Positions 1 to 64,000 of a stretch of DNA of 64,000 nt are shown here, piece after piece; position 1 is the stretch's first letter, and every line of letters begins with the position of its first letter. A model generated the notes under the pieces. The model had not been told where the DNA came from and did no database searches. It saw only the letters and a list, made by a program, of their open reading frames with translations. Source of the stretch: Nocardioides cynanchi (GTDB lineage Bacteria; Actinomycetota; Actinomycetes; Propionibacteriales; Nocardioidaceae); assembly GCF_008761635.1 (NCBI RefSeq), contig NZ_CP044344.1:496001-560000 (forward strand), written 5' to 3'. Position numbers and translations under genes: made by a program.

Positions 1-1152
1 AAGACGTTCACCGACCCGCTGGTCGAGTGCCAGGCCTGCCACAAGCGCTTCCGGGAGGACCACCTCCAGGAGGACTACGCCGCCCGTAAGGACATCTCCG
101 ATCCCGACACGGTCGACATCAACGCCTCGGTGGCCTGCCCCAACTGCGGCACTCGCAACGCCTGGACCGAGCCGCGTCACTTCAACATGATGCTCAAGAC
201 CTATCTCGGCGTGATCGAGGACGAGTCGGGGCTGCACTACCTGCGGCCGGAGACGGCCCAGGGCATCTTCCTGAACTTCGCGAACATCGTGACCAGCAGC
301 CGGATGAAGCCGCCGTTCGGCATCGCCCAGATGGGCAAGAGCTTCCGCAACGAGATCACGCCGGGCAACTTCATCTTCCGGACCCGCGAGTTCGAGCAGA
401 TGGAGATGGAGTTCTTCGTCAAGCCGGGCGAGGACGAGGAGTGGCACCAGTACTGGATCGACCACCGCACCCGGTGGTTCACCGACCTCGGGATCAACCC
501 CGACAACCTGCGGCACTTCGAGCACCCGCAGGAGAAGCTCAGCCACTACGCCAAGCGGACCGTCGACATCGAGTACCGCTTCGGCTTCTCCGGGCGTGAG
601 TTCGAGGAGCTCGAGGGCATCGCCAACCGCACCGACTACGACCTGACCCAGCACTCCGAGGCCTCGGGCCAGGACCTCTCCTACTTCGACCAGGGTGCCA
701 ACGAGCGCTACATGCCCTACGTCATCGAGCCCGCGCTCGGCCCCAACCGCGCGATGATGGCGTTCCTGATCGACGGCTACACCGAGGACGAGGCGCCCAA
801 CACCAAGGGTGGTGTCGACAAGCGGGTCGTGCTGAAGCTCGACCCGAGGCTCGCCCCGGTCAAGGTCGCCGTGCTGCCGCTGAGCCGCAACCCCGACCTT
901 TCCCCCAAGGCCCGCGACCTGGCCGCCGAGCTCCGCGGGCACGGCTGGAACGTCGACTTCGACGACTCCGGGGCCATCGGGCGGCGGTATCGCCGCCAGG
1001 ACGAGATCGGTACGCCGTACTGCGTCACCGTCGACTTCGACACGCTGGACGACCACGCGGTGACGGTGCGCGAGCGCGACAGCATGTCGCAGGAGCGGAT
1101 CTCGCTCGACCAGGTCAGCGGCTGGTTCGCCCAGCGCCTGCTGGGTTGCTGA
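1..1152 (+). CDS. glyS: Glycyl-tRNA synthetase, 5'-truncated by the window edge
   Basis: Charges tRNA-Gly in the cytoplasm; this is the single-chain (alpha2, GlyQS) form. The frame is open from base 1, so about 80 N-terminal residues lie outside the window. A GTG at 130 is internal. Visible: zinc-ribbon-like cysteine pairs (ECQAC, then CPNC), the class II core with [11 protein letters not shown] and the motif 2 arginine stretch [10 protein letters not shown], motif 3 near [13 protein letters not shown], and a C-terminal anticodon-binding domain (VAVLPLSRN onwards). The 383 visible codons fit a family length near 460. The stop is 4 bases before the lipoprotein start. Confidence 0.97.
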
Positions 1153-1156
1153 CACA

Positions 1157-1858
1157 ATGTCCCGCGTGACCGGCCGACTCCTTCCAAGGCCCGCGGCGGC
1201 CCTCCTCGCCTGTGTCGCCCTCCTGCTCACCGGCTGCTCGGGGTCCGGCTCGTCGAGCCCCCAGACGGGGCCCGGCAGCAGCGGCGGCAGCCCGGCGTCG
1301 AGCCAGACGGGCGGCGGCCCGACCGGCACCGGCTCCTCGCTCCCGGCTCCGAAGGGGATCACCGTGACGCCCCCGGGCACCTCGCTGAAGGTCGGGCAGG
1401 CCGCCACGGTGGCCTGGCAGCCGAACCAGAAGACGGTCGGGGCGATCAAGATGGCCGTGACCTCGCAGGAGCAGGTCCCGATCAGCACTTTCCGCGACTT
1501 CCGGCTCGACCGCGCCACCCGCCGCTCGACGGCGTACTTCGTCCACGTCTCGGTGAAGAACCTCGGCCGCAGCGACCTGAGCCACGTGCCGGTCCCGCTC
1601 TACCTGCTCGACCACCAGCACACGCTGCTCCAGGCCTCGACGTTCCAGGCGAAGTTCCCCGCCTGCCCCAGCCGGCCGCTGCCGGCGAAGTTCAAGCGCG
1701 GCAGCCACACCACGGTCTGCCTGGTCTACTTCGTGCCGAAGCACGGGAAGCTCGTGGCAATGAGCTTCCGTCCCTCGGAGAGCTACGACGCGATCACCTG
1801 GCACGGAGCGGTCCACCGGCCGAAGTCCCACCACCAGCACCAGGTCGGCAAGGGCTGA
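1157..1858 (+). CDS. Secreted lipoprotein with DUF4352-like beta domain
   Basis: Has a type II signal peptide: basic start, hydrophobic stretch AAALLACVALL and lipobox LLTGC, so it should be lipidated and anchored outside the membrane. A Ser/Gly/Pro/Thr-rich linker of about 50 residues follows. The C-terminal 150 residues have alternating beta-type hydrophobicity (AYFVHVSVKNLG, TTVCLVYFVP) like the immunoglobulin-like fold of DUF4352/telokin-type lipoproteins, and two cysteines there could form a disulfide. The exact function is unknown. It lies between glyS and dusB on the same strand. Confidence 0.85.
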   Translation: MSRVTGRLLPRPAAALLACVALLLTGCSGSGSSSPQTGPGSSGGSPASSQTGGGPTGTGSSLPAPKGITVTPPGTSLKVGQAATVAWQPNQKTVGAIKMAVTSQEQVPISTFRDFRLDRATRRSTAYFVHVSVKNLGRSDLSHVPVPLYLLDHQHTLLQASTFQAKFPACPSRPLPAKFKRGSHTTVCLVYFVPKHGKLVAMSFRPSESYDAITWHGAVHRPKSHHQHQVGKG

Positions 1859-1903
1859 GCCCACCGGTTTGGCCGGCGCCTCCCGGCGCCGGACAATCGA
1901 GCC

Positions 1904-3061
1904 ATGTCTCCGCTCGTCCTCGGCTCGGTCACGGTGCCCACACCGGTCGTGCTCGCGCCGATGGCCGGCATCACCAACGCCGCCTACCGCCGGCTCTGCC
2001 TGGAGCAGATGGCGTCGCAGGGGACCTCCGGCCTGTTCGTGTGCGAGATGATCACCTCCCGCGGCCTCGTGGAGCGGGACTCGACGACGCTGAAGATGCT
2101 GGTCTTCGACGAGCTCGAGACCACCCGCTCGGTCCAGCTCTACGGCACCGACCCGTCGTACGTCGGCAAGGCCACCGAGATCCTCTGCGCGGAGTACGGC
2201 GTGGCGCACGTCGACCTCAACTTCGGATGTCCGGTCCCCAAGGTGACCCGCAAGGGGGGCGGGGGAGCCCTGCCCTGGAAGCGCGGGCTGCTGGCCGACA
2301 TCCTGACCGCAGCGGTGGCGGCCGCGGCGCCGTACGACGTGCCGGTCACCATGAAGACCCGCAAGGGCCTCGACGACGACCACCTGACCTACCTCGACGC
2401 GGGCCGGATCGCCGAGGACTCCGGCATCGCTGCGATCGCGCTGCACGGCCGCACGGTGGCCCAGTCCTACAGCGGTGAGGCCGACTGGGACGCGATCGCC
2501 CGCCTCGTCGGCCAGGTCGGCATCCCGGTCCTCGGCAACGGCGACATCTGGGAGGCCGGGGACGCGCTGCAGATGGTGGAGCAGACCGGAGCCGCGGGCG
2601 TCGTGGTCGGCCGCGGCTGCCTGGGCCGGCCCTGGCTGTTCCGTGACCTGGCCGCCGCTTTCGCCGATCCCGGTGGCCGCGCCGAGGCGAGGCCCACCCT
2701 GCCCACCCTCGGGGAGGTGCGGACCGTGATGCGCCGCCACGCCGAGCTGCTCAGCGAGCACCTCGGCGAGGAGCGGGGCTGCAAGGAGTTCCGCAAGCAC
2801 GTGTCGTGGTACCTCAAGGGGTTCCGCGCCGGCGGCCCGCTGCGGCACTCGCTGGCCCTGGTCGACTCGCTGGCCGGGCTCGACGCGCTGCTGGCCGAGC
2901 TGGATCCCGACGAGGCCTTCCCGGTCGCCGAGCTCGGCACGCCGCGCGGGCGGCAAGGCTCGCCGCGCAGCCGGGTCGTGCTGCCGGAGGGCTGGCTCGA
3001 CGACACCGACGGGTCCACCCTGCGGCTCACCGAGGACGCGAACGAGACCACCGGAGGGTGA
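1904..3061 (+). CDS. dusB: tRNA-dihydrouridine synthase (DusB type)
   Basis: FMN enzyme that reduces uridines in tRNA D-loops. It is 385 residues, normal for the family. The TIM-barrel start APMAGITN (about residues 18-25) and the active-site segment NFGCPVPKVTRKG are clear, with the catalytic Cys at about 109. Phosphate/FMN-binding segments ALHGRT and GNGDIW, then GVVVGRGCLGRPW, are also visible. A promoter -10-like GACAAT lies about 6 bases before the ATG, so translation may be leaderless. The dus gene lies close to dgt and dnaG, as in many actinobacteria. Confidence 0.95.
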   Translation: MSPLVLGSVTVPTPVVLAPMAGITNAAYRRLCLEQMASQGTSGLFVCEMITSRGLVERDSTTLKMLVFDELETTRSVQLYGTDPSYVGKATEILCAEYGVAHVDLNFGCPVPKVTRKGGGGALPWKRGLLADILTAAVAAAAPYDVPVTMKTRKGLDDDHLTYLDAGRIAEDSGIAAIALHGRTVAQSYSGEADWDAIARLVGQVGIPVLGNGDIWEAGDALQMVEQTGAAGVVVGRGCLGRPWLFRDLAAAFADPGGRAEARPTLPTLGEVRTVMRRHAELLSEHLGEERGCKEFRKHVSWYLKGFRAGGPLRHSLALVDSLAGLDALLAELDPDEAFPVAELGTPRGRQGSPRSRVVLPEGWLDDTDGSTLRLTEDANETTGG

Positions 3062-3158
3062 CCACCCCCACCCCACCGGGAGGTGCCCCGGATTGAGACG
3101 GCCCGCTCGGGGTGTGCTTGACTCGGGCGTCGTGTCCGAATCGTGACCTCCTCTCGGG

Positions 3159-3185
3159 CGGGGGTCATCCGGGCCGAGACCCCCG
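3159..3185 (+). promoter_or_regulatory. Hairpin in the 5' leader of the secreted peptidase-like gene
   Basis: An 8-bp perfect stem (CGGGGGTC at 3159-3166, GACCCCCG at 3178-3185) around an 11-base loop, ending 25 bases before the GTG start and 11 bases before the AAAGGA Shine-Dalgarno. It may be a weak terminator or attenuator. I could not match it to a known riboswitch. Confidence 0.4.
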
Positions 3186-3210
3186 TCAGCAACAGCAAAG
3201 GATCAGCGCT

Positions 3211-4107
3211 GTGGCCACCTCACGCCACAAGCGGGAGCCCAATGCCCGCAGGTTCGCTGCCCTCACCGGCAAGCGCGCCATCCACCTCGCCGTAGGGGCG
3301 GCCGTCGTGGCCACGGTTCCCGCGGTCGGCCTCGGCATCCTCGCCAGTGACCCCGCAGCCAAGGCGCTGGTCGCCCACGGCGCGACCCCCCTGTCCCTGT
3401 CGTCCTCCGAGCAGACCGTGCGCGAGGCACCGATCTCCCGCACCCTCGACCGCGCCGGCCTGCGCCGGCCGACCACCGCCGTCGGAGCCGCGGCGGGCCG
3501 CAAGGCCACCGCCCGGGCCGTGGCCGGCGCCCACACGCAGCAGTGGACCACCACCGACCTCAACCTCTGGTCCGCAGCGGCCGCAGGCGCGCAGCAGGTC
3601 GGCGAGATCGGCACCGGGCACCGCGTGCTGGTCACCGGCCGCACGGCGGCCGGGCGCGTCGAGGTGGTCGTCGACGGCAGGTCGCGCTGGGTGACCGCCG
3701 GCTACCTGTCCGACAGCAAGCCGGCTCCGGGCATCGCCGCGGCCGCCGGCCTGTCGATGGCACCGTGCCCGAACTCCGCGGTCGAGTACCGCCTCACCCC
3801 GGGGGCGGTCTACGTCTACCGGTCGGTCTGCCACGCCTTCCCCCAGATCACGACGTACGGCGGCTGGGCGGCGCGCGGCGAGCACGCCAGCGGCAAGGCG
3901 ATCGACATCATGACCAGCGACAAGGCGCTGGGGGACGCGATCGCCGCATTCCTGCAGGCGCACGCCTCGGAGCTGAACCTCTACGACGTCATCTGGTGGG
4001 ACCGGATCTGGACGCCGGTGCGGGCCTCGGAAGGCTGGCGCTTCTACGGCGACCACGGCTCCCCGACGGCCAACCACATGGACCACGTGCACGTCTCGGT
4101 CAACTAG
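3211..4107 (+). CDS. Secreted SH3-like plus ARB_07466-type peptidase-like protein
   Basis: Probable cell-wall associated protein. The GTG at 3211 is chosen because AAAGGA sits 8 bases upstream (3197-3202); the longer frame from 3112 lacks a ribosome site. An N-terminal membrane/signal segment (HLAVGAAVVATVPAVGLGIL) is followed by a low-complexity region and an SH3b-like part (TDLNLWSAA to WVTAGYLSD). The C-terminal 115 residues carry GEHASGKAIDIM and a final NHMDHVHVSV, the His/Asp pattern of LAS-type (M15-like) zinc peptidase folds in actinobacterial ARB_07466-like proteins. Catalysis is inferred only. Confidence 0.8.
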   Translation: MATSRHKREPNARRFAALTGKRAIHLAVGAAVVATVPAVGLGILASDPAAKALVAHGATPLSLSSSEQTVREAPISRTLDRAGLRRPTTAVGAAAGRKATARAVAGAHTQQWTTTDLNLWSAAAAGAQQVGEIGTGHRVLVTGRTAAGRVEVVVDGRSRWVTAGYLSDSKPAPGIAAAAGLSMAPCPNSAVEYRLTPGAVYVYRSVCHAFPQITTYGGWAARGEHASGKAIDIMTSDKALGDAIAAFLQAHASELNLYDVIWWDRIWTPVRASEGWRFYGDHGSPTANHMDHVHVSVN

Positions 4108-4147
4108 CGCGACACCGGCCGGCCCGGCCTCGCTAGGGTCGCCCCCG

Positions 4148-5404
4148 ATGCCTGAGTACGACGATGCCGCCACCGAACGCTGGGTCGACGAGCCGCCCAA
4201 GCGGGTTCCCGCGCCCGAGCGCACCCCGTTCGAGCGCGACCGGGCCCGAGTGGTGCACGCCGCGGCCAGCCGGCGGCTCGCCGCGAAGACGCAGGTGGTC
4301 GGACCTCAGTCCGACGACTTCGTTCGCAACCGGCTGACCCACAGCCTCGAGGTCGCGCAGGTGGCGCGTGACCTCGCCCGGGCGCTGGGCTGCGAGCCCG
4401 ATCTGGTCGAGACCGCCGCCCTGGCCCACGACCTCGGCCACCCGCCGTTCGGGCACAACGGCGAGCGGGTGCTGGCCGAGGCGGCCGCGGAGTGCGGCGG
4501 CTTCGAGGGGAACGCCCAGACGCTGCGCCTGCTGACCCGGCTCGAGGCCAAGACGTTCTCCGTGGACGGCCGCTCCGTCGGGCTGAACCTGACCCGGGCC
4601 ACGCTCGACGCGTGCACCAAGTACCCCTGGCTGATCGCCGACGCCGAGCTGCCGACCGGGGTGCACGCGGACGGCTCGCCGCGGGTGGTCCGCAAGTTCG
4701 GGGTCTACGACGACGACTGGCCGGTCTTCGACTGGATGCGGTCGGGGGTCGAGGGACGCCGCCAGTGCGTCGAGGCCCAGGTCATGGATCTCGCCGACGA
4801 CGTCGCCTACTCGGTGCACGACGTCGAGGACGGCATCGTCGCCGGCCGGATCGACCTCACCACCCTCGACGTCGCCGCCGTCGAGGAGGCGGTGCGCGGC
4901 TGGTACCTCCCCGACGCCTCGGCCGACGCGCTGGCGGTCGGGCTGGCCGGGCTCCGCTCGGTCGGCTCGTGGCCGGTCCGGCCGTACGACGGGAGCCGGC
5001 GTGGGCTGGCCGCGCTGAAGAACCTCACCAGCGACCTGATCGGGCGCTTCTGTGCCTCCGCGCAGGCGGCGACGTTCGCGTCGTACCCCGGTCCGCTGCT
5101 GCGGCACCGGGCCGACCTGGTCGTCCCCGAGGAGTCACTGGTCGAGATGGCGATCCTGAAGGGGATCGCAGCGCACTACGTGATGCAGGCCGACGACCGG
5201 GTCCGGGCGATGGCCCGCCAGCGCGAGCTCCTTGCCGAGCTCGTCGAGGCGCTCGTGGCCGCCGGCCCGTCGGTGCTCGAGCGGCCGTTCGCCGACGACT
5301 GGGCGACCGCCACGGACGACGCGAGCCGCCGACGGGTGCTGATCGACCAGGTGGCCGCGCTGACCGATGCCAGCGCGGCCGCCTGGCACGACCGCCTCGT
5401 CTAG
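4148..5404 (+). CDS. dgt: Deoxyguanosine triphosphate triphosphohydrolase-like HD protein
   Basis: HD-superfamily dNTP triphosphohydrolase, which cleaves dNTPs to nucleoside and triphosphate. 418 residues. Metal ligands are visible: THSLEVAQ (His about 65), then LAHDLGHPPFGHNG (His-Asp 94-95 and His 98), and DLADDVAYSVHD further on. A -10-like TAGGGT at 4134-4139 ends 8 bases before the ATG and no Shine-Dalgarno is seen, which suggests a leaderless message. In many actinobacteria dgt is directly followed by dnaG; here a minus-strand module of four genes separates them. Its stop is 9 bases from the convergent YtxH-like gene. Confidence 0.95.
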   Translation: MPEYDDAATERWVDEPPKRVPAPERTPFERDRARVVHAAASRRLAAKTQVVGPQSDDFVRNRLTHSLEVAQVARDLARALGCEPDLVETAALAHDLGHPPFGHNGERVLAEAAAECGGFEGNAQTLRLLTRLEAKTFSVDGRSVGLNLTRATLDACTKYPWLIADAELPTGVHADGSPRVVRKFGVYDDDWPVFDWMRSGVEGRRQCVEAQVMDLADDVAYSVHDVEDGIVAGRIDLTTLDVAAVEEAVRGWYLPDASADALAVGLAGLRSVGSWPVRPYDGSRRGLAALKNLTSDLIGRFCASAQAATFASYPGPLLRHRADLVVPEESLVEMAILKGIAAHYVMQADDRVRAMARQRELLAELVEALVAAGPSVLERPFADDWATATDDASRRRVLIDQVAALTDASAAAWHDRLV

Positions 5405-5413
5405 TGCCTCAGG

Positions 5414-5698
5414 TCAGGGCAGGTCGCCCTGGGGGCCGGCCATGTAGCTCGGCTCGGGCGAGCTGTCCGAGCCGGTGACCTTGTCCTTCGCCGCGCCGGC
5501 CGCGCTGGACACCTTGTCCGCGACTACCGGCGCCTGCTGGCGGGCGGTGTCGACGGCCTGCTGGGCCTTCTCCTGGACCCGAGGGTCGTTCTTCACCTTG
5601 TTCGCCGTACCGACGATCTGGTCGTAGCGCTCACGGCCCGCCCGGGCCCCGAGCACGTAGCCCACTCCCGCAGCGGCCAGCAACAACAGCTTCCTCAT
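5414..5698 (-). CDS. YtxH-like small membrane protein
   Basis: 94 residues. A short N-terminal hydrophobic segment (LLLLAAAGVGYVLGARAG) ends in the GARAGRERY signature, common in actinobacterial YtxH-like proteins. An amphipathic Ala/Lys/Gln/Asp-rich helix follows (about residues 30-75) and then a short polar tail. It probably sits at the membrane with the helix in the cytoplasm. The start codon overlaps the YihY stop (ATGA), so the two are translationally coupled. It is the last gene of a four-gene operon. Function unknown; the family is loosely linked to stress. Confidence 0.8.
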   Translation of the reverse strand: MRKLLLLAAAGVGYVLGARAGRERYDQIVGTANKVKNDPRVQEKAQQAVDTARQQAPVVADKVSSAAGAAKDKVTGSDSSPEPSYMAGPQGDLP

Positions 5699-6873
5699 GA
5701 CGTCTTCTCCTTGGTGGTGGTGGTGGTGGTGGTGTCGCGGTGCCGGCCGTCGGTTGCGTCGATCACCGTCTCGTCCTGGTCGTTCTCGACCGGGTCGTTC
5801 GACCCGTCGGCTGCCCGCTCCCGGATCAGGCGGCCACGCTCGATGTCCTTGGCTTCCTTCTTCTGCGCCTTGCGGATGCCCCGGGTGTCGCGCGGCGGGA
5901 GCTGGAGGTCCTTCTCGGCCGGCATCCCGGCCTGGAGCTGGCGACCCCGCTCGAGCTCGGAGTCGATCTCGGCCCCGAGCAGGAGGGCGAGGTTGGTGAT
6001 CCAGATCCAGAGCAGCCCGACGACCACGCCGGCGAGGGAGCCGTAGGTCCGGTTGTAGCTGCCGAACGTCGCCACGTAGAACGCGAACGCCACGGACGCC
6101 AGCACCCAGATCACGATCGCGACGCTCGCGCCGATCGAGAGCCAGCGGAACTTCGGCTGCTTCACGTTGGGGGTCGCGTAGTAGAGCATCGCGACGACGA
6201 GCATGACGACGACGACGATGACCGGCCACTTCGCGATGTTCCAGACCAGCAGCGCCTGCGAGCCGAGGCCGATCTGGTTGCCGATCGAGGTGGCCAGGGG
6301 GCCGGAGACGATCAGCATCACCAGCACGACGGCCACCAGCAGGATCGCCAGCAGGGTGACCAGCAGCATCACCGGGCGCAGCTTCCAGAACGGCCGACCC
6401 TCGTCGATCTCGTAGATCCGATTCATCGCCCGGCCGAACGCGCTGACGTAGCCGGACGCCGACCAGAGCGCCCCGAGGATCCCGAGGACCAGCGCCAGGC
6501 CGGCGCCCTGGGAACGGGCGATCTGCTCCAGCGACGGCTGGATCGTGTCGAGCGTGCTGGAGGAGACCAGGGGCTGGAGCACCTGGAGCACGGTGTCGAC
6601 GCTGCTCTGGGCCTGGCCGACCACCCCCAGCAGCGACACCAGGGCGATGGCAGCGGGGAACAGCGCGAGAACGGAGTAGTAGGTCAGCGCGGCGGCGAGG
6701 TCCGTGCACTGGTCGTCGCCGAACTCGCGTCGCGTCTTGCGCAGCACGTAGAACCACGACCGCCGGTGCAGGTCACCGGGGGAGTCGGGCTTGCGGGGGT
6801 CGTCGGGGTCGGGAGCCTGCTCCCGGGCGTCGACGTTCTGCTGGGCTCGGGTCTCGGTCATCGACGTCGCCAC
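5695..6873 (-). CDS. YihY/BrkB family integral membrane protein
   Basis: 392 residues. The N-terminal tail is charged and disordered; the YihY core then starts near WFYVLRKTRREFGDDQCTDLAAALTYYSVLALFPAAIALVSL, with about six membrane segments and the family segment GALWSASGYVSAFGRAMNRIY. The C-terminus is a hydrophilic tail ending in a run of seven threonines from a TGG/CCA repeat. These proteins were once called ribonuclease BN, wrongly. It overlaps the DUF3618 stop by 16 bases and the next gene by 4, so it is the third gene of the module. Confidence 0.93.
   Translation of the reverse strand: MATSMTETRAQQNVDAREQAPDPDDPRKPDSPGDLHRRSWFYVLRKTRREFGDDQCTDLAAALTYYSVLALFPAAIALVSLLGVVGQAQSSVDTVLQVLQPLVSSSTLDTIQPSLEQIARSQGAGLALVLGILGALWSASGYVSAFGRAMNRIYEIDEGRPFWKLRPVMLLVTLLAILLVAVVLVMLIVSGPLATSIGNQIGLGSQALLVWNIAKWPVIVVVVMLVVAMLYYATPNVKQPKFRWLSIGASVAIVIWVLASVAFAFYVATFGSYNRTYGSLAGVVVGLLWIWITNLALLLGAEIDSELERGRQLQAGMPAEKDLQLPPRDTRGIRKAQKKEAKDIERGRLIRERAADGSNDPVENDQDETVIDATDGRHRDTTTTTTTKEKTS
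5712..5734. repeat. Trinucleotide (TGG)n run
   Basis: About seven and a half perfect TGG units on the plus strand, encoding seven consecutive threonines near the C-terminus of the YihY protein. Length changes would add or drop threonines without shifting the frame. Confidence 0.9.
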
Positions 6874-7100
6874 CAGACGATCCCGGCGACCAGGGCCACC
6901 ACGGCGACGGCTCCGGCGACGATCTCGGGCCGCGGCTTGCCGCTGCTGGTCGTGACCCGGTCCTGGACGCGGGCCGCCCGCTCGCGGGCCTGCGCCTTGA
7001 CGTCGAGCTTGTGGCTCAGCTGGTCCACGGTGTCGGCCAGGTGGTCGCGCTGGCGCTGGATGTCGGCCTCGATCTCGGCCGTCGTACGCGTGTCGCTCAT
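6858..7100 (-). CDS. DUF3618 small membrane protein
   Basis: 80 residues: a charged N-terminal half (TTAEIEADIQRQRDHLADTVDQL) typical of DUF3618, then one C-terminal membrane segment (EIVAGAVAVVALVAGIVWW) closed by three arginines. It is probably an inner-membrane protein with its N-terminus in the cytoplasm. The start ATG overlaps the Holin-X stop (ATGA) and its own stop lies inside the start of the YihY gene, so the genes are tightly coupled. The family is common beside Holin-X and YihY genes in actinobacteria. Function unknown. Confidence 0.9.
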   Translation of the reverse strand: MSDTRTTAEIEADIQRQRDHLADTVDQLSHKLDVKAQARERAARVQDRVTTSSGKPRPEIVAGAVAVVALVAGIVWWRRR

Positions 7101-7525
7101 GAACGTGCTCCCTTCACCACGGCGATGTCCTCCTTGACGCCCTCGATCGCCTGCTCGGGGGCAGGAGGCGTCGCCTGCTGCACCTCGCGCTTGCCCACCA
7201 GAGCGATCGCCCCGGCCGCCACGAACAGCACGGCGCCCACGACCAGCGCGGAGAGCCAGTCGGGCAGGGCGTGGGCCAGCGCGAGAACGGCGGTGGCGAC
7301 CACGCAGGCCAGACCGAAGAGGGCCAGCAGCCCCGCCGCACTGAACATCCCGATGCCGATCCCGGCACGCTTGCCCTTCTCGGTCATCTCGGCCTGGGCC
7401 AGGCGCAGCTCGGAGCGGATCAGCTCGGGCACCTGCTGGGTGAGGTCGTGCACGAGGGCGCCCAGGGTCGGGTCGCCGGAGGGTCCTGAGGGGGAACCGG
7501 AGGCTCCCGAGGTCGTGGTGCTCAT
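7097..7525 (-). CDS. Phage_holin_3_6 (Actinobacterial Holin-X) family membrane protein
   Basis: 142 residues: disordered Ser/Gly/Pro start, an amphipathic helix (LGALVHDLTQQVPELIRSELRLAQAEM), then two hydrophobic hairpin segments (AAGLLALFGLACVVATAVLALAHAL and ALVVGAVLFVAAGAIALVG) and a polar tail. This matches the Holin-X family, which is chromosomal and not a real phage lysis gene. It is the first gene of the Holin-X, DUF3618, YihY, YtxH-like operon and is divergent from dnaG across 74 bases. Confidence 0.9.
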   Translation of the reverse strand: MSTTTSGASGSPSGPSGDPTLGALVHDLTQQVPELIRSELRLAQAEMTEKGKRAGIGIGMFSAAGLLALFGLACVVATAVLALAHALPDWLSALVVGAVLFVAAGAIALVGKREVQQATPPAPEQAIEGVKEDIAVVKGARS

Positions 7526-7599
7526 CCACGGCCCGTACCCATCGTCCGTCGGGGATAACCACCCCGGAGGGTGTCGGGGTCTCGCCGTACACTCCGACC

Positions 7600-9492
7600 G
7601 TGGCCGGACGAATTCGCGAGGAAGACATCGCGGAGGTGCGGGAGAAGGCCAAGCTCGAGGAGGTCGTCTCCGACTACGTCACGCTCCGCCCCGCCGGGGG
7701 AGGCTCGCTCAAGGGGCTGTGCCCCTTCCACGACGAGAAGTCCCCGTCGTTCAACGTGCGGCCCGACCGGGGCTGGCACTGCTTCGGTTGCGGCGAGGGG
7801 GGAGACGTCATCTCCTTCCTGATGAAGATCGACGGGCTGGCGTTCGGCGAGGTGGTCGAGCGCCTCGCCGACAAGTACGGCGTGACCCTGCGCCGCGAGG
7901 ACGGCGACGGTCGCGACGACCGGCCGCGCGGGCCGCAGCGGCAGCGTCTGGTCCTGGCCAACAAGCTCGCGCAGGAGTTCTACGCCGACGCTCTCGGCAC
8001 CCCCGACGCCGTGGTGGCGCGCACCTTCCTGACCGAGCGCGGCTTCGACCAGGCGGCCGCGGAGCACTTCGGGGTCGGCTTCGCCCCGCGGGACGGTGAG
8101 GCGCTGCTGCGGCACCTGCGACAGAAGGGGTTCACCGACGAGGAGTCGGTCGCGGCCGGCCTGGTCGCGATCGGCCGCTCGTCGTACGACCGGTTCCGGG
8201 GCCGCCTGCTGTGGCCGATCCGCGACTCCAGCGGCGACACCATCGGCTTCGGCGCACGCCGGATCTTCGACGACGACCGGATCGAGGCGAAGTACCTCAA
8301 CACCCCCGAGACCGCCCTCTACAAGAAGAGCCAGGTCCTGTACGGCATCGACCTGGCCCGTCGCGAGATGGCCCGCACCTCCCAGGCGGTCGTGGTGGAG
8401 GGCTACACCGACGTGATGGCCTGCCACCTGTCGGGGGTCGGCACGGCCGTCGCCACCTGCGGTACGGCGTTCGGCGACGACCACGCGCGGGTGCTGCGCC
8501 GCTTCCTCAACGACCACTCGGAGTTCCCCGGCGAGGTGATCTTCACCTTCGACGGCGACGCCGCCGGGCAGAAGGCCGCGCTGCGCGCCTTCGGGGGCGA
8601 CCAGAACTTCGTCTCCCAGACCTATGTCGCCGTCGAGCCGTCGGGGCTCGACCCCTGCGACCTGCGGATCCAGCAGGGGGACGCCGCGGTCCGCGAGCTC
8701 GTGGCCCGTCGCCAGCCGCTGTATCGCTTCGTGCTCGGCAACGTCGTGAAGAAGTACGACCTCGACCGGGCCGAGGGCCGGGTGGGGGCCGTGCGCGAGG
8801 CGGCGGCACTGGTGCACAGCAGCCGCGACACCGCCGTCGTCGCGAGCTCGTTCGCGCGCGAGATCGCCTCGCTGACGGGCATGGACCCCGCCGACGTCCA
8901 GGTCGAGGTCCGCCGGGCCGCGGCCCGACCCTCGTCCGCGCCGTCGGCACCCACGCGGGCACCCGGAGCCGCGCCGCCACCCGCGGCCGGGCCCCAGCAG
9001 CCCCGACAGCCGCTGCCCGACCTCCGCGACCCGCGGTTCGCCCTCGAGCGCGAGACCCTCAAGCTCGTGGTGCAGGAGCCGGTCGCGGTCGGCCGCACCG
9101 CCCGCGACGTCGGCGCCAACGACTTCACCCACCCGACCTACCGCGCGGTCTGGGAGCTGGTCGAGCAGGCAGGTGGCCCGGCCACGGCGCAGGCCGGCTG
9201 GGCGGCCCGGCTGCGCGACCTAACCACGGACCCGGCGGTGGCCGCCGCGGTCTCCGCGCTCGCGGTCGAGCCGCTGCTGAGCCGGACCGGGGCCGATGAC
9301 GCGTTCGTGGCCGCCAACGTCTACCGCCTCCAGGAGCTCACCGCCCAGCGCCGGATCACCGAGCTCAAGTCGCGGCTGCAGCGGACCAACCCGGTCGAGC
9401 AGGCCACCGACTACAACAAGATGTTCGGCGAGCTGGTCGCCCTGGAGCAGCACCGTCGCCAGCTGCGCGACCTCGCCGTGGGCGCCACGTGA
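7600..9492 (+). CDS. dnaG: DNA primase
   Basis: Makes RNA primers for replication. 630 residues. The N-terminal CHC2 zinc finger is intact (CPFH at 41-44, CFGC at 61-64). The Toprim core follows, with VVVEGYTDVMA and TFDGDAAGQKA, the acidic metal-binding parts. A Pro/Ala-rich linker (about residues 445-475) leads to a C-terminal helicase-binding domain. The GTG start follows a -10-like TACACT (7588-7593) by 6 bases with no Shine-Dalgarno, so it is possibly leaderless. Its stop overlaps the next gene in GTGA. Confidence 0.97.
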   Translation: MAGRIREEDIAEVREKAKLEEVVSDYVTLRPAGGGSLKGLCPFHDEKSPSFNVRPDRGWHCFGCGEGGDVISFLMKIDGLAFGEVVERLADKYGVTLRREDGDGRDDRPRGPQRQRLVLANKLAQEFYADALGTPDAVVARTFLTERGFDQAAAEHFGVGFAPRDGEALLRHLRQKGFTDEESVAAGLVAIGRSSYDRFRGRLLWPIRDSSGDTIGFGARRIFDDDRIEAKYLNTPETALYKKSQVLYGIDLARREMARTSQAVVVEGYTDVMACHLSGVGTAVATCGTAFGDDHARVLRRFLNDHSEFPGEVIFTFDGDAAGQKAALRAFGGDQNFVSQTYVAVEPSGLDPCDLRIQQGDAAVRELVARRQPLYRFVLGNVVKKYDLDRAEGRVGAVREAAALVHSSRDTAVVASSFAREIASLTGMDPADVQVEVRRAAARPSSAPSAPTRAPGAAPPPAAGPQQPRQPLPDLRDPRFALERETLKLVVQEPVAVGRTARDVGANDFTHPTYRAVWELVEQAGGPATAQAGWAARLRDLTTDPAVAAAVSALAVEPLLSRTGADDAFVAANVYRLQELTAQRRITELKSRLQRTNPVEQATDYNKMFGELVALEQHRRQLRDLAVGAT

Positions 9493-9989
9493 GGTCCCTG
9501 CGCCGCCAGCGCCCACCCCTCGTCGTTCCACCGGGGGAGCGAGCCCTGGCCTGGGCTCCGGTCGAGGGTGGGTCGTGGGTGCTGGGCACCCGGGACGCGC
9601 TCTACCTGGACTCCACCCGCTTGCCCTGGGAGCAGGTCGAGGCCGCCACCTGGGACGTCGACCGCTCGCTCCTGCGGGTCAGCGAGGTCGGCAGCTGGGG
9701 TGAGCCCCGCGTCGAGCACGCGCTGACCCTGCTGGAGTCCGGACGAGACGCCGACCGCCTGCTCCAGCTGGTCCGCGAGCGGGTGACCGCAAGCGTGGTG
9801 ATCTCACGTCACGTGCCGATCGACGGGCGTCGGGGTGTGCGGGTGGTGGCCCGCCGGGCACCCTCCGGCCGCTCGCCCGTGCACTGGGTCTACGAGTACG
9901 ACGCGGGCGTCGACCCCGACGACCCGTTCGTCCAGACGGCCGCGGCCCAGGCCCTCGACGCCGCGCGTGACGACCTGGGACTCGCCTGA
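9489..9989 (+). CDS. Conserved hypothetical protein downstream of dnaG
   Basis: 166 residues, no signal peptide or membrane segment. The N-terminal half looks like a beta-rich fold (APVEGGSWVLGTRDALYLD, PWEQVEAATWDVDRSLLRV), similar in feel to small actinobacterial proteins with a PH-like pattern; the C-terminal half (DDPFVQTAAAQALDAARDDLG) is helical. The start overlaps the dnaG stop (GTGA), so it is translated with primase. I do not recognise a family with certainty. Confidence 0.8.
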   Translation: MRSLRRQRPPLVVPPGERALAWAPVEGGSWVLGTRDALYLDSTRLPWEQVEAATWDVDRSLLRVSEVGSWGEPRVEHALTLLESGRDADRLLQLVRERVTASVVISRHVPIDGRRGVRVVARRAPSGRSPVHWVYEYDAGVDPDDPFVQTAAAQALDAARDDLGLA

Positions 9990-10043
9990 GTCCCGATTCG
10001 CGGGCCGGTGGGCTCCTTGCTAATCTGTGCGGGCTCCGAACGA

Positions 10044-10116
10044 TCCCCTGTAGCTCAACTGGCAGAGCATTCGGCTGTTAACCGGAGGGTTGTTGGTTCG
10101 AGTCCAACCGGGGGAG
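10044..10116 (+). tRNA. tRNA-Asn (anticodon GTT)
   Basis: 73-base cloverleaf. The acceptor stem TCCCCTG pairs with CGGGGGA, discriminator G at 10116. The anticodon loop CTGTTAA gives GTT at 10077-10079. The T arm is GTTGG-TTCGAGT-CCAAC. CCA is not encoded. A TAATCT -10 box at 10021-10026 fits its promoter. Confidence 0.97.
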
Positions 10117-10123
10117 CGACAAG

Positions 10124-10153
10124 ACCGGGTCGGCCGTCAGGCCGCCCGGTTTT
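10124..10153 (+). terminator. Intrinsic terminator after tRNA-Asn
   Basis: An 11-bp G+C-rich stem (ACCGGG then CGGCC, pairing with GGCCG then CCCGGT) with one bulged T and a 4-base loop, ending in a short T run. It starts 8 bases after the tRNA. Confidence 0.85.
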
Positions 10154-10278
10154 CGCTTGTCCGGGCGTCGCCGGTCATCGCCTTGGTCCCGCCTCCGGGT
10201 GACCTCCGACCCGGGCCGGGTGCGACCCGCAGGCGCCAGAGTGGGCAGCAGGGCACCGTGCCGGCCAGGAGGTGTGGG

Positions 10279-11670
10279 ATGGAGCGACTGACCCCGTTGG
10301 CTGCGGCCTTCCTCGAGGCCGAGGACGCCGACGGCGCGGCCTCGCTGGCGATCGGCTCGTTCGCGATCTTCGAAGGACCGGCTCCCGACTTCGACGCCTT
10401 CGTGTCGGCGATCGCCGGGCGGCTGCCGCTGATCCCGAGGTACCGCCAGAAGCTGCGCCGGGTCCCGCTGGACCTGGCCGCACCCGCGTGGGTCGACGAC
10501 CCCGACTTCGACCTGCGCTGGCACGTGCGCAACACCGCGCTGCCCGCCCCCGGCGGTCCACCGGAGATCGGCCGGCTGATGAGCAGGGTGATGACCCGGC
10601 GGATGGACCGGAGCCGCCCGCTCTGGGAGTACTGGTTCTGCGAGGGCCTCGAGGGCGGCCGCTGGGCCCTGCTGTCCAAGATCCACCACTGCATGGTCGA
10701 CGGGGTCTCCGGCACCGACCTCTACCGCCTCGTCCTGGACGCCACGCCCGAGCCCGGCACGGCCGTCGCCGACGACTGGCGGCCCGAGCGCCCTCGGCAC
10801 ACCCTGGTCTTCACCGCGCAGGCGGCCCGGCACCTCGCCGGTGCGCCGCTCGACGCCGGTCGTGCCGTGGCGCACGCCCTGGCGACGCCTCGGCAGCTGG
10901 TCCGCACCACCCGGCAGACGGCTCGTGGTGCCCTCGCCCTGACCGGCGCGGTCCTTCCCGTCCACCGCACCACGCTGACCGGGCCGCTCTCCGGCAGCCG
11001 TCGCTACGCGTGGACCGACGTCTCGCTGGACGACGTCCGCACCGTCCGCAAGGCTTACGGCGTCACCGTGAACGACGTCGCGCTGGCCGCCGTGACCGGC
11101 GGCTTCCGGCGGCTCCTCCTGGCGCGGGGCGAGACCCCGGACGCCCATGCCCTGCGCTCACTGGTGCCGGTCTCGACCCGGGAGGTGGGCACCGAGTCCA
11201 TCCCCGACAACCGGGTCTCCCTGATGCTGCCCTACCTGCCGGTCGACCTCGACGCCCCGGCGGACCGGCTCGCCGCGGTGCGCCGCCGGGTGGGCACCCT
11301 GCGCCACCTCCACGAGCCCGAGGCCGGCACCAGCTTCACCACGGCCGCGGAGTACGGCGCCTTCCCGTCGGTCTCCCTGGCGATGCGCACCGTCTTCCAC
11401 CTGCCCCAGCGCCAGATCGCGACAGTCACCACCAACGTGCCGGGTCCACGCCGGACGCTCTACGCCCTCGGCCGCCCAGCCGTCGCGATGCTGCCCTACG
11501 TCCCGATCGCCGACCGGGTGCGGATCGGGGTCGCGATGTTCTCCTACCGCGACACCCTCAGCTTCGGGATCACCGGGGACTACGACACCGTGCCCGACCT
11601 CCAGGTCCTCGCCGACGGCATCGGCGAGTCGATGGCCGAGCTGCTCCGTGAGGCCGCCCGGGCGGGTTGA
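10279..11670 (+). CDS. Wax ester synthase/diacylglycerol acyltransferase (WS/DGAT), copy 1
   Basis: 463 residues. Transfers acyl-CoA to diacylglycerol or a fatty alcohol for storage lipid; membrane- or lipid-body-associated. The catalytic motif HHCMVDG (His 136-137, Asp 141) is intact, and the C-terminal domain has the NVPGP and structural segments typical of the family. The ATG is chosen for its AGGAGGTG Shine-Dalgarno at 10267-10274; the longer frame from 10090 would run through the tRNA and its terminator. A second, divergent copy lies at 21511. Confidence 0.95.
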   Translation: MERLTPLAAAFLEAEDADGAASLAIGSFAIFEGPAPDFDAFVSAIAGRLPLIPRYRQKLRRVPLDLAAPAWVDDPDFDLRWHVRNTALPAPGGPPEIGRLMSRVMTRRMDRSRPLWEYWFCEGLEGGRWALLSKIHHCMVDGVSGTDLYRLVLDATPEPGTAVADDWRPERPRHTLVFTAQAARHLAGAPLDAGRAVAHALATPRQLVRTTRQTARGALALTGAVLPVHRTTLTGPLSGSRRYAWTDVSLDDVRTVRKAYGVTVNDVALAAVTGGFRRLLLARGETPDAHALRSLVPVSTREVGTESIPDNRVSLMLPYLPVDLDAPADRLAAVRRRVGTLRHLHEPEAGTSFTTAAEYGAFPSVSLAMRTVFHLPQRQIATVTTNVPGPRRTLYALGRPAVAMLPYVPIADRVRIGVAMFSYRDTLSFGITGDYDTVPDLQVLADGIGESMAELLREAARAG

Positions 11671-11677
11671 GGGCCGC

Positions 11678-12277
11678 TCAGCGTCCCTGCCGCCGCAGGG
11701 TCATGTGGGTGACCAGTGGGGTCGCCCGGCTCGACACCACGGTCAGCTCGAGCCCGTCCAGGCCGCGGAACGGTGCCTCGCCGCGGCCGAGCACGACCGG
11801 GGCGACGTGGAGGCGGAGCTCGTCGATGTGACCGGCCGCAAGGTACTGGTTGATCGTCGAGGCGCCGCCGCAGACCGAGACGTGGCGGTCTCCGGCCGCC
11901 TCCTGCGCGAGCCGCAGGGCCTCCTCGATGCCGTCGGTCACGAAGTGGAACGTCGTGCCGCCCTCCATCTCGAGCGGCGCACGCGGGTAGTGGGTCAGCA
12001 CGAAGACCGGCGCGTGGTACGGCGGGTCCTCGCCCCACCAGCCGCGCCAGTCGAGGTCCCACTCGCCCCGCACCGGGCCGAACATGTTGCGCCCCATCAC
12101 GTAGGCGCCCGCCGAGACCATCGCCTCGGCCTCGGCCGCGTTGTCCTTCTCGGCCTCGCCGAAGTGCCAGCGGTGCAGGGCCTCGCCACCGACACCGAGC
12201 GGGTGCTCGACGTCCTGGTCGGGGCCGGCCATGAAGCCGTCCAGCGAGATCGCCGGGTCGGTGGTCACCTTCCCCAT
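11678..12277 (-). CDS. Dihydrofolate reductase family protein (RibD C-terminal fold)
   Basis: 199 residues. RibD_C/DHFR-like NADPH reductase fold: SLDGFMAGPD near the N-terminus, YVMGRNMFG, PVFVLTHYPR, VCGGASTINQYLAAGHIDEL and HVAPVVLGRGEAPF are the usual landmarks. The substrate is unknown; it is neither FolA nor full RibD. Its ATG shares one base with the PIG-L stop (TGATG), so the two genes are translationally coupled. Confidence 0.9.
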   Translation of the reverse strand: MGKVTTDPAISLDGFMAGPDQDVEHPLGVGGEALHRWHFGEAEKDNAAEAEAMVSAGAYVMGRNMFGPVRGEWDLDWRGWWGEDPPYHAPVFVLTHYPRAPLEMEGGTTFHFVTDGIEEALRLAQEAAGDRHVSVCGGASTINQYLAAGHIDELRLHVAPVVLGRGEAPFRGLDGLELTVVSSRATPLVTHMTLRRQGR

Positions 12278-13020
12278 CAGCCGCCCCAGCCCATCGGGAA
12301 GACCTCGAACGACGCGCCGAAGGCCACTCCGAGCCGCTGCCCGGTCTGACGCCCGAAGCCCTCGAGGAACTCGCGCGGGTCCCAGTTCTCCCAGCCCAGG
12401 CCGTCGATGTAGGCCGCGTGCGCCGTCAGCGAGGCCACGCCGGCGTCGAAGGTGTCGGTGGTGTCGACGCCGTGCTCGGCCAGCGGCGAGCCGCCGGCCC
12501 AGACGGCGGTCACGCCGCCCCAGGGCTCCAGGCCGTCCACGAGCTGCTCGGGGAAGACCCACCGGTTGCCGGCGTCGCGCACCGCGTCGAGCACGGCCCG
12601 TCCGGTGGCGATGTGGTCGGCCTGGTTGAGGTTGCGGCCGCCGAAGGTCTCGTGGAAGTTGCCGGTCAGCACGATCTCGGGCCGGTGCCGGCGGACGACG
12701 TGGGCGAGCTCGCGCCGCAACGGCACGCCGTACTCCAGGATGCCGTCGGGCTGGTGCAGGAACTCCACGACGTCGACGCCGACCACCCGGGCGGACTCGA
12801 CCTGCTCGGCCTCGCGGACCCGTCGGCACTCGTCGGGCGCCAGGGAGTCGATCCCGGCCTCCCCGGAGGTGACCATGCAGTAGACGACCTCCTTGCCCTG
12901 GCCGGTCCAGCGGGCCACGGCGGCGGCGGAGCCGAACTCCATGTCGTCGGGATGCGCGACGATCGCGAGCGCGCGGGTCCAGTCCTCGGGCAACGGCTCC
13001 AGTGGCGGTGGCAGGTCCAT
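12277..13020 (-). CDS. PIG-L/LmbE family deacetylase
   Basis: 247 residues. Zinc-dependent N-acetyl-sugar type deacetylase fold. Key motif AHPDDMEFG near residue 22 supplies the zinc ligands and base, and HETFGGRNLNQADH about 90 residues later gives the third-ligand region. It could act on mycothiol-pathway-like or other amide substrates, but that cannot be told from sequence. The ATG at 13020 is chosen over the longer frame to 13527 because the longer frame overlaps the divergent phosphotransferase gene. Confidence 0.9.
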   Translation of the reverse strand: MDLPPPLEPLPEDWTRALAIVAHPDDMEFGSAAAVARWTGQGKEVVYCMVTSGEAGIDSLAPDECRRVREAEQVESARVVGVDVVEFLHQPDGILEYGVPLRRELAHVVRRHRPEIVLTGNFHETFGGRNLNQADHIATGRAVLDAVRDAGNRWVFPEQLVDGLEPWGGVTAVWAGGSPLAEHGVDTTDTFDAGVASLTAHAAYIDGLGWENWDPREFLEGFGRQTGQRLGVAFGASFEVFPMGWGG

Positions 13021-13113
13021 GGGATGAGCATGCCCCAATTCGGTTGGCCGCACAGGTGCGGACCGGGTTGGGTGAGGGCATGCCCGCGATCTCCCGGCTC
13101 GACCCGCCTGCCG

Positions 13114-14130
13114 ATGCCTGAGTGGTACGACGTCCTCCCGCCGCGCGACGTCTCGCTGTCGTCGCGCTGGACGACCGCCGAGTTCCGCGACGAGCTCCGG
13201 GCCTGGTGCGAGCGGCACGTGGGGCCGGTGACCGCGATGGAGCAGCACAAGCTGCGTGGCTGGGCGACGGTCTGGCGGGTGACCACTGGTTCCGGCTCGT
13301 GGTTCGCCAAGCAGAACTGTCCCAGCCAGCTCTTCGAGCAGCCGCTGATGGCGCTGCTCGCGCGCCTCGCCCCGGACCGCGTGGTGCCGGTGCAGGCGGA
13401 GGGAGACGGCTTCCTGCTGACGCCCGACCAGGGTCCGGTGTTCCACGACACCGCCGGCGACGACCTGGCGAGCTGGGAGCGGCTGGCCCGCGACGCCGCG
13501 CTGCTCCAGCGCGAGCTGGTTCCCCACCTCGACGAGCTGGCCGCGGCCGGGGTCACGACGTTGTCACCCCGTGAGGGACCTGAGTACGTCGCGGCCCGGG
13601 TCGAGCAGTACGCGCAGCTCCCCGAGGGCGACCCGCGGCGGCTCGCGCCCGACGTGGCCGAGCGGCTCCGCGACCACCTTCCCGTCGTACGACGCTGGGC
13701 CGAGCGGGTGGCCGGGCTCGGGTTGCCGCTGACCCTCAACCACAACGACCTGCACGGGAACAACGTGTTCGACGTCGACGGCCGGCTGCTCTTCTTCGAC
13801 TTCGGCGACGCGCTGGTCACCGAGCCGCTCGGGATCCTCCTGATCCCGCTGAACATCCTCGCCGAGCGGCTCCGGGCCGACGGTGACGACGACCGGCTGT
13901 GGCGCGTGGCGGACGCGGCGCTCGAGGTCTGGACGGACCTGCGGCCCGCCGCCGAGCTACGGGCCGCACTGCCCGCCGCGCTCCAGCTCGGCCGACTGGG
14001 CCGGGTGGAGTCGTGGGTCAGGTGCCAGCCGTCCCTGTCCGAGGACGAGCTGGACGAGTGGGGCCCGGTCGCGGCCGCCTGGCTCGGCACCCTGGTGGAG
14101 CAGCCACCGGTCGGAAGCGTTCAGCAGTAG
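13114..14130 (+). CDS. APH-fold phosphotransferase
   Basis: 338 residues. Aminoglycoside phosphotransferase/choline kinase-like fold: N-lobe region VWRVTTGSGSWFAKQ with the ATP lysine, the catalytic loop LNHNDLHGNNVF (Asp and Asn) and the metal motif LLFFDFGDA. The substrate is unknown and resistance should not be assumed, since such kinases are numerous in actinobacteria. Divergent from the PIG-L gene. Its stop overlaps by 10 bases the stop of the convergent microprotein gene. Confidence 0.9.
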   Translation: MPEWYDVLPPRDVSLSSRWTTAEFRDELRAWCERHVGPVTAMEQHKLRGWATVWRVTTGSGSWFAKQNCPSQLFEQPLMALLARLAPDRVVPVQAEGDGFLLTPDQGPVFHDTAGDDLASWERLARDAALLQRELVPHLDELAAAGVTTLSPREGPEYVAARVEQYAQLPEGDPRRLAPDVAERLRDHLPVVRRWAERVAGLGLPLTLNHNDLHGNNVFDVDGRLLFFDFGDALVTEPLGILLIPLNILAERLRADGDDDRLWRVADAALEVWTDLRPAAELRAALPAALQLGRLGRVESWVRCQPSLSEDELDEWGPVAAAWLGTLVEQPPVGSVQQ

Positions 14131-14303
14131 GCCGAGGGCTTCAGCCCGGCGTAGTAGAGCGGCCCGCCCACCACCGTCAGGGCGGCCGTGCCGACGTGGC
14201 TGCAGGTGCGGGTGTAGCCGCTGTCGAAGAAGCCGCGATCGTCTGCTGCGCTCGCCCCGAACAGGAACCAGATGATCACGAAGAACATGGCGAAGTTCTT
14301 CAT
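14121..14303 (-). CDS. Small membrane/secreted microprotein, family copy A
   Basis: 60 residues. One N-terminal hydrophobic segment (FAMFFVIIWFLFGASA), then an exported or periplasm-facing tail with two cysteines and the signature RGFFDSG, TAALTVVGGPLYYAG, ending SAYC. ATG at 14303 is chosen because GGAGG lies 6 bases upstream. It is clearly paralogous to the 67-residue protein at 26047-26250: RGYF, TALTIVAGPLNYVG and the cysteine spacing match. Function unknown. Confidence 0.85.
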   Translation of the reverse strand: MKNFAMFFVIIWFLFGASAADDRGFFDSGYTRTCSHVGTAALTVVGGPLYYAGLKPSAYC

Positions 14304-14350
14304 TTCCAACCTCCGCGAGTGACGCGCGTACCGCCCGAACTACACGGATT

Positions 14351-15403
14351 CTAGGGGCCCGCGGTGTCCGTCGGGACGGTTCTGAAGGATCCGAACACGG
14401 TGACCTTCCCGAGCTGGACCGCGACCCAGGCGATCGCGAGCCCGGCGACGTCGTCGACCGCGAAGTGCCAGCCCAGGTAGACGGTCGCCAGCAGCGTCCC
14501 GGCCAGGAACAGCCCGGCCACCCAGGAGACCAGCCGCAGGCCGTAGTAGCGCGCCATCAGGAAGATCAGGCAGGTCAGCGCGCAGTGCAGGCTGGCGAAC
14601 GCCGAGATCTGGGCGAACGCGTCGGACGCGTGCGGGTGGGCGAGCAGGTGGTCGCGCTGGGCGACGTAGGACTCCTGCGTCGACTGGATGGAGGTCCGGG
14701 TGAGACCGGCGAACTCGGCAGGTGCGGCGTGGAACGGCCCGAGCGACGGGATCAGGTAGTAGGAGCCGAGCCCCAGGATCCAGGCCCACATGGCCGCGGT
14801 GAGGAACACGAACGCCTGTCGCACGGTCGGGGTGAAGGCGAGTGCCGCGACGAGCGCGATCGTGACCAGCCACGAGAACGACTCGTAGAGGTCGGTGAGC
14901 AGACGGGCGGCGAGGTCCTGTCCGAGCAGGTCGTGGAGCAGCACGGCCGGGCTGTGCCCGAGGAAGAGGTCCCGGTCCCAGCCCAGCAGCATCGCGTCGC
15001 GCGGGGTGTTGAAGACGTCCCAGCTCTTCAGGTTGCGGTAGCAGAGGTAGACCACGAAGTAGGCGACCAGGCCGGCCAGGATCATCACGACGCGGTACGG
15101 CGTCCACCGGTGGCGCAGGGTCGACCACAGGCCGACGCCGTCCCGGCGTCGGCGCAGCCAGCGCACCACGACGTCGATCACGACGGCCGCCAGCAGCAGC
15201 TCGGCGGTGTCGAGGAGCTTGCCCCGGAAGAGCTTGCCGTGCGGGTCCTTGAACGGGATGTCGACCTGGCGTGAGCGGGCCCAGGCGATGATCGCGAAGA
15301 CCGCGACGAGGGCCAGGACCCGCAGCATCCAGGCCCACCTCGAGCCCGGCTCGGTGCGCCGAGCTGGGAGCTCGGTGCGGTCGTCCGCCGTCGTCGTTCC
15401 CAT
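14351..15403 (-). CDS. PAP2 superfamily membrane phosphatase/transferase (IPC-synthase-like)
   Basis: 350 residues with about six membrane segments. The PAP2 motifs are visible late in the chain: FASLHCALTCLIF (first active-site His) and YLGWHFAVDDVAG (second His with Asp), spaced as in the PAP2_3 group with inositolphosphorylceramide synthase-like proteins. It probably handles phosphorylated lipids at the outer face of the membrane. The ATG at 15403 is used because upstream codons look non-coding. It is divergent from the 5S gene across 190 bases. Confidence 0.9.
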   Translation of the reverse strand: MGTTTADDRTELPARRTEPGSRWAWMLRVLALVAVFAIIAWARSRQVDIPFKDPHGKLFRGKLLDTAELLLAAVVIDVVVRWLRRRRDGVGLWSTLRHRWTPYRVVMILAGLVAYFVVYLCYRNLKSWDVFNTPRDAMLLGWDRDLFLGHSPAVLLHDLLGQDLAARLLTDLYESFSWLVTIALVAALAFTPTVRQAFVFLTAAMWAWILGLGSYYLIPSLGPFHAAPAEFAGLTRTSIQSTQESYVAQRDHLLAHPHASDAFAQISAFASLHCALTCLIFLMARYYGLRLVSWVAGLFLAGTLLATVYLGWHFAVDDVAGLAIAWVAVQLGKVTVFGSFRTVPTDTAGP

Positions 15404-15593
15404 GGATCCTTCCCGAAGCCCGTGGTCGGGCGATCTCCCGGAGCGAGCGGAGTCGAGATCCCGCCCGACGGACATTCAACCCCGTGGCCGGTGATCGGGC
15501 GAAGTCGAGGGACCGTCGACTCCGGACGACCGCCACGGGCATCCGGGACCTCTGTCCCTCCGATTTGCATCGTGCATACGACATGGTGGACCC

Positions 15594-17111
15594 ATGACGG
15601 GGACAACTGCCGGGACGGCCACGCGCGAGATCGGGGTCACCGAGCTGGTGCTGCGGGACGCCCACCAGAGCCTGATGGCCACCCGGATGGCGCTGGAGGA
15701 CATGGTCGAGGCCTGCGCCGACATCGACGCCGCGGGCTACTGGTCGGTGGAGTGCTGGGGCGGGGCGACCTACGACGCCTGCATCCGCTTCCTCAACGAA
15801 GACCCCTGGGAGCGGCTGCGCACCTTTCGTGAGCTGATGCCGAACAGCAGGCTCCAGATGCTGCTGCGCGGGCAGAACCTGCTGGGCTACCGGCACTACG
15901 AGGACGGCGTCGTCAACCGCTTCGTGGAGAAGTCGGCCGAGAACGGCATGGACGTCTACCGGGTCTTCGACGCCCTGAACGACGTCCGCAACGTGCGCCA
16001 GGCCATCGCCGCCGTACGACGCGTGGACAAGCACGCGCAGGGCACCATCTGCTACACCGAGAGCCCGCTGCACACCGTCGAGGGCTACGTGCAGATGGCC
16101 CGCGACCTGATGGACCTCGGCTGCGACTCCCTGTGCATCAAGGACATGGCGGCGCTGCTCAAGCCGCAGCCCGCCTACGACATCGTCAAGGCGATCAAGG
16201 ACGACCTCGGGCCCGAGACCCGGATCCATCTGCACTGCCACTCCACGACCGGGGTGACCCTGGTCAGCCTGATGAAGGCGATCGAGGCGGGCGCGGACGT
16301 CGTGGACACGTCGATCTCCTCGCTCTCGCTGGGCCCGGGCCACAACCCCACCGAGTCGCTGGTGGAGATGCTGCGCGGCACGCCGTACAGCACCAACCTC
16401 GACGACGACCGGCTGCTCAGCATCAAGGACCACTTCGCGACGGTCCGGCCGAAGTACACCCAGTTCATGTCGGCCATCACCGGGGTGGAGACCGAGATCT
16501 TCAAGAGCCAGATCCCCGGCGGGATGATCTCGAACATGGAGAGCCAGCTGCGCCAGCAGGGTGCGGGTGACCGACTCCGCGAGGTGCTGCTGGAGGTGCC
16601 GCGGGTGCGTGCGGTCGCCGGCTACCCGCCGCTGGTGACGCCGTCCAGCCAGATCGTCGGCACCCAGGCCGTGTTCAACGTGCTGATGGGTCCCTACAAG
16701 GTGCTCACCGCGGAGTTCGCCGACCTGATGCTCGGCTACTACGGCGCCACCCTGGGCGAGCGCGACGCCACGATCGTCGAAGCCTCGCGGGTCCAGACCG
16801 GCAAGGAGGCGATCGACGTCCGACCCGCCGACCTGATCCCGCCCGAGTGGGACCGGCTGGTCTCCGAGGCCACCGCCCTCGAGGGCTGCGACGGGACCGA
16901 CGAGGACGTGCTCACCTACGCGATGTTCCCCGGTGTCGCCCCGAAGTTCTTCACCGAACGCCCCGACGGGCCGAAGAACGTCGGCAAGGACCCCGCCGAG
17001 GTCGCCGCGGACAAGCTGGCCACGTCGTCGGGCGGCCCCGTCAAGGGCCCGATCCGCTACTCGGTGAACCTCGGTGGCCGCGCCCATGCAGTGACCGTCG
17101 AAAGAGCGTGA
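15594..17111 (+). CDS. Transcarboxylase 5S subunit (pyruvate carboxyltransferase)
   Basis: 505 residues. Carboxylates pyruvate to oxaloacetate using carboxybiotin from the 1.3S subunit, in the cytoplasm. HMGL-like TIM barrel: LVLRDAHQS (Asp about 22), SLCIKDMAALL (the lysine at about 183, carbamylated in the family) and HLHCHST (metal ligands about 214 and 216). A conserved C-terminal domain includes IPGGMISNMESQ. It has no fused biotin domain, unlike pyruvate carboxylase, which fits the separate 1.3S gene at 18980. A 12-bp palindrome (TCGTGCATACGA, 15570-15581) lies 12 bases before the ATG and could be an operator. Confidence 0.94.
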   Translation: MTGTTAGTATREIGVTELVLRDAHQSLMATRMALEDMVEACADIDAAGYWSVECWGGATYDACIRFLNEDPWERLRTFRELMPNSRLQMLLRGQNLLGYRHYEDGVVNRFVEKSAENGMDVYRVFDALNDVRNVRQAIAAVRRVDKHAQGTICYTESPLHTVEGYVQMARDLMDLGCDSLCIKDMAALLKPQPAYDIVKAIKDDLGPETRIHLHCHSTTGVTLVSLMKAIEAGADVVDTSISSLSLGPGHNPTESLVEMLRGTPYSTNLDDDRLLSIKDHFATVRPKYTQFMSAITGVETEIFKSQIPGGMISNMESQLRQQGAGDRLREVLLEVPRVRAVAGYPPLVTPSSQIVGTQAVFNVLMGPYKVLTAEFADLMLGYYGATLGERDATIVEASRVQTGKEAIDVRPADLIPPEWDRLVSEATALEGCDGTDEDVLTYAMFPGVAPKFFTERPDGPKNVGKDPAEVAADKLATSSGGPVKGPIRYSVNLGGRAHAVTVERA

Positions 17112-17118
17112 GGACGTC

Positions 17119-18702
17119 GTGAGCAAGACCCCCGGCAAGGCCAAGGACAAGCACGGCCCCACGATGGAGGCGCGCACCGCCGAGATGCTCGAACGGCGCG
17201 CCGAGATCGAGAAGGGCGGTGGTGAGGCCCGGCTGGAGAAGCAGCACGCCCAGGGCAAGCTGACCGCCCGCGAGCGGATCACCGCGCTGCTCGACCCCGG
17301 CACCTTCGAGGAGACCGGGATGTTCGCCCGGCACCAGTCGACCTACTTCGGTCTCGACACCGCCGACTACCCCGCCGACGGCGTGGTCACCGGTGAGGGC
17401 GCGGTCCTCGGCCGCCCCGTCCACGTGGCGAGCCAGGACTTCACGGTCGCCGGCGGGAGCGCGGGGGAGATCCACTCGAACAAGGTGGCGGCGACGATGC
17501 GGGCCAGCCTCGGGACCGGTACGCCGTTCGTCTTCATCAACGACTCCGGGGGGGCCCGCGTCCAGGAGGGCATCGGCTCGCTCGCGGGCTACGGGCGGGT
17601 CTTCTACAACAACGTGCTGCTCTCCGGCGTCGTCCCCCAGATCTCGATCATCGCCGGACCCTGCGCGGGGGGCGCGGCGTACTCCCCGGCGCTGACCGAC
17701 TTCGTGATCCAGACCCGCCTGGCCCACATGTTCATCACCGGGCCCGGCGTGATCGCGCAGGTGACCGGCGAGCAGGTCACCTCCGACGAGCTCGGTGGTG
17801 CCGACGCCCACATGGCGATGTCCGGGGTCAACCACTTCGTGGCCGACGACGACGAGCAGGCGATCCTGATCGCCAAGAAGCTGCTCACCTTCCTGCCCCA
17901 GAACAACTCCGAGGACCCGCCGATCGTCGACCCCGACTACATCGTCGAGCCCGACCCCGAGCTGGCGGCGGTCATCCCGGCGTCCGACAAGAAGGGGTAC
18001 GACGTCCGCGAGGTCATCCTGCTCCTGGTCGACCACCAGGACTTCCTGGAGGTGCAGGCGGGGTACGCCGGCAACATCGTCGTGGGCTTCGGCCGGATCA
18101 CCGGCCGGACGGTCGGTGTCGTCGCCAACCAGCCGATGGTGCTCTCCGGGGTGCTCGACATCAACTCCTCCGACAAGGGGTCGTCGTTCGTGCGCTTCTG
18201 CAACGCGTTCAACATCCCGCTGCTGACGCTGGTCGACGTACCAGGCTTCCTGCCCGGCGTCGAGCAGGAGCACAACGGGATCATCCGGCACGGCGCGAAG
18301 CTGCTCTACGCCTACTCCGCAGCGACCGTCCCGAAGATCACCGTCGTGCTCCGCAAGGCCTACGGCGGCGCCTACGTCGCCATGTGCTCGAAGGACCTCG
18401 GCGCTGACAAGGTGCTCGCCTGGCCGACGGCCGAGATCGCGGTGATGGGCGCCGAGGGTGCGGCCGAGATCGTCTTCCGCCGTGAGATCGCGGCCGCGGA
18501 GGATCCAGAGCTGCGCCGCAAGGAGCTCGTCGAGGAGTACCGCTCGACGTTCTCCACGCCGTACGTCGCCGCGGCGCGCGGGCTGGTCGACGACATCATC
18601 GACCCGGCCCGCACCCGTGAGCACGTGTCCCGGGCGCTCGAGCTGCTGGTCACCAAGCGCACGATCCGGCCGGCCAAGAAGCACGGGCTGGGCCCGACAT
18701 GA
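17119..18702 (+). CDS. Transcarboxylase 12S subunit / acyl-CoA carboxylase beta chain
   Basis: 527 residues, normal for the family. Moves the carboxyl group between methylmalonyl-CoA (or propionyl-CoA) and biotin. Crotonase-like double domain: first oxyanion-hole region GGAYSPALTDF-type segment (CAGGAAYSPALTD), NDSGGARVQEG, and the second half VDVPGFLPGVEQE and AYGGAYVAMCSKDLG. GTG start 8 bases after the 5S stop. By itself it could be the beta chain of propionyl-CoA carboxylase; the neighbouring 5S and 1.3S genes argue for transcarboxylase. Confidence 0.93.
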   Translation: MSKTPGKAKDKHGPTMEARTAEMLERRAEIEKGGGEARLEKQHAQGKLTARERITALLDPGTFEETGMFARHQSTYFGLDTADYPADGVVTGEGAVLGRPVHVASQDFTVAGGSAGEIHSNKVAATMRASLGTGTPFVFINDSGGARVQEGIGSLAGYGRVFYNNVLLSGVVPQISIIAGPCAGGAAYSPALTDFVIQTRLAHMFITGPGVIAQVTGEQVTSDELGGADAHMAMSGVNHFVADDDEQAILIAKKLLTFLPQNNSEDPPIVDPDYIVEPDPELAAVIPASDKKGYDVREVILLLVDHQDFLEVQAGYAGNIVVGFGRITGRTVGVVANQPMVLSGVLDINSSDKGSSFVRFCNAFNIPLLTLVDVPGFLPGVEQEHNGIIRHGAKLLYAYSAATVPKITVVLRKAYGGAYVAMCSKDLGADKVLAWPTAEIAVMGAEGAAEIVFRREIAAAEDPELRRKELVEEYRSTFSTPYVAAARGLVDDIIDPARTREHVSRALELLVTKRTIRPAKKHGLGPT

Positions 18703-18974
18703 GCCCGGAACCACCGGTCGAGCAGACGGTCGCCGAGCTGCTCGAGACGGTCCGGGCGCTCACCGACCGGGTCGCCCACCTGGAGTCCGCGCTCTCGGAG
18801 CAGAAGGCGGCCGGGGTCCCCGAGGAGGTCGTGATCGCGATCTCGGCCGCTGTGGCGGCGTACCTCGGGCACCGGGCGAAGATCAAGCAGATGCACTACC
18901 GCACCGGCGCCTCCTGGGCGCAGCAGGGACGTGCGGTTGTCCAGGGACGCCACGACACACAGCCCTCGAGGTAG
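18699..18974 (+). CDS. Small transcarboxylase-associated protein
   Basis: 91 residues. A coiled-coil-like N-terminal helix (VAELLETVRALTDRVAHLESALSEQK) is followed by PEEVVIAISAAVAAYLGHRAKIKQ, a stretch found in small proteins or gamma-chain tails of biotin-dependent decarboxylase and carboxylase systems. It starts in the ATGA overlap with the 12S gene and ends 5 bases before the 1.3S gene, the same place as a small open frame in Propionibacterium transcarboxylase operons. Likely an assembly or linker subunit; no enzyme motif is seen. Confidence 0.8.
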   Translation: MSPEPPVEQTVAELLETVRALTDRVAHLESALSEQKAAGVPEEVVIAISAAVAAYLGHRAKIKQMHYRTGASWAQQGRAVVQGRHDTQPSR

Positions 18975-18979
18975 AGACG

Positions 18980-19333
18980 ATGCAGCTCAGAGTCACAGTC
19001 AACGGCGTCGAGTACGAGGTCGAGGTCGAGGTCGAGGAGGAGCCGAAGCCCACCCTCGGCGCGATCTTCATGACCGGCGGCAGCTTCACACCCACCCACG
19101 TCCAGACCGTCGGTCCGTCGACCAACGGGGTCCAGGCACCGCTGTCCGGCACCGTCGCCCGGGTGCTGGTCGAGGAGGGCCAGAGCATCGAGTCCGGTGA
19201 TGTCGTCGTCGTGCTCGAGGCGATGAAGATGGAGACCGAGATCACCGCCCCCCGCAGCGGCTGCGTGGCGGCCGTCCTGGTCACCGCCGGCACCGCCGTC
19301 ACCGGCGGACAGGTGCTCATCGAGCTGGACTGA
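18980..19333 (+). CDS. Transcarboxylase 1.3S biotin carrier protein
   Basis: 117 residues. Carries biotin between the 12S and 5S active sites. The biotinylation motif EAMKMETE is intact with Lys at about 83. The N-terminal part (VTVNGVEYEVEVEVEEE) is the binding strand seen in 1.3S subunits, then a flexible linker, then the hammerhead domain (QAPLSGTVARVLVEEGQSI to GQVLIEL). ATG chosen with GAGG 8 bases upstream; the longer frame from 18458 is a shadow of the 12S gene. Last gene of the 5S-12S-small-1.3S operon. Confidence 0.94.
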   Translation: MQLRVTVNGVEYEVEVEVEEEPKPTLGAIFMTGGSFTPTHVQTVGPSTNGVQAPLSGTVARVLVEEGQSIESGDVVVVLEAMKMETEITAPRSGCVAAVLVTAGTAVTGGQVLIELD

Positions 19334-19354
19334 CCCGGCGGCTAGGCTCCGGCC

Positions 19355-19431
19355 GGGGCGGTAGCTCAGTCGGTCAGAGCAGAGGACTCATAATCCTTGG
19401 GTCGTGGGTTCGAGCCCCACCCGCCCCACCA
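19355..19431 (+). tRNA. tRNA-Met (anticodon CAT), CCA encoded
   Basis: Acceptor GGGGCGG pairs with CCGCCCC; discriminator A at 19428 and an encoded CCA at 19429-19431. The anticodon loop CTCATAA gives CAT. The pattern fits elongator Met; a tRNA-Ile2 read by lysidine cannot be fully excluded. TAGGCT at 19343-19348 may be its -10 box. Its 3' 21 bases are part of a 24-bp direct repeat that recurs at 20755. Confidence 0.93.
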
Positions 19432-19434
19432 GCC
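19411..19434 (+). repeat. attL-like 24-bp direct repeat, at the tRNA-Met 3' end
   Basis: A 24-base sequence covering the T loop to just past CCA of tRNA-Met, repeated exactly at 20755-20778. The bases directly outside it (19410 and 19435) differ between the copies. The position in a tRNA 3' end is typical for tyrosine-integrase attachment sites. Confidence 0.8.
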
Positions 19435-19466
19435 GCGGGGCTCGTGATCGGCCGACCTTCCCGGAC

Positions 19467-20591
19467 CTATGTCAGGAACTGGAGAGGTTGCTCGAGCAGC
19501 CGGGAGAGCTCGGCGAACCAGCGGGCGGCCGTCGCGAGATCGACTTGGCCCGCGTCACAGGTCAGCGTCGCCGCCAGCACCTGCGCCGGGACCAGGACGT
19601 CGCCCTCGACGACGGCCCGGCGATGCACGTCGCCGAGCACCAGGACGGCGGGATGTGCCTCGGTCGCATCCAGAGCGCCCTCGGCGACGCCGTCGTCGGC
19701 CAGGTCGATCACCAGGACGGCCGCCGTCTCGGATCCGTCCGTGACTCCGCGCCCGTGGGCGAGGCGGCCGTCGAGGTCGGCGATGGTCGAGGTCACCGAC
19801 GATGCGGTCATCAGGTTGGCGACGTGCACGACGGGTGCGACGGTGCCGGACGGTGTCCGCCGCTGCAGGGCGACCTCGGCGATCGTCGAGGTCTCGGGGC
19901 GCAGCGGCACCCGTCGGCAGGTGACAGCCACGGCCTTGACGATCAGTCCGATCAGCGAGACCCCGTCGACGGCCTCGACCACGGACAGCAGCGGCTCGGC
20001 GCGGACCACCATGCGCAGCCGAGCCTGGGAGACGCCGGCAGGCGCGGCGGCCGCGGCGGGATGCTCGGGCCGCACCCCGGTCACCAGCGCATCCGCGAGG
20101 ACGTCCACCCAGCCCGCGAGCGAGGTGACGGCGGCGGCGTCCTCGACCGGTCGCGCGGAGTCGGGCGCGACCGAGTCGGACGCCGCGTGGCCTCCTCGCG
20201 GCGCCTCGTCCGCCGGCCAGGCGGTCGTGGTCAACGGGTCGGTGGCGGCGATGGCGCGCAGGTGCGCTCCGGCGGCCTGCGCCTGGGGCGCGACCGCCAG
20301 GCCCAGGCGCAGCATCAACTGCTCGACGTCCTCGATCACCTCACCCGGTTCAGCGAGCAGGGCCAGGGCGCTGCCCGCAGCCACGTGCTGACCCGGAGTG
20401 ACCAGGGACCTGACCAGGACCCCGGGCTGGTTGACCTCGATGTTCACGAAGGACGTGTCGGTCTCCACCGTCGCGATGCTCTGGTCGCCGGCGAAGTCGC
20501 CGGACTCGTCGACCAGCCAGGCGACCAGCCTCGCCGAGCCGGGGTCCGACACGTCGGGCATCCGCAACACGCGCGCCATGGCGTCCCCCAT
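19467..20591 (-). CDS. Degenerate 2-oxoacid dehydrogenase E2-like protein (lipoyl and acyltransferase sites lost)
   Basis: 374 residues from the ATG at 20591 (GGAG 4 bases upstream); ATG 20579 is the alternative. Residues about 5-85 form a lipoyl-like domain (VLRMPDVS, GDFAGDQSIATVETDTSFVNIEV, GQHVAAGSALALL), but the lipoylated lysine of the usual ETDK turn is Thr 46. A linker is followed by an acyltransferase-like domain. Its end (LTCDAGQVDLATAARWF) lines up with the E2 active site DHR..DG, where the catalytic His is Ala 347 and DG is DL. It should be inactive as E2, so a structural or binding role is more likely. It is the only gene between the two 24-bp tRNA-Met repeats. Confidence 0.75.
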   Translation of the reverse strand: MGDAMARVLRMPDVSDPGSARLVAWLVDESGDFAGDQSIATVETDTSFVNIEVNQPGVLVRSLVTPGQHVAAGSALALLAEPGEVIEDVEQLMLRLGLAVAPQAQAAGAHLRAIAATDPLTTTAWPADEAPRGGHAASDSVAPDSARPVEDAAAVTSLAGWVDVLADALVTGVRPEHPAAAAAPAGVSQARLRMVVRAEPLLSVVEAVDGVSLIGLIVKAVAVTCRRVPLRPETSTIAEVALQRRTPSGTVAPVVHVANLMTASSVTSTIADLDGRLAHGRGVTDGSETAAVLVIDLADDGVAEGALDATEAHPAVLVLGDVHRRAVVEGDVLVPAQVLAATLTCDAGQVDLATAARWFAELSRLLEQPLQFLT

Positions 20592-20754
20592 TGCTCTCCG
20601 GTATGGCGTCGGTCCGGCTGCCCCCCAAGGCCCCCGCTCGTGTCGCCGATCGCACCGTAGCCCAGCAGCGAGCACCCCGTCATGCACCAAAATGACCACG
20701 TGGCGGCGTTTCTTCCGGGCCGGTGATCGGCCGGAGATCCGCGACGCGTCGGCG
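20592..20754. other. Non-coding stretch upstream of the E2-like gene
   Basis: No convincing gene. It presumably holds the promoter of the E2-like gene. It contains GTGATCGGCCG at 20723-20733, an 11-base direct repeat of 19444-19454, so the segment shares a second short repeat just inside its ends. Confidence 0.5.
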
Positions 20755-20778
20755 CGAGCCCCACCCGCCCCACCAGCC
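20755..20778 (+). repeat. attR-like copy of the tRNA-Met 3' end
   Basis: Exact 24-base copy of 19411-19434 without the rest of a tRNA. After it comes a small CCCCG-GCGA-CGGGG hairpin and a 15-bp terminator-like stem, which may be the original downstream region of tRNA-Met displaced by an insertion. Confidence 0.8.
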
Positions 20779-20810
20779 CCGGCGACGGGGCGACACCGCT
20801 GCGGACACAG

Positions 20811-20848
20811 CGATGCCCGCCGGAGTCTCGGGTCTCCGGCGGGCATCG
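20811..20848 (+). terminator. Strong 15-bp hairpin, probable displaced tRNA-Met terminator
   Basis: A perfect 15-bp stem (20811-20825 with 20834-20848, CGATGCCCGCCGGAG and its complement) and an 8-base loop, with no clear T run. It can work in either direction. The gap 20849-21037 after it shows no gene I can support. Confidence 0.7.
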
Positions 20849-21037
20849 GTTGCGCCGCGCTTCCAGAGACCGCAAGCGATCCCTTACCACGACGCAGGGG
20901 GAACTGTATGCGACGGATCCCGCTGACGCCAGCCATTCTGCGTGTCGATTTCGACGTCTGGGTCACACCAACGCAACGGATCCCGTTCACAGCAGTCCGT
21001 TCCGCCTCCGGGCCCGCGTGATGGCACAGTGCTGGAC

Positions 21038-21427
21038 ATGTGGAGCGACCAGCGCCCGTCGCTGTGCCCGTGCGGCAGCGGCACGTCGTACGACGCCTGC
21101 TGCGGCCGCCTGCACCGCGGCGCGCCAGCCACGACCGCCGAGGAGCTGATGCGCTCCCGTTACGCGGCGTTCGCGGTCGGCGACGCCGACCATCTGTTCC
21201 GCACCTGGCATCCCCGGACCAGACCCCACGATGTGACCCTCCCCTCCGACCGCACCTGGACAGGTCTGGTCGTCCTGGCCACCGAGGCCGGCGGGCCCGA
21301 CGACGACTCCGGTGTCGTGGAGTTCGAGGCCCACTACGTCACGGCGGGGCGGCCCGGCGTCCAGCACGAGGTCAGCCGGTTCGAGCGTCGTCGCCGGCTG
21401 TGGGTCTACGTCGGAGGTGCGACCTAG
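21038..21427 (+). CDS. YchJ-like SEC-C motif protein
   Basis: 129 residues. The N-terminal SEC-C zinc motif CPCGSGTSYDACCG is followed by an NTF2-like domain (TAEELMRSRYAAFAVGDADHLFRTWHP to RRRLWVYVGG), the architecture of the YchJ/UPF0225 family. It binds zinc; the cellular role is unknown. ATG at 21038 puts the motif right at the N-terminus as in homologues; upstream codons look non-coding. Confidence 0.92.
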   Translation: MWSDQRPSLCPCGSGTSYDACCGRLHRGAPATTAEELMRSRYAAFAVGDADHLFRTWHPRTRPHDVTLPSDRTWTGLVVLATEAGGPDDDSGVVEFEAHYVTAGRPGVQHEVSRFERRRRLWVYVGGAT

Positions 21428-21510
21428 GGCACCCCCTCCGGGGGACCTTCGACTCCACCGCCCCGGCGTCCCGCGCTCCTAGCGTGAGGGCGAGTGGAGG
21501 GCTGCTTCCG

Positions 21511-22944
21511 ATGACCGAGTACATGCGCAACACCGACGCGTTCGCCCTGGGGATGGAGGATGACGCCCGACTGCGCTCGACCGTCGTCACCATCCTGACG
21601 CTGGACCGCTCCCCGGACTGGGACGTCCTGGTCGACCGGCTCGAGCGGGTGGCCCGGCTGATGCCGATGTTCCGCCAGCGCGTCGTCCCGTCGACGCCGC
21701 CGGCGCCTCCGCGCTGGGTCTACGACCCGGACTTCGACCTCCGCTTCCACCTCCGCCGCGTCGTCGCTCCCGAGCCGGGGACCTTCGAGACCGTGCTCGA
21801 GATGGCCCGCAACGCCGAGATGGGGGAGTTCGACCACTCCCGGCCGATGTGGACCGCGACCCTGGTCGAGGGCCTGGCCGACGGCGGTGCCGCGATCGTG
21901 GTGAAGATGCACCACTCGCTCGCCGACGGCATCGGCGGGATGCAGATCGCGTCGCTGGTCTTCGACTTCCAGGCGGAGCCCGCCGATCTCGGCCCGCTGC
22001 CGCCGGTGCCCAGCGCCACGGCCGCGCTGCCGCTCGACGGCGTACGCCGCTCCCTGGAGTACGACGTGGGGCTGACCCGCAAGCTGGTCCGCACCGCCAC
22101 GCTGGGGAGCACGAAGCTCGTCGTGGGCGGGGTCCGGCACCCGCGGGCCACCCTGGCCTCGGTGTGGTCCACGGCCACCTCGGTCTACCGCACCGTCCGA
22201 CCGATCAACCACACCGCGTCGCCGATCATGCAGGACCGCCGGCTGATCCGTGAGCTCGGCGTCCACGAGGTGCCGCTCAGCGCGCTGAAGCTGGCCGGCC
22301 GCAACGCGGGCGGCAGCCTGAACGACGCGTTCCTGGCCGCGGTGACCGGTGGGCTGCGGCGCTACCACGAGCGGCACGGCGCCGCGGTGGACGAGCTCAT
22401 GGTCACCATGCCGATCAGCATCCGGATGCCCGGCGACGCCGAGGGCGGGAACCGGATCACCCTGATGAGGATCGCGCTGCCCGTCGGGGTGAGCGACCCC
22501 CGCAAGCGGATCGCCGAGATCCACGAGCGCGCACTCTCGGCCCGCAACGAGCCGTCCCTCAAGCTCACCCAGGACATCGCGGCCGGCCTCAACCTGCTGC
22601 CGCGGTGGTACATCGGGGCGATCCTCCGTCACGTCGACTTCCTGGCCAGCAACGTGCCCGGTGCACCGGTGCCGGTCTGGGTCGGTGGCGCCGCCGTCAC
22701 CATGCAGTACGCGTTCGGCCCGACGATCGGAGCCGGCATCAACGTCACGCTGATCACCTACCAGGACACCTGCGCGCTCGGCATCAACGCCGACAGCGGC
22801 GCCGTCCCGGACCTGGCGGTCTTCCAGGAGTGCCTCGTCGAGGGCTTCGAGGAGGTCCTCGCCCTCGGTCTGGAGCCCGCTCCCGCACCTCCGGCGCCGC
22901 CGCGCAAGAAGCGGCCGGTCCGGACCCCCACGCCCATCGCCTGA
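21511..22944 (+). CDS. Wax ester synthase/diacylglycerol acyltransferase (WS/DGAT), copy 2
   Basis: 477 residues. The catalytic HHSLADG (His 134-135, Asp 139) is intact. SLNDAFLAAVTGGLRRY and the NVPGAPVPVW segment are typical of the second half. The Pro-rich basic tail (APPAPPRKKRPVRTPTP) is unusual. GGAGG lies about 10 bases before the ATG. It is 17 bases upstream of the bifunctional dehydrogenase, so alcohol formed there could be an acceptor substrate. It differs strongly from copy 1 at 10279, so it is not a recent duplicate. Confidence 0.94.
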   Translation: MTEYMRNTDAFALGMEDDARLRSTVVTILTLDRSPDWDVLVDRLERVARLMPMFRQRVVPSTPPAPPRWVYDPDFDLRFHLRRVVAPEPGTFETVLEMARNAEMGEFDHSRPMWTATLVEGLADGGAAIVVKMHHSLADGIGGMQIASLVFDFQAEPADLGPLPPVPSATAALPLDGVRRSLEYDVGLTRKLVRTATLGSTKLVVGGVRHPRATLASVWSTATSVYRTVRPINHTASPIMQDRRLIRELGVHEVPLSALKLAGRNAGGSLNDAFLAAVTGGLRRYHERHGAAVDELMVTMPISIRMPGDAEGGNRITLMRIALPVGVSDPRKRIAEIHERALSARNEPSLKLTQDIAAGLNLLPRWYIGAILRHVDFLASNVPGAPVPVWVGGAAVTMQYAFGPTIGAGINVTLITYQDTCALGINADSGAVPDLAVFQECLVEGFEEVLALGLEPAPAPPAPPRKKRPVRTPTPIA

Positions 22945-22961
22945 CCGACCGGAGCACCGCC

Positions 22962-25613
22962 ATGACCGACACCCGGACGGCTCCCGCCGTCGTCACCCCC
23001 ACGGAGCCGACCGCCGCGCCCGACGTCGTCGTGCCCGCCCTCACCGACGAACGGTTGCACGACATCGACGGCCTGGTCGAGCGTGCGCACCGAGCCGTCG
23101 AGGCCTTCCGGGCCCTCGACCAGCAGCAGGTCGACGCCATCGTCTCCGCCATGGTCCGCGCCGGGATCCGGGCGGCCGGCGAGCTCGCCGGGCTCGCCAT
23201 CGAGGAGACCGGCTTCGGGGTCTTCGAGGACAAGGTGGTGAAGAACTACGTCGCCACCGAGTTCCTCTCCGACTACCTGCACGACAAGCGCTCGGTCGGT
23301 GTGATCGAGGAGGACGTCGAGCACGACATCGTCCGTGTCGCCGAGCCGATCGGCGTGGTGCTCGCGATCACGCCGGTCACCAACCCCACGTCCACCGTGC
23401 TCTACAAGGCGATCGTCGCCGCGAAGACCCGCAACGCGGTGATCTTCCGGCCCTCGCCGTACGCCGTACGCTCCTGCGCGCGCAGCGTCGAGATCCTCCG
23501 CGAGGCGGCCGAGGCCGCCGGGATGCCGGCCGGTGCGCTCCAGGTGATCCCCGACCTCGAGCACGAGGTGACCCACTACCTCTTCAAGCACCCGCAGGTC
23601 GACTTCATCTGGGTCACCGGGGGCCCGAAGATCGTCGCCCTCGCCAACGCCGCCGGCAAGCCCGGTCTCAGTGTCGGCCCGGGGAACGCCCCGATCTACG
23701 TCCACCGCACCGCCGACCTGAAGGGCGCTGTCGTCGACATCCTGATCTCCAAGACCTTCGACGCCTCCGTGATCTGCCCGGCCGAGCAGACCTGCATCGT
23801 CGACGATCAGGTGTACGACGAGCTGCTCGCCGAGTTCGAACGGATGGGCGCCCACGTGCTCACCACCGACCAGGTCGACGCCCTGGTCGAGTTCGCGTTC
23901 GGCTGCGGCGACCGGGTCAACATGGCGGCGCTCGGCCAGCAGGCCCCCGAGCTGGCCAGCCGTGCGGGCTTCACGGTGGCGCCGGAGACCAAGATCCTGC
24001 TGGCGCCCCTGCCGTCGGACCTCGAGGAGCTGGGGCGGCACCCGCTGGTCCAGGAGAAGCTGATGCCCGTGCTCGGGCTGGTCCGCTCCGGCAGCGTCGA
24101 GCACGGCGTGGCGGCCGCGGTGCTGGTCACCGAGCACGGCGGCCTCGGTCACACCTCGGCCGTCTACGCCAACGACCAGGCCGTCGTCGACGCCTACGCC
24201 GCGGCGGTCCGCACCGGGCGGATCCTGGTCAACGCACCCACCGCGGTCGGTGCCCTGGGCGGGATCTACAACAGCCTGACCCCGACGTTCTCCCTCGGCT
24301 GCGGCACCTGGGGCGGCTCGACCACGACCGAGAACGTCAACTACCAGCAGCTGCTCAACATCAAGACGGTCTCGCACCGACGGACCCCGTCGCAGTGGTT
24401 CCGGGTGCCGTCCACGACGTTCTTCAACGCCGGCGCCCTCGACAACCTGCGCGACCTCGACTGCGAGGTGGTGGTCGTGGTCACCGACGCGCTCACCGAC
24501 GCCCGCGGCGTGGTCGACCAGGTCCGGGCCAAGCTCCCCACCCGCCACGTCCACGTCTTCGCCGAGGTGGAGCCGGAGCCCGACGAGGCGGTGATCCTGC
24601 GTGGCGTGGCCCTGCTCGACCGGACCCGTCCCGACACGGTGATCGCGGTCGGCGGTGGCTCGGTGCTCGACGCGGCCAAGGCGATGAGGCTCTTCCACGA
24701 GCATCCCGAGCGCACCCTCGACGAGCTGACGCTGCCCTTCCTCGACCCGCGCAAGCGGATGGCCGACTTCCCACAGACCCCGCACACGGTGCGCCTCGTG
24801 GCGGTCCCGACCACGTCCGGCACCGGCTCGGAAGTGTCCCCGGCCGCCGTGGTGACCGTGGGGGAGCGCAAGCAGACCCTGGTCGACTACTCCCTGGTGC
24901 CCGACATGGCGATCGTCGACCCGGTGCTGACCCTGTCGATGCCGAGGTCGCTCACGGTCGACAGCGGCATCGACGCCCTGACCCACGCGCTGGAGGCCGT
25001 GGTGTCGATCTTCGCCTCGCCGTACACCGACGCGTTCTGCGTGCAGGCGGCCCGGCTGATCTTCGAGGCCCTCCCGAAGGTGTACGACGACCCCGACGAC
25101 CTCGCGGCCCGGACCGACATGGCCAACGCGGCCACCCTGGCCGGGCTGGCCTTCTCCAACGCGTTCGTCGGCACCAACCATGCGCTCGCCCACGCCACGG
25201 GCGCCCGCTTCGGCATCGCGCACGGGCGGGCCAACGGGATCTTCCTGCCGCACCTGCTGCGCTACAACGCGGGACTGCCCAGCAAGTTCATGCCGGCCCC
25301 CGGTTACTCGGCGTACGTCGCCCCCGACAAGTACGCGACGCTCGGCCGGGTGGTCTTCGGCGGTCGCAGCGCCGAGGAGAGCCGCCGTCGGCTGTTCAGC
25401 GGGGTCGAGGACCTGCTCGACCGGCTGGGGATGCCTCGGACCCTCCGGGCCGCCGGTGTCGACGAGGACGAGTTCCTGGCCGCCCTGCCGGCTCTGGCGA
25501 TGACGGCGTTCGAGGACCTCAGCAACCGCACCAACCCGCGGATGCCACTGGTCCGCGAGATCACCGACCTGCTCTCGGTCGGCTACTACGGAGGGAGTCC
25601 CGATGCCCACTGA
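22962..25613 (+). CDS. adhE: Bifunctional acyl-CoA-type aldehyde dehydrogenase / iron alcohol dehydrogenase (AdhE-like)
   Basis: 883 residues, two fused domains. N-terminal CoA-acylating aldehyde dehydrogenase: NPTSTVLYKAI, GPGNAPIYV and the catalytic Cys at about 272 in SVICPAEQT. C-terminal iron-type alcohol dehydrogenase: AVGGGSVLDAAKAMRLF for NAD binding, PTTSGTGSEVSP, then GIDALTHALEA, NHALAHATG and GIAHGRANG for the metal ligands. It reduces an acyl-CoA to aldehyde and then alcohol, or runs in reverse. Substrate length cannot be told. The neighbours WS/DGAT and SRPBCC suggest a lipid role beside or instead of ethanol metabolism. GGAG lies upstream of the ATG. Confidence 0.93.
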   Translation: MTDTRTAPAVVTPTEPTAAPDVVVPALTDERLHDIDGLVERAHRAVEAFRALDQQQVDAIVSAMVRAGIRAAGELAGLAIEETGFGVFEDKVVKNYVATEFLSDYLHDKRSVGVIEEDVEHDIVRVAEPIGVVLAITPVTNPTSTVLYKAIVAAKTRNAVIFRPSPYAVRSCARSVEILREAAEAAGMPAGALQVIPDLEHEVTHYLFKHPQVDFIWVTGGPKIVALANAAGKPGLSVGPGNAPIYVHRTADLKGAVVDILISKTFDASVICPAEQTCIVDDQVYDELLAEFERMGAHVLTTDQVDALVEFAFGCGDRVNMAALGQQAPELASRAGFTVAPETKILLAPLPSDLEELGRHPLVQEKLMPVLGLVRSGSVEHGVAAAVLVTEHGGLGHTSAVYANDQAVVDAYAAAVRTGRILVNAPTAVGALGGIYNSLTPTFSLGCGTWGGSTTTENVNYQQLLNIKTVSHRRTPSQWFRVPSTTFFNAGALDNLRDLDCEVVVVVTDALTDARGVVDQVRAKLPTRHVHVFAEVEPEPDEAVILRGVALLDRTRPDTVIAVGGGSVLDAAKAMRLFHEHPERTLDELTLPFLDPRKRMADFPQTPHTVRLVAVPTTSGTGSEVSPAAVVTVGERKQTLVDYSLVPDMAIVDPVLTLSMPRSLTVDSGIDALTHALEAVVSIFASPYTDAFCVQAARLIFEALPKVYDDPDDLAARTDMANAATLAGLAFSNAFVGTNHALAHATGARFGIAHGRANGIFLPHLLRYNAGLPSKFMPAPGYSAYVAPDKYATLGRVVFGGRSAEESRRRLFSGVEDLLDRLGMPRTLRAAGVDEDEFLAALPALAMTAFEDLSNRTNPRMPLVREITDLLSVGYYGGSPDAH

Positions 25614-26040
25614 CAACGCGGTCCAGACGATCGAGGTGAAGGCGCCGTTCGCCGAGGTGCTGGCGACCATCCGGGACATCGAGAGCCAGGTCGAGTGGAT
25701 CCCCGAGATCCTGGAGGCCGAGGTGCTCGAGGTCTACGAGGACGACGACCTGGCGGCCACCGCGCGGTTCAAGGCGTCGGCGACGGTCGGCACCGACCAG
25801 TACACGCTGTCCTACGAGCACGCCGACGACGGCCTGAGCTGGACGATGGTCTCGGGCCGGATGCAGACCGGCCAGGAGGGGGTCTACCGCCTGGTCGAGC
25901 TGGCGCCGGACGTCACCGAGGTCACCTACGACCTCACCATCCATCACAACCTGCCGCTGCCGGGCTTCCTGCGGAACCGCGTGATCAAGGGGCTCGTCGA
26001 GAGCACCCTCAGCGGGCTCAAGGAGCGGCTCGAGGCGTGA
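25603..26040 (+). CDS. SRPBCC/polyketide-cyclase-like lipid-binding fold protein
   Basis: 145 residues. START/Bet v 1-like helix-grip fold: begins with IEVKAPFAEVLATIRDIESQVEWIPEILEAEVLE and ends with the long C-terminal helix (RNRVIKGLVESTLSGLKERLE). Such proteins bind hydrophobic ligands. It overlaps the end of adhE by 11 bases with the Shine-Dalgarno GGAGGGAG inside adhE, so it is co-translated. It may carry or sense the acyl substrate or product of the two enzymes before it. Confidence 0.9.
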   Translation: MPTDNAVQTIEVKAPFAEVLATIRDIESQVEWIPEILEAEVLEVYEDDDLAATARFKASATVGTDQYTLSYEHADDGLSWTMVSGRMQTGQEGVYRLVELAPDVTEVTYDLTIHHNLPLPGFLRNRVIKGLVESTLSGLKERLEA

Positions 26041-26046
26041 CCGGCC

Positions 26047-26250
26047 CTACTTCGAGGGCTGAGGGGTGTGACAGGTGATCTTGGGGTTGGCGCCGACGTA
26101 GTTCAGCGGGCCGGCGACGATGGTGAGCGCCGTGTCGCCGAAGCTCTTGCAGCTGACGTCCTTGTTGCTGCCGAAGTAGCCGCGCTGGGCGGCGGCAGCA
26201 ACGCCGATCACGAGCCAGACCACGATGACGATGCCGATCAGGTTGCGCAT
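26047..26250 (-). CDS. Small membrane/secreted microprotein, family copy B
   Basis: 67 residues. Hydrophobic N-terminal segment (LIGIVIVVWLVIGVAAAA), then the family signature RGYFGS, two cysteines 26 apart, TALTIVAGPLNYVGANPKITC and a short polar tail. ATG at 26250 is chosen so the hydrophobic segment begins at residue 4; the longer frame to 26283 adds an unlikely leader. Paralogue of the protein at 14121-14303. It lies just downstream of the receptor kinase gene on the same strand. Confidence 0.85.
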   Translation of the reverse strand: MRNLIGIVIVVWLVIGVAAAAQRGYFGSNKDVSCKSFGDTALTIVAGPLNYVGANPKITCHTPQPSK

Positions 26251-26289
26251 GTCGGTCGACGTACCCCGCCGCGGCAGGATCATGCCCCG

Positions 26290-27738
26290 TCAGGACTCCC
26301 CGTCGATGAGGTACGACGACCCGCTCTTCACCAGGTGCAGGGTGGGGTGGTCGGTGCTGTGCGTGCCGTTCGTCTTCACGTAGGCGATGTCGTAGGACAC
26401 CGTCATCGAGGCGGGGTCCGCCACGATGTTGCTCGGCGTGGCCGACGAGATCGTCCTCCAGAACCCGTGGTACCCACCGTAGTGGCCACTCTGCGCCTGG
26501 AAGGCCGGCGTCAGCATCGCGTACGTCGCGTGGTCGTCCGAGGTCACGGTCGCGAAGTAGTGGGTGATGAAGGCGGTCATCGCAGCGGCCGACGCGGCGT
26601 TGCCCGAGGACGAACTCGACGGGTTGGTCGGACTCGACGCCGTCGAGCCGCCACCGGCGCCCGGGTGCTTCCCGCCGTTCCCGGAGTTCGAGGTCAGGGC
26701 AGCGACGGCGATCACCACAACAGCGACCAGCGCCACGACGGCGGCGACCCACGGCCACACCGGCCCGCGCCGCCGATCGCGACCGGCGGGCGGTGGAGCC
26801 CGGGTCGGGGCGGGTGCAGCCGGACCCACGACGAGGGCCGGGTCGGCGACGATCGGCGGCACGGCCATCGGCTGCTCGGGAGTCGCGTCCAGGACCCTCG
26901 TGGAGTCGAGGTCTGCCACGTCCAGCGGGGCGGGGTGGACCGCCACGTCGCGGCCCTGCGCCAGGAAGTCCCGCACCTGCGCCATGCTCCAGCGATCGGC
27001 CGGCTCGCGGGTCATGGTGTGCTCGAGCACCGGCGCCAGCCACCCGGCCTCGGCCAGCCGCGGCGGTTCCTCGTGCACGATCCGGTAGAGCGCGCCCATC
27101 AGGTTCTCGCGCGTGTCGTACGGCGGGTGGCCGGCCAGGGCGTGGAAGAGCGAGGCGCCGAGCGACCACACGTCGGAGGCCTCCGTGGCGGTCGCTCCGG
27201 ACGCGACCTCGGGGGCCAGGTAGGCGGGGGACCCGGTGACCAGCCCGGTCTGGGTCAGCGAGGCGTCCGCCTCGGCCCGGGCGATCCCGAAGTCGGAGAG
27301 CTTCACGTCGCCGCCCGGGGTGACCAGCATGTTGGACGGCTTCACGTCGCGGTGCACGATCCCGACCGCGTGGGCGGCGGCCAGGGCGTCGGCGGCCTGC
27401 CGCACCAGCACGGCGGCCTCGTCCGGCGCCAGTGCGCCGTCCCGGCTGATCAACGCCGCGAGGGTGACCCCCTCGACGTACTCCATGACCAGCCAGTGGT
27501 CGTCGCCGTCGTCGACGAGGTCGTAGACCGCGACCACGTGGGGGTGGTTCAGCCGCGCCGCCAGCCGGGCCTCACGCTCGGCGCGCTCGAGGTCGGGCGA
27601 GCTCGCACCGGGGACCATCCCGATCCGCTTGAGTGCGACGTCGCGGCCGAGGACGTCGTCACGTCCGAGCCACACGGCGCCCATCCCGCCGCGGCCGATC
27701 TCCCGGCCGCGGGAGTACCTCCCAGCGATCAAGTCCAC
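26290..27738 (-). CDS. Receptor-type Ser/Thr protein kinase (PknB family)
   Basis: 482 residues. Cytoplasmic kinase domain about 1-262: GRGGMGAVW loop, catalytic Lys 37 (VALK), HRDVKPSN at 129-136 and DFG at 149-151, all intact, with an activation loop rich in Thr (SLTQTGLVTG). A linker follows, then one membrane segment (327-349), a Ser/Gly stalk and an outside domain of about 95 residues (MTAFITHYFATVTSDDHATYAML to the end) with an NTF2-like look rather than PASTA repeats. It probably senses an outside signal. The -10-like TACCCT near 27768 may be its promoter. Confidence 0.94.
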   Translation of the reverse strand: MDLIAGRYSRGREIGRGGMGAVWLGRDDVLGRDVALKRIGMVPGASSPDLERAEREARLAARLNHPHVVAVYDLVDDGDDHWLVMEYVEGVTLAALISRDGALAPDEAAVLVRQAADALAAAHAVGIVHRDVKPSNMLVTPGGDVKLSDFGIARAEADASLTQTGLVTGSPAYLAPEVASGATATEASDVWSLGASLFHALAGHPPYDTRENLMGALYRIVHEEPPRLAEAGWLAPVLEHTMTREPADRWSMAQVRDFLAQGRDVAVHPAPLDVADLDSTRVLDATPEQPMAVPPIVADPALVVGPAAPAPTRAPPPAGRDRRRGPVWPWVAAVVALVAVVVIAVAALTSNSGNGGKHPGAGGGSTASSPTNPSSSSSGNAASAAAMTAFITHYFATVTSDDHATYAMLTPAFQAQSGHYGGYHGFWRTISSATPSNIVADPASMTVSYDIAYVKTNGTHSTDHPTLHLVKSGSSYLIDGES

Positions 27739-27818
27739 GTCCTCCTCGGTGCGCCAGCCTAGGCGAAGTACCCTGGCCGCCCTTCAAGATGCGGGGCCCG
27801 TGACGACGAGGAGGGCTC

Positions 27819-28211
27819 GTGGCCACCTGGCGCGACGTCGAGGACCTGGTCGCGTCGATGCCGGACGCCACGCTCGGCGAGGCCCACGAGGGGTCGCCGG
27901 CGTGGTACGCCGGCCGGCACCAGTTCGCGCGGCGCCGCGACGTCGACGGCCACGCGGTGGTGCAGCTCTGGAGCGGTGACCTGGACCTGGGCCGACAGCT
28001 CGCGCCGCGCTCCGGCACCTTCGTCCGGCTCGACACCTTCGAGTTCCGGGTCAGCGTCTGGGTGCGTCTGGACCGGATCGGGCGGCGGGAGCTCGCCGAG
28101 CTCCTCCTGGACTCCTACCGCGTCCGTGGGGGAGCACGCCGCGCGGCGCGGGTCGACCAGGCGCGCTACTTCGGCGGACCAGGACCGGCCGACGACGCGG
28201 CCGGGCCGTGA
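27819..28211 (+). CDS. MmcQ/YjbR-like protein
   Basis: 130 residues. YjbR fold: WRDVEDLVASMPDATLGEAHEGSPAWYAGRHQFARRR, and the later VWVRLDRIGRRELAELLLDSYRV. The family has a double-wing DNA-binding-like fold with unknown function. GTG start with a GAGGAGGG stretch 5 bases upstream. It runs toward tyrS on the same strand, 70 bases away. Confidence 0.9.
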   Translation: MATWRDVEDLVASMPDATLGEAHEGSPAWYAGRHQFARRRDVDGHAVVQLWSGDLDLGRQLAPRSGTFVRLDTFEFRVSVWVRLDRIGRRELAELLLDSYRVRGGARRAARVDQARYFGGPGPADDAAGP

Positions 28212-28281
28212 ACCCGGTGGAGGGCACCCCGACGGATGCGGCAGGCTGGACCCGACACCTCCCGAGACGGAAAGGTCCGGC

Positions 28282-29553
28282 GTGACTCGCCAAGCCCCAG
28301 ATCCGACCCTGCTGGACGACCTCGAGTGGCGCGGCCTGATCGCCCACTCGACCGACCTCGACGCTCTGCGCGAGGCACTCACGGCCGGCAGCGTGCGCTT
28401 CTACGTGGGCTTCGACCCGACCGCACCGAGCCTGCACATGGGCAACCTGCTGCAGCTGACCACCGCACGCCGGCTCCAGGACGCCGGCCACACGCCGTAC
28501 CTCCTGGTGGGCGGCGCCACCGGTATGATCGGTGACCCCAAGGAGTCCGGCGAGCGCACCCTGAACTCCCTCGACACCGTCAAGGACTGGAGCGAGCGGG
28601 TACGCCGTCAGGTGACGCCGTTCGTCAGCTTCGAGGGGACCAACGCGGCGACGGTGGTCAACAACTACGACTGGACCGCCAGCCTGTCGACCATCGACTT
28701 CCTGCGCGACATCGGCAAGCACTTCCCGGTGAACCGGATGCTCGGGCGCGACACCGTGAAGCGGCGCCTCGAGTCGGGCATCAGCTACACCGAGTTCAGC
28801 TACGTGCTGCTCCAGTCCATGGACTTCCTCAGCCTCTACCGCGAGCACGGCGTGACGCTCCAGCACGGCGGTGAGGACCAGTGGGGCAACATCACCGGCG
28901 GCGTGGAGCTGATCCGGCGCGCCGACGCGGGCAAGGCGCACGCGTTCGTGACGCCGCTGGTGACCAAGCCCGACGGGACCAAGTACGGCAAGACCGAGGG
29001 TGACGCCCTGTGGCTCGACCCGCAGATGATGTCGCCGTACACCTTCCACCAGTGGTGGCTCAACGTCGACGACTCCCAGGTCAGCCAGATGCTGCGACTG
29101 TTCACCTTCCTCTCGCGGGCCGAGATCGAGGGGATCGAGGCCGAGATGACGGAGAAGCCCTGGCTGCGATCGGGGCAGCGGACGCTGGCCGACGAGGTCA
29201 CCACGCTCGTGCACGGACAGGCCGAGACCGACAGCGCGAAGGCGGCGGCCGCCGCCCTGTTCGGTGGTGGAGACCTCCACGCGCTCAGCCCGGCCACGCT
29301 CGCGGCGGCGCTGCGCGGCGCGGGCGCCACCGCCGTGCCGGCGCTGGTCCCGGTGGTCGACCTGCTCGTGGAGACCGGGCTCGCCAAGAGCCGCGGTGAG
29401 GCCAGACGCACGATCACCGAGGGCGGCGCCTACCTCAACAACGTCCGCGTCGAGGACCCCGAGGCGGAGCCACGTCCCGACGACCTGATCGGCGGGACCT
29501 GGCTGGTGCTGCGGCGGGGCAAGAAGAGCTTCGCGGGCGTCGAGGTCGGCTGA
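28282..29553 (+). CDS. tyrS: Tyrosyl-tRNA synthetase
   Basis: 423 residues, class I synthetase. HIGH-type motif SLHMGN near residues 51-55; tyrosine pocket YVGFDPTAPS; KMSKS-type motif KYGKTEGD; C-terminal S4 RNA-binding domain (LVETGLAKSRGEARRTITEGGAYLNN). GTG start with AAAGG 6-10 bases upstream; the longer frame from 27976 overlaps the YjbR-like gene. No T-box leader is recognisable in the 70-base upstream gap. Confidence 0.97.
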   Translation: MTRQAPDPTLLDDLEWRGLIAHSTDLDALREALTAGSVRFYVGFDPTAPSLHMGNLLQLTTARRLQDAGHTPYLLVGGATGMIGDPKESGERTLNSLDTVKDWSERVRRQVTPFVSFEGTNAATVVNNYDWTASLSTIDFLRDIGKHFPVNRMLGRDTVKRRLESGISYTEFSYVLLQSMDFLSLYREHGVTLQHGGEDQWGNITGGVELIRRADAGKAHAFVTPLVTKPDGTKYGKTEGDALWLDPQMMSPYTFHQWWLNVDDSQVSQMLRLFTFLSRAEIEGIEAEMTEKPWLRSGQRTLADEVTTLVHGQAETDSAKAAAAALFGGGDLHALSPATLAAALRGAGATAVPALVPVVDLLVETGLAKSRGEARRTITEGGAYLNNVRVEDPEAEPRPDDLIGGTWLVLRRGKKSFAGVEVG

Positions 29554-29554
29554 G

Positions 29555-30613
29555 ATGGAGCTCGAGCCGTCGCAGCCGACCTCGGCCCGCTGGCTCGACT
29601 CCCTGCCCGAGCAGGCCCGGCGACACCTGCCTCCGGCCGTCTGGGCCTACGTCCACGCCGGTGCCCGTGAGGGGACGAGCACGGCGGAGGCCACCGCGGC
29701 GTGGCGCGACGTCCGGTTCCGCACCCGCGTCCTGCGTGACGGGGGTGAGCCCGACCTGGGCACCCGGATCCTGGGCCACGGGTTCACCTCTCCACTGGGG
29801 GTCGCGCCGACCGCGATGCAGCCGGTGGTCCACGCCCAGGGCGAGCGCGGCATGGCCCGTGGCGCGGAGGCCGCGGGCTGCCTGCACGTCGTCTCCTCGA
29901 ACGCCGGTACGCCGTTCGCCGACCTGGGGGCCCGGCACTGGTGGCTCCAGGCCTACCTGCCACCGGACCGGGAGGACTTCCTGCCGGTCGCCGTGGCCGC
30001 AGCCGCGGCCGGGGCCACCGCCCTCGTGCTCACCGTCGACACGCCGTACCCGGGGACCAAGTACGCCGCCGACGAGGCGGACTGGACGGGCATCGACCTC
30101 AGCTGGTGGCGCGTCAACTACCCCCGCCGCGACCCCGAGGGCGCGCTCTGGAAGGCGGTCACGGCCGACGACGTGGGCTGGCTGGGGGAGAGCACCGGAC
30201 TGCCGGTGGTCGTCAAGGGCGTGCTCCGTGGCGACGACGCGCTGCGCGCCGTCGAGGCCGGCGCGGCCGCGGTCTACGTGTCGAACCACGGCGGCCGCCA
30301 GCTCGACCGCAGCGTCAGCACGGCGCGGGCTCTCCCCGAGGTGATCGAGGCGGTGGGGGACCGCACCGAGGTCTACGTCGACGGCGGGGTCCGGAGCGGG
30401 CTCGACGCCCTGGCCGCGCTGGCCCTCGGCGCCCGGGCGGTGTTCCTGGGACGCCCCGCGCTCCAGGCCCTGGCGGTGGACGGCGCCCGCGGGGTCGAGC
30501 GGCTGCTGTCCGAGCTGTCCGCCGAGCTCGCCGACGCCCTCGCCCTGGCCGGCTGCCGACGACCCGAGGAGGCCCCCGACCTGTTGCCGGCGGCGGGAAC
30601 CGCAGGCCGCTGA
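29555..30613 (+). CDS. FMN-dependent alpha-hydroxy-acid oxidase/dehydrogenase (lactate oxidase-like)
   Basis: 352 residues, TIM barrel. VAPTAMQPVVHAQGE near the N-terminus, VLTVDTPYPG, VVVKGVLRGDDA, then the catalytic YVSNHGGRQLD (His proton acceptor and substrate Arg) and VYVDGGVRSGLDALAALALGARAVFLGRP for FMN phosphate binding. The substrate could be lactate, glycolate or another 2-hydroxy acid. It starts one base after the tyrS stop, so the two share a transcript. It ends just before the rRNA operon leader. Confidence 0.93.
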   Translation: MELEPSQPTSARWLDSLPEQARRHLPPAVWAYVHAGAREGTSTAEATAAWRDVRFRTRVLRDGGEPDLGTRILGHGFTSPLGVAPTAMQPVVHAQGERGMARGAEAAGCLHVVSSNAGTPFADLGARHWWLQAYLPPDREDFLPVAVAAAAAGATALVLTVDTPYPGTKYAADEADWTGIDLSWWRVNYPRRDPEGALWKAVTADDVGWLGESTGLPVVVKGVLRGDDALRAVEAGAAAVYVSNHGGRQLDRSVSTARALPEVIEAVGDRTEVYVDGGVRSGLDALAALALGARAVFLGRPALQALAVDGARGVERLLSELSAELADALALAGCRRPEEAPDLLPAAGTAGR

Positions 30614-30970
30614 CCTGCGACGATGCGGCTGTGGTCCGGGTCACGCGGAGCCGATTTGCACGGTTGCACCGCAGCCCATACTGTTCTCTCCGTCGCCAGG
30701 GAGCGGCGGGAGGCAAGACCAGTCGGTCGGGCTTCCGGCCCCGAGGTGACACCCAGCCCTCAGTCGAAGCCCTTCATCGGGTGGAGTTGCTGTGCGTCTG
30801 ATTTTTGAGAACTCAACAGTGTGTTTGTCGATGAATTGGTTTGTATGAATTCTCCGTTGCCATGGCTCTTTGGGGTTGTGGTGGAGGTTCTTTTTGAGTT
30901 GACGAACGATGATTCTTGGCGATTGTTTGCTAGTTGATCGTTTTTTGGCTTGGACAAGTTTTCTGTTTTT
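30614..30970 (+). promoter_or_regulatory. rRNA operon promoter and leader region
   Basis: No gene. The first half is G+C-rich and has a weak promoter candidate (TTGCAC at 30656, CATACT at 30677, 15-base spacing). From about 30790 it turns A+T-rich. TTTGAGAACTCAACAGTG (30804-30821) resembles the leader motif usual before actinobacterial 16S genes and recurs in altered form in the spacer at 32864. GAGTTGACGA at 30895 could be another -35. Confidence 0.6.
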
Positions 30971-36228
<5,258 letters not shown>

Positions 36229-36379
36229 ACCCACACCCCCAACACACCAAAGAACTTGTGCCCGCGTCCACTACCAGAATCTGAACCAACAAACCCAACC
36301 CCCAAACACCCACACCAACACGTGTGTGAAACCCCGGGGGACAGGGACATGGGAAAACAACACCATAAGGTTCACCACG
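36229..36379 (+). other. 23S-5S spacer
   Basis: About 150 bases, C- and A-rich (repeated CACC, ACCC, AACA). Its first 20 bases complement the end of the 16S-23S spacer, as expected for RNase III processing around 23S. Confidence 0.8.
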
Positions 36380-36497
36380 TTACGGCGGCCATAGCGACAG
36401 GGAAACACCCGGACCCATCCCGAACCCGGAAGTTAAGCCAGCCAGCGCCAATGGTACTGCAACCGACAGGCTGTGGGAGAGTAGGACGCCGCCGAAC
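36380..36497 (+). rRNA. rrf: 5S ribosomal RNA
   Basis: About 118 bases. The closing stem CGGCGGC (36383-36389) pairs with GCCGCCG (36488-36494). The conserved middle CCCGGACCCATCCCGAACC followed by CGGAAGTTAAGCC is present. Confidence 0.96.
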
Positions 36498-36506
36498 AAT
36501 CTTCGC

Positions 36507-36538
36507 CGATGGGGGCCATCTTCGGATGGCCCCCATCG
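36507..36538 (+). terminator. rRNA operon terminator
   Basis: A perfect 14-bp stem (CGATGGGGGCCATC and its complement) capped by a TTCG tetraloop, about 10 bases after 5S. There is no long T run, as is common in actinobacteria. Confidence 0.9.
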
Positions 36539-36593
36539 CTATCGTGGGGCAGGTTCGGTGCCCCGCCACCGGTCAACAACCCGAGGAGTAGCC

Positions 36594-37574
36594 GTGGCAG
36601 ACGGTCGTCGTGACAGCAACGACGGCAACGCCCGTGGGAGGTCCGGTTCTTCGGGCCGACCCGCTCCGCGTTCGTCGGAGGGCCGTCCCAGTCGCGGCCG
36701 ACCCTCGTCGGAGCGCGGCTCCGGGCGTTCGTCCGGTCGTCCGGACCGGACCGACCGCAACGGCCGCCCCGACCGTGCCGGCACCGACGGGCGGCGTACC
36801 TCGTCGTCGTCCGCTCGCCCGGCGCGCAAGGGCGACTGGTCCCGGCCCGCGGCCGACCAGGGCGACCGGACCGAGCAGCAGGAGCGGTACGACGGACCGC
36901 CGCTGCCCGAGGAGATCACCGGGCGCGAGCTGGACCGCTCGATCAGCGGCCAGCTCAAGGGTCTTCCGGACAAGCTGGCCCTGCGGGTGGCCCGCCACCT
37001 GGCGGCGGCCGGCCTGCTGATCGACTCCGACCCGGAGACCGCCTACCAGCACACCCTGGCCGCCCGGGCCCGGGCCTCGCGGCTCGCCGTGGTGCGCGAA
37101 GCGGTGGGCGAGGCGGCCTACGCCTCGGGGCACTACACCGAGGCGCTCGCGGAGCTGCGCGCAGCCAAGCGGATGAACGGTGCGACCGACTACCTGCCGA
37201 TCATGGCGGACTGCCACCGTGCCCTGGGGCAGCCCGAGCAGGCCCTGAAGCTGGCCAAGAGCCCGTCGGTGGCCCGCTTCCGTCCGGAGGCCAAGGCGGA
37301 GATGACCCTGGTCGAGGCGGGCGCCCGTCGCGACATGGGCCAGCTCGACGCGGCGCTGCGCACGCTGGAGCTCGCACCGCTGCAGTCCAAGAGCCGCGAG
37401 CCGTGGGTCGTCCGCCTGCGCTACGCCTACGCGGACACCCTCGAGGCGGCCGGCCGCGACACCGACGCACTGGCGTGGTTCCACCGGACCCACGCGATCG
37501 ACGCCCACGACCTCACCGATGCCGCGGACCGTGCCGACGCGATCGAGAAGCGCCAGGACGCACCGAACGACTGA
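36594..37574 (+). CDS. TPR-type protein with long Arg/Ser/Gly-rich disordered N-terminus
   Basis: 326 residues. The first about 95 residues are low complexity (many GRP, RSS, RGR, DRT turns), strongly basic and disordered. The rest begins with GPPLPEEITGRELDRSISGQL and continues as helical TPR-like pairs (TAYQHTLAARARASRLAVVREAVGEAAY, GHYTEALAELRAAKRM). The C-terminal domain matches the conserved actinobacterial TPR protein usually found near tyrS. GTG at 36594 is chosen because GAGGAG lies 6 bases upstream. Function unknown; the basic tail beside an rRNA operon invites an RNA-binding guess. Confidence 0.9.
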   Translation: MADGRRDSNDGNARGRSGSSGRPAPRSSEGRPSRGRPSSERGSGRSSGRPDRTDRNGRPDRAGTDGRRTSSSSARPARKGDWSRPAADQGDRTEQQERYDGPPLPEEITGRELDRSISGQLKGLPDKLALRVARHLAAAGLLIDSDPETAYQHTLAARARASRLAVVREAVGEAAYASGHYTEALAELRAAKRMNGATDYLPIMADCHRALGQPEQALKLAKSPSVARFRPEAKAEMTLVEAGARRDMGQLDAALRTLELAPLQSKSREPWVVRLRYAYADTLEAAGRDTDALAWFHRTHAIDAHDLTDAADRADAIEKRQDAPND

Positions 37575-37729
37575 GCGTGACCCGGCACCGGCCGCGCCAC
37601 TGGCGTTTGGCGGTCTCATCGGTCACAATGACTCCACAACTACACACCTGTCACACCAGGTAGATCTTTCATCGCGCAGAGCCCGCTGGGGAAGGCGTCG
37701 CTCCGATGCCGCTGATGAAGGAGAACCCG

Positions 37730-38254
37730 GTGACCGCACACATCACCAGCCGCCCCGCTGCGACGACGCGGGGCGTGTTGTTCGTGCACTCCTCGCCCTC
37801 GGCGCTGTGCCCGCATCTCGAGTGGGCGGTTGCCGGGGTGCTGGGTGCCGCCGTCGACCTCGAGTGGGCACCGCAGCCCGCCCAGGCGGGCACCTACCGG
37901 GCCGAGCTCTCCTTCGCCGGTGAGCCCGGGACCGCCGCTGCGATCGCGTCGGCGCTGCGAGGGTGGAACCACCTGCGCTTCGAGATCACCGAGGACCCGA
38001 CGGCGCAGTCCGAGGGAGCACGCTTCTCCTACACCCCGGACCTCGGCGTCTTCCACGCCGTCACCGGCCTGCACGGCGACATCATGATCCCCGAGGACCG
38101 GCTCAAGGCCGCGGTGGTCAAGGCCGCCGTCGGCGAGACCACGCTGCTCGGCGAGATCGACAAGCTCCTCGGCAAGCCCTGGGACGACGAGCTGGAGACC
38201 TTCCGGCACGCCGGCGAGGGAGCCCCGGTGCGCTGGCTGCACCACGTGGTCTGA
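37730..38254 (+). CDS. DUF3145 family protein
   Basis: 174 residues. Strong match to the actinobacterial DUF3145 family: TTRGVLFVHSSPSALCPHLEWAVAGVLG, YTPDLGVFHAVTGLHGDIMIPEDRL, LLGKPWDDELETFRHAGEGAPVRWLHHVV. GTG at 37730 is chosen because AAGGAG lies 6 bases upstream and homologues begin close to this point; ATG 37706 is the alternative. The family sits next to fatty-acid synthesis genes in many actinobacteria, as here (convergent with the fab operon). Function unknown. Confidence 0.94.
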   Translation: MTAHITSRPAATTRGVLFVHSSPSALCPHLEWAVAGVLGAAVDLEWAPQPAQAGTYRAELSFAGEPGTAAAIASALRGWNHLRFEITEDPTAQSEGARFSYTPDLGVFHAVTGLHGDIMIPEDRLKAAVVKAAVGETTLLGEIDKLLGKPWDDELETFRHAGEGAPVRWLHHVV

Positions 38255-38272
38255 GCGCGGCGACGGCCGCGG

Positions 38273-38713
38273 TCAGCGACGCGACAGCCTGAAGTGGGCC
38301 GGCTCGAACCACCGGGTGTGCTGGACGGGAGGGTCGGTGGGGAGCTGGCCCGGCGTGTACCACCGCAGCCGGGCCGTGATCGTGAACCGGCCGGGGACCA
38401 CCGTGGGGCGGCACACGGCGAACGCGGCGCGACCCGACGCGGGGTCCGCGTCGGCGTAGAGGTCGCCCGCCCCCCGCGGCCTGCCCCGCGGGTCGTAGAG
38501 CCACGTCTCGAGGGTCCAGTCCGGGGAGCCCGGCTTCACGACGTAGTGGTAGTGATGCGGGTGGCAGCCGGGGCGTAGGACGCCGTCGCGGGACCGGAGG
38601 TGGCCGTAGGCCGTCGTCCAGGCCGCTGCGGCCCCGGAGCCCATCAGGAGTAGCGCGAGCGCGAGCACGACGAGGCCCGACATCCTGCGGCCGGGGGCGT
38701 TCGTCCGGTCCAC
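38273..38713 (-). CDS. Hypothetical secreted protein
   Basis: 146 residues from GTG 38713. N-terminal signal or membrane segment (GLVVLALALLLMGSGAAAAW), no lipobox cysteine. The mature part has paired aromatic and His residues (CHPHHYHYVVKPG), two cysteines and a beta-type pattern (TLETWLYDPRG, RFTITARLRWYTPG). ATG at 38683 is another possible start. It lies 85 bases after accD on the same strand. No family recognised. Confidence 0.7.
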   Translation of the reverse strand: MDRTNAPGRRMSGLVVLALALLLMGSGAAAAWTTAYGHLRSRDGVLRPGCHPHHYHYVVKPGSPDWTLETWLYDPRGRPRGAGDLYADADPASGRAAFAVCRPTVVPGRFTITARLRWYTPGQLPTDPPVQHTRWFEPAHFRLSRR

Positions 38714-38798
38714 CTGTCGCGGTCACCTCCTCGCGAGTACGAGAGGACCAACGACCGCGCCCGGTGTGGGTTACGTCACCGGGCGCGCCCGCGCCGCG

Positions 38799-40220
38799 TC
38801 AGAGCGGGATGTTGCCGTGCTGACCGCGGCGCACGCCGACGGCCTGCACCGCGTCGTAGATCGCGCGGGCCAGGGCGGTGCGGGTCTGCGCCGGCTCGAC
38901 GATCTCGTCGACCACGCCGATCTCCACGGCCTTCTCCACCCCACCGGCCTGCCGCTCGTGCTCGGCAGCGAGCTCGGCCTCGACCTGGGGACGGATCTCG
39001 GGTGAGACCTCGGCCAGCTTGCGCCGGTGCAGCACCCTGATCGCCGCCACGGCCCCCATCACCGCCACCTCGGCGCCCGGCCACGCGAACACCTTGGTCG
39101 CTCCCAGGGAGCGGGCGTTCATCGCGATGTAGGCGCCGCCGTAGGTCTTCCGCGTCACCAGGGTCACCCTGGGTACGACGCACTCGCCGAAGGCGTGCAG
39201 GAGCTTGGCGCCACGGCGTACGACGCCGTCCCACTCCTGCCCGACGCCCGGCAGGTAGCCGGGCACGTCCACGAGCACGATCAGCGGGACGCCGAGGGCG
39301 TCGCACAGCCGGACGAAGCGCGAGGCCTTCTCCGCCGACAGGGAGTCCAGGCAGCCGCCCAGCCGCAGCGGGTTGTTGGCCACCACGCCGACGGTGCGGC
39401 CGCCGAGGCGCCCGAGGGCGGTGACGATGTTGGGCGCCCAGCGCTCGTGGAGCTCCTGCATGGTGTCGTCGTCGAGGACCGCTGCGACCAGCGGGTGCAC
39501 GTCGTAGGCACGCTTCTTGGACTCCGGCAGCATCCGAGAGAGGTCGCGGTCCTCGACCAGGTCGAGGTCCAGCTGGCCCTGCGAGCCGAACAACGAGGCG
39601 ACCGTGCGGGCGCGCTCGAGTGCCTCGGCCTCGCTGTCGGTGAGGATGTGGACCACGCCGGAGCGTCGCCCGTGCGGCTCGGGTCCGCCGAGGCGCAGCA
39701 TGTCGACGTCCTCACCGGTCACTGAGCGGACCACGTCGGGCCCGGTCACGAAGATCCGGCCCTCGGGTCCGAGGATCACCACGTCGGTCAGGGCCGGGCC
39801 GTACGCCGCGCCACCGGCGGCCGGGCCGAGCACGACCGAGATCTGCGGGATCTTGCCCGAGGCCTGGGTCATCGCCTGGAAGATCCGGCCGACCGCGTGC
39901 AGCGACAGCACGCCCTCGGCGAGCCGGGCGCCCCCGGAGTGCCACAGGCCGATGATCGGGGTGCCCTCGGTCATCGCCCGGTGGTAGGCGTCGACGACCA
40001 CTCGGCAGCCGACGTCGCCCATCGCGCCGCCCATGACCGTGGCGTCGGAGCAGAACGCGACGACGCGCCGGCCCTTGACCCGGCCGACCGCGGCGAGCAT
40101 CCCGGAGTCGTCCTCGGGAGTGATCAGCCGCAGGGTGCCTTCGTCCAGCAGCGCGGTGAGCCGGTGCAGCGGGTGGCGGGGGTCCTCGGTGCGCGGTGGC
40201 TTGGTCGCGGTGGCGGTCAT
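38799..40220 (-). CDS. accD: Acyl-CoA carboxylase carboxyltransferase (AccD6-like beta chain)
   Basis: 473 residues. Transfers carboxyl from biotin to acetyl-CoA or propionyl-CoA to supply malonyl-CoA to FabD. Two crotonase-like halves: GGARLAEGVLSLHAVGRIF, GPAAGGAAYGPALTDV, then VDVPGYLPGVGQEWDGVV and TYGGAYIAMNARSLGA, all intact. It has no N-terminal zinc finger, so it belongs to the acyl-CoA carboxylase type rather than bacterial AccD. The ATG overlaps the fabF stop (TGATG). A partner biotin carboxylase/BCCP is not in the window. Confidence 0.92.
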   Translation of the reverse strand: MTATATKPPRTEDPRHPLHRLTALLDEGTLRLITPEDDSGMLAAVGRVKGRRVVAFCSDATVMGGAMGDVGCRVVVDAYHRAMTEGTPIIGLWHSGGARLAEGVLSLHAVGRIFQAMTQASGKIPQISVVLGPAAGGAAYGPALTDVVILGPEGRIFVTGPDVVRSVTGEDVDMLRLGGPEPHGRRSGVVHILTDSEAEALERARTVASLFGSQGQLDLDLVEDRDLSRMLPESKKRAYDVHPLVAAVLDDDTMQELHERWAPNIVTALGRLGGRTVGVVANNPLRLGGCLDSLSAEKASRFVRLCDALGVPLIVLVDVPGYLPGVGQEWDGVVRRGAKLLHAFGECVVPRVTLVTRKTYGGAYIAMNARSLGATKVFAWPGAEVAVMGAVAAIRVLHRRKLAEVSPEIRPQVEAELAAEHERQAGGVEKAVEIGVVDEIVEPAQTRTALARAIYDAVQAVGVRRGQHGNIPL

Positions 40221-41458
40221 CAGACCGACCCGAAGGCGACGGCGACGTTGGCCCCGCCGAACCCGAAGGAGTTGTTCAGGGCGGCGATGTCGCCCGACGG
40301 CAGGTCGCGGGCGGTGGTCGGGATGTCGAGCTCCACCTGAGGGTCCTTGTCGTCCAGGTTGATCGTGGGAGGACTGACCCGGTGGTGCAGGGCCAGCACG
40401 GTCGCGATCGCCTCGAGGGCGCCGGCGCCACCGAGCAGGTGGCCGGTCATCGACTTGGTGCTGGTGACCACGACCTGGTCGGCGTGCGAGCCGAGGGTCG
40501 CGTGGATCATCAGGCCCTCGGCGATGTCGCCCTGCGGGGTCGACGTCGCGTGCGCGTTGATGTGGGCGATGTCCGAGGCGGAGATCCCGGCCTCGTGCAG
40601 CGCCCGCACGATCGCCCGGGCCCCACCGCGTCCGGCCGGATCGGGCTGGGCGATGTCGTGGGAGTCGGCGGTGATGCCGGCGCCGAGCACGGTGGCGTAG
40701 ATCCTGGCGCCGCGCGCCAGAGCATGCTCCTCCGACTCCAGCACCAGGACGCCGGCTCCCTCGCCGAGCACGAACCCGTCGCGGGCGAGGTCCCAGGGCC
40801 GGGAGACCGTGGTCGGGTCGCCGTCGTTCTTCGACAGCGCCATCATGTTGGCGAACGCCGCCATCGGCAGCGGGTGGATCGCCGCCTCGGTGCCGCCGGC
40901 CAGGACGATGTCGGCGCGGCCGAGCCGGATCTGGTCCAGGGCCAGGGAGATGGCCTCGTTGCCCGAGGCGCACGCCGAGACCGGGGTGTTCACGGCGGCC
41001 CGCGCGCCGACGTACAGGCTGATGTTCGCGGCCGGGGCGTTGGGCATCAGCATGGGTACGGCGAGTGGTGAGACCCGGCGCGGACCCTTCTCGAGCAGGG
41101 TGTCGTAGTTGGCGAGCAGGGTGGTGACCCCGCCGATGCCCGAGGCCATGGCGACGCCGAGCATGTCGTTGTCGATCTCGGCGCCCTCGAGCCCGGAGTC
41201 GGCCCAGGCCTCCATGGCCGCCACCATCGCGAACTGGGAGGAGCGGTCGAGCCGGCGGGCCTTGACCCGCTCCAGCACGTCACCGGGCTCGACGGCGATC
41301 CGGCCGGCGATCTTGACCGGCATCCCCTCGACCCAGGCATCGTCGAGGTGACGGACGCCGGACTGGCCCTTGATCAGGGCGTCCCAGGTGGACGACACGT
41401 CGCCACCGACCGGGGAGGTCGTCCCCAGGCCGGTGACGACGACACGCTTGACAGACAT
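40220..41458 (-). CDS. fabF: Beta-ketoacyl-ACP synthase II
   Basis: 412 residues. Elongates acyl-ACP with malonyl-ACP. Catalytic Cys about 163 (NTPVSACASGNEA), first His in NAHATSTPQGD, and KSMTGHLLGGAG with the Lys and second His; C-terminal NNSFGFGGANVA. ATG at 41458 is chosen with GAGG about 7 bases upstream; the longer frame to 41488 adds an unlikely leader. Shares TGATG with accD downstream; 56 bases follow acpP. Confidence 0.96.
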   Translation of the reverse strand: MSVKRVVVTGLGTTSPVGGDVSSTWDALIKGQSGVRHLDDAWVEGMPVKIAGRIAVEPGDVLERVKARRLDRSSQFAMVAAMEAWADSGLEGAEIDNDMLGVAMASGIGGVTTLLANYDTLLEKGPRRVSPLAVPMLMPNAPAANISLYVGARAAVNTPVSACASGNEAISLALDQIRLGRADIVLAGGTEAAIHPLPMAAFANMMALSKNDGDPTTVSRPWDLARDGFVLGEGAGVLVLESEEHALARGARIYATVLGAGITADSHDIAQPDPAGRGGARAIVRALHEAGISASDIAHINAHATSTPQGDIAEGLMIHATLGSHADQVVVTSTKSMTGHLLGGAGALEAIATVLALHHRVSPPTINLDDKDPQVELDIPTTARDLPSGDIAALNNSFGFGGANVAVAFGSV

Positions 41459-41514
41459 GGTGGGTCCTCGCGAGTGGTGGGCGGACACGGTGGGTGGACC
41501 GGCGGCTGCCGGTC

Positions 41515-41760
41515 TCAGCCCTGGGCGTTCTCGATGAAGGAGACGGCGTCGCCGACGGTCTTGAGGTTCTTCACCTCGTCGTCGGGGATGGACACGCCGA
41601 ACTTCTCCTCGGCGGCCACGACGACCTCGACCATGGACAGCGAGTCGACGTCGAGGTCGTCGACGAACGACTTGTCGAGCTGGACGTCCTCGACGGGGAT
41701 TCCCGCGACCTCGTTGACGATCTCGGCGAGGTCGGCGCGGATCTCTTCGGTGGTGGCCAT
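41515..41760 (-). CDS. acpP: Acyl carrier protein
   Basis: 81 residues. Four-helix acidic carrier; the phosphopantetheine serine is Ser 40 in DVDSLSM. It carries the growing chain for FabD, FabH and FabF, whose genes surround it. GAAAGGA just before the ATG is a good ribosome site. Confidence 0.97.
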   Translation of the reverse strand: MATTEEIRADLAEIVNEVAGIPVEDVQLDKSFVDDLDVDSLSMVEVVVAAEEKFGVSIPDDEVKNLKTVGDAVSFIENAQG

Positions 41761-41800
41761 GGCCGGGTGGTTCCTTTCGGTTGGGTGAGGTGGAACGTCG

Positions 41801-42802
41801 TCACGGGACGGTGATGACCTGGGCGGCATACGCCAGGCCGGCACCGAACGCGATCAGCAGCGCGATGTCCCCGCTGCGGGCCTGGTCCTCGACCATCATC
41901 CGGTCGAGGGCCAGGGGAATGGAGGCCGCCGAGGTGTTGCCCTGCTCGGCGATGTCGCGGGCGATCCTCACCCGCTCGGGGAGCTTCATGGCGCGGGCCA
42001 TGGCGTCGATGATCCGCATGTTGGCCTGGTGCGGCACGAACACGTCGAGGTCGTCGACGGTCAGCCCGGACAGCTCCAGCGTCTGCTGCCCGACCTTGGC
42101 CATGGTGAAGGAGGCCCACCGGAAGACCGGGTTGCCGAGCATCATCAGGTTGGGCATCTCGGACTTCCCGGCGGCGATCACGTCGCGCCAGTCCTCCTTC
42201 TGCCGGATCAGGTCGTACTGCTCACCGTCCGAGCCCCAGACGACCGGGCCGATGCCCGGCTTGTCGCTGGGTCCGACGACGGCCGCGCCGGCGCCGTCGG
42301 CGAAGATGAACGCCGTACCGCGGTCGGTGGTGTCGGTGATGTCGGACAGCCGCTCCACCCCGATCACCAGGACGTGCCCGGCGCCGCCACCGCGGACCAT
42401 CTGGTCGGCGAGCGCCAGACCGTGGCAGAAGCCGGCACACGCCGCCGAGATGTCGAAGGCGGCAGCCTGGTCGGTGCCGAGCTCGTAGGCGATCGCCGGG
42501 GCGATCGCCGGGGTCTGGAGCATGTGGGAGACGGTCGCGACGATCACGCAGTCGATCTGCGCCGCGGAGATGCCGGCGCGCTCGATGGCGCTGCGCGAGG
42601 CGGCCACCGACATCATCTGCACGGTCTCCTCGGGCGTGGCGAAGCGGCGCTGCTTGATCCCCGATCGCTGCTGGATCCACTCGTCGCTGGAGTCGATGGC
42701 GTCGACGATGTCGGCGTTGGGCACGATCCGCGACGGGCGGTAGCTGCCGACGCCGAGCACCGCGGAGTACGCCGCTCCGGCGACCGGGACGATCGTGGCC
42801 AT
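41801..42802 (-). CDS. fabH: Beta-ketoacyl-ACP synthase III
   Basis: 333 residues. Starts fatty acids from acyl-CoA and malonyl-ACP. Catalytic Cys about 122 (ISAACAGFCHG), His in FVPHQANMRI and Asn in EQGNTSAAS, complete. ATG shares one base with the fabD stop (TGATG). In actinobacteria this enzyme often prefers branched starters. Confidence 0.96.
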   Translation of the reverse strand: MATIVPVAGAAYSAVLGVGSYRPSRIVPNADIVDAIDSSDEWIQQRSGIKQRRFATPEETVQMMSVAASRSAIERAGISAAQIDCVIVATVSHMLQTPAIAPAIAYELGTDQAAAFDISAACAGFCHGLALADQMVRGGGAGHVLVIGVERLSDITDTTDRGTAFIFADGAGAAVVGPSDKPGIGPVVWGSDGEQYDLIRQKEDWRDVIAAGKSEMPNLMMLGNPVFRWASFTMAKVGQQTLELSGLTVDDLDVFVPHQANMRIIDAMARAMKLPERVRIARDIAEQGNTSAASIPLALDRMMVEDQARSGDIALLIAFGAGLAYAAQVITVP

Positions 42803-43986
42803 CAGGCGGCTCCCTCGGGGTGGAGCCGGACCAGGGGCTGACCGGGGGAGACCAGGTCGCCGTCCTCGACCAGCCACTCGACGACCTGGCCGCCGTGCGG
42901 TGCGTGGATGGCGGCCCGGTCGCGCGAGCTGGCGACGTCTCCGAGGGTGGCCCCGGGGGCGAGGATGCCGACCTCGGCGGCCTCGGCGTCGCGGTGGAAG
43001 GTGCCCTTCATCGGGGAGACGACCATCATCCAGGTGGGCGTGGTCTCGATCATCGAGGCCTCGCCGTGCTTGGCGCAGAACGCGCGGGCGTCGTCCAGCT
43101 GGTCGGGGGTCTTCAGGGCGAAGGTCTCCACACCGGGAAGCGCGCGCTTCGCGATGCCGACCAGGGTGCCGGCGGGAGGCATCTCGAGGATCCCGGTGAC
43201 TCCCAGGTCGCTCATCGTCTCCATGCAGAGGTCCCACCGCACGGGGCGGGCGATCTGCCCGACGATCCGGGCGATCACCTCGCGGCCGTCGTGCACGATC
43301 TGGCCGTCCCGGTTGGAGATCACCGGGGTGCGGGGGTCGTGGGTCGAGACCGAACGGGCCAGGGTGGCCATCCGGCCGACCGCCTGCGCCATGTGCTCGG
43401 TGTGGAACGCTCCGGCGACGCTGAGCGGGATCAGCCGCGCCTTGGCGGGAGGCTCGTCGGCCAGGGCCTGGAGCTGCTCGAGGGTGCCGGCCGCGACGAT
43501 CTGCCCGGGCCCGTTGTCGTTGGCGGCGGTGAGGCCCTGGGCCGCCAGCGCGGCCAGCACCTCGTCGCGGTCGCCGCCCAGGACCGCGGTCATGCCGGTC
43601 GGGGTGACCGCGGAGGCCTCGGCCATCGCGTTGCCGCGCTCGCGGACCAGGACCATCGCCTGCTCGGCGGTGATCGCCCGGGCGCCGGCGGCGGCCGCGA
43701 TCTCCCCGACGCTGTGGCCGGCCACGGCCCCGATCTGGCTGAACGCGTCGGCCGGGTGGGGGAAGAGCTCGAGGGCGGCGATCAGCCCGGTCGCCACGAG
43801 CAGTGGCTGCGCGATCCTGGTGTCGCGGATGGTCTCGGCGTCGGCCTCGGTGCCGTAGTGGGCCAGGTCGAGGTCGGCCACGGTCGAGAGCCACTCGAAC
43901 CGCGAGGCGAAGGTGGTGTCCTCGAGCCAGGGTGTGAGGAAGCCGGGAGTCTGGGCTCCCTGACCGGGGGCGACGATGACGAGCAC
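42802..43986 (-). CDS. fabD: Malonyl-CoA:ACP transacylase fused to a degenerate biotin-carrier-like domain
   Basis: 394 residues, about 80 longer than usual FabD. Residues 1-305 are normal: GQGAQ near the start, nucleophile Ser 92 in GHSVGE, Arg 117, His 195 in AFHTEH. Residues about 318-391 look like a BCCP hammerhead domain: SPMKGTFHR (compare SPMVGTFYR of E. coli BCCP), GATLGDV, then HAPHGGQVVEWLVEDGDLVSPGQPLVRL. Where BCCP has EAMKM the text is ASSRD, so the biotin lysine is Arg 355. It should not be biotinylated. A 3'-end inverted repeat of fasR lies 65-90 bases upstream, a likely operator. Confidence 0.93.
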   Translation of the reverse strand: MLVIVAPGQGAQTPGFLTPWLEDTTFASRFEWLSTVADLDLAHYGTEADAETIRDTRIAQPLLVATGLIAALELFPHPADAFSQIGAVAGHSVGEIAAAAGARAITAEQAMVLVRERGNAMAEASAVTPTGMTAVLGGDRDEVLAALAAQGLTAANDNGPGQIVAAGTLEQLQALADEPPAKARLIPLSVAGAFHTEHMAQAVGRMATLARSVSTHDPRTPVISNRDGQIVHDGREVIARIVGQIARPVRWDLCMETMSDLGVTGILEMPPAGTLVGIAKRALPGVETFALKTPDQLDDARAFCAKHGEASMIETTPTWMMVVSPMKGTFHRDAEAAEVGILAPGATLGDVASSRDRAAIHAPHGGQVVEWLVEDGDLVSPGQPLVRLHPEGAA

Positions 43987-44050
43987 CCCTCCAGCCTTGC
44001 GGGTCGACCGGCCGGGTGGCTCCTCCGGCGCGCACGAAACTCGCCCGCGG

Positions 44051-44075
44051 CTCTTTGTAGGGTTCCTACAAAGAG
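44051..44075. promoter_or_regulatory. Inverted repeat upstream of fabD, candidate FasR operator
   Basis: Perfect 11-bp arms CTCTTTGTAGG and CCTACAAAGAG with GTT between. It overlaps the fasR stop codon and lies 65 bases before the fabD ATG. It could be an operator for the fab operon, a hairpin that ends the fasR message, or both. A site bound by FasR is the first guess because FasR acts on fabD promoters in Streptomyces. Confidence 0.6.
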
Positions 44076-45307
44076 GCTGGGTCCGAGGGGGCGGGCTCCG
44101 CCACCCCCCGCGGGGACTGCCGACCCAGCACGAGCGCCAGCTGCAGGGTCAGGGCGTCGCGCGGGTCCGTGGCGGCGAGCCCGGTCAGCTCGGAGGCCTG
44201 CCGGAGGCGGTAGCGCACCGTGTTCGGGTGCACGAAGAGCGCCCGCGCGGCGGCCTCGAGCGACTGCCCCTGCTGGAAGTACGCCGTCAGGGTGTCGATC
44301 AGCGTGCCCTTGTGCCCACCGGCCTGCCGCAGGGGCAGGTAGACCTCCTCCACGAGGTGGCGCCGGGCGTGGCCGTCGCCGGCGAGCACCCGCTCGGGCA
44401 AGAGGTCGTCGGTGGCCACGGGTCGCGGTGCGTCGGGCCAGCCGGTCGCCGCCCGCAGCCCGGAGAGCGCGGCGCGGGCCGAGGTGTGGCCACTGCTGAG
44501 GTCGTCGGCTCGCGGGCCGACCACGACCGGACCGTCGCCGAAGAACCGGACCACCGCGCTGGCAGCCTTGTCGGGGTCCTCGACGCCACCGAGGATCACC
44601 ACGAGTCGGTCGCCCTGGATGGCGCAGAGCGCGTCCAACCCTTTGCCCCGGGCGGCACGGCGTACCTCCTCGAACAGGTCCGGCGAGCGGGGGGAGGGTA
44701 CGGCGCCCAGCACCACCGCCACGCCCTCGCTCTGGGCCCAGCCCAACGCACTCGCCCGAGACTGCACCGCCTCGTCGGCCTCGGCCCGCAGCACGGAGTC
44801 CACGACGAGTGCCTCCAGCCGGGCGTCCCAGGCGCCGCGGGCCTCAGCCGCGCGGGCGTAGACCTCGGCGGTGGCGAAGGCGACCTCGCGGGCGTAGCGG
44901 AGCACCGCGGCGTGGACGGCGGGAGCGTCGGCCGGGTCGACGACCTCGTCGACGTGGGACTCCACGACCTCGATCCCGAGCCGCACCAGGTCCACCGTCT
45001 GGCCCAAGGTGATCACCCCGGTCAGGGTGCGGGGGGCCGCCCCGAACACGGCCGCGGCGGTGTCGCCGGGGAACGCGTCGTCGTCGTCGAGCCGGAACCA
45101 GTCGACGAACCCCCTCATGCCGGCCTGGAGGATCTGGCCGACCCAGGCGCGGCTCTCGGCGCTCAGGTCGGCGAACCACGGCATGTCGGTGAGCATCCGT
45201 GACATGGCGGCGCTGCTGAGCGACCCGGTGGCCCGGCCCAGCGCCAGGGCCGCGCGTTCCCGCGACCCGCCACCGGGGGTCGGGAGCGCTTGGACGCGGG
45301 CGGGCAT
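44066..45307 (-). CDS. fasR: PucR/CdaR-type regulator, FasR-like
   Basis: 413 residues. The C-terminal PucR-type helix-turn-helix is clear (QSLEAAARALFVHPNTVRYRLRQASELTGL); the middle is a GGDEF-like degenerate domain and the N-terminal third is helical. Position directly before fabD-fabH-acpP-fabF matches FasR, the activator of fatty acid synthesis in Streptomyces. ATG 45307 is the longest start; an inner ATG about 34 residues in is possible. It presumably controls the fab operon through the inverted repeat after its end. Confidence 0.9.
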   Translation of the reverse strand: MPARVQALPTPGGGSRERAALALGRATGSLSSAAMSRMLTDMPWFADLSAESRAWVGQILQAGMRGFVDWFRLDDDDAFPGDTAAAVFGAAPRTLTGVITLGQTVDLVRLGIEVVESHVDEVVDPADAPAVHAAVLRYAREVAFATAEVYARAAEARGAWDARLEALVVDSVLRAEADEAVQSRASALGWAQSEGVAVVLGAVPSPRSPDLFEEVRRAARGKGLDALCAIQGDRLVVILGGVEDPDKAASAVVRFFGDGPVVVGPRADDLSSGHTSARAALSGLRAATGWPDAPRPVATDDLLPERVLAGDGHARRHLVEEVYLPLRQAGGHKGTLIDTLTAYFQQGQSLEAAARALFVHPNTVRYRLRQASELTGLAATDPRDALTLQLALVLGRQSPRGVAEPAPSDPASL

Positions 45308-45393
45308 GTCTCGACCCTAGTGAGCGCGACGGCCGGTGTCATCGCCGGATCAACCGGGCGTGAAATCCCTTGTGGATACAGGGTTTCCGGCTT

Positions 45394-45410
45394 ACGTACG
45401 GTGGGTACGT
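45394..45410. promoter_or_regulatory. Palindrome in the fasR/hydrolase intergenic region
   Basis: ACGTAC-ggtgg-GTACGT, perfect 6-bp arms, 45 bases before the hydrolase ATG and 87 bases from the fasR start on the other strand. It could bind a dimeric repressor of either gene. Confidence 0.4.
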
Positions 45411-45454
45411 CTGGTTGAATCTCGCAGGACCCCGACCAGGAGGCTCACTGCCCC

Positions 45455-46408
45455 ATGAGGCGCCAGCACCGCGTGCAGCACGTGACGATCCACGGCCACC
45501 GTCGCGCCTACGTCAAGGCGGGGTCCGGGCCGGCTCTCCTCCTCCTGCACGGCCTCGGCTGCGACCACACCACCTGGCTGCCGGTGATCGACACCCTGTC
45601 GCGCCGCTACACCGTGATCGCACCCGACCTGCTGGGTCACGGTGCGTCCGACAAGCCGCGCGCCGACTACAGCGTCGGAGGTTTCGCGAACGGGATGCGC
45701 GACCTGCTCACCGTGCTCGGCGTCGACAAGGCCACGGTGGTCGGGCACAGCTTCGGCGGGGGAGTGGCGATGCAGTTCGCCTACCAGTTCCCCGAGCGCA
45801 CCGAGCGCCTGGTGCTGGTCGGCTCCGGCGGCCTCGGGCCCGAGGTGTCCCCGGCGATCCGTGCGATCACCACGACCGGCTTCTACCAGGTGATGGGCCT
45901 GCTCACGCTGCCCGGTGTGCGCCAGGTCGGTACGGCGGGCCTGCGTGCGCTGGCGCGGACCGGCCTCAAGGAGTTCCGCGACTTCGACGAGGTCGCGGGG
46001 ATCTACGAGTCGTTCCGCGACCCCGCCGGGAGGGCGGCGATCCGGCACGTGGTCCGGGCGGTCGTCGACTGGCAGGGCCAGATCGTGACCATGGCCGACC
46101 GGGCCTACCTCACCCAGGCGATGCCGATGTGCGTGATCTGGGGCGAGGACGACCGGGTGATCCCGGTCAGCCACGCGGCGCACGCGGCCGAGCTGGCACC
46201 GGCAGCGCGGGTCGAGCTGATCCCCAACGCGGGACACTTCCCCCACAAGGACCACCCGCAGCGGTTCGTGAAGATCCTCGACGACTTCATCGCCAGCACC
46301 CGCCCGGCGTCGTACTCCCGGGCGCGCTGGCGTCGGCTGCTCGAGCACGGCGCCGATGCGCCCGCGCCGCTCGCCGCGGTGGTGGAGCTCGAGGTCCCGA
46401 GCGCCTGA
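45455..46408 (+). CDS. Alpha/beta hydrolase
   Basis: 317 residues. Typical esterase/lipase fold: oxyanion segment LLLHGLGCDHTTW, nucleophile elbow VGHSFGGGV, acid in WGEDDRVIP and catalytic His in NAGHFPHKDHPQRF. No signal peptide, so cytoplasmic. The substrate is unknown; it sits between fasR and aceE, which suggests a lipid or thioester. GGAGG lies about 13 bases before the ATG. Confidence 0.93.
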   Translation: MRRQHRVQHVTIHGHRRAYVKAGSGPALLLLHGLGCDHTTWLPVIDTLSRRYTVIAPDLLGHGASDKPRADYSVGGFANGMRDLLTVLGVDKATVVGHSFGGGVAMQFAYQFPERTERLVLVGSGGLGPEVSPAIRAITTTGFYQVMGLLTLPGVRQVGTAGLRALARTGLKEFRDFDEVAGIYESFRDPAGRAAIRHVVRAVVDWQGQIVTMADRAYLTQAMPMCVIWGEDDRVIPVSHAAHAAELAPAARVELIPNAGHFPHKDHPQRFVKILDDFIASTRPASYSRARWRRLLEHGADAPAPLAAVVELEVPSA

Positions 46409-46491
46409 CCTGGCTCGGAGCCGTCAGTCCTGGGCCGGTACCGCGTCCTGCACGAACGAGGAGCGCCACCTGCCGGACTGCCTGATCTCAC

Positions 46492-49299
46492 TCAGGCGTC
46501 GCCGCCCTCCTGCTTGACGCCCGACACCGCGGTGGGGTCGTCGATCCGGTAGTGGTCGAGCGCCTTCTGCACCGTCTCGCGACCGATCCGCCCCTCGGAG
46601 GCGAGCGTCGCGAGCGCCTGGCAGACGACCGACTCGGCGTCGATCTTGAAGAAGCGACGAGCCGCGGGGCGCGTGTCGGCGAAGCCGAACCCGTCGGCAC
46701 CGAGGGCGGCGAAGCCCTGCGGCACCCAGCGGGCCAGCTGCTGGGGCACCGCGCGCATGTAGTCACTGACCGCGACGACCGGGCCGGTGGCCTCCCGCAG
46801 CTTGCCGGTGAGGTACGGCGTGCGCGGCTCCTCGAGCGGATGCATGAGGTTCCACTCCTCGGTGGCCAGCGCCTCGCGGGACAGCTCGTTCCACGAGGTG
46901 ACCGACCAGAGGTCGGCGGCCACGCCCCAGTCGTCGGCCAGCAGCTGCTGGGCGCGCTGGATCCACGGCACGCCGACGCCGCTGGCGAGCAGCTGCACCC
47001 GAGGTGCGTCCTCGGGGAGGCCACCGGGCGCCTCCGCCAGCCGGTACAGGCCGCGCAGGAGCCCCTCGACGTCGAGGTCATCGGGCTGGGCCGGCATCGA
47101 GATCGGCTCGTTGTAGACGGTCAGGTAGTAGATGACGTCCTCGCCGTGCGGGTGCTCGTCGGAGACGCCGTACATCCGCCGCATGCCGTCCTGCACGATG
47201 TGGGCGACCTCGTAGGCGAATGCGGGGTCGTAGTGCACGACCGCCGGGTTGGTCAGCGCCAGCAGCGGGGAGTGGCCGTCCGCATGCTGGAGACCCTCGC
47301 CGGTCAACGTCGTCCGGCCCGCCGTCGCGCCGATCAGGAAGCCGCGGGCGAGCTGGTCGGCCATCGCCCAGATCGAGTCGGCGGTGCGCTGGAACCCGAA
47401 CATCGAGTAGAAGATGTAGAACGGGATCATCGGCTCGCCGTGCGTGGAGTACGACGATCCGGCGGCGGTCGCCGACGCGACGCAGCCCGCCTCGGAGATG
47501 CCCTCGTGCAGCATCTGCCCCTGCGGCGACTCCTTCCACGCGAGCAGCAGCTTGCGGTCGACAGACTCGTAGAGCTGGCCGGCCGGGTTGTAGATCTTGG
47601 CCGAGCTGAACATCGAGTCCATGCCGAAGGTGCGGTACTCGTCGGGCGCGATCGGCACGATCCGCCTGCCGATCTCGGGATCCTTCATCAGGTCCTTGAG
47701 CAGCCGGACGAACGCCATCGTGGTGGCGATCTTCTGCTTGCCCGAGCCCTGCTTGAGCTCGTCGTACGTCGTGTCGCCCGGCAGCGTGACCGACACCGGG
47801 TTCACCCGCCGCATGGGGACGCCGCCACCGAGCGCCTTGCGCCGGTCGCGGAGATACTCGAGCACCTCCGAGCCCTCGCCCGGGTGGTAGAACGGCGCCG
47901 AGCCGTCGAACTCGTAGTGCTCGTCGATCTCCTGGTCGGAGATCGGCAGCTCGAGCCGGTCCCGGAACGCCTTCAGCGTCGGGGCGTTGAGCTTCTTCAT
48001 CTGGTGGGTGGCGTTCTTGCCCTCGAGGGCGTCGATCGTCCAGCCCTTGACGGTGTGGGCCAGGATCACGGTCGGCTGGCCGACGTGCTTGGCCGCCGCG
48101 TCGAAGGCGGCGTACACCTTGCGGTAGTCGTGCCCGCCGCGCGGCAGCAGCTCGATCTCGGTGTCGGACATCCCCTCGACCATCTTGCGCAGCCGGGCGT
48201 CGGCCCCGAAGAAGTGCTCGCGGATGTAGGCGCCCGACTCCACCGAGTAGGTCTGGAACTGGCCGTCGGGGGTGCGGTTCATCTGGTTGACGAGGGCACC
48301 GTCCACGTCCTGGGCGAGCAGGGGGTCCCACTCGCGGCCCCAGACCACCTTGATCACGTTCCAGCCGGCTCCGCGGAAGTAGGACTCCAGCTCCTGGATG
48401 ATCTTGCCGTCGCCGCGGACCGGGCCGTCGAGCTGCTGGAGGTTGCAGTTGATCACGAAGGTGAGGTTGTCGAGCTCCTCGCGCGCGGCCAGCCCGATCG
48501 CTCCCAGCGACTCGGGCTCGCCCATCTCGCCGTCACCGAGGAAGGCGTAGACCCGCTGGTCGCTGGTGTCCTTGATGCCGCGGTTATGGAGGTAGCGGTT
48601 GAACCGGGCCTGGTAGATCGAGTTGAGGGCGGCCAGCCCCATCGAGACCGTCGGGAACTCCCAGAAGTCCGGCATCAGCCGGGGGTGGGGGTACGACGAC
48701 AGGCCCTGGCCCGGGCCGTGCTGGACCTCCTGGCGGAAGCGCATCAGCTGCTCCGCGCTGAGCCGCTTCATCAGGTACGCGCGGGCGTAGATGCCCGGCG
48801 AGGCGTGGCCCTGGATGAACAGCTGGTCGCCGCCGCCGGGGTGGTCCTTGCCGCGGAAGAAGTGGTTGTAGCCGACCTCGTAGAGGCTGGCGGCCGAGGC
48901 GTACGTCGCGATGTGACCGCCGACCTCGAGACCCTTGCGGTTGGCCGACGACACCATCACCGCGGCGTTCCACCGGATCAGCCGGCGGACCTTCTTCTCC
49001 AGCTGCTCGTCGCCGGGGAACCACGGCTCGCGCTGGGTCGGGATGGTGTTGATGAAGTCGGTGCTGCGCAGGGCCGGGACGCCCACCTGCTTCTCGCGCG
49101 CCCGCTCCAGCAGCCGCAGCATGATGTAGCGCGCGCGTTCGCGACCGTGGGTGGAGGTGAGGTCGTCGAAGGAGTCGAGCCACTCCCGGGTCTCTTCGGG
49201 GTCGATGTCGGGGAGCTGGGTCGGCAGCCCCTCGTGGATCACCGCCCGGACCGGGGTGGTCTCGGCCGAGCTCTCGTCGGGGGGAGATGTCTGACTCAC
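46492..49299 (-). CDS. aceE: Pyruvate dehydrogenase E1 (homodimeric, AceE type)
   Basis: 935 residues. Decarboxylates pyruvate and passes acetyl to E2 lipoate, giving acetyl-CoA. AceE landmarks: [36 protein letters not shown], the thiamine diphosphate motif GDGEMGEPE followed about 28 residues later by [13 protein letters not shown], and [13 protein letters not shown] in the transketolase-like second half. Full length for the family. E2 and E3 genes are not in the window. Neighbourhood with fasR and the fab operon is conserved in actinobacteria. Confidence 0.96.
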
Positions 49300-49453
49300 C
49301 CTGTCATCGTCGCACGCGTCGTACGACGGGAAAATCTACCCACCGGTAGGCCCGTCCCTCGGAATGGGTTGCGCGGCGGCAGCGAGTCCGGTGGACTACG
49401 TTCACCACGTCGGGAGTGAGCCTCGCTCCTGCGCCGAAGTCTGGAGGAGTCCT

Positions 49454-49918
49454 GTGTGTCCCACCGCTGGTGGCGGTTCCACGAACGCTGAGCCCATGGT
49501 CGGGACGACACCCGGCGCTGCGGCGGGTCCCGCCGCGCGAATGGGCCTGACCGGCGGCATGGTGGTCCAGGAGCTCGGCTGGGACTCCGACTCCGACGAC
49601 GAGCTGCGCGTCGCCATCGAGGACGCGATCGACTCCGACATGGTCGACGGCGACTACGGCAACGTCGTCGACGCCGTGGTGCTCTGGTGGCGCGACGAGG
49701 ACGGCGACCTGGTCGACGGTCTGGTGGACTCCCTGACCGACCTCGTCGGCGGAGGCGCGATCTGGCTGCTCACGCCCAAGGTGGGACGGCCCAACTCGGT
49801 CGACCCCGCCGACATCACCGAGGCCGCACCCATCGCCGGCCTGGCACTCACGACGACCGCGGCGGTCAGCAAGGACTGGACCGCCACCCGGCTGGTCACG
49901 CCGAAGACCCCGGCGTGA
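49454..49918 (+). CDS. DUF3052 family protein
   Basis: 154 residues. Typical DUF3052: ARMGLTGGMVVQELGWDSDSDDELRVAIEDAIDSDMVDGDYGNVVDAVVLWWRDEDGDLVD and GAIWLLTPKVGRPNSVDPADI. Very acidic. GTG at 49454 is chosen because GGAGGAG lies 4 bases upstream; the longer frame from 49364 is not conserved-looking. Conserved next to aceE in actinobacteria, function unknown. Its stop overlaps the next gene in GTGA. Confidence 0.9.
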   Translation: MCPTAGGGSTNAEPMVGTTPGAAAGPAARMGLTGGMVVQELGWDSDSDDELRVAIEDAIDSDMVDGDYGNVVDAVVLWWRDEDGDLVDGLVDSLTDLVGGGAIWLLTPKVGRPNSVDPADITEAAPIAGLALTTTAAVSKDWTATRLVTPKTPA

Positions 49919-51546
49919 TCGGGCTGCCGATCCATCCCGTCGTCCGCCGAACCTGGGGCGCCGCCTCCTCGGTCGGGACCGGCGCCCGCGTCCTCGGCGG
50001 CGCCGGCATCATCCGGGCCTACCCGCCGTCGGTGCTGGCCGGCATCGGCAAGGTGCTCCGGACGTGGGGCACCGGCCCCGCCGGCGGCTTCATCGCGATG
50101 GCGCTGCGCGACCCCGACCGGGTCGGGCTGATCGACGAGCGCGGCTCGCTCACCTTCGACCAGATGCACCGGCGCACCAACGCGCTGGCCCGGGCGCTGG
50201 CCGAGCGCGGTGTGGGCGAGGGTGACAGCGTCGCGGTGATGTGCCGTAACCACCGCGGCTTCGTCGACGCGTGCGTGGCCACCGCCAAGCTCGGTGCCGA
50301 CATCCTGCTGCTCAACACCGCCTTCGCCGGCCCGCAGCTGGCCGACGTGCTCGACCGCGAGGGTCCGACCGTGGTGATCCACGACGAGGAGTTCACCGAC
50401 CTCCTCTCCGGCGCCACCATCGAGACCCGGATCCTGGGCTGGGTCGACGACGACTCCGGCGAGGAGTCCATGGAGGCGCTGATCCCGTCGTACGACGACA
50501 GCGACCTCGACCCGCCGGAGCGCCACGCGCGGATCGTGATCCTCACCTCCGGCACCACCGGGACGCCCAAGGGCGCGCCGCGCAGCGAGGCCGGCATCGG
50601 GGCTGCGGTCTCGCTGCTGTCACGCCTCCCGCTCAAGTACGGCTGGCGCACCCACATCGCGGCTCCGCTCTTCCACACCTGGGGCTTCGCCCACCTGGCG
50701 CTGTCGATGCTGCTCGGCTCGACCGTGGTGCTGCGCCGCAAGTTCGACCCCGAGGGCTGCCTGCAGGCCGTCGCCGACGAGCGCTGCGACTCGTTGGTCG
50801 TGATCCCGGTGATGCTCCAGCGGATCCTCAAGCTGCCTCAGCAGACCCTCGACAGCTACTCGCTGCCGACCCTGAAGGTGACCGCGGCGTCGGGCTCGTC
50901 GCTGGCCGGCGACCTGGCTCTGGAGTGGATGGACGACTTCGGCGACAACCTCTACAACATCTACGGCTCGACCGAGGTGGCCTACGCCTCGATCGCCACG
51001 CCCGAGGACCTGCGCGCCGCCCCGACCTCCGCCGGGAAGCCGCCCTGGGCGACGGTCGTGAAGATCCTCGACGAGCACGGCCACGAGGTGCCGCAGGGAC
51101 AGCCGGGCCGGATCTTCGTCGGCAACGGCATGCTCTTCGAGGGCTACACGGGGGGCGAGACCAAGGAGGTCATCGACGGGCTGATGTCGTCGGGCGACGT
51201 CGGCCGCTTCGACGAGAACGGCCGCCTCTACGTCGAGGGCCGGGACGACGAGATGATCGTCTCCGGGGGAGAGAACGTCTTCCCCAAGGAGATCGAGGAC
51301 TGCCTCTCGCGTCACGAGGGCGTCGTCGAGGTCGCCGCGATCGGCGTCGACGACGACAGCTTCGGCACTCGGCTGAAGGCGTTCGTGGTCGCCGGGGACC
51401 CCCGTCCGAGCGAGGACGAGCTCAAGGACTGGGTCAAGCAGAACCTCGCCCGCTACAAGGTCCCGCGCGAGATCGTCTTCCTCGATGAGCTCCCTCGCAA
51501 CGCGACTGGCAAGATCTTGAAGCGTGAGCTCGCTGAACACGACTGA
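49915..51546 (+). CDS. Acyl-CoA synthetase (FadD-like AMP-binding enzyme), copy 1
   Basis: 543 residues. Activates a carboxylic acid with ATP and CoA. P-loop ILTSGTTGTPKGAPRS, then NIYGSTEVAYASI, SSGDVGRFDENGRLYVEGRDDEMIVSGGENVFPKEIE and the C-terminal catalytic Lys in LPRNATGKILKREL. The GTG start overlaps the DUF3052 stop. Chain-length preference cannot be read from the sequence. A long N-terminal stretch of about 35 residues precedes the usual core. Confidence 0.93.
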   Translation: MIGLPIHPVVRRTWGAASSVGTGARVLGGAGIIRAYPPSVLAGIGKVLRTWGTGPAGGFIAMALRDPDRVGLIDERGSLTFDQMHRRTNALARALAERGVGEGDSVAVMCRNHRGFVDACVATAKLGADILLLNTAFAGPQLADVLDREGPTVVIHDEEFTDLLSGATIETRILGWVDDDSGEESMEALIPSYDDSDLDPPERHARIVILTSGTTGTPKGAPRSEAGIGAAVSLLSRLPLKYGWRTHIAAPLFHTWGFAHLALSMLLGSTVVLRRKFDPEGCLQAVADERCDSLVVIPVMLQRILKLPQQTLDSYSLPTLKVTAASGSSLAGDLALEWMDDFGDNLYNIYGSTEVAYASIATPEDLRAAPTSAGKPPWATVVKILDEHGHEVPQGQPGRIFVGNGMLFEGYTGGETKEVIDGLMSSGDVGRFDENGRLYVEGRDDEMIVSGGENVFPKEIEDCLSRHEGVVEVAAIGVDDDSFGTRLKAFVVAGDPRPSEDELKDWVKQNLARYKVPREIVFLDELPRNATGKILKRELAEHD

Positions 51547-52018
51547 GTCCCGCCCCGCCGGCCCCGCGGTGGGGAGCCCGGCCCCCGACTTCTGCCTGCG
51601 CGACCAGTTCGGGCAGGACGTCCGGCTGTCGTCGTACGCCGGTCAGAAGTCGGTCGCCCTGGTGTTCTTCCCGTGGGCGTTCTCCAACGTCTGCACCGGC
51701 GAGATGGCCGGCATCCGGGACCGCCTGGCCGACTTCATGACCTTCGGCAGCGAGGTGCTGGCGATCTCGTGCGACCCGACGTTCTCGCTCCGGGTCTTCT
51801 CCGACGCCGACGGGCTGAACTTCCCGCTGCTCAGTGACTTCTGGCCGCACGGTGCGGTGGCCTCGGCGTACGGCGTCTTCGACGACGAGCGGGGAGTCGC
51901 GACGCGCTCGTCGTTCATCGTCGACAAGGCGGGGATCGTGCGCTGGTCGGTGCACAACCAGATGCCGGACGAGCGCGATCTCGACGAGCACGTGGCCCAG
52001 TTGCACCACCTGGACTAG
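51524..52018 (+). CDS. Peroxiredoxin (AhpE-like)
   Basis: 164 residues. Thiol peroxidase; peroxidatic Cys about 57 in FFPWAFSNVCTGE, with the later Arg in the family position. There is only one other cysteine in a suitable place (ISCDP), so it is a 1-Cys or atypical enzyme like mycobacterial AhpE. GTG start lies 23 bases inside the end of the acyl-CoA synthetase gene, so the two are co-translated. Confidence 0.92.
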   Translation: MSSLNTTESRPAGPAVGSPAPDFCLRDQFGQDVRLSSYAGQKSVALVFFPWAFSNVCTGEMAGIRDRLADFMTFGSEVLAISCDPTFSLRVFSDADGLNFPLLSDFWPHGAVASAYGVFDDERGVATRSSFIVDKAGIVRWSVHNQMPDERDLDEHVAQLHHLD

Positions 52019-52096
52019 ACCAGTTGGGTCATTTTCAACCAAATCGTCACGCAGGTGTGGATCTGTCAGGCCCGGCTCGGTAGCATTCTTCTTGTT

Positions 52097-52138
52097 GAGC
52101 CGCTGGTGACCCGAGACGCCAGCGGCTCGACTCTATTT
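52097..52138 (+). terminator. Terminator after the peroxiredoxin gene
   Basis: A perfect 10-bp stem (GAGCCGCTGG with CCAGCGGCTC, 12-base loop) then a T-rich tail ending ATTTT. It closes the DUF3052-FadD-peroxiredoxin transcript. Confidence 0.85.
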
Positions 52139-52206
52139 TCACCGCAGTGGCGTCGTCGCTTTCGCCCCGCCGTCCACGCTCCCGTAGTCTGTGCCCGCCT
52201 TTGTCA

Positions 52207-52279
52207 GGGCGCATAGCTCAGCTGGTAGAGCGCCTCCCTTACAAGGAGGATGTCAGGGGTTCGAGTCCCTTTGCGCCCA
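52207..52279 (+). tRNA. tRNA-Val (anticodon TAC)
   Basis: 73-base cloverleaf. Acceptor GGGCGCA pairs with TGCGCCC, discriminator A at 52279, CCA not encoded. Anticodon loop CTTACAA gives TAC at 52240-52242. TAGTCT at 52185-52190 fits its -10 box. Confidence 0.97.
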
Positions 52280-52298
52280 CCGCCGGACGAGGTCCGGA

Positions 52299-53171
52299 TC
52301 AGACGCCGGCCGCGGTCACGATCGCGTCGGTGAGGAACCCGGCGAGCAGCCCGAGCAGCACGCCGAGGTAGATCAGGTCCTTGCGGGTGCTCCGCCCGGC
52401 GATCGCCAGCAGCTGCACGATCACGTAGACGATCGAGCCCGCCGCGAGGGTCAGGAAGATCACCGACAGCGGCTCGCTGGTGAACGTGTGACCGATCGCG
52501 GTGCCGACGAAGGTCGGGCCACCGCCGATCGCCGCCAGCAGCAGCAGGAGGCCCCAGGTGGGGCGGGAGGCCGGGTCGGACTCGGTGTCGGCGGCCAGCG
52601 GCGCGACGATCCCGAAGCCCTCGGTCGCGTTGTGGAGGGCGAAGCCGATCACCAGCAGGGTGGCCAGCCCGATCTCGCTGCTCGCGGCGGCCTGGCCGAT
52701 GGCGAGCCCCTCGGCGAAGTTGTGCAGCCCGATCCCGACCGCGATCAGCAGTGCCAGCTGCTTGCCCGACGACCAGCTGCTGATCCCCCGCGGGGCCAGC
52801 TCCTGGCTGGCCATCGCGCCCGGGCCGATCGACTGCCGGCTGCGGGCGCGGCGGACCGAGCGCCCCATCCAGGCTTCGTACTGCTGGAGGCCGAGCAGCC
52901 CGACCGTCAGGCCGACGGCGAACAGCACGCCGTACCCCAGCGCCGAGCCGAGGCCCGAGCCGGTGGCGTGGTGGGCGGCCAGGCTCGCGTCGATCGGCTC
53001 CCAGGCGGCCGAGAGCACGTCCCACACCAGGAACACCAGGATCCCGACGGCCAGGGCGTTCAGGGTGACGCGCAGGGCCTCGCTCGGCCGCCGCATGCGA
53101 CCCAGCGGCATGCCGATCAGGATCGTCCCGCCCGCGATCAGGCCGAGGAGGAGAGTCTTGGCGATGCCCAC
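52299..53171 (-). CDS. ZIP family metal transporter
   Basis: 290 residues, about eight membrane segments. Metal-site motifs GLHNFAEGLAIGQ and ALHNATEGFGI are the paired HN..EG sequences of ZIP permeases. It could import zinc, iron or manganese. A 19-base IdeR/DtxR-like iron box lies 41 bases upstream of the ATG, so iron or a related metal is the best guess. Divergent from the second acyl-CoA synthetase. Confidence 0.92.
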   Translation of the reverse strand: MGIAKTLLLGLIAGGTILIGMPLGRMRRPSEALRVTLNALAVGILVFLVWDVLSAAWEPIDASLAAHHATGSGLGSALGYGVLFAVGLTVGLLGLQQYEAWMGRSVRRARSRQSIGPGAMASQELAPRGISSWSSGKQLALLIAVGIGLHNFAEGLAIGQAAASSEIGLATLLVIGFALHNATEGFGIVAPLAADTESDPASRPTWGLLLLLAAIGGGPTFVGTAIGHTFTSEPLSVIFLTLAAGSIVYVIVQLLAIAGRSTRKDLIYLGVLLGLLAGFLTDAIVTAAGV

Positions 53172-53211
53172 GGTGGTGCCTGCCTTCGCTTCGGTGTCGG
53201 TGGCGACTTAC

Positions 53212-53230
53212 TTAGGTAAGGCTAACCTCG
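53212..53230. promoter_or_regulatory. IdeR/DtxR-type iron box
   Basis: TTAGGTAAGGCTAACCTCG agrees with the known 19-base consensus TTAGGTTAGGCTAACCTAA at 16 positions. Located 41 bases upstream of the ZIP start and 180 bases before the acyl-CoA synthetase. It could repress the ZIP gene when metal is plentiful. Confidence 0.8.
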
Positions 53231-53409
53231 TGTGGTGGTGGATGTCGAGTCGGGGCCGGTCGGCACGGCCGGTGTGGACGGCCGAGCTGCCCCCGTGGGC
53301 CGGCGGTCGTCGGACCGGAGATCGAGCCCGACGGGCGGCGTTGGCCGGCGACGGGGAGGCCTGCATTCGACCAACCATCGGCCAGCGTTTCAGGGCTAAT
53401 CTGCGGGGC

Positions 53410-54951
53410 ATGATCGTGCCGTTCAGCGTGATGGACTTCCTGTACCGCGCCGTGGCCGTGTACGGCGACCGCGTGGGCATCGTGGACGAGCCGGAGCAGC
53501 CGGCGGAGTCGCTCGGCGACGTGAGCTATGCCCGGGTCGCCGAGCTGGCCGCGGCGATGGCCGCCCGGCACGACCGGATGGGGCTCGAGGTGGGCGACCG
53601 GGTCGCCTTCGTCTCCCACAACAGTGCTCGCCTGTTCACGGCGTTCTTCGGGGTCTGTGGCTACGGCCGGGTGCTCGTGCCGGTGAACTTCCGGCTCTCC
53701 TTCGACGAGGTCCAGTACATCGTCGAGCACTCGGGCTCGCGGGTGGTCTACGTCGACCCCGAGCTGAAGGGCGCCCTCGCCGGGCTCCAGGCCGAGCACG
53801 TCTTCGTGCTCGGGGAGGACGACGACCTGTTCGCCGCCGGTGACGGCGACCGCGCCGAGCCACGGCTCTGGGAGCCGGACGAGAACGCCACGGCGACGAT
53901 CAACTACACGTCGGGCACCACCGCTCGTCCCAAGGGCGTGCAGATCACCCACCGCAACATCTGGACCAACGCCCTGACCTTCGCCCTCCACGCCGGGGTC
54001 ACCGACCGCGACGTCTACCTCCACACGCTGCCGATGTTCCACGCCAACGGCTGGGGCATGCCGTTCGCGATGACCGGCTGCGGGGTGACCCAGGTGGCAC
54101 TGCGCAAGGTCGACGGGGGCGAGATCCTGCGCCGCGTGGAGAAGTACGGCGTCACTGTGATGTGCGCGGCCCCCGCGGTGGTGGCGGCGGTGCTCGAGGC
54201 GGCCCTCGACTGGGAGGGTGAGATCCCCGGTCGCGACCGGACCCGGATCATCGTGGCCGGCGCACCGCCGCCGACCCGGACCGTCGCCCGGGTCGAGGCG
54301 GAGCTGGGCTGGGAGTTCATCCAGATCTACGGGCTGACCGAGACCTCGCCCCTGCTGACGATCAACCGCAGCCGCTCGGAGTGGGACGACCTCGAGCCGG
54401 AGGAGCGCGCCCAGCGGCTGGTCCGGGCAGGGTCGCCCGCGATCGGGGTCACCCTCGACGTGGACGAGAACGGCGAGGTGCTGGCGCGCTCCAACGTGAT
54501 CCTCGAGGGCTACTGGGCACAGCCGGAGGAGTCCGCGACGGCCCTGCGCGGCGGCTGGTTCCACACCGGCGACGGCGGCGTGATCGGGGACGACGGCTAC
54601 CTGTCGATCCAGGACCGCAAGAAGGACGTGATCATCACCGGCGGCGAGAATGTCAGCTCGATCGAGGTCGAGGACGCCATCTTCAGCCATCCCGACGTCG
54701 CCGAGGTCGCCGTGATCGGCGTACCCGACGACAAGTGGGGCGAGACGATCAAGGCCCTCGTGGTCAAGGCCGAGGGCTCGGAGCTGACCGAGCAGGAGCT
54801 GATCGACTACGTGAAGTCCCGGCTCGCCCGCTACAAGGCCCCGTCGTCGGTCGAGTTCCGCGAGATGCTCGACCGGACCGCGACCGGCAAGCTCCAGAAG
54901 TTCAAGCTGCGTGCGCAGTACTGGGAGGGGCGCGACCGCCAGGTCAACTGA
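53410..54951 (+). CDS. Acyl-CoA synthetase (FadD-like AMP-binding enzyme), copy 2
   Basis: 513 residues. Motifs: INYTSGTTARPKGVQITH, QIYGLTETSPLL, WFHTGDGGVIGDDGYLSIQDRKKDVIITGGENVSS and catalytic Lys in DRTATGKLQKFKL. Probably medium- or long-chain or aromatic acids. ATG at 53410 follows a TAATCT -10 box (53397-53402) by 7 bases with no Shine-Dalgarno, suggesting leaderless translation; the longer frame to 52501 overlaps the ZIP gene. The NIF3 gene follows by 20 bases. Confidence 0.93.
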   Translation: MIVPFSVMDFLYRAVAVYGDRVGIVDEPEQPAESLGDVSYARVAELAAAMAARHDRMGLEVGDRVAFVSHNSARLFTAFFGVCGYGRVLVPVNFRLSFDEVQYIVEHSGSRVVYVDPELKGALAGLQAEHVFVLGEDDDLFAAGDGDRAEPRLWEPDENATATINYTSGTTARPKGVQITHRNIWTNALTFALHAGVTDRDVYLHTLPMFHANGWGMPFAMTGCGVTQVALRKVDGGEILRRVEKYGVTVMCAAPAVVAAVLEAALDWEGEIPGRDRTRIIVAGAPPPTRTVARVEAELGWEFIQIYGLTETSPLLTINRSRSEWDDLEPEERAQRLVRAGSPAIGVTLDVDENGEVLARSNVILEGYWAQPEESATALRGGWFHTGDGGVIGDDGYLSIQDRKKDVIITGGENVSSIEVEDAIFSHPDVAEVAVIGVPDDKWGETIKALVVKAEGSELTEQELIDYVKSRLARYKAPSSVEFREMLDRTATGKLQKFKLRAQYWEGRDRQVN

Positions 54952-54971
54952 CCCGCCGCTAGTCTCGCCGC

Positions 54972-56087
54972 ATGCCCCGCCTGGCCGATGTCGTCGAGCT
55001 CGTGCACGGCTGGTACCCGCCCGGCACGGCAGCCGACTGGGACGCCGTGGGCCTGGCCGCGGGCGACCCGGAGGCCGTCGTACGACGGGTGGTGCTGGCC
55101 GTGGACCCGGTCCTGCCGGTGGCGCGTGAGGCGGCGGCCTGGGGCGCCGACCTGCTGCTCACCCACCATCCGCTGTTCCTGCGCGGCGTGCACGGTGTCT
55201 CCGAGACGACGCCCAAGGGGCGAACCCTGGCGGAGCTGACCAGGGCTGGCTGCGGGCTGCTGACCGCCCACACCAACGCCGACCACGGCAACCCCGGGGT
55301 CTCCGACGCGATCGCCCGGGCCTTCGGGGTGCGCGACGTCCGCCCGGTGGCGCCGACCGGGCCGGCTCTCGACAAGATCGTCGTCTACGTCCCCGACACC
55401 CATGCCGAGCAGGTCCGGGTCGCGATCGCGGAAGCAGGCGCCGGGCGGATCGGCGACTACGACTCGTGCTCCTGGACGATCGTCGGCGAAGGGCGGTTCC
55501 GACCGCTGCCGGGCGCGCACCCGGTGATCGGCACCGTCGGCGACCTCGAGCTGGTGGCGGAGGCGCGGGTGGAGGCGGTCCTGCCGCGCTCGCGTCGCAC
55601 CGACGTGGTGCGCGCCATGCTCGACGTGCATCCCTATGAGGAGGTCGCCTACGACATCGTGGAGCTGGCCGACCCCGGCACCGCCGACACCGGAGCCGGC
55701 CGGATCGGTGACGTCGACCCGGTCCCGCTCGGTGACTTCGCAGCTCAGGTCGCCTCGGCGCTGCCGGCGACGGCGCGCGGGGTGCTGGTCGGCGGTGACC
55801 TCGACCGCGTCGTACGACGGGTGGCCGTCAACGGGGGAGCGGGTGACTCGCTCCTCCCGCAGGTGCTGGCCGGCGACGCCGACGTCTATGTGACCAGCGA
55901 CCTGCGGCACCACCTGTCGAGCGAGTTCCTGGAGCAGGGCGGACCCGCTCTGGTCGACGTGTCGCACTGGGCCGCGGAGTGGACCTGGCTGCCCGAGCTG
56001 GCCACCAGACTGCAGGACGAGCTGGGGGATACGGTGGAGGTCCGGGTGAGCACCCTGTGCACCGACGTGTGGCAGGCCCGCAGGTGA
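54972..56087 (+). CDS. NIF3-like dinuclear metal center protein
   Basis: 371 residues, the long type with an inserted domain. Metal ligands: LTHHPLF near residue 65, HTNADHG near residue 98, and VYVTSDLRHHLSSE and VSHWAAEW later. Known to form hexamers; sometimes described as GTP cyclohydrolase 1 type 2. TAGTCT (54960-54965) ends 6 bases before the ATG. Upstream of the zinc-ribbon protein, as in other actinobacteria. Confidence 0.94.
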   Translation: MPRLADVVELVHGWYPPGTAADWDAVGLAAGDPEAVVRRVVLAVDPVLPVAREAAAWGADLLLTHHPLFLRGVHGVSETTPKGRTLAELTRAGCGLLTAHTNADHGNPGVSDAIARAFGVRDVRPVAPTGPALDKIVVYVPDTHAEQVRVAIAEAGAGRIGDYDSCSWTIVGEGRFRPLPGAHPVIGTVGDLELVAEARVEAVLPRSRRTDVVRAMLDVHPYEEVAYDIVELADPGTADTGAGRIGDVDPVPLGDFAAQVASALPATARGVLVGGDLDRVVRRVAVNGGAGDSLLPQVLAGDADVYVTSDLRHHLSSEFLEQGGPALVDVSHWAAEWTWLPELATRLQDELGDTVEVRVSTLCTDVWQARR

Positions 56088-56139
56088 TCCCCGTGCCCAC
56101 CCACCACCAGCCCAGCACGACCCCCCCAGAGGAGCCCGA

Positions 56140-56883
56140 GTGAAGGCCGACCCGTTCGCGCAGCTGAAGCTGCTCGACGTCCAGGAGCTCGACGCGCGCA
56201 CCGACCTGCTGCGCCACCAGCTGCGGACCCTGCCCGAGCTCGCCGAGATCGACCAGCTGACCGCGGCGCGGCGCGACCTCGACGACCAGGCGCGCGACGC
56301 CCGGATCGCCGTGGACGACCTGACCGTCGAGCAGAAGAAGGTCGACGCCGACGTCGAGCAGGTGAAGACCCGTCGCGAGCGCGACCAGCAGCGCATGGAC
56401 CAGGGCCTGGTCAGCAACCCCAAGGACCTCCAGCGGATGCAGCAGGAGATGGAGTCCCTGCAACGCCGGATCACCTCCCTGGAGGACGACGAGCTCGAGG
56501 TGATGGAGCGGCTCGAGGAGGCCCAGCGCACCCTCGACGAGCTCACCGCCCGGCTCACCGAGACCGATGCGCGGCTGGCGGTCCTGGCGGCTGCCCGCGA
56601 CGAGAAGGCCGCCGCGCTGGAGGAGTCGCTCGGTGAGGTGGCCCGGCAGCGCGAGCCGATGGTGACCGACCTGCCCGGCGACCTGCTGGCGCTCTACGAC
56701 CGGCTGCGCGAGGCCAAGGGCGGCGTGGGTGCCGCGATCCTGCGGGCCCGGCGCTGCGAGGGCTGCAACCTCGACATCGACAACGCGGAGCTCGCCCAGA
56801 TCCGCTCGGCGCCCTCGGACACCGTGATCCGGTGCGAGGAGTGCAGCCGGATCCTGGTGCGCACCTCCGAGAGCGGCCTGTAG
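56140..56883 (+). CDS. Coiled-coil zinc-ribbon protein
   Basis: 247 residues. Long helical coiled coil (about 20-180) followed by a C-terminal zinc ribbon with CEGC and CEEC. GTG start with GGAG 10 bases upstream. Widespread actinobacterial family, next to NIF3 and the RNase HI/phosphatase gene here and in mycobacteria (Rv2228c-Rv2230c-type order). The role is unknown, possibly nucleic-acid related. Confidence 0.92.
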   Translation: MKADPFAQLKLLDVQELDARTDLLRHQLRTLPELAEIDQLTAARRDLDDQARDARIAVDDLTVEQKKVDADVEQVKTRRERDQQRMDQGLVSNPKDLQRMQQEMESLQRRITSLEDDELEVMERLEEAQRTLDELTARLTETDARLAVLAAARDEKAAALEESLGEVARQREPMVTDLPGDLLALYDRLREAKGGVGAAILRARRCEGCNLDIDNAELAQIRSAPSDTVIRCEECSRILVRTSESGL

Positions 56884-56886
56884 GCC

Positions 56887-58107
56887 TTGGCCGACATCGT
56901 CAGACGGGCCGTGCTCGAGGCCGACGGTGGCTCACGCGGCAACCCCGGCCCCGCGGCGTACGGCGCGCTGGTCAAGGACGCCGACACCGGCCGGGTGCTC
57001 GCCGAGGAGGGCACCGCCATCGGGGTGGCGAGCAACAACGTCGCCGAGTACCGCGGCCTGATCGCCGCCCTCCGCCTGGCCGCGGAGGTCGCGCCCGAGG
57101 CCGACGTCGAGGTCCGGATGGACTCCAAGCTCGTGGTCGAGCAGATGAGCGGTCGTTGGAAGATCAAGCACCCCGACATGCGGCCGCTGGCCATGGAGGC
57201 CAACCGCCTCGTCACGGCCCGGCCCGGTGCCACGTCGTACACCTGGGTGCCGCGCGCTCTCAACCAGCACGCCGACCGGCTGGCCAACGAGGCCCTGGAC
57301 GGGCTGCGGTCGGGCGTCACGATCCACGACCCCGACCTCGTCGACGAGCCGGACTCGCTGCTCGAGGACCTCGAGAGCCCCGCCGGTGAGGTGGACAGCT
57401 CGACCGGCGGCAGCTTCCGGGGCTGGTCGCCACCCGGCGGACCCGTCACCACCCTGGTGCTGGTCCGGCACGGTGCGACCGTGCACACCGCGGCCAAGCG
57501 CTTCTCCGGCGGGCTGGCCAGCAGCAACCCGGGTCTCAGCGAGGAGGGTCGGGCGCAGGTGCGCGAGGTGGCCGACTGGCTGGCTCCCTTGGGCGCCGCG
57601 ATCGAGGCCGTCGTGGCCTCCCCGGTCCGTCGTACCGTCGAGTCGGCGCAGATCCTCGCCGCCCGGCTCGACCTGCCGCTGGTCGAGGAGCCGGGCTTCG
57701 CCGAGATGGAGTTCGGCTCCTGGGACGGCCTGACCTTCGCCGAGGTGCAGGAGCGCCAGCCCGACGACCTCGCGGCCTGGCTCGGGTCCCTCGACATCTC
57801 CCCCGGTGGGGGAGGGGAGACCTTCCACGAGGTCGAGGCGCGGGTCCTGGCCGGCCTGGCGAGGGTCCTGGAGCGCTATGCCGGGAAGACCGTTGCGGTG
57901 GTCAGCCACGTGACCCCGATCAAGACCTTGGTCGCCCACGCGGTGGACGCGCCGCTGACGTCGTTGTTCCGGATGGAGCTGTCCACGGCGTCGGTGAGCG
58001 TGGTCTCGTTCCTGCGCAACGACGACGAGGGTCTGCGGGGGTCCCTGCGCCTCTACAACGCCCAGCCGCCCGGTGCCGGACAGATGCTCGACCCGCAGCG
58101 CTGGTGA
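56887..58107 (+). CDS. Bifunctional RNase HI / histidine (acid) phosphatase
   Basis: 406 residues, two domains. RNase HI (about 1-145): DGGSRGNPGPAAYG, Glu in VAEYRGL, Asp in MDSKLVVEQ and the LNQHADRLANEA end. A linker, then a phosphoglycerate-mutase-like phosphatase: LVRHGATVHT, then SPVRRTVESA, FAEMEFGSWDG and VVSHVTPIK. It matches Rv2228c of M. tuberculosis, which acts on RNA-DNA hybrids and on alpha-ribazole phosphate. TTG start 3 bases after the zinc-ribbon gene. Confidence 0.93.
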   Translation: MADIVRRAVLEADGGSRGNPGPAAYGALVKDADTGRVLAEEGTAIGVASNNVAEYRGLIAALRLAAEVAPEADVEVRMDSKLVVEQMSGRWKIKHPDMRPLAMEANRLVTARPGATSYTWVPRALNQHADRLANEALDGLRSGVTIHDPDLVDEPDSLLEDLESPAGEVDSSTGGSFRGWSPPGGPVTTLVLVRHGATVHTAAKRFSGGLASSNPGLSEEGRAQVREVADWLAPLGAAIEAVVASPVRRTVESAQILAARLDLPLVEEPGFAEMEFGSWDGLTFAEVQERQPDDLAAWLGSLDISPGGGGETFHEVEARVLAGLARVLERYAGKTVAVVSHVTPIKTLVAHAVDAPLTSLFRMELSTASVSVVSFLRNDDEGLRGSLRLYNAQPPGAGQMLDPQRW

Positions 58108-58119
58108 CCCTGGCTCCGG

Positions 58120-58896
58120 TCAGAGGTCGCTGACCACGACGTCGAGGGGCGTGCCGGCCTTCGAGGCCGGCCCGAGCTCGACCTGCCAGCCCAGCTCGGT
58201 CAGCAGACGGGCGAAGGCCGGCACCGTGCGCGCGTCGCGGCCGTCCTCGAGCAGGCTCCGCACGAGCCGACCCTTGGTGGCCTTGTTGAAGTGGCTGACG
58301 ATCTGCCGGCTGCCGTCGACCTCGTGCAGCACCCGCACCGTGACCACCCGCGGCGCCAGGTCCGGCGTGGGGCGCCAGAAGGCGGCGTACGTCGAGGAGC
58401 GCAGGTCCACGACCAGCCCACGGCCGGCCTCCTCCCGGACCACCGGGTCCAGCACGCCGCGCCAGTGCGCGGCCACGCCCCCGAGGCCGGGCAGGCTGAC
58501 CCCACCGCCGAGCCGGTACGGCGCGATCCGCTCGCCGAGCCGGACCAGCCCGTAGACGGAGGAGACGACGGCCAGCCGGGCCAGGGCCCGGCGATGAGCC
58601 GCGGCGTCGAGCGTCGCCAGGCCGAGGGCGTCGTAGAGCACCCCGGTGTAGATGCGCTCGGCCGGAGCCGTGGGCAGCTCGCGCAGCCGGGCGTTGCGTC
58701 GTACCTCGTCGGCCTGGGTCGGCCCCACCCCCAGGGTGGCGACGGCCAGGTCCAGGTCGCCGCCGCACAGCCGCTGGAGCGCATCGACGACCTCGCCACG
58801 GGGTACGACGAGACCGGCCGGCCAGCTCTCGGGGCGCAGCGGCACACCGCGTCGCGGCGCGGCCTTCCCCTCGCTCGGGGGGAGGAGGATCAGCAC
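58120..58896 (-). CDS. yaaA: Peroxide stress protein YaaA family
   Basis: 258 residues from GTG 58896 (TTG 58902 is an alternative). Family landmarks: LILLPPSEGKA at the start, RIYTGVLYDALGL, SSVYGLVRLGERIAPYRL and NKATKGRLVRSLLE. DUF328/YaaA proteins bind DNA and limit iron-driven oxidative damage in E. coli. A TAGTGT -10 box on the minus strand (58903-58908) lies 6-7 bases before the GTG. It is convergent with the RNase HI gene. Confidence 0.92.
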   Translation of the reverse strand: MLILLPPSEGKAAPRRGVPLRPESWPAGLVVPRGEVVDALQRLCGGDLDLAVATLGVGPTQADEVRRNARLRELPTAPAERIYTGVLYDALGLATLDAAAHRRALARLAVVSSVYGLVRLGERIAPYRLGGGVSLPGLGGVAAHWRGVLDPVVREEAGRGLVVDLRSSTYAAFWRPTPDLAPRVVTVRVLHEVDGSRQIVSHFNKATKGRLVRSLLEDGRDARTVPAFARLLTELGWQVELGPASKAGTPLDVVVSDL

Positions 58897-58902
58897 GCGC
58901 AA

Positions 58903-58912
58903 ACACTAGGGT
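58903..58912. promoter_or_regulatory. Overlapping divergent -10 boxes of yaaA and the RNB gene
   Basis: ACACTAGGGT holds TAGGGT on the plus strand (58907-58912, 6 bases before the RNB ATG) and TAGTGT on the minus strand (58908-58903, 6 bases before yaaA GTG). The two share the central TA. Confidence 0.5.
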
Positions 58913-58918
58913 GGCGTC

Positions 58919-60391
58919 ATGTCGTCGAGTCGAGTGGTCCGGGTCCACACCGGAGACGGAGTGGGCGCGCAGTCACTGCGGGACGGGATCGCGAAGATCC
59001 AGACCGAGCTGAAGGTGACCGCCGACTTCCCGGCCGAGGTGGAGGAGGCGGCCCGCCGCGCAGCTGCGAATCCCCGGCTGCCGGACCTCGACCGCACCGA
59101 CCTGCCCTTCGTGACGATCGACCCCGAGGGGTCGATGGACCTCGACCAGGCGCTGTACCTCGAGCGCGACGGTGACGGTTACGTCGTGTACTACGCGATC
59201 GCGGACCTCGCGGCCTTCATCGAGGCGGGCGACCCTGTCGACGTCGCCGCCAACGAGCGCGGCGAGACGCTGTACGGCGCCGACTCCACCGTGCCGCTGC
59301 ACCCGCGCGTGCTCTCCGAGCGTGCAGCCTCGCTGCTGCCCGACCAGGTCCGCCCGGCGCTGCTGTGGACGATCAAGGTCGACGACACCGGCGAGGGCAC
59401 CGAGGTCAAGGTCGAGCGGGCCCGGGTGAGGTCGACCGCGAAGCTGGACTACCACGCCGTGCAGAAGGCCGTCGACGACGGTACGGCGTCGGAGTCGCTG
59501 CAGGCGCTCAAGGAGGTCGGCGAGCTGCGGCTCGAGCGCGAGGCCGCCCGCGGGGGCATCTCGCTGCCGCTGCCCGAGCAGGAGGTCGACGTCGACGGCG
59601 ACCAGTGGCGGCTGGCCTTCCGCTCGCTGACGCCCGCCGAGAACTGGAACGCCCAGATCTCGCTGCTCACCGGGTTCGCCGCCGCGGCGATGATGGTCTA
59701 CGCGCGGGTCGGGCTGCTGCGCACCCTGCCGCCTCCCGACCCCCGTGACGTGCAGCGGCTGCACCGCGTGGCCCGCGGCCTCCACATCGAGTGGCCGGCC
59801 GAGCAGCTCTATCCCGACTTCATCCGCAGCCTCGACCCCAGCCGGCCCAACGACGCCGCGATGGTCACCGCCTGCACCAGGCTGCTGCGCGGGAGTGGTT
59901 ACGTCGGCTTCGACGGTGAGGTGCCGGCCGACCCGGTCCACGCCGCGCTGGCCTCGGAGTACGCCCACGTCACCGCGCCGCTGCGTCGACTCGGTGACCG
60001 CTACGCCGGGGAGATCTGTCTGGCGCTGTGCGCCGGCACGGACGTGCCGGGATGGGTGCTGGAGAAGCTGCACGTCGTACCCGAGACGATGAAGGAGTCG
60101 GGACGGCGCGCGCACCAGTACGAGTCGGCCGTCCTCGACCTGGTCGAGGCCGGGGTGCTGCAGCACCGGATCGGCGAGGACTTCGACGGCGTCGTGGTCG
60201 ACCTCGACCAGCGCGACGACCACCGGGGCACCGTGATCATCCAGGAGCCGGCGATCGAGGCATGGGTGACCGCGCCGCAGACGCTCCCGCTGGGCACCGA
60301 GGTGCGGGTCCGGCTCGCCCAGGCCGATGTCGGGTCGCGGGCGGTCGGTTTCACGCTCGACCAGCCCGCTGCGGGGCGACCGCCCGGCTGA
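58919..60391 (+). CDS. RNB-domain ribonuclease (RNase II/R family)
   Basis: 490 residues. Exoribonuclease core with the conserved metal-site aspartates in TIDPEGSMDLDQALYL and YYAIADLAAF, followed by HPRVLSERAASLLPDQVR and ISLLTGFAAAAMMV. EYAHVTAPLRRLGDRY gives the RNB end motif. It lacks the N-terminal cold-shock and C-terminal S1 domains of RNase R, so it is a short actinobacterial form. No ribosome site; probably leaderless from TAGGGT. Confidence 0.93.
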   Translation: MSSSRVVRVHTGDGVGAQSLRDGIAKIQTELKVTADFPAEVEEAARRAAANPRLPDLDRTDLPFVTIDPEGSMDLDQALYLERDGDGYVVYYAIADLAAFIEAGDPVDVAANERGETLYGADSTVPLHPRVLSERAASLLPDQVRPALLWTIKVDDTGEGTEVKVERARVRSTAKLDYHAVQKAVDDGTASESLQALKEVGELRLEREAARGGISLPLPEQEVDVDGDQWRLAFRSLTPAENWNAQISLLTGFAAAAMMVYARVGLLRTLPPPDPRDVQRLHRVARGLHIEWPAEQLYPDFIRSLDPSRPNDAAMVTACTRLLRGSGYVGFDGEVPADPVHAALASEYAHVTAPLRRLGDRYAGEICLALCAGTDVPGWVLEKLHVVPETMKESGRRAHQYESAVLDLVEAGVLQHRIGEDFDGVVVDLDQRDDHRGTVIIQEPAIEAWVTAPQTLPLGTEVRVRLAQADVGSRAVGFTLDQPAAGRPPG

Positions 60392-60505
60392 TCGGCCACC
60401 GCAAGACCCGCGCCGACTAGTCCGGACTAGGCCCAATCGTGCATTTCACATGTCCGATCGGCCATCGGGCGGTGATTGCATATCCATACGACCGTCTGCA
60501 CCAAC

Positions 60506-60511
60506 TAGTGT
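60506..60511 (+). promoter_or_regulatory. -10 box before the C-rich RNA candidate
   Basis: TAGTGT with transcription start expected around 60518. No clear -35 at normal spacing. Confidence 0.35.
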
Positions 60512-60517
60512 CCGTAG

Positions 60518-60590
60518 AACGTCGTGCCACCCCCCCCAATTCACGGTGCGACGAGCGCCCCGCCCGGACCAGTCCGGGCGGGGCGCTCTC
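60518..60590 (+). ncRNA. Candidate C-rich small RNA (6C-like)
   Basis: Intergenic, about 70 bases. First hairpin CGTCGTGCC (60520-60528) with GGTGCGACG (60545-60553), two wobble pairs, and a loop holding eight Cs (60530-60537). It is followed directly by a 17-bp G+C terminator hairpin (60553-60588). Actinobacterial 6C RNAs also have hairpin loops with at least six Cs; here I see one such loop plus the terminator. No protein is encoded in this 255-base gap. Confidence 0.45.
60553..60588. terminator. 17-bp perfect hairpin
   Basis: GAGCGCCCCGCCCGGAC (60553-60569) with its exact complement (60572-60588). It can end both the RNB/sRNA transcript and the opposite aldo/keto reductase transcript. Confidence 0.85.
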
Positions 60591-60647
60591 CTGTGTGGCC
60601 GCCAGGGCGGATGTCCGACTAGCCCGATCGGACTACGTCGTGCCGGC

Positions 60648-61448
60648 TCAGCCCACGCCCAGGGCGTCGAGGGCGGCCAGGTCGGCCGCGGTCAGCTCGA
60701 AGCCGGCGACGTCGGCGTTGCTCCGGATCCGGTCGGCCTGCCGCGACTTCGGGATCACCACGATGCCGTGCTGGAGGTGCCACCGGATGATCACCTGGGC
60801 CGGGGTGCGGTCGAGCCGGTCGGCGATCTCCACGATCGCCGGGTGGTCGAGGGTGCCGCCGCGCAGCGCGCTGTAGCCCTCGAGGACGACGCCCCGCGAG
60901 CGGTGCGCCTCGACCACGGCCGCGTCGTACAGCAGCGGGCTCCACTCGATCTGGTTCACCGCCGGGGCGACCCCGGTGGCCGACGTGATCTCGTCGATCA
61001 GGCCGGCGTCGAAGTTGCTGACCCCGATGTCACGGGCCAGCCCCTGCGTGCGCGCCTCGACGAACGACTGCCAGAGGTCGGCCATCGAGCCGTCGCCGGG
61101 CCAGTGGATGAGCCAGAGGTCGACGTGGTCGGTGCCGAGCAGGTCCAAGCTCTCGCGCAGGGTCGCGAGGGCGTCGGCACCCCGGTCGGGCGGGCACTTC
61201 GTGGTCACGAAGACCTCGTCGCGAGCCACGCCGCTGCGGGCCAGCCCGGCACCCACCTCGCCCTCGTTGCCGTACACGGTGGCGGTGTCGAGGTGCCGGT
61301 AGCCGGCCTCGAGCGCGACCGAGGTCGCGTCGGTGGCGTCGGCACCCTTGATCTGCCAGGTACCGAAGCCGAGCAGGGGCATCGAGGCGCCGGAAGGGAG
61401 GGTAGCCGCGTCGGTGGGGACGGGCGGAGTCGAGGAGGAGTTGCTCAT
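60648..61448 (-). CDS. Aldo/keto reductase
   Basis: 266 residues. NADPH-dependent carbonyl reductase, TIM barrel. Catalytic tetrad visible: Asp and Tyr in HLDTATVYGNE, Lys in VFVTTKCPP, His in LWLIHWPG; NADP tail binding in IPKSRQADRIRSN. It resembles 2,5-diketogluconate reductase-type AKR5 proteins. ATG at 61448 follows TATCGT (plus-strand 61455-61460 reversed) by 6 bases. Confidence 0.94.
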   Translation of the reverse strand: MSNSSSTPPVPTDAATLPSGASMPLLGFGTWQIKGADATDATSVALEAGYRHLDTATVYGNEGEVGAGLARSGVARDEVFVTTKCPPDRGADALATLRESLDLLGTDHVDLWLIHWPGDGSMADLWQSFVEARTQGLARDIGVSNFDAGLIDEITSATGVAPAVNQIEWSPLLYDAAVVEAHRSRGVVLEGYSALRGGTLDHPAIVEIADRLDRTPAQVIIRWHLQHGIVVIPKSRQADRIRSNADVAGFELTAADLAALDALGVG

Positions 61449-61904
61449 GGCTCCACGATACGGGCGGTCACCCGAGCGGCCGTGGGCTGGCTCCGGCCAT
61501 CGCCTTGGGGTCAATCACTGGTTTGAAGTCCCCGGCGACGGGGTACCGAGATCTGGCGTGGGGTGTTCTGCCGACAGGTATTGGGCCCGGCAGGGCACCC
61601 CATCCGCCTCCCGACGGGTGTGCCGGACCGCCGGTCGCTCGTGATCTAGTGAGAGTGCCGGGCCCCCGCGCCCGGAAGTGACGCTCCCGGGTGCGGGCCC
61701 AACACTCGCGGAGCGTCGCGTCCAGCCGCGTGTTCTCGTGGGTGGTCCCCGTGGCCGGTCTGTGTCATGGGGAGCGGCCCCACCGGGACTAGGGTCGCGG
61801 ACCAAGAGCCCGGGAAGGTGTCGGGGGACTGACCGGGTCCCAGCGCCCCGCTCGTCGCAAGCCGTGCGGGGCGCGACCACGCCGAAGCGTGCGACCATCA
61901 TGAA
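61449..61904. other. Intergenic region with strong hairpins, no supported gene
   Basis: 456 bases. Two large inverted repeats: 61559-61602 (TGGGGTG and CTGCCG arms, 2-base bulge on each side) and 61653-61707 (GAGTG, GGGCCC and CCCGG-type arms, imperfect). A TAGGGT box occurs near 61791. Frames here lack ribosome sites and coding character; the 230-residue minus frame 61515-62204 overlaps a better small gene and is not accepted. Confidence 0.6.
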
Positions 61905-62126
61905 GTGAACGACTACCGTGTCGCGGCCTTTTCCAGCAGGCTCGGCCGTGACGTCGGCGAGGTACCTGAAGGCAAGCAACACGCCTACCTCGAGAACGCC
62001 AAGGTCACGGTCTGTGGCTTTGGCCTGGTCGGGATGCGACGGTTCAGCACACTTCGGTTCAGCCAGAGCCCACACGCAGCCAGGTGTCTCATGTGCGCCA
62101 GGATCGTCCGCGCCGGCGCGCGCTAG
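61905..62126 (+). CDS. Small putative zinc-binding protein
   Basis: 73 residues from GTG. His 26, Cys 37 and a CLMC pair (61, 64) look like a single zinc site (KQHAYLENAKVTVCGFG to RCLMCARIV), a plan common in small actinobacterial proteins. No ribosome site is clear. Function unknown. Confidence 0.6.
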   Translation: MNDYRVAAFSSRLGRDVGEVPEGKQHAYLENAKVTVCGFGLVGMRRFSTLRFSQSPHAARCLMCARIVRAGAR

Positions 62127-62222
62127 GCCAGCAAGCACACGACGACGCCTCGGCATCGCTGATCTACTCAACTCGTTCGATGCGCACTCACGTGCCGTTG
62201 ACATGCCCGGCCAGGTGAGCTG

Positions 62223-62396
62223 TCAGTCGAGGCCGACGTCAACTTTGATCTCGAAGAAGCGGTTCAGACATCCGGCATGGGCGCCGAGCCACTGCGTCCC
62301 GCCGTCGGGTGCGTGCACGGTCAACTCGACGTAGTCCGTGCTTCGAGGGGGCAGGGATCTCCGCAGACTGCACAGGGAACCTCTGCGCGCCGCCAC
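62223..62396 (-). pseudogene. Probable frameshifted small cysteine-rich gene
   Basis: The downstream frame reads DYVELTVHAPDGGTQWLGAHAGCLNRFFEI before a stop at 62223-62225. Just upstream, one frame over, reads EVPCAVCGDPCPLEART. Together they look like one small zinc-finger protein with a frameshift near 62340. No start codon exists in the upstream frame between its last stop and the cysteine motif. Could be decay, or sequencing error. Confidence 0.35.
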
Positions 62397-62477
62397 TCAT
62401 GGGCTGGGGCATGTGGGCCGCCGTAACCTGGCGGGTCCGGTGTGGTGGATCAGTCAGTGGAGGGTATCCGGAAGCGA

Positions 62478-62496
62478 CCGCTCATGCCGCTGTCCG
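62478..62496. repeat. 19-bp direct repeat, copy 1
   Basis: CCGCTCATGCCGCTGTCCG, repeated exactly at 62984-63002. Similar text (GATGCCGAT.AGCGG) follows both copies within 30 bases. Confidence 0.85.
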
Positions 62497-62551
62497 GTCG
62501 CACGCAGATGCCGATCAGCGGATGGGCGTGTCAGAGCTGGCCGGAGCCCTG

Positions 62552-62962
62552 CTACCGGTCGGGGCTGAACGACACCAGAGGTGCGTTGCGGCAACAGGTT
62601 GGGACCTCGATTCCCGGCAAGGGTTGGGGCCCCTCGTAATCAGCCCCGCCTCCCGCGAGGTAGTCACCTTGCTTGACATCACCTAGGCCCGGCACGTCTA
62701 TGGCGAGTGGTTTGGTGGAGACCCACTCAGTTCCGTTGGGCCAGATGACGATCGCAACCTTGTCATCGCCAAGGTCCAACCCGACGCAGTCACCGACCAT
62801 CACCAGCCTGCTGGCGGTGAAACCGACGCCAGCCTCGCTGATTTCCTTCGGGGCGACGAGTAGAAAGTGACCGTCCTTCTCAGTGACGCCCCCTCGATTC
62901 CCGCACGAGGTCAGGGCGGCCAGCAGCAACGCCGTCGCTCCGACAGCCCGCAAACGCGTCAT
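62552..62962 (-). CDS. Small hypothetical lipoprotein
   Basis: 136 residues. Signal with lipobox LTSC (TALLLAALTSCG), then a compact beta domain with GDCVGLDLGDDKVAIVIWPNGTEWV and VPGLGDVKQGDYLAGGG, a pattern seen in small actinobacterial lipoproteins. Two adjacent cysteines near the end. No partner gene is obvious. Start at ATG 62962. Confidence 0.8.
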   Translation of the reverse strand: MTRLRAVGATALLLAALTSCGNRGGVTEKDGHFLLVAPKEISEAGVGFTASRLVMVGDCVGLDLGDDKVAIVIWPNGTEWVSTKPLAIDVPGLGDVKQGDYLAGGGADYEGPQPLPGIEVPTCCRNAPLVSFSPDR

Positions 62963-62983
62963 GGCTCAGTGTTGCCCAAACAT

Positions 62984-63024
62984 CCGCTCATGCCGCTGTC
63001 CGTATGCGCTCATGCCGATGAGCG
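62984..63024. repeat. 19-bp direct repeat copy 2 plus hairpin
   Basis: Exact copy of 62478-62496 (62984-63002), followed by CGCTCAT-gccg-ATGAGCG (63007-63024), a 7-bp stem. It sits upstream of the lipoprotein at 62552-62962. Confidence 0.8.
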
Positions 63025-63098
63025 GGCGTCGGCGTTGGCCGATTCGCCGCAGCGGCCGGGGGCGGCTTCTGGGTGGGTTGAACGGGGGTCAGAGGCTC

Positions 63099-63905
63099 TC
63101 ACTGCTCATTCGACTGCGACACCCGGGAAGGCGGATACGTTGAACCGTCTACAAGGGCCCGCTTGCCCAAGGGTGCGGTGAGATGCAGATCGACGTTGAC
63201 AGGCCGACTGCCAACGCAATCTTGCATCCCTTGGGGCGCCGTAGCCGTCCAGTAGACGGTCACAGTTGTGCGCGTCTCTCGTACCTTTGGCGTGTGCAGG
63301 AAGGGGCGCGGATCGCGTCCACTTGAGCACTCCTGCTCGGTCACCCCTACCTTCGGGTTGGTTGTGTTGCGATCGAGACCTCCATCCGGAGAGGTCACCG
63401 CGACCCACTCATCACCGCTAGGCAGTACGGGCGCCAGGTGACACTCACCGCCGCCCACCCAGTTCCAAGCTCCCTCGTGACCCTGGATCTCAAAGAAGGT
63501 CGCTCCCTTAGCGGGACCTTCCTCTGTCCAACGTCCCAAGCCCAGGGTGTAGGTGTCGCCGTCGACGCGAAGCACGCGCCAACGAGTTGCAGTTGCGCCG
63601 TTCTTCAAGAACGACATCGACAGTTCGCTGTTGTGCTTCGGGTTGGCCAGCAGGCTCGTGAAAGCATCTGTCACCTGCGCCTGGGTTAAGACGCCGGGGA
63701 TCCCGTCCGGCATCACCGCAGCGGGCCACCCCTGGGTGCCGGCACAGCCGACCTGCACCACGCCGCTCTGAGCAACGTCCCTTTGATATGTCGACCCCGT
63801 CTGCTCCGCTGCGGGGGACTTGGAGGTTGTGCTCGAGCCGCAACCAACCATCACGGGGACTAGGCCGATCAGCATCAGCCCTTGGCGCCTGCCCCGTCGA
63901 TCCAC
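63099..63905 (-). CDS. Hypothetical lipoprotein
   Basis: 268 residues from GTG. Signal with lipobox VMVGC (LIGLVPVMVGCG), a Ser/Thr/Gln linker, then a globular domain with several cysteines (VQVGCAGTQ, GGECHLAP, TEQECSSG, QDCVGSRP) that may form disulfides. No family recognised. Codon and base use is less G+C-rich than in the core part of the window. Confidence 0.75.
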   Translation of the reverse strand: MDRRGRRQGLMLIGLVPVMVGCGSSTTSKSPAAEQTGSTYQRDVAQSGVVQVGCAGTQGWPAAVMPDGIPGVLTQAQVTDAFTSLLANPKHNSELSMSFLKNGATATRWRVLRVDGDTYTLGLGRWTEEGPAKGATFFEIQGHEGAWNWVGGGECHLAPVLPSGDEWVAVTSPDGGLDRNTTNPKVGVTEQECSSGRDPRPFLHTPKVRETRTTVTVYWTATAPQGMQDCVGSRPVNVDLHLTAPLGKRALVDGSTYPPSRVSQSNEQ

Positions 63906-64000
63906 GTCTCGAGTATTGAGCCTTCACTGGCCCGTGTCGGCGTGATCAGCAGATCGTGAGCAACCTGAGATGTGCGAACACCAAGACCGAGTGATCTCTC

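Follow-up and report, generated by a model that had tools for sequence, protein, structure and literature searches.

The FabD encoded in the window (the whole 64,000-nucleotide stretch of Nocardioides cynanchi DNA that was analysed) ends in a predicted domain of BCCP type that lacks the biotin lysine. Among relatives this tail tends to be inherited with an AccD6-type carboxyltransferase whose gene lies in the operon of fabD. As the domain has the predicted shape of BCCP, AccD's natural partner, is fused to FabD, has no biotin lysine and is inherited with AccD, a docking module would seem to be its best explanation. The tail would dock FabD on the carboxyltransferase of the same operon, handing malonyl-CoA directly to the ACP-loading enzyme. 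We put the probability of this reading at about one half.

The fabD operon

fabD (42802..43986) is the first gene of a tight minus-strand operon and, from its reading frame, Pfam and NCBIfam profiles and a structure model, encodes a malonyl-CoA:ACP transacylase of 394 residues with a GTG start and the C-terminal tail. On the same strand follow fabH (41801..42802), whose start overlaps the fabD stop (TGATG), acpP for the acyl carrier protein (41515..41760), fabF (40220..41458), whose stop overlaps the accD start (TGATG), and accD (38799..40220), four genes on from fabD. An earlier note had described the gene as intact and as expressed with fabH, acpP, fabF and accD. The intact gene and the operon are borne out, while expression is best reworded: the five genes may be co-expressed, as gene order and the TGATG overlaps suggest.

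The catalytic core of FabD occupies residues 1-309 (43060..43986, minus strand), with Ser92 and His195 invariant. Residues 5-284 match Pfam Acyl_transf_1 (E 2.4e-19), and the protein has the MCAT fold with the catalytic serine (GHSVGE) and histidine. A linker of residues ~310-317 (43036..43059, minus strand), modelled at low confidence with a pLDDT below 50 at residues 314-317, leads into the tail, residues 318-391 (42814..43035, minus strand). The FabD/MCAT of Streptomyces coelicolor (1NM2), a 317-residue chain, and the solved FabD of M. tuberculosis, with 303 residues, are both tail-less.

For accD the 473-residue form was used, the 724-residue open reading frame over-calling the start. This form matches M. 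tuberculosis AccD6 (4fb8) over residues 11-473 with an E of 3.4e-194, against only ~1e-116 for PccB, so that on the sequence comparison it is an AccD6 orthologue, nearer to AccD6 than to PccB. The M. tuberculosis FAS-II locus, which we take to hold fabD and accD6, has an AccD6-type carboxyltransferase as this operon does. AccD6 is described in the accessible part of PMC4347857 as carboxylating acetyl-CoA to malonyl-CoA.

A BCCP-type tail with arginine at the biotin site

Several profiles recognise the tail, each below its cut-off. The C-terminal part of FabD matches Pfam Biotin_lipoyl_2 with an E of 1.8e-6 (28.1 bits, curated cut-off 29.8), and Biotin_lipoyl (PF00364) matches the whole protein with an E of 0.0035 (17.6 bits) and the tail alone with 21.6 bits (curated cut-off 22.1). 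NCBIfam TIGR00531, for BCCP, aligns with residues 316-388 (E 4.7e-4) and PRK07051 with residues 322-388 (E 1.6e-6). Across 39 diverse tails, 37 match Biotin_lipoyl at E<=0.01. The predicted structure of the tail matches solved BCCPs and has the biotinyl-lipoyl (hammerhead) fold, so that the possibility raised in the earlier note, of a tail structurally unrelated to BCCP, did not materialise. Conservation in ~30 family codes, the 37 profile matches and the structural match together indicate more than a chance resemblance, and the fusion that the note proposed appears to be real.

The EAMKM site of BCCP reads ASSRD in the tail, with Arg355 (codon 42922..42924, minus strand) replacing the lysine in the hairpin turn of residues 353-356, as placed by sequence, alignments and model. 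As the note had anticipated, this arginine is conserved. It is present in 120 of the 131 locus rows with a letter in this column and in 235 of 241 proteins including the window's own, the others having glutamine (3), glycine (2) or asparagine (1); one locus (L293), chosen as tail-less and counted as tailed for its divergent tail end, was excluded from the Arg355 counts. In many of the exceptions an arginine lies one position earlier. No biotinyl lysine (AMKM) was found in the hairpin of any of the 131 rows or 241 proteins. Given Arg355 and the lack of lysine in homologues, we class the tail as BCCP-like rather than as a BCCP; it differs from the biotinyl domain of BCCP/AccB (1BDO, PF00364) in having arginine for lysine in the hairpin turn, and has no known means of carrying biotin.

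Genuine EAMKM biotin carriers are found elsewhere in the genome, so the tail is not the sole BCCP-like domain of the cell. Within the window, at 17377-19327 on the plus strand, a second carboxyltransferase, 43% to AccD, is followed by an open reading frame with a genuine EAMKM biotin domain, and these probably belong to a separate biotin-dependent carboxylase. At another locus (L009, genome C1:2865948-2866130) an 81-residue frame consists of little more than a biotinyl domain that contains ESMKM, and may encode a small biotin carrier that stands alone.

Spread across Actinomycetes

The search of relatives that the note had proposed found the same tail in the family, the order and the class. 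The full-length FabD matched in 180 of 245 genomes of the family. With the tail alone (E<=0.001), 121 of the order's 196 genomes matched, as did 143 of the class's 394, counts that include weak matches to other proteins. Judged by score and reading-frame size, FabD tails make up 103 of the 118 class matches from G365 upward, 15 weak ones having been set aside on that judgement; the tails of order and class cover the ~30 family codes. In the phylum, searched with a tail profile, no match outside the class exceeded 54 bits among the matches listed (own score 122), and those below this value fall on open frames of many sizes. Where the source gives a name, these FabDs are called plainly S-malonyltransferase or acyltransferase-domain protein.

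FabD ends at about residue 310-318, without a tail, in 14 genomes of the same genus (L229-L242). Two genomes in which FabD is cut at contig ends, G119 and the same-genus G158, were left unscored. Out of 251 class genomes without a clear tail, 80 were searched and 40 loci taken, one of them (L273) cut off. The set of 60 diverse loci includes two without FabD (L212, L213) and one ending within fabF (L206), and that of 80 named loci comprises 4 titled Nocardioidaceae and otherwise Nocardioides, with 6 short of the operon and 2 further unscorable for accD.

The tail and accD are mostly present or absent together

Within the family sample, accD was present in all 79 scored tailed operons and absent from all 18 that are tail-less. 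It was found in 72 of 72 scorable tailed loci of the named set, drawn from Nocardioides and a few further Nocardioidaceae, and beside the operon in none of the 14 same-genus tail-less genomes. Whole-genome searches of these 14 returned at best a 43-44% paralogue, against 88% in two tailed genomes of the genus that were searched as well, so the AccD orthologue seems to have been lost; none was found by whole-genome search in any of the 18 tail-less genomes of the family. A later test used cases outside those behind the hypothesis, five low-scoring FabDs from other genera of the family. Four of these are tail-less, with the last residue at 311-320, and their genomes all proved to be without an AccD orthologue (best match 43-44%), which is the outcome predicted if tail and AccD belong together; four tailed genomes from two of those genera do have it, at 78-82%. 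In the remaining case FabD breaks off at residue 247, and AccD is encoded on a different contig of that genome.

In a FabD-FabH-FabF tree of 97 rows (79 with tail and accD, 18 with neither) the tail changes seven times, with about seven joint losses, and accD changes with it in six of six independent pairs on supported branches (p 0.031). A smaller tree, whose 88 rows are all contained in the larger, gave five of five pairs (p 0.0625). One genome with a tail-less FabD (G008, L318:5052-5187) retains a 40-residue accD stub, AccD residues 434-473, directly after fabF, from which it follows that a separate deletion removed accD there. The three genes between the tail and accD (fabH, acpP and fabF) are retained, so a single deletion cannot account for the loss of both.

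The idea that tail-less strains had their entire operon replaced is unsupported, as their FabD, FabH and FabF nest among those of tailed relatives. Takeover by a type I FAS was discarded as the cause of the joint loss: the test covered 14 of the 18 tail-less genomes, those of the same genus, and none of the 14 had such a match, so these strains seem to rely on this FabD still. Type I FAS was present in 7 of 8 genomes selected for having no clear FabD match. One genome of the same genus rated 100% complete (G085) gave a match to neither FabD nor type I FAS.

Class-wide, 120 operons have tail and accD, 8 the tail only, 17 accD only and 35 neither, with 4 tailed operons unscorable (plain Fisher p 5e-17, a statistic that ignores relatedness). 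On supported branches of a class-wide tree of 130 rows, which took 22 of the 72 named rows, 12 independent pairs gave 6.8 changes in the same direction and 0.5 in the opposite (median p 0.031, range 0.008-0.29). Given the 8 and the 17, a tail usually implies AccD6 and AccD6 does not imply a tail. What the note had suggested, that the tail concerns the adjoining AccD, thus gains independent support from joint presence and joint absence in the family sample and from a tail-associated arginine of AccD, though not as a strict dependence.

Some of the 17 tail-less loci with accD look mycobacterial from their gene order (e.g. L296, L297, L308). The eight tailed loci without accD are L182, L198, L199, L202, L205, L217, L218 and L226, and Arg355 is retained in three. 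One of these eight genomes (G454) has a 60% AccD elsewhere; in the other seven none better than 47% was found. L198 and L199 (G454 and G546) represent a family whose tailed FabD has RQG in the hairpin and whose operon no longer includes accD.

Residues that follow the association

AccD residue 176 (codon 39693..39695, minus strand) is arginine in 48 of 51 tailed loci and in 1 of 17 tail-less ones (68 loci with accD; the tailed ones were 46 diverse and 5 named, with L116, L173 and L192 excluded for frame or truncation). The difference of 0.88 is the largest among the scored columns of AccD, FabF, FabH, ACP and the FabD core, and independent pairs gave 4 in the same direction and 0 in the opposite (p 0.125). 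M. tuberculosis AccD6 has a serine at this position. Columns of the FabD core track the tail too, Phe75 with 0.78 (second overall) and Glu287 with 0.73, so part of the signal may reflect shared ancestry or contact between tail and core. A location of Arg176 at the first oxyanion hole was considered and dropped: alignment with S. coelicolor PccB puts it well downstream of the AGGA motif, which we take to be the first oxyanion hole of the carboxyltransferase.

On the FabD side, exactly Arg355 is found in 113 of 119 tailed loci with accD versus 3 of 8 without (Fisher p 9e-5; independent pairs, median p 0.125), and arginine at 354 or 355 in 117 of 119 versus 5 of 8 (Fisher p 0.0016, median pair p 0.25). 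The ratio of tail to core rates has a median of 2.37 without accD (n=8) against 1.48 with it (n=47); with a one-sided p of 0.06, a more relaxed evolution of tails where accD is missing is only suggested. By these p values, the relatedness-aware tests for Arg176 and Arg355 and the rate comparison are weak.

Possible roles of the tail

If the tail docks FabD on AccD, it would presumably contact AccD through the surface used by the real BCCP, with Arg355 and AccD Arg176 in or near the contact. AccD6 would make the malonyl-CoA that FabD uses, and FabD would be tethered, with AccD modulated to some degree and not simply inhibited. A wider version of this reading, which we hold tentatively and with the odds somewhat against it, sees in the tail an ancient device that belongs to the class Actinomycetes as a whole. 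FabD would carry a dead biotin carrier domain, which would park the transacylase at the BCCP-docking face of AccD6. Acetyl-CoA carboxylase and type II fatty acid synthesis would so be joined in a complex for handing over malonyl-CoA, and the tail would decay or be lost once AccD6 is lost.

The closest kind of known protein is the plant BADC, which in the accessible part of PMC12873504 shares with the tail a BCCP-like domain without biotin attachment and a concern with acetyl-CoA carboxylase. BADCs are, however, separate plant proteins acting with BC and BCCP, and the tail is bacterial, fused to FabD and linked statistically to AccD; of the features that define a BADC it has the biotin-less BCCP-like domain and not the separate plant protein working with BC and BCCP. 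Both slowing of the carboxylase and help in its assembly are reported for BADC in that part of the source, in which the earliest descriptions of BADCs are as negative regulators and the later ones as helpers of assembly. With the same predicted fold and loss of the lysine, the tail might also be a brake, filling the BCCP site of AccD with an arginine for carboxybiotin and limiting carboxylation, so that FabD abundance would set malonyl-CoA output; fusion to the consumer of the product would fit delivery better than inhibition, and we think a brake unlikely.

Slightly less likely still is an assembly subunit bridging the AccD6-type carboxyltransferase and the BC-BCCP alpha subunit, as the epsilon subunit does for AccD4/AccD5. 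No contact of mycobacterial AccD6 with the epsilon subunit (AccE) was detected according to the accessible part of PMC4347857, which also describes M. tuberculosis AccD6 as a dimer, and this would leave room for such a subunit, but the 17 tail-less loci with accD, the mycobacterial-looking ones included, argue that a tail is not always needed. We give similarly poor odds to a tail acting on FabD itself or on ACP, through stability, dimerisation or substrate gating, with the accD link a matter of shared ancestry of operon types. The FabD-core columns that track the tail and the eight tailed loci without accD, three with Arg355 intact, would fit this; the joint losses in the family with FabD kept, the absence of type I FAS from the 14 genomes tested and the failure to find an AccD orthologue in any of the 18 tail-less genomes would not.

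In the usual picture, malonyl-CoA diffuses freely between acetyl-CoA carboxylase and bacterial type II fatty acid synthesis. A carrier mimic that is part of FabD and is passed on with one carboxyltransferase would open a physical link between the two to direct test, natural strains lacking both tail and AccD serving as ready controls. In bacteria the tail would be the counterpart to plant BADCs; it spans the class, and the present names of these FabDs leave it unmentioned. By title and abstract, no paper on a FabD-BCCP fusion, a pseudo-BCCP or a FabD-carboxylase contact was found in the open-licence PMC literature.

A putative operator upstream of fabD

Upstream of fabD lies a gene for a PucR-type regulator, assigned by Pfam (44066..45307, minus strand). 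Between them an inverted repeat, read by eye, covers 44051..44075 on the minus strand (CTCTTTGTAGG-AAC-CCTACAAAGAG, with 11-nucleotide arms and a 3-nucleotide spacer) and may be an operator of this regulator. A similar palindrome lies 86-89 bases upstream of fabD in at least 15 of the 77 named loci scanned, a lower bound as one best palindrome was taken per locus.
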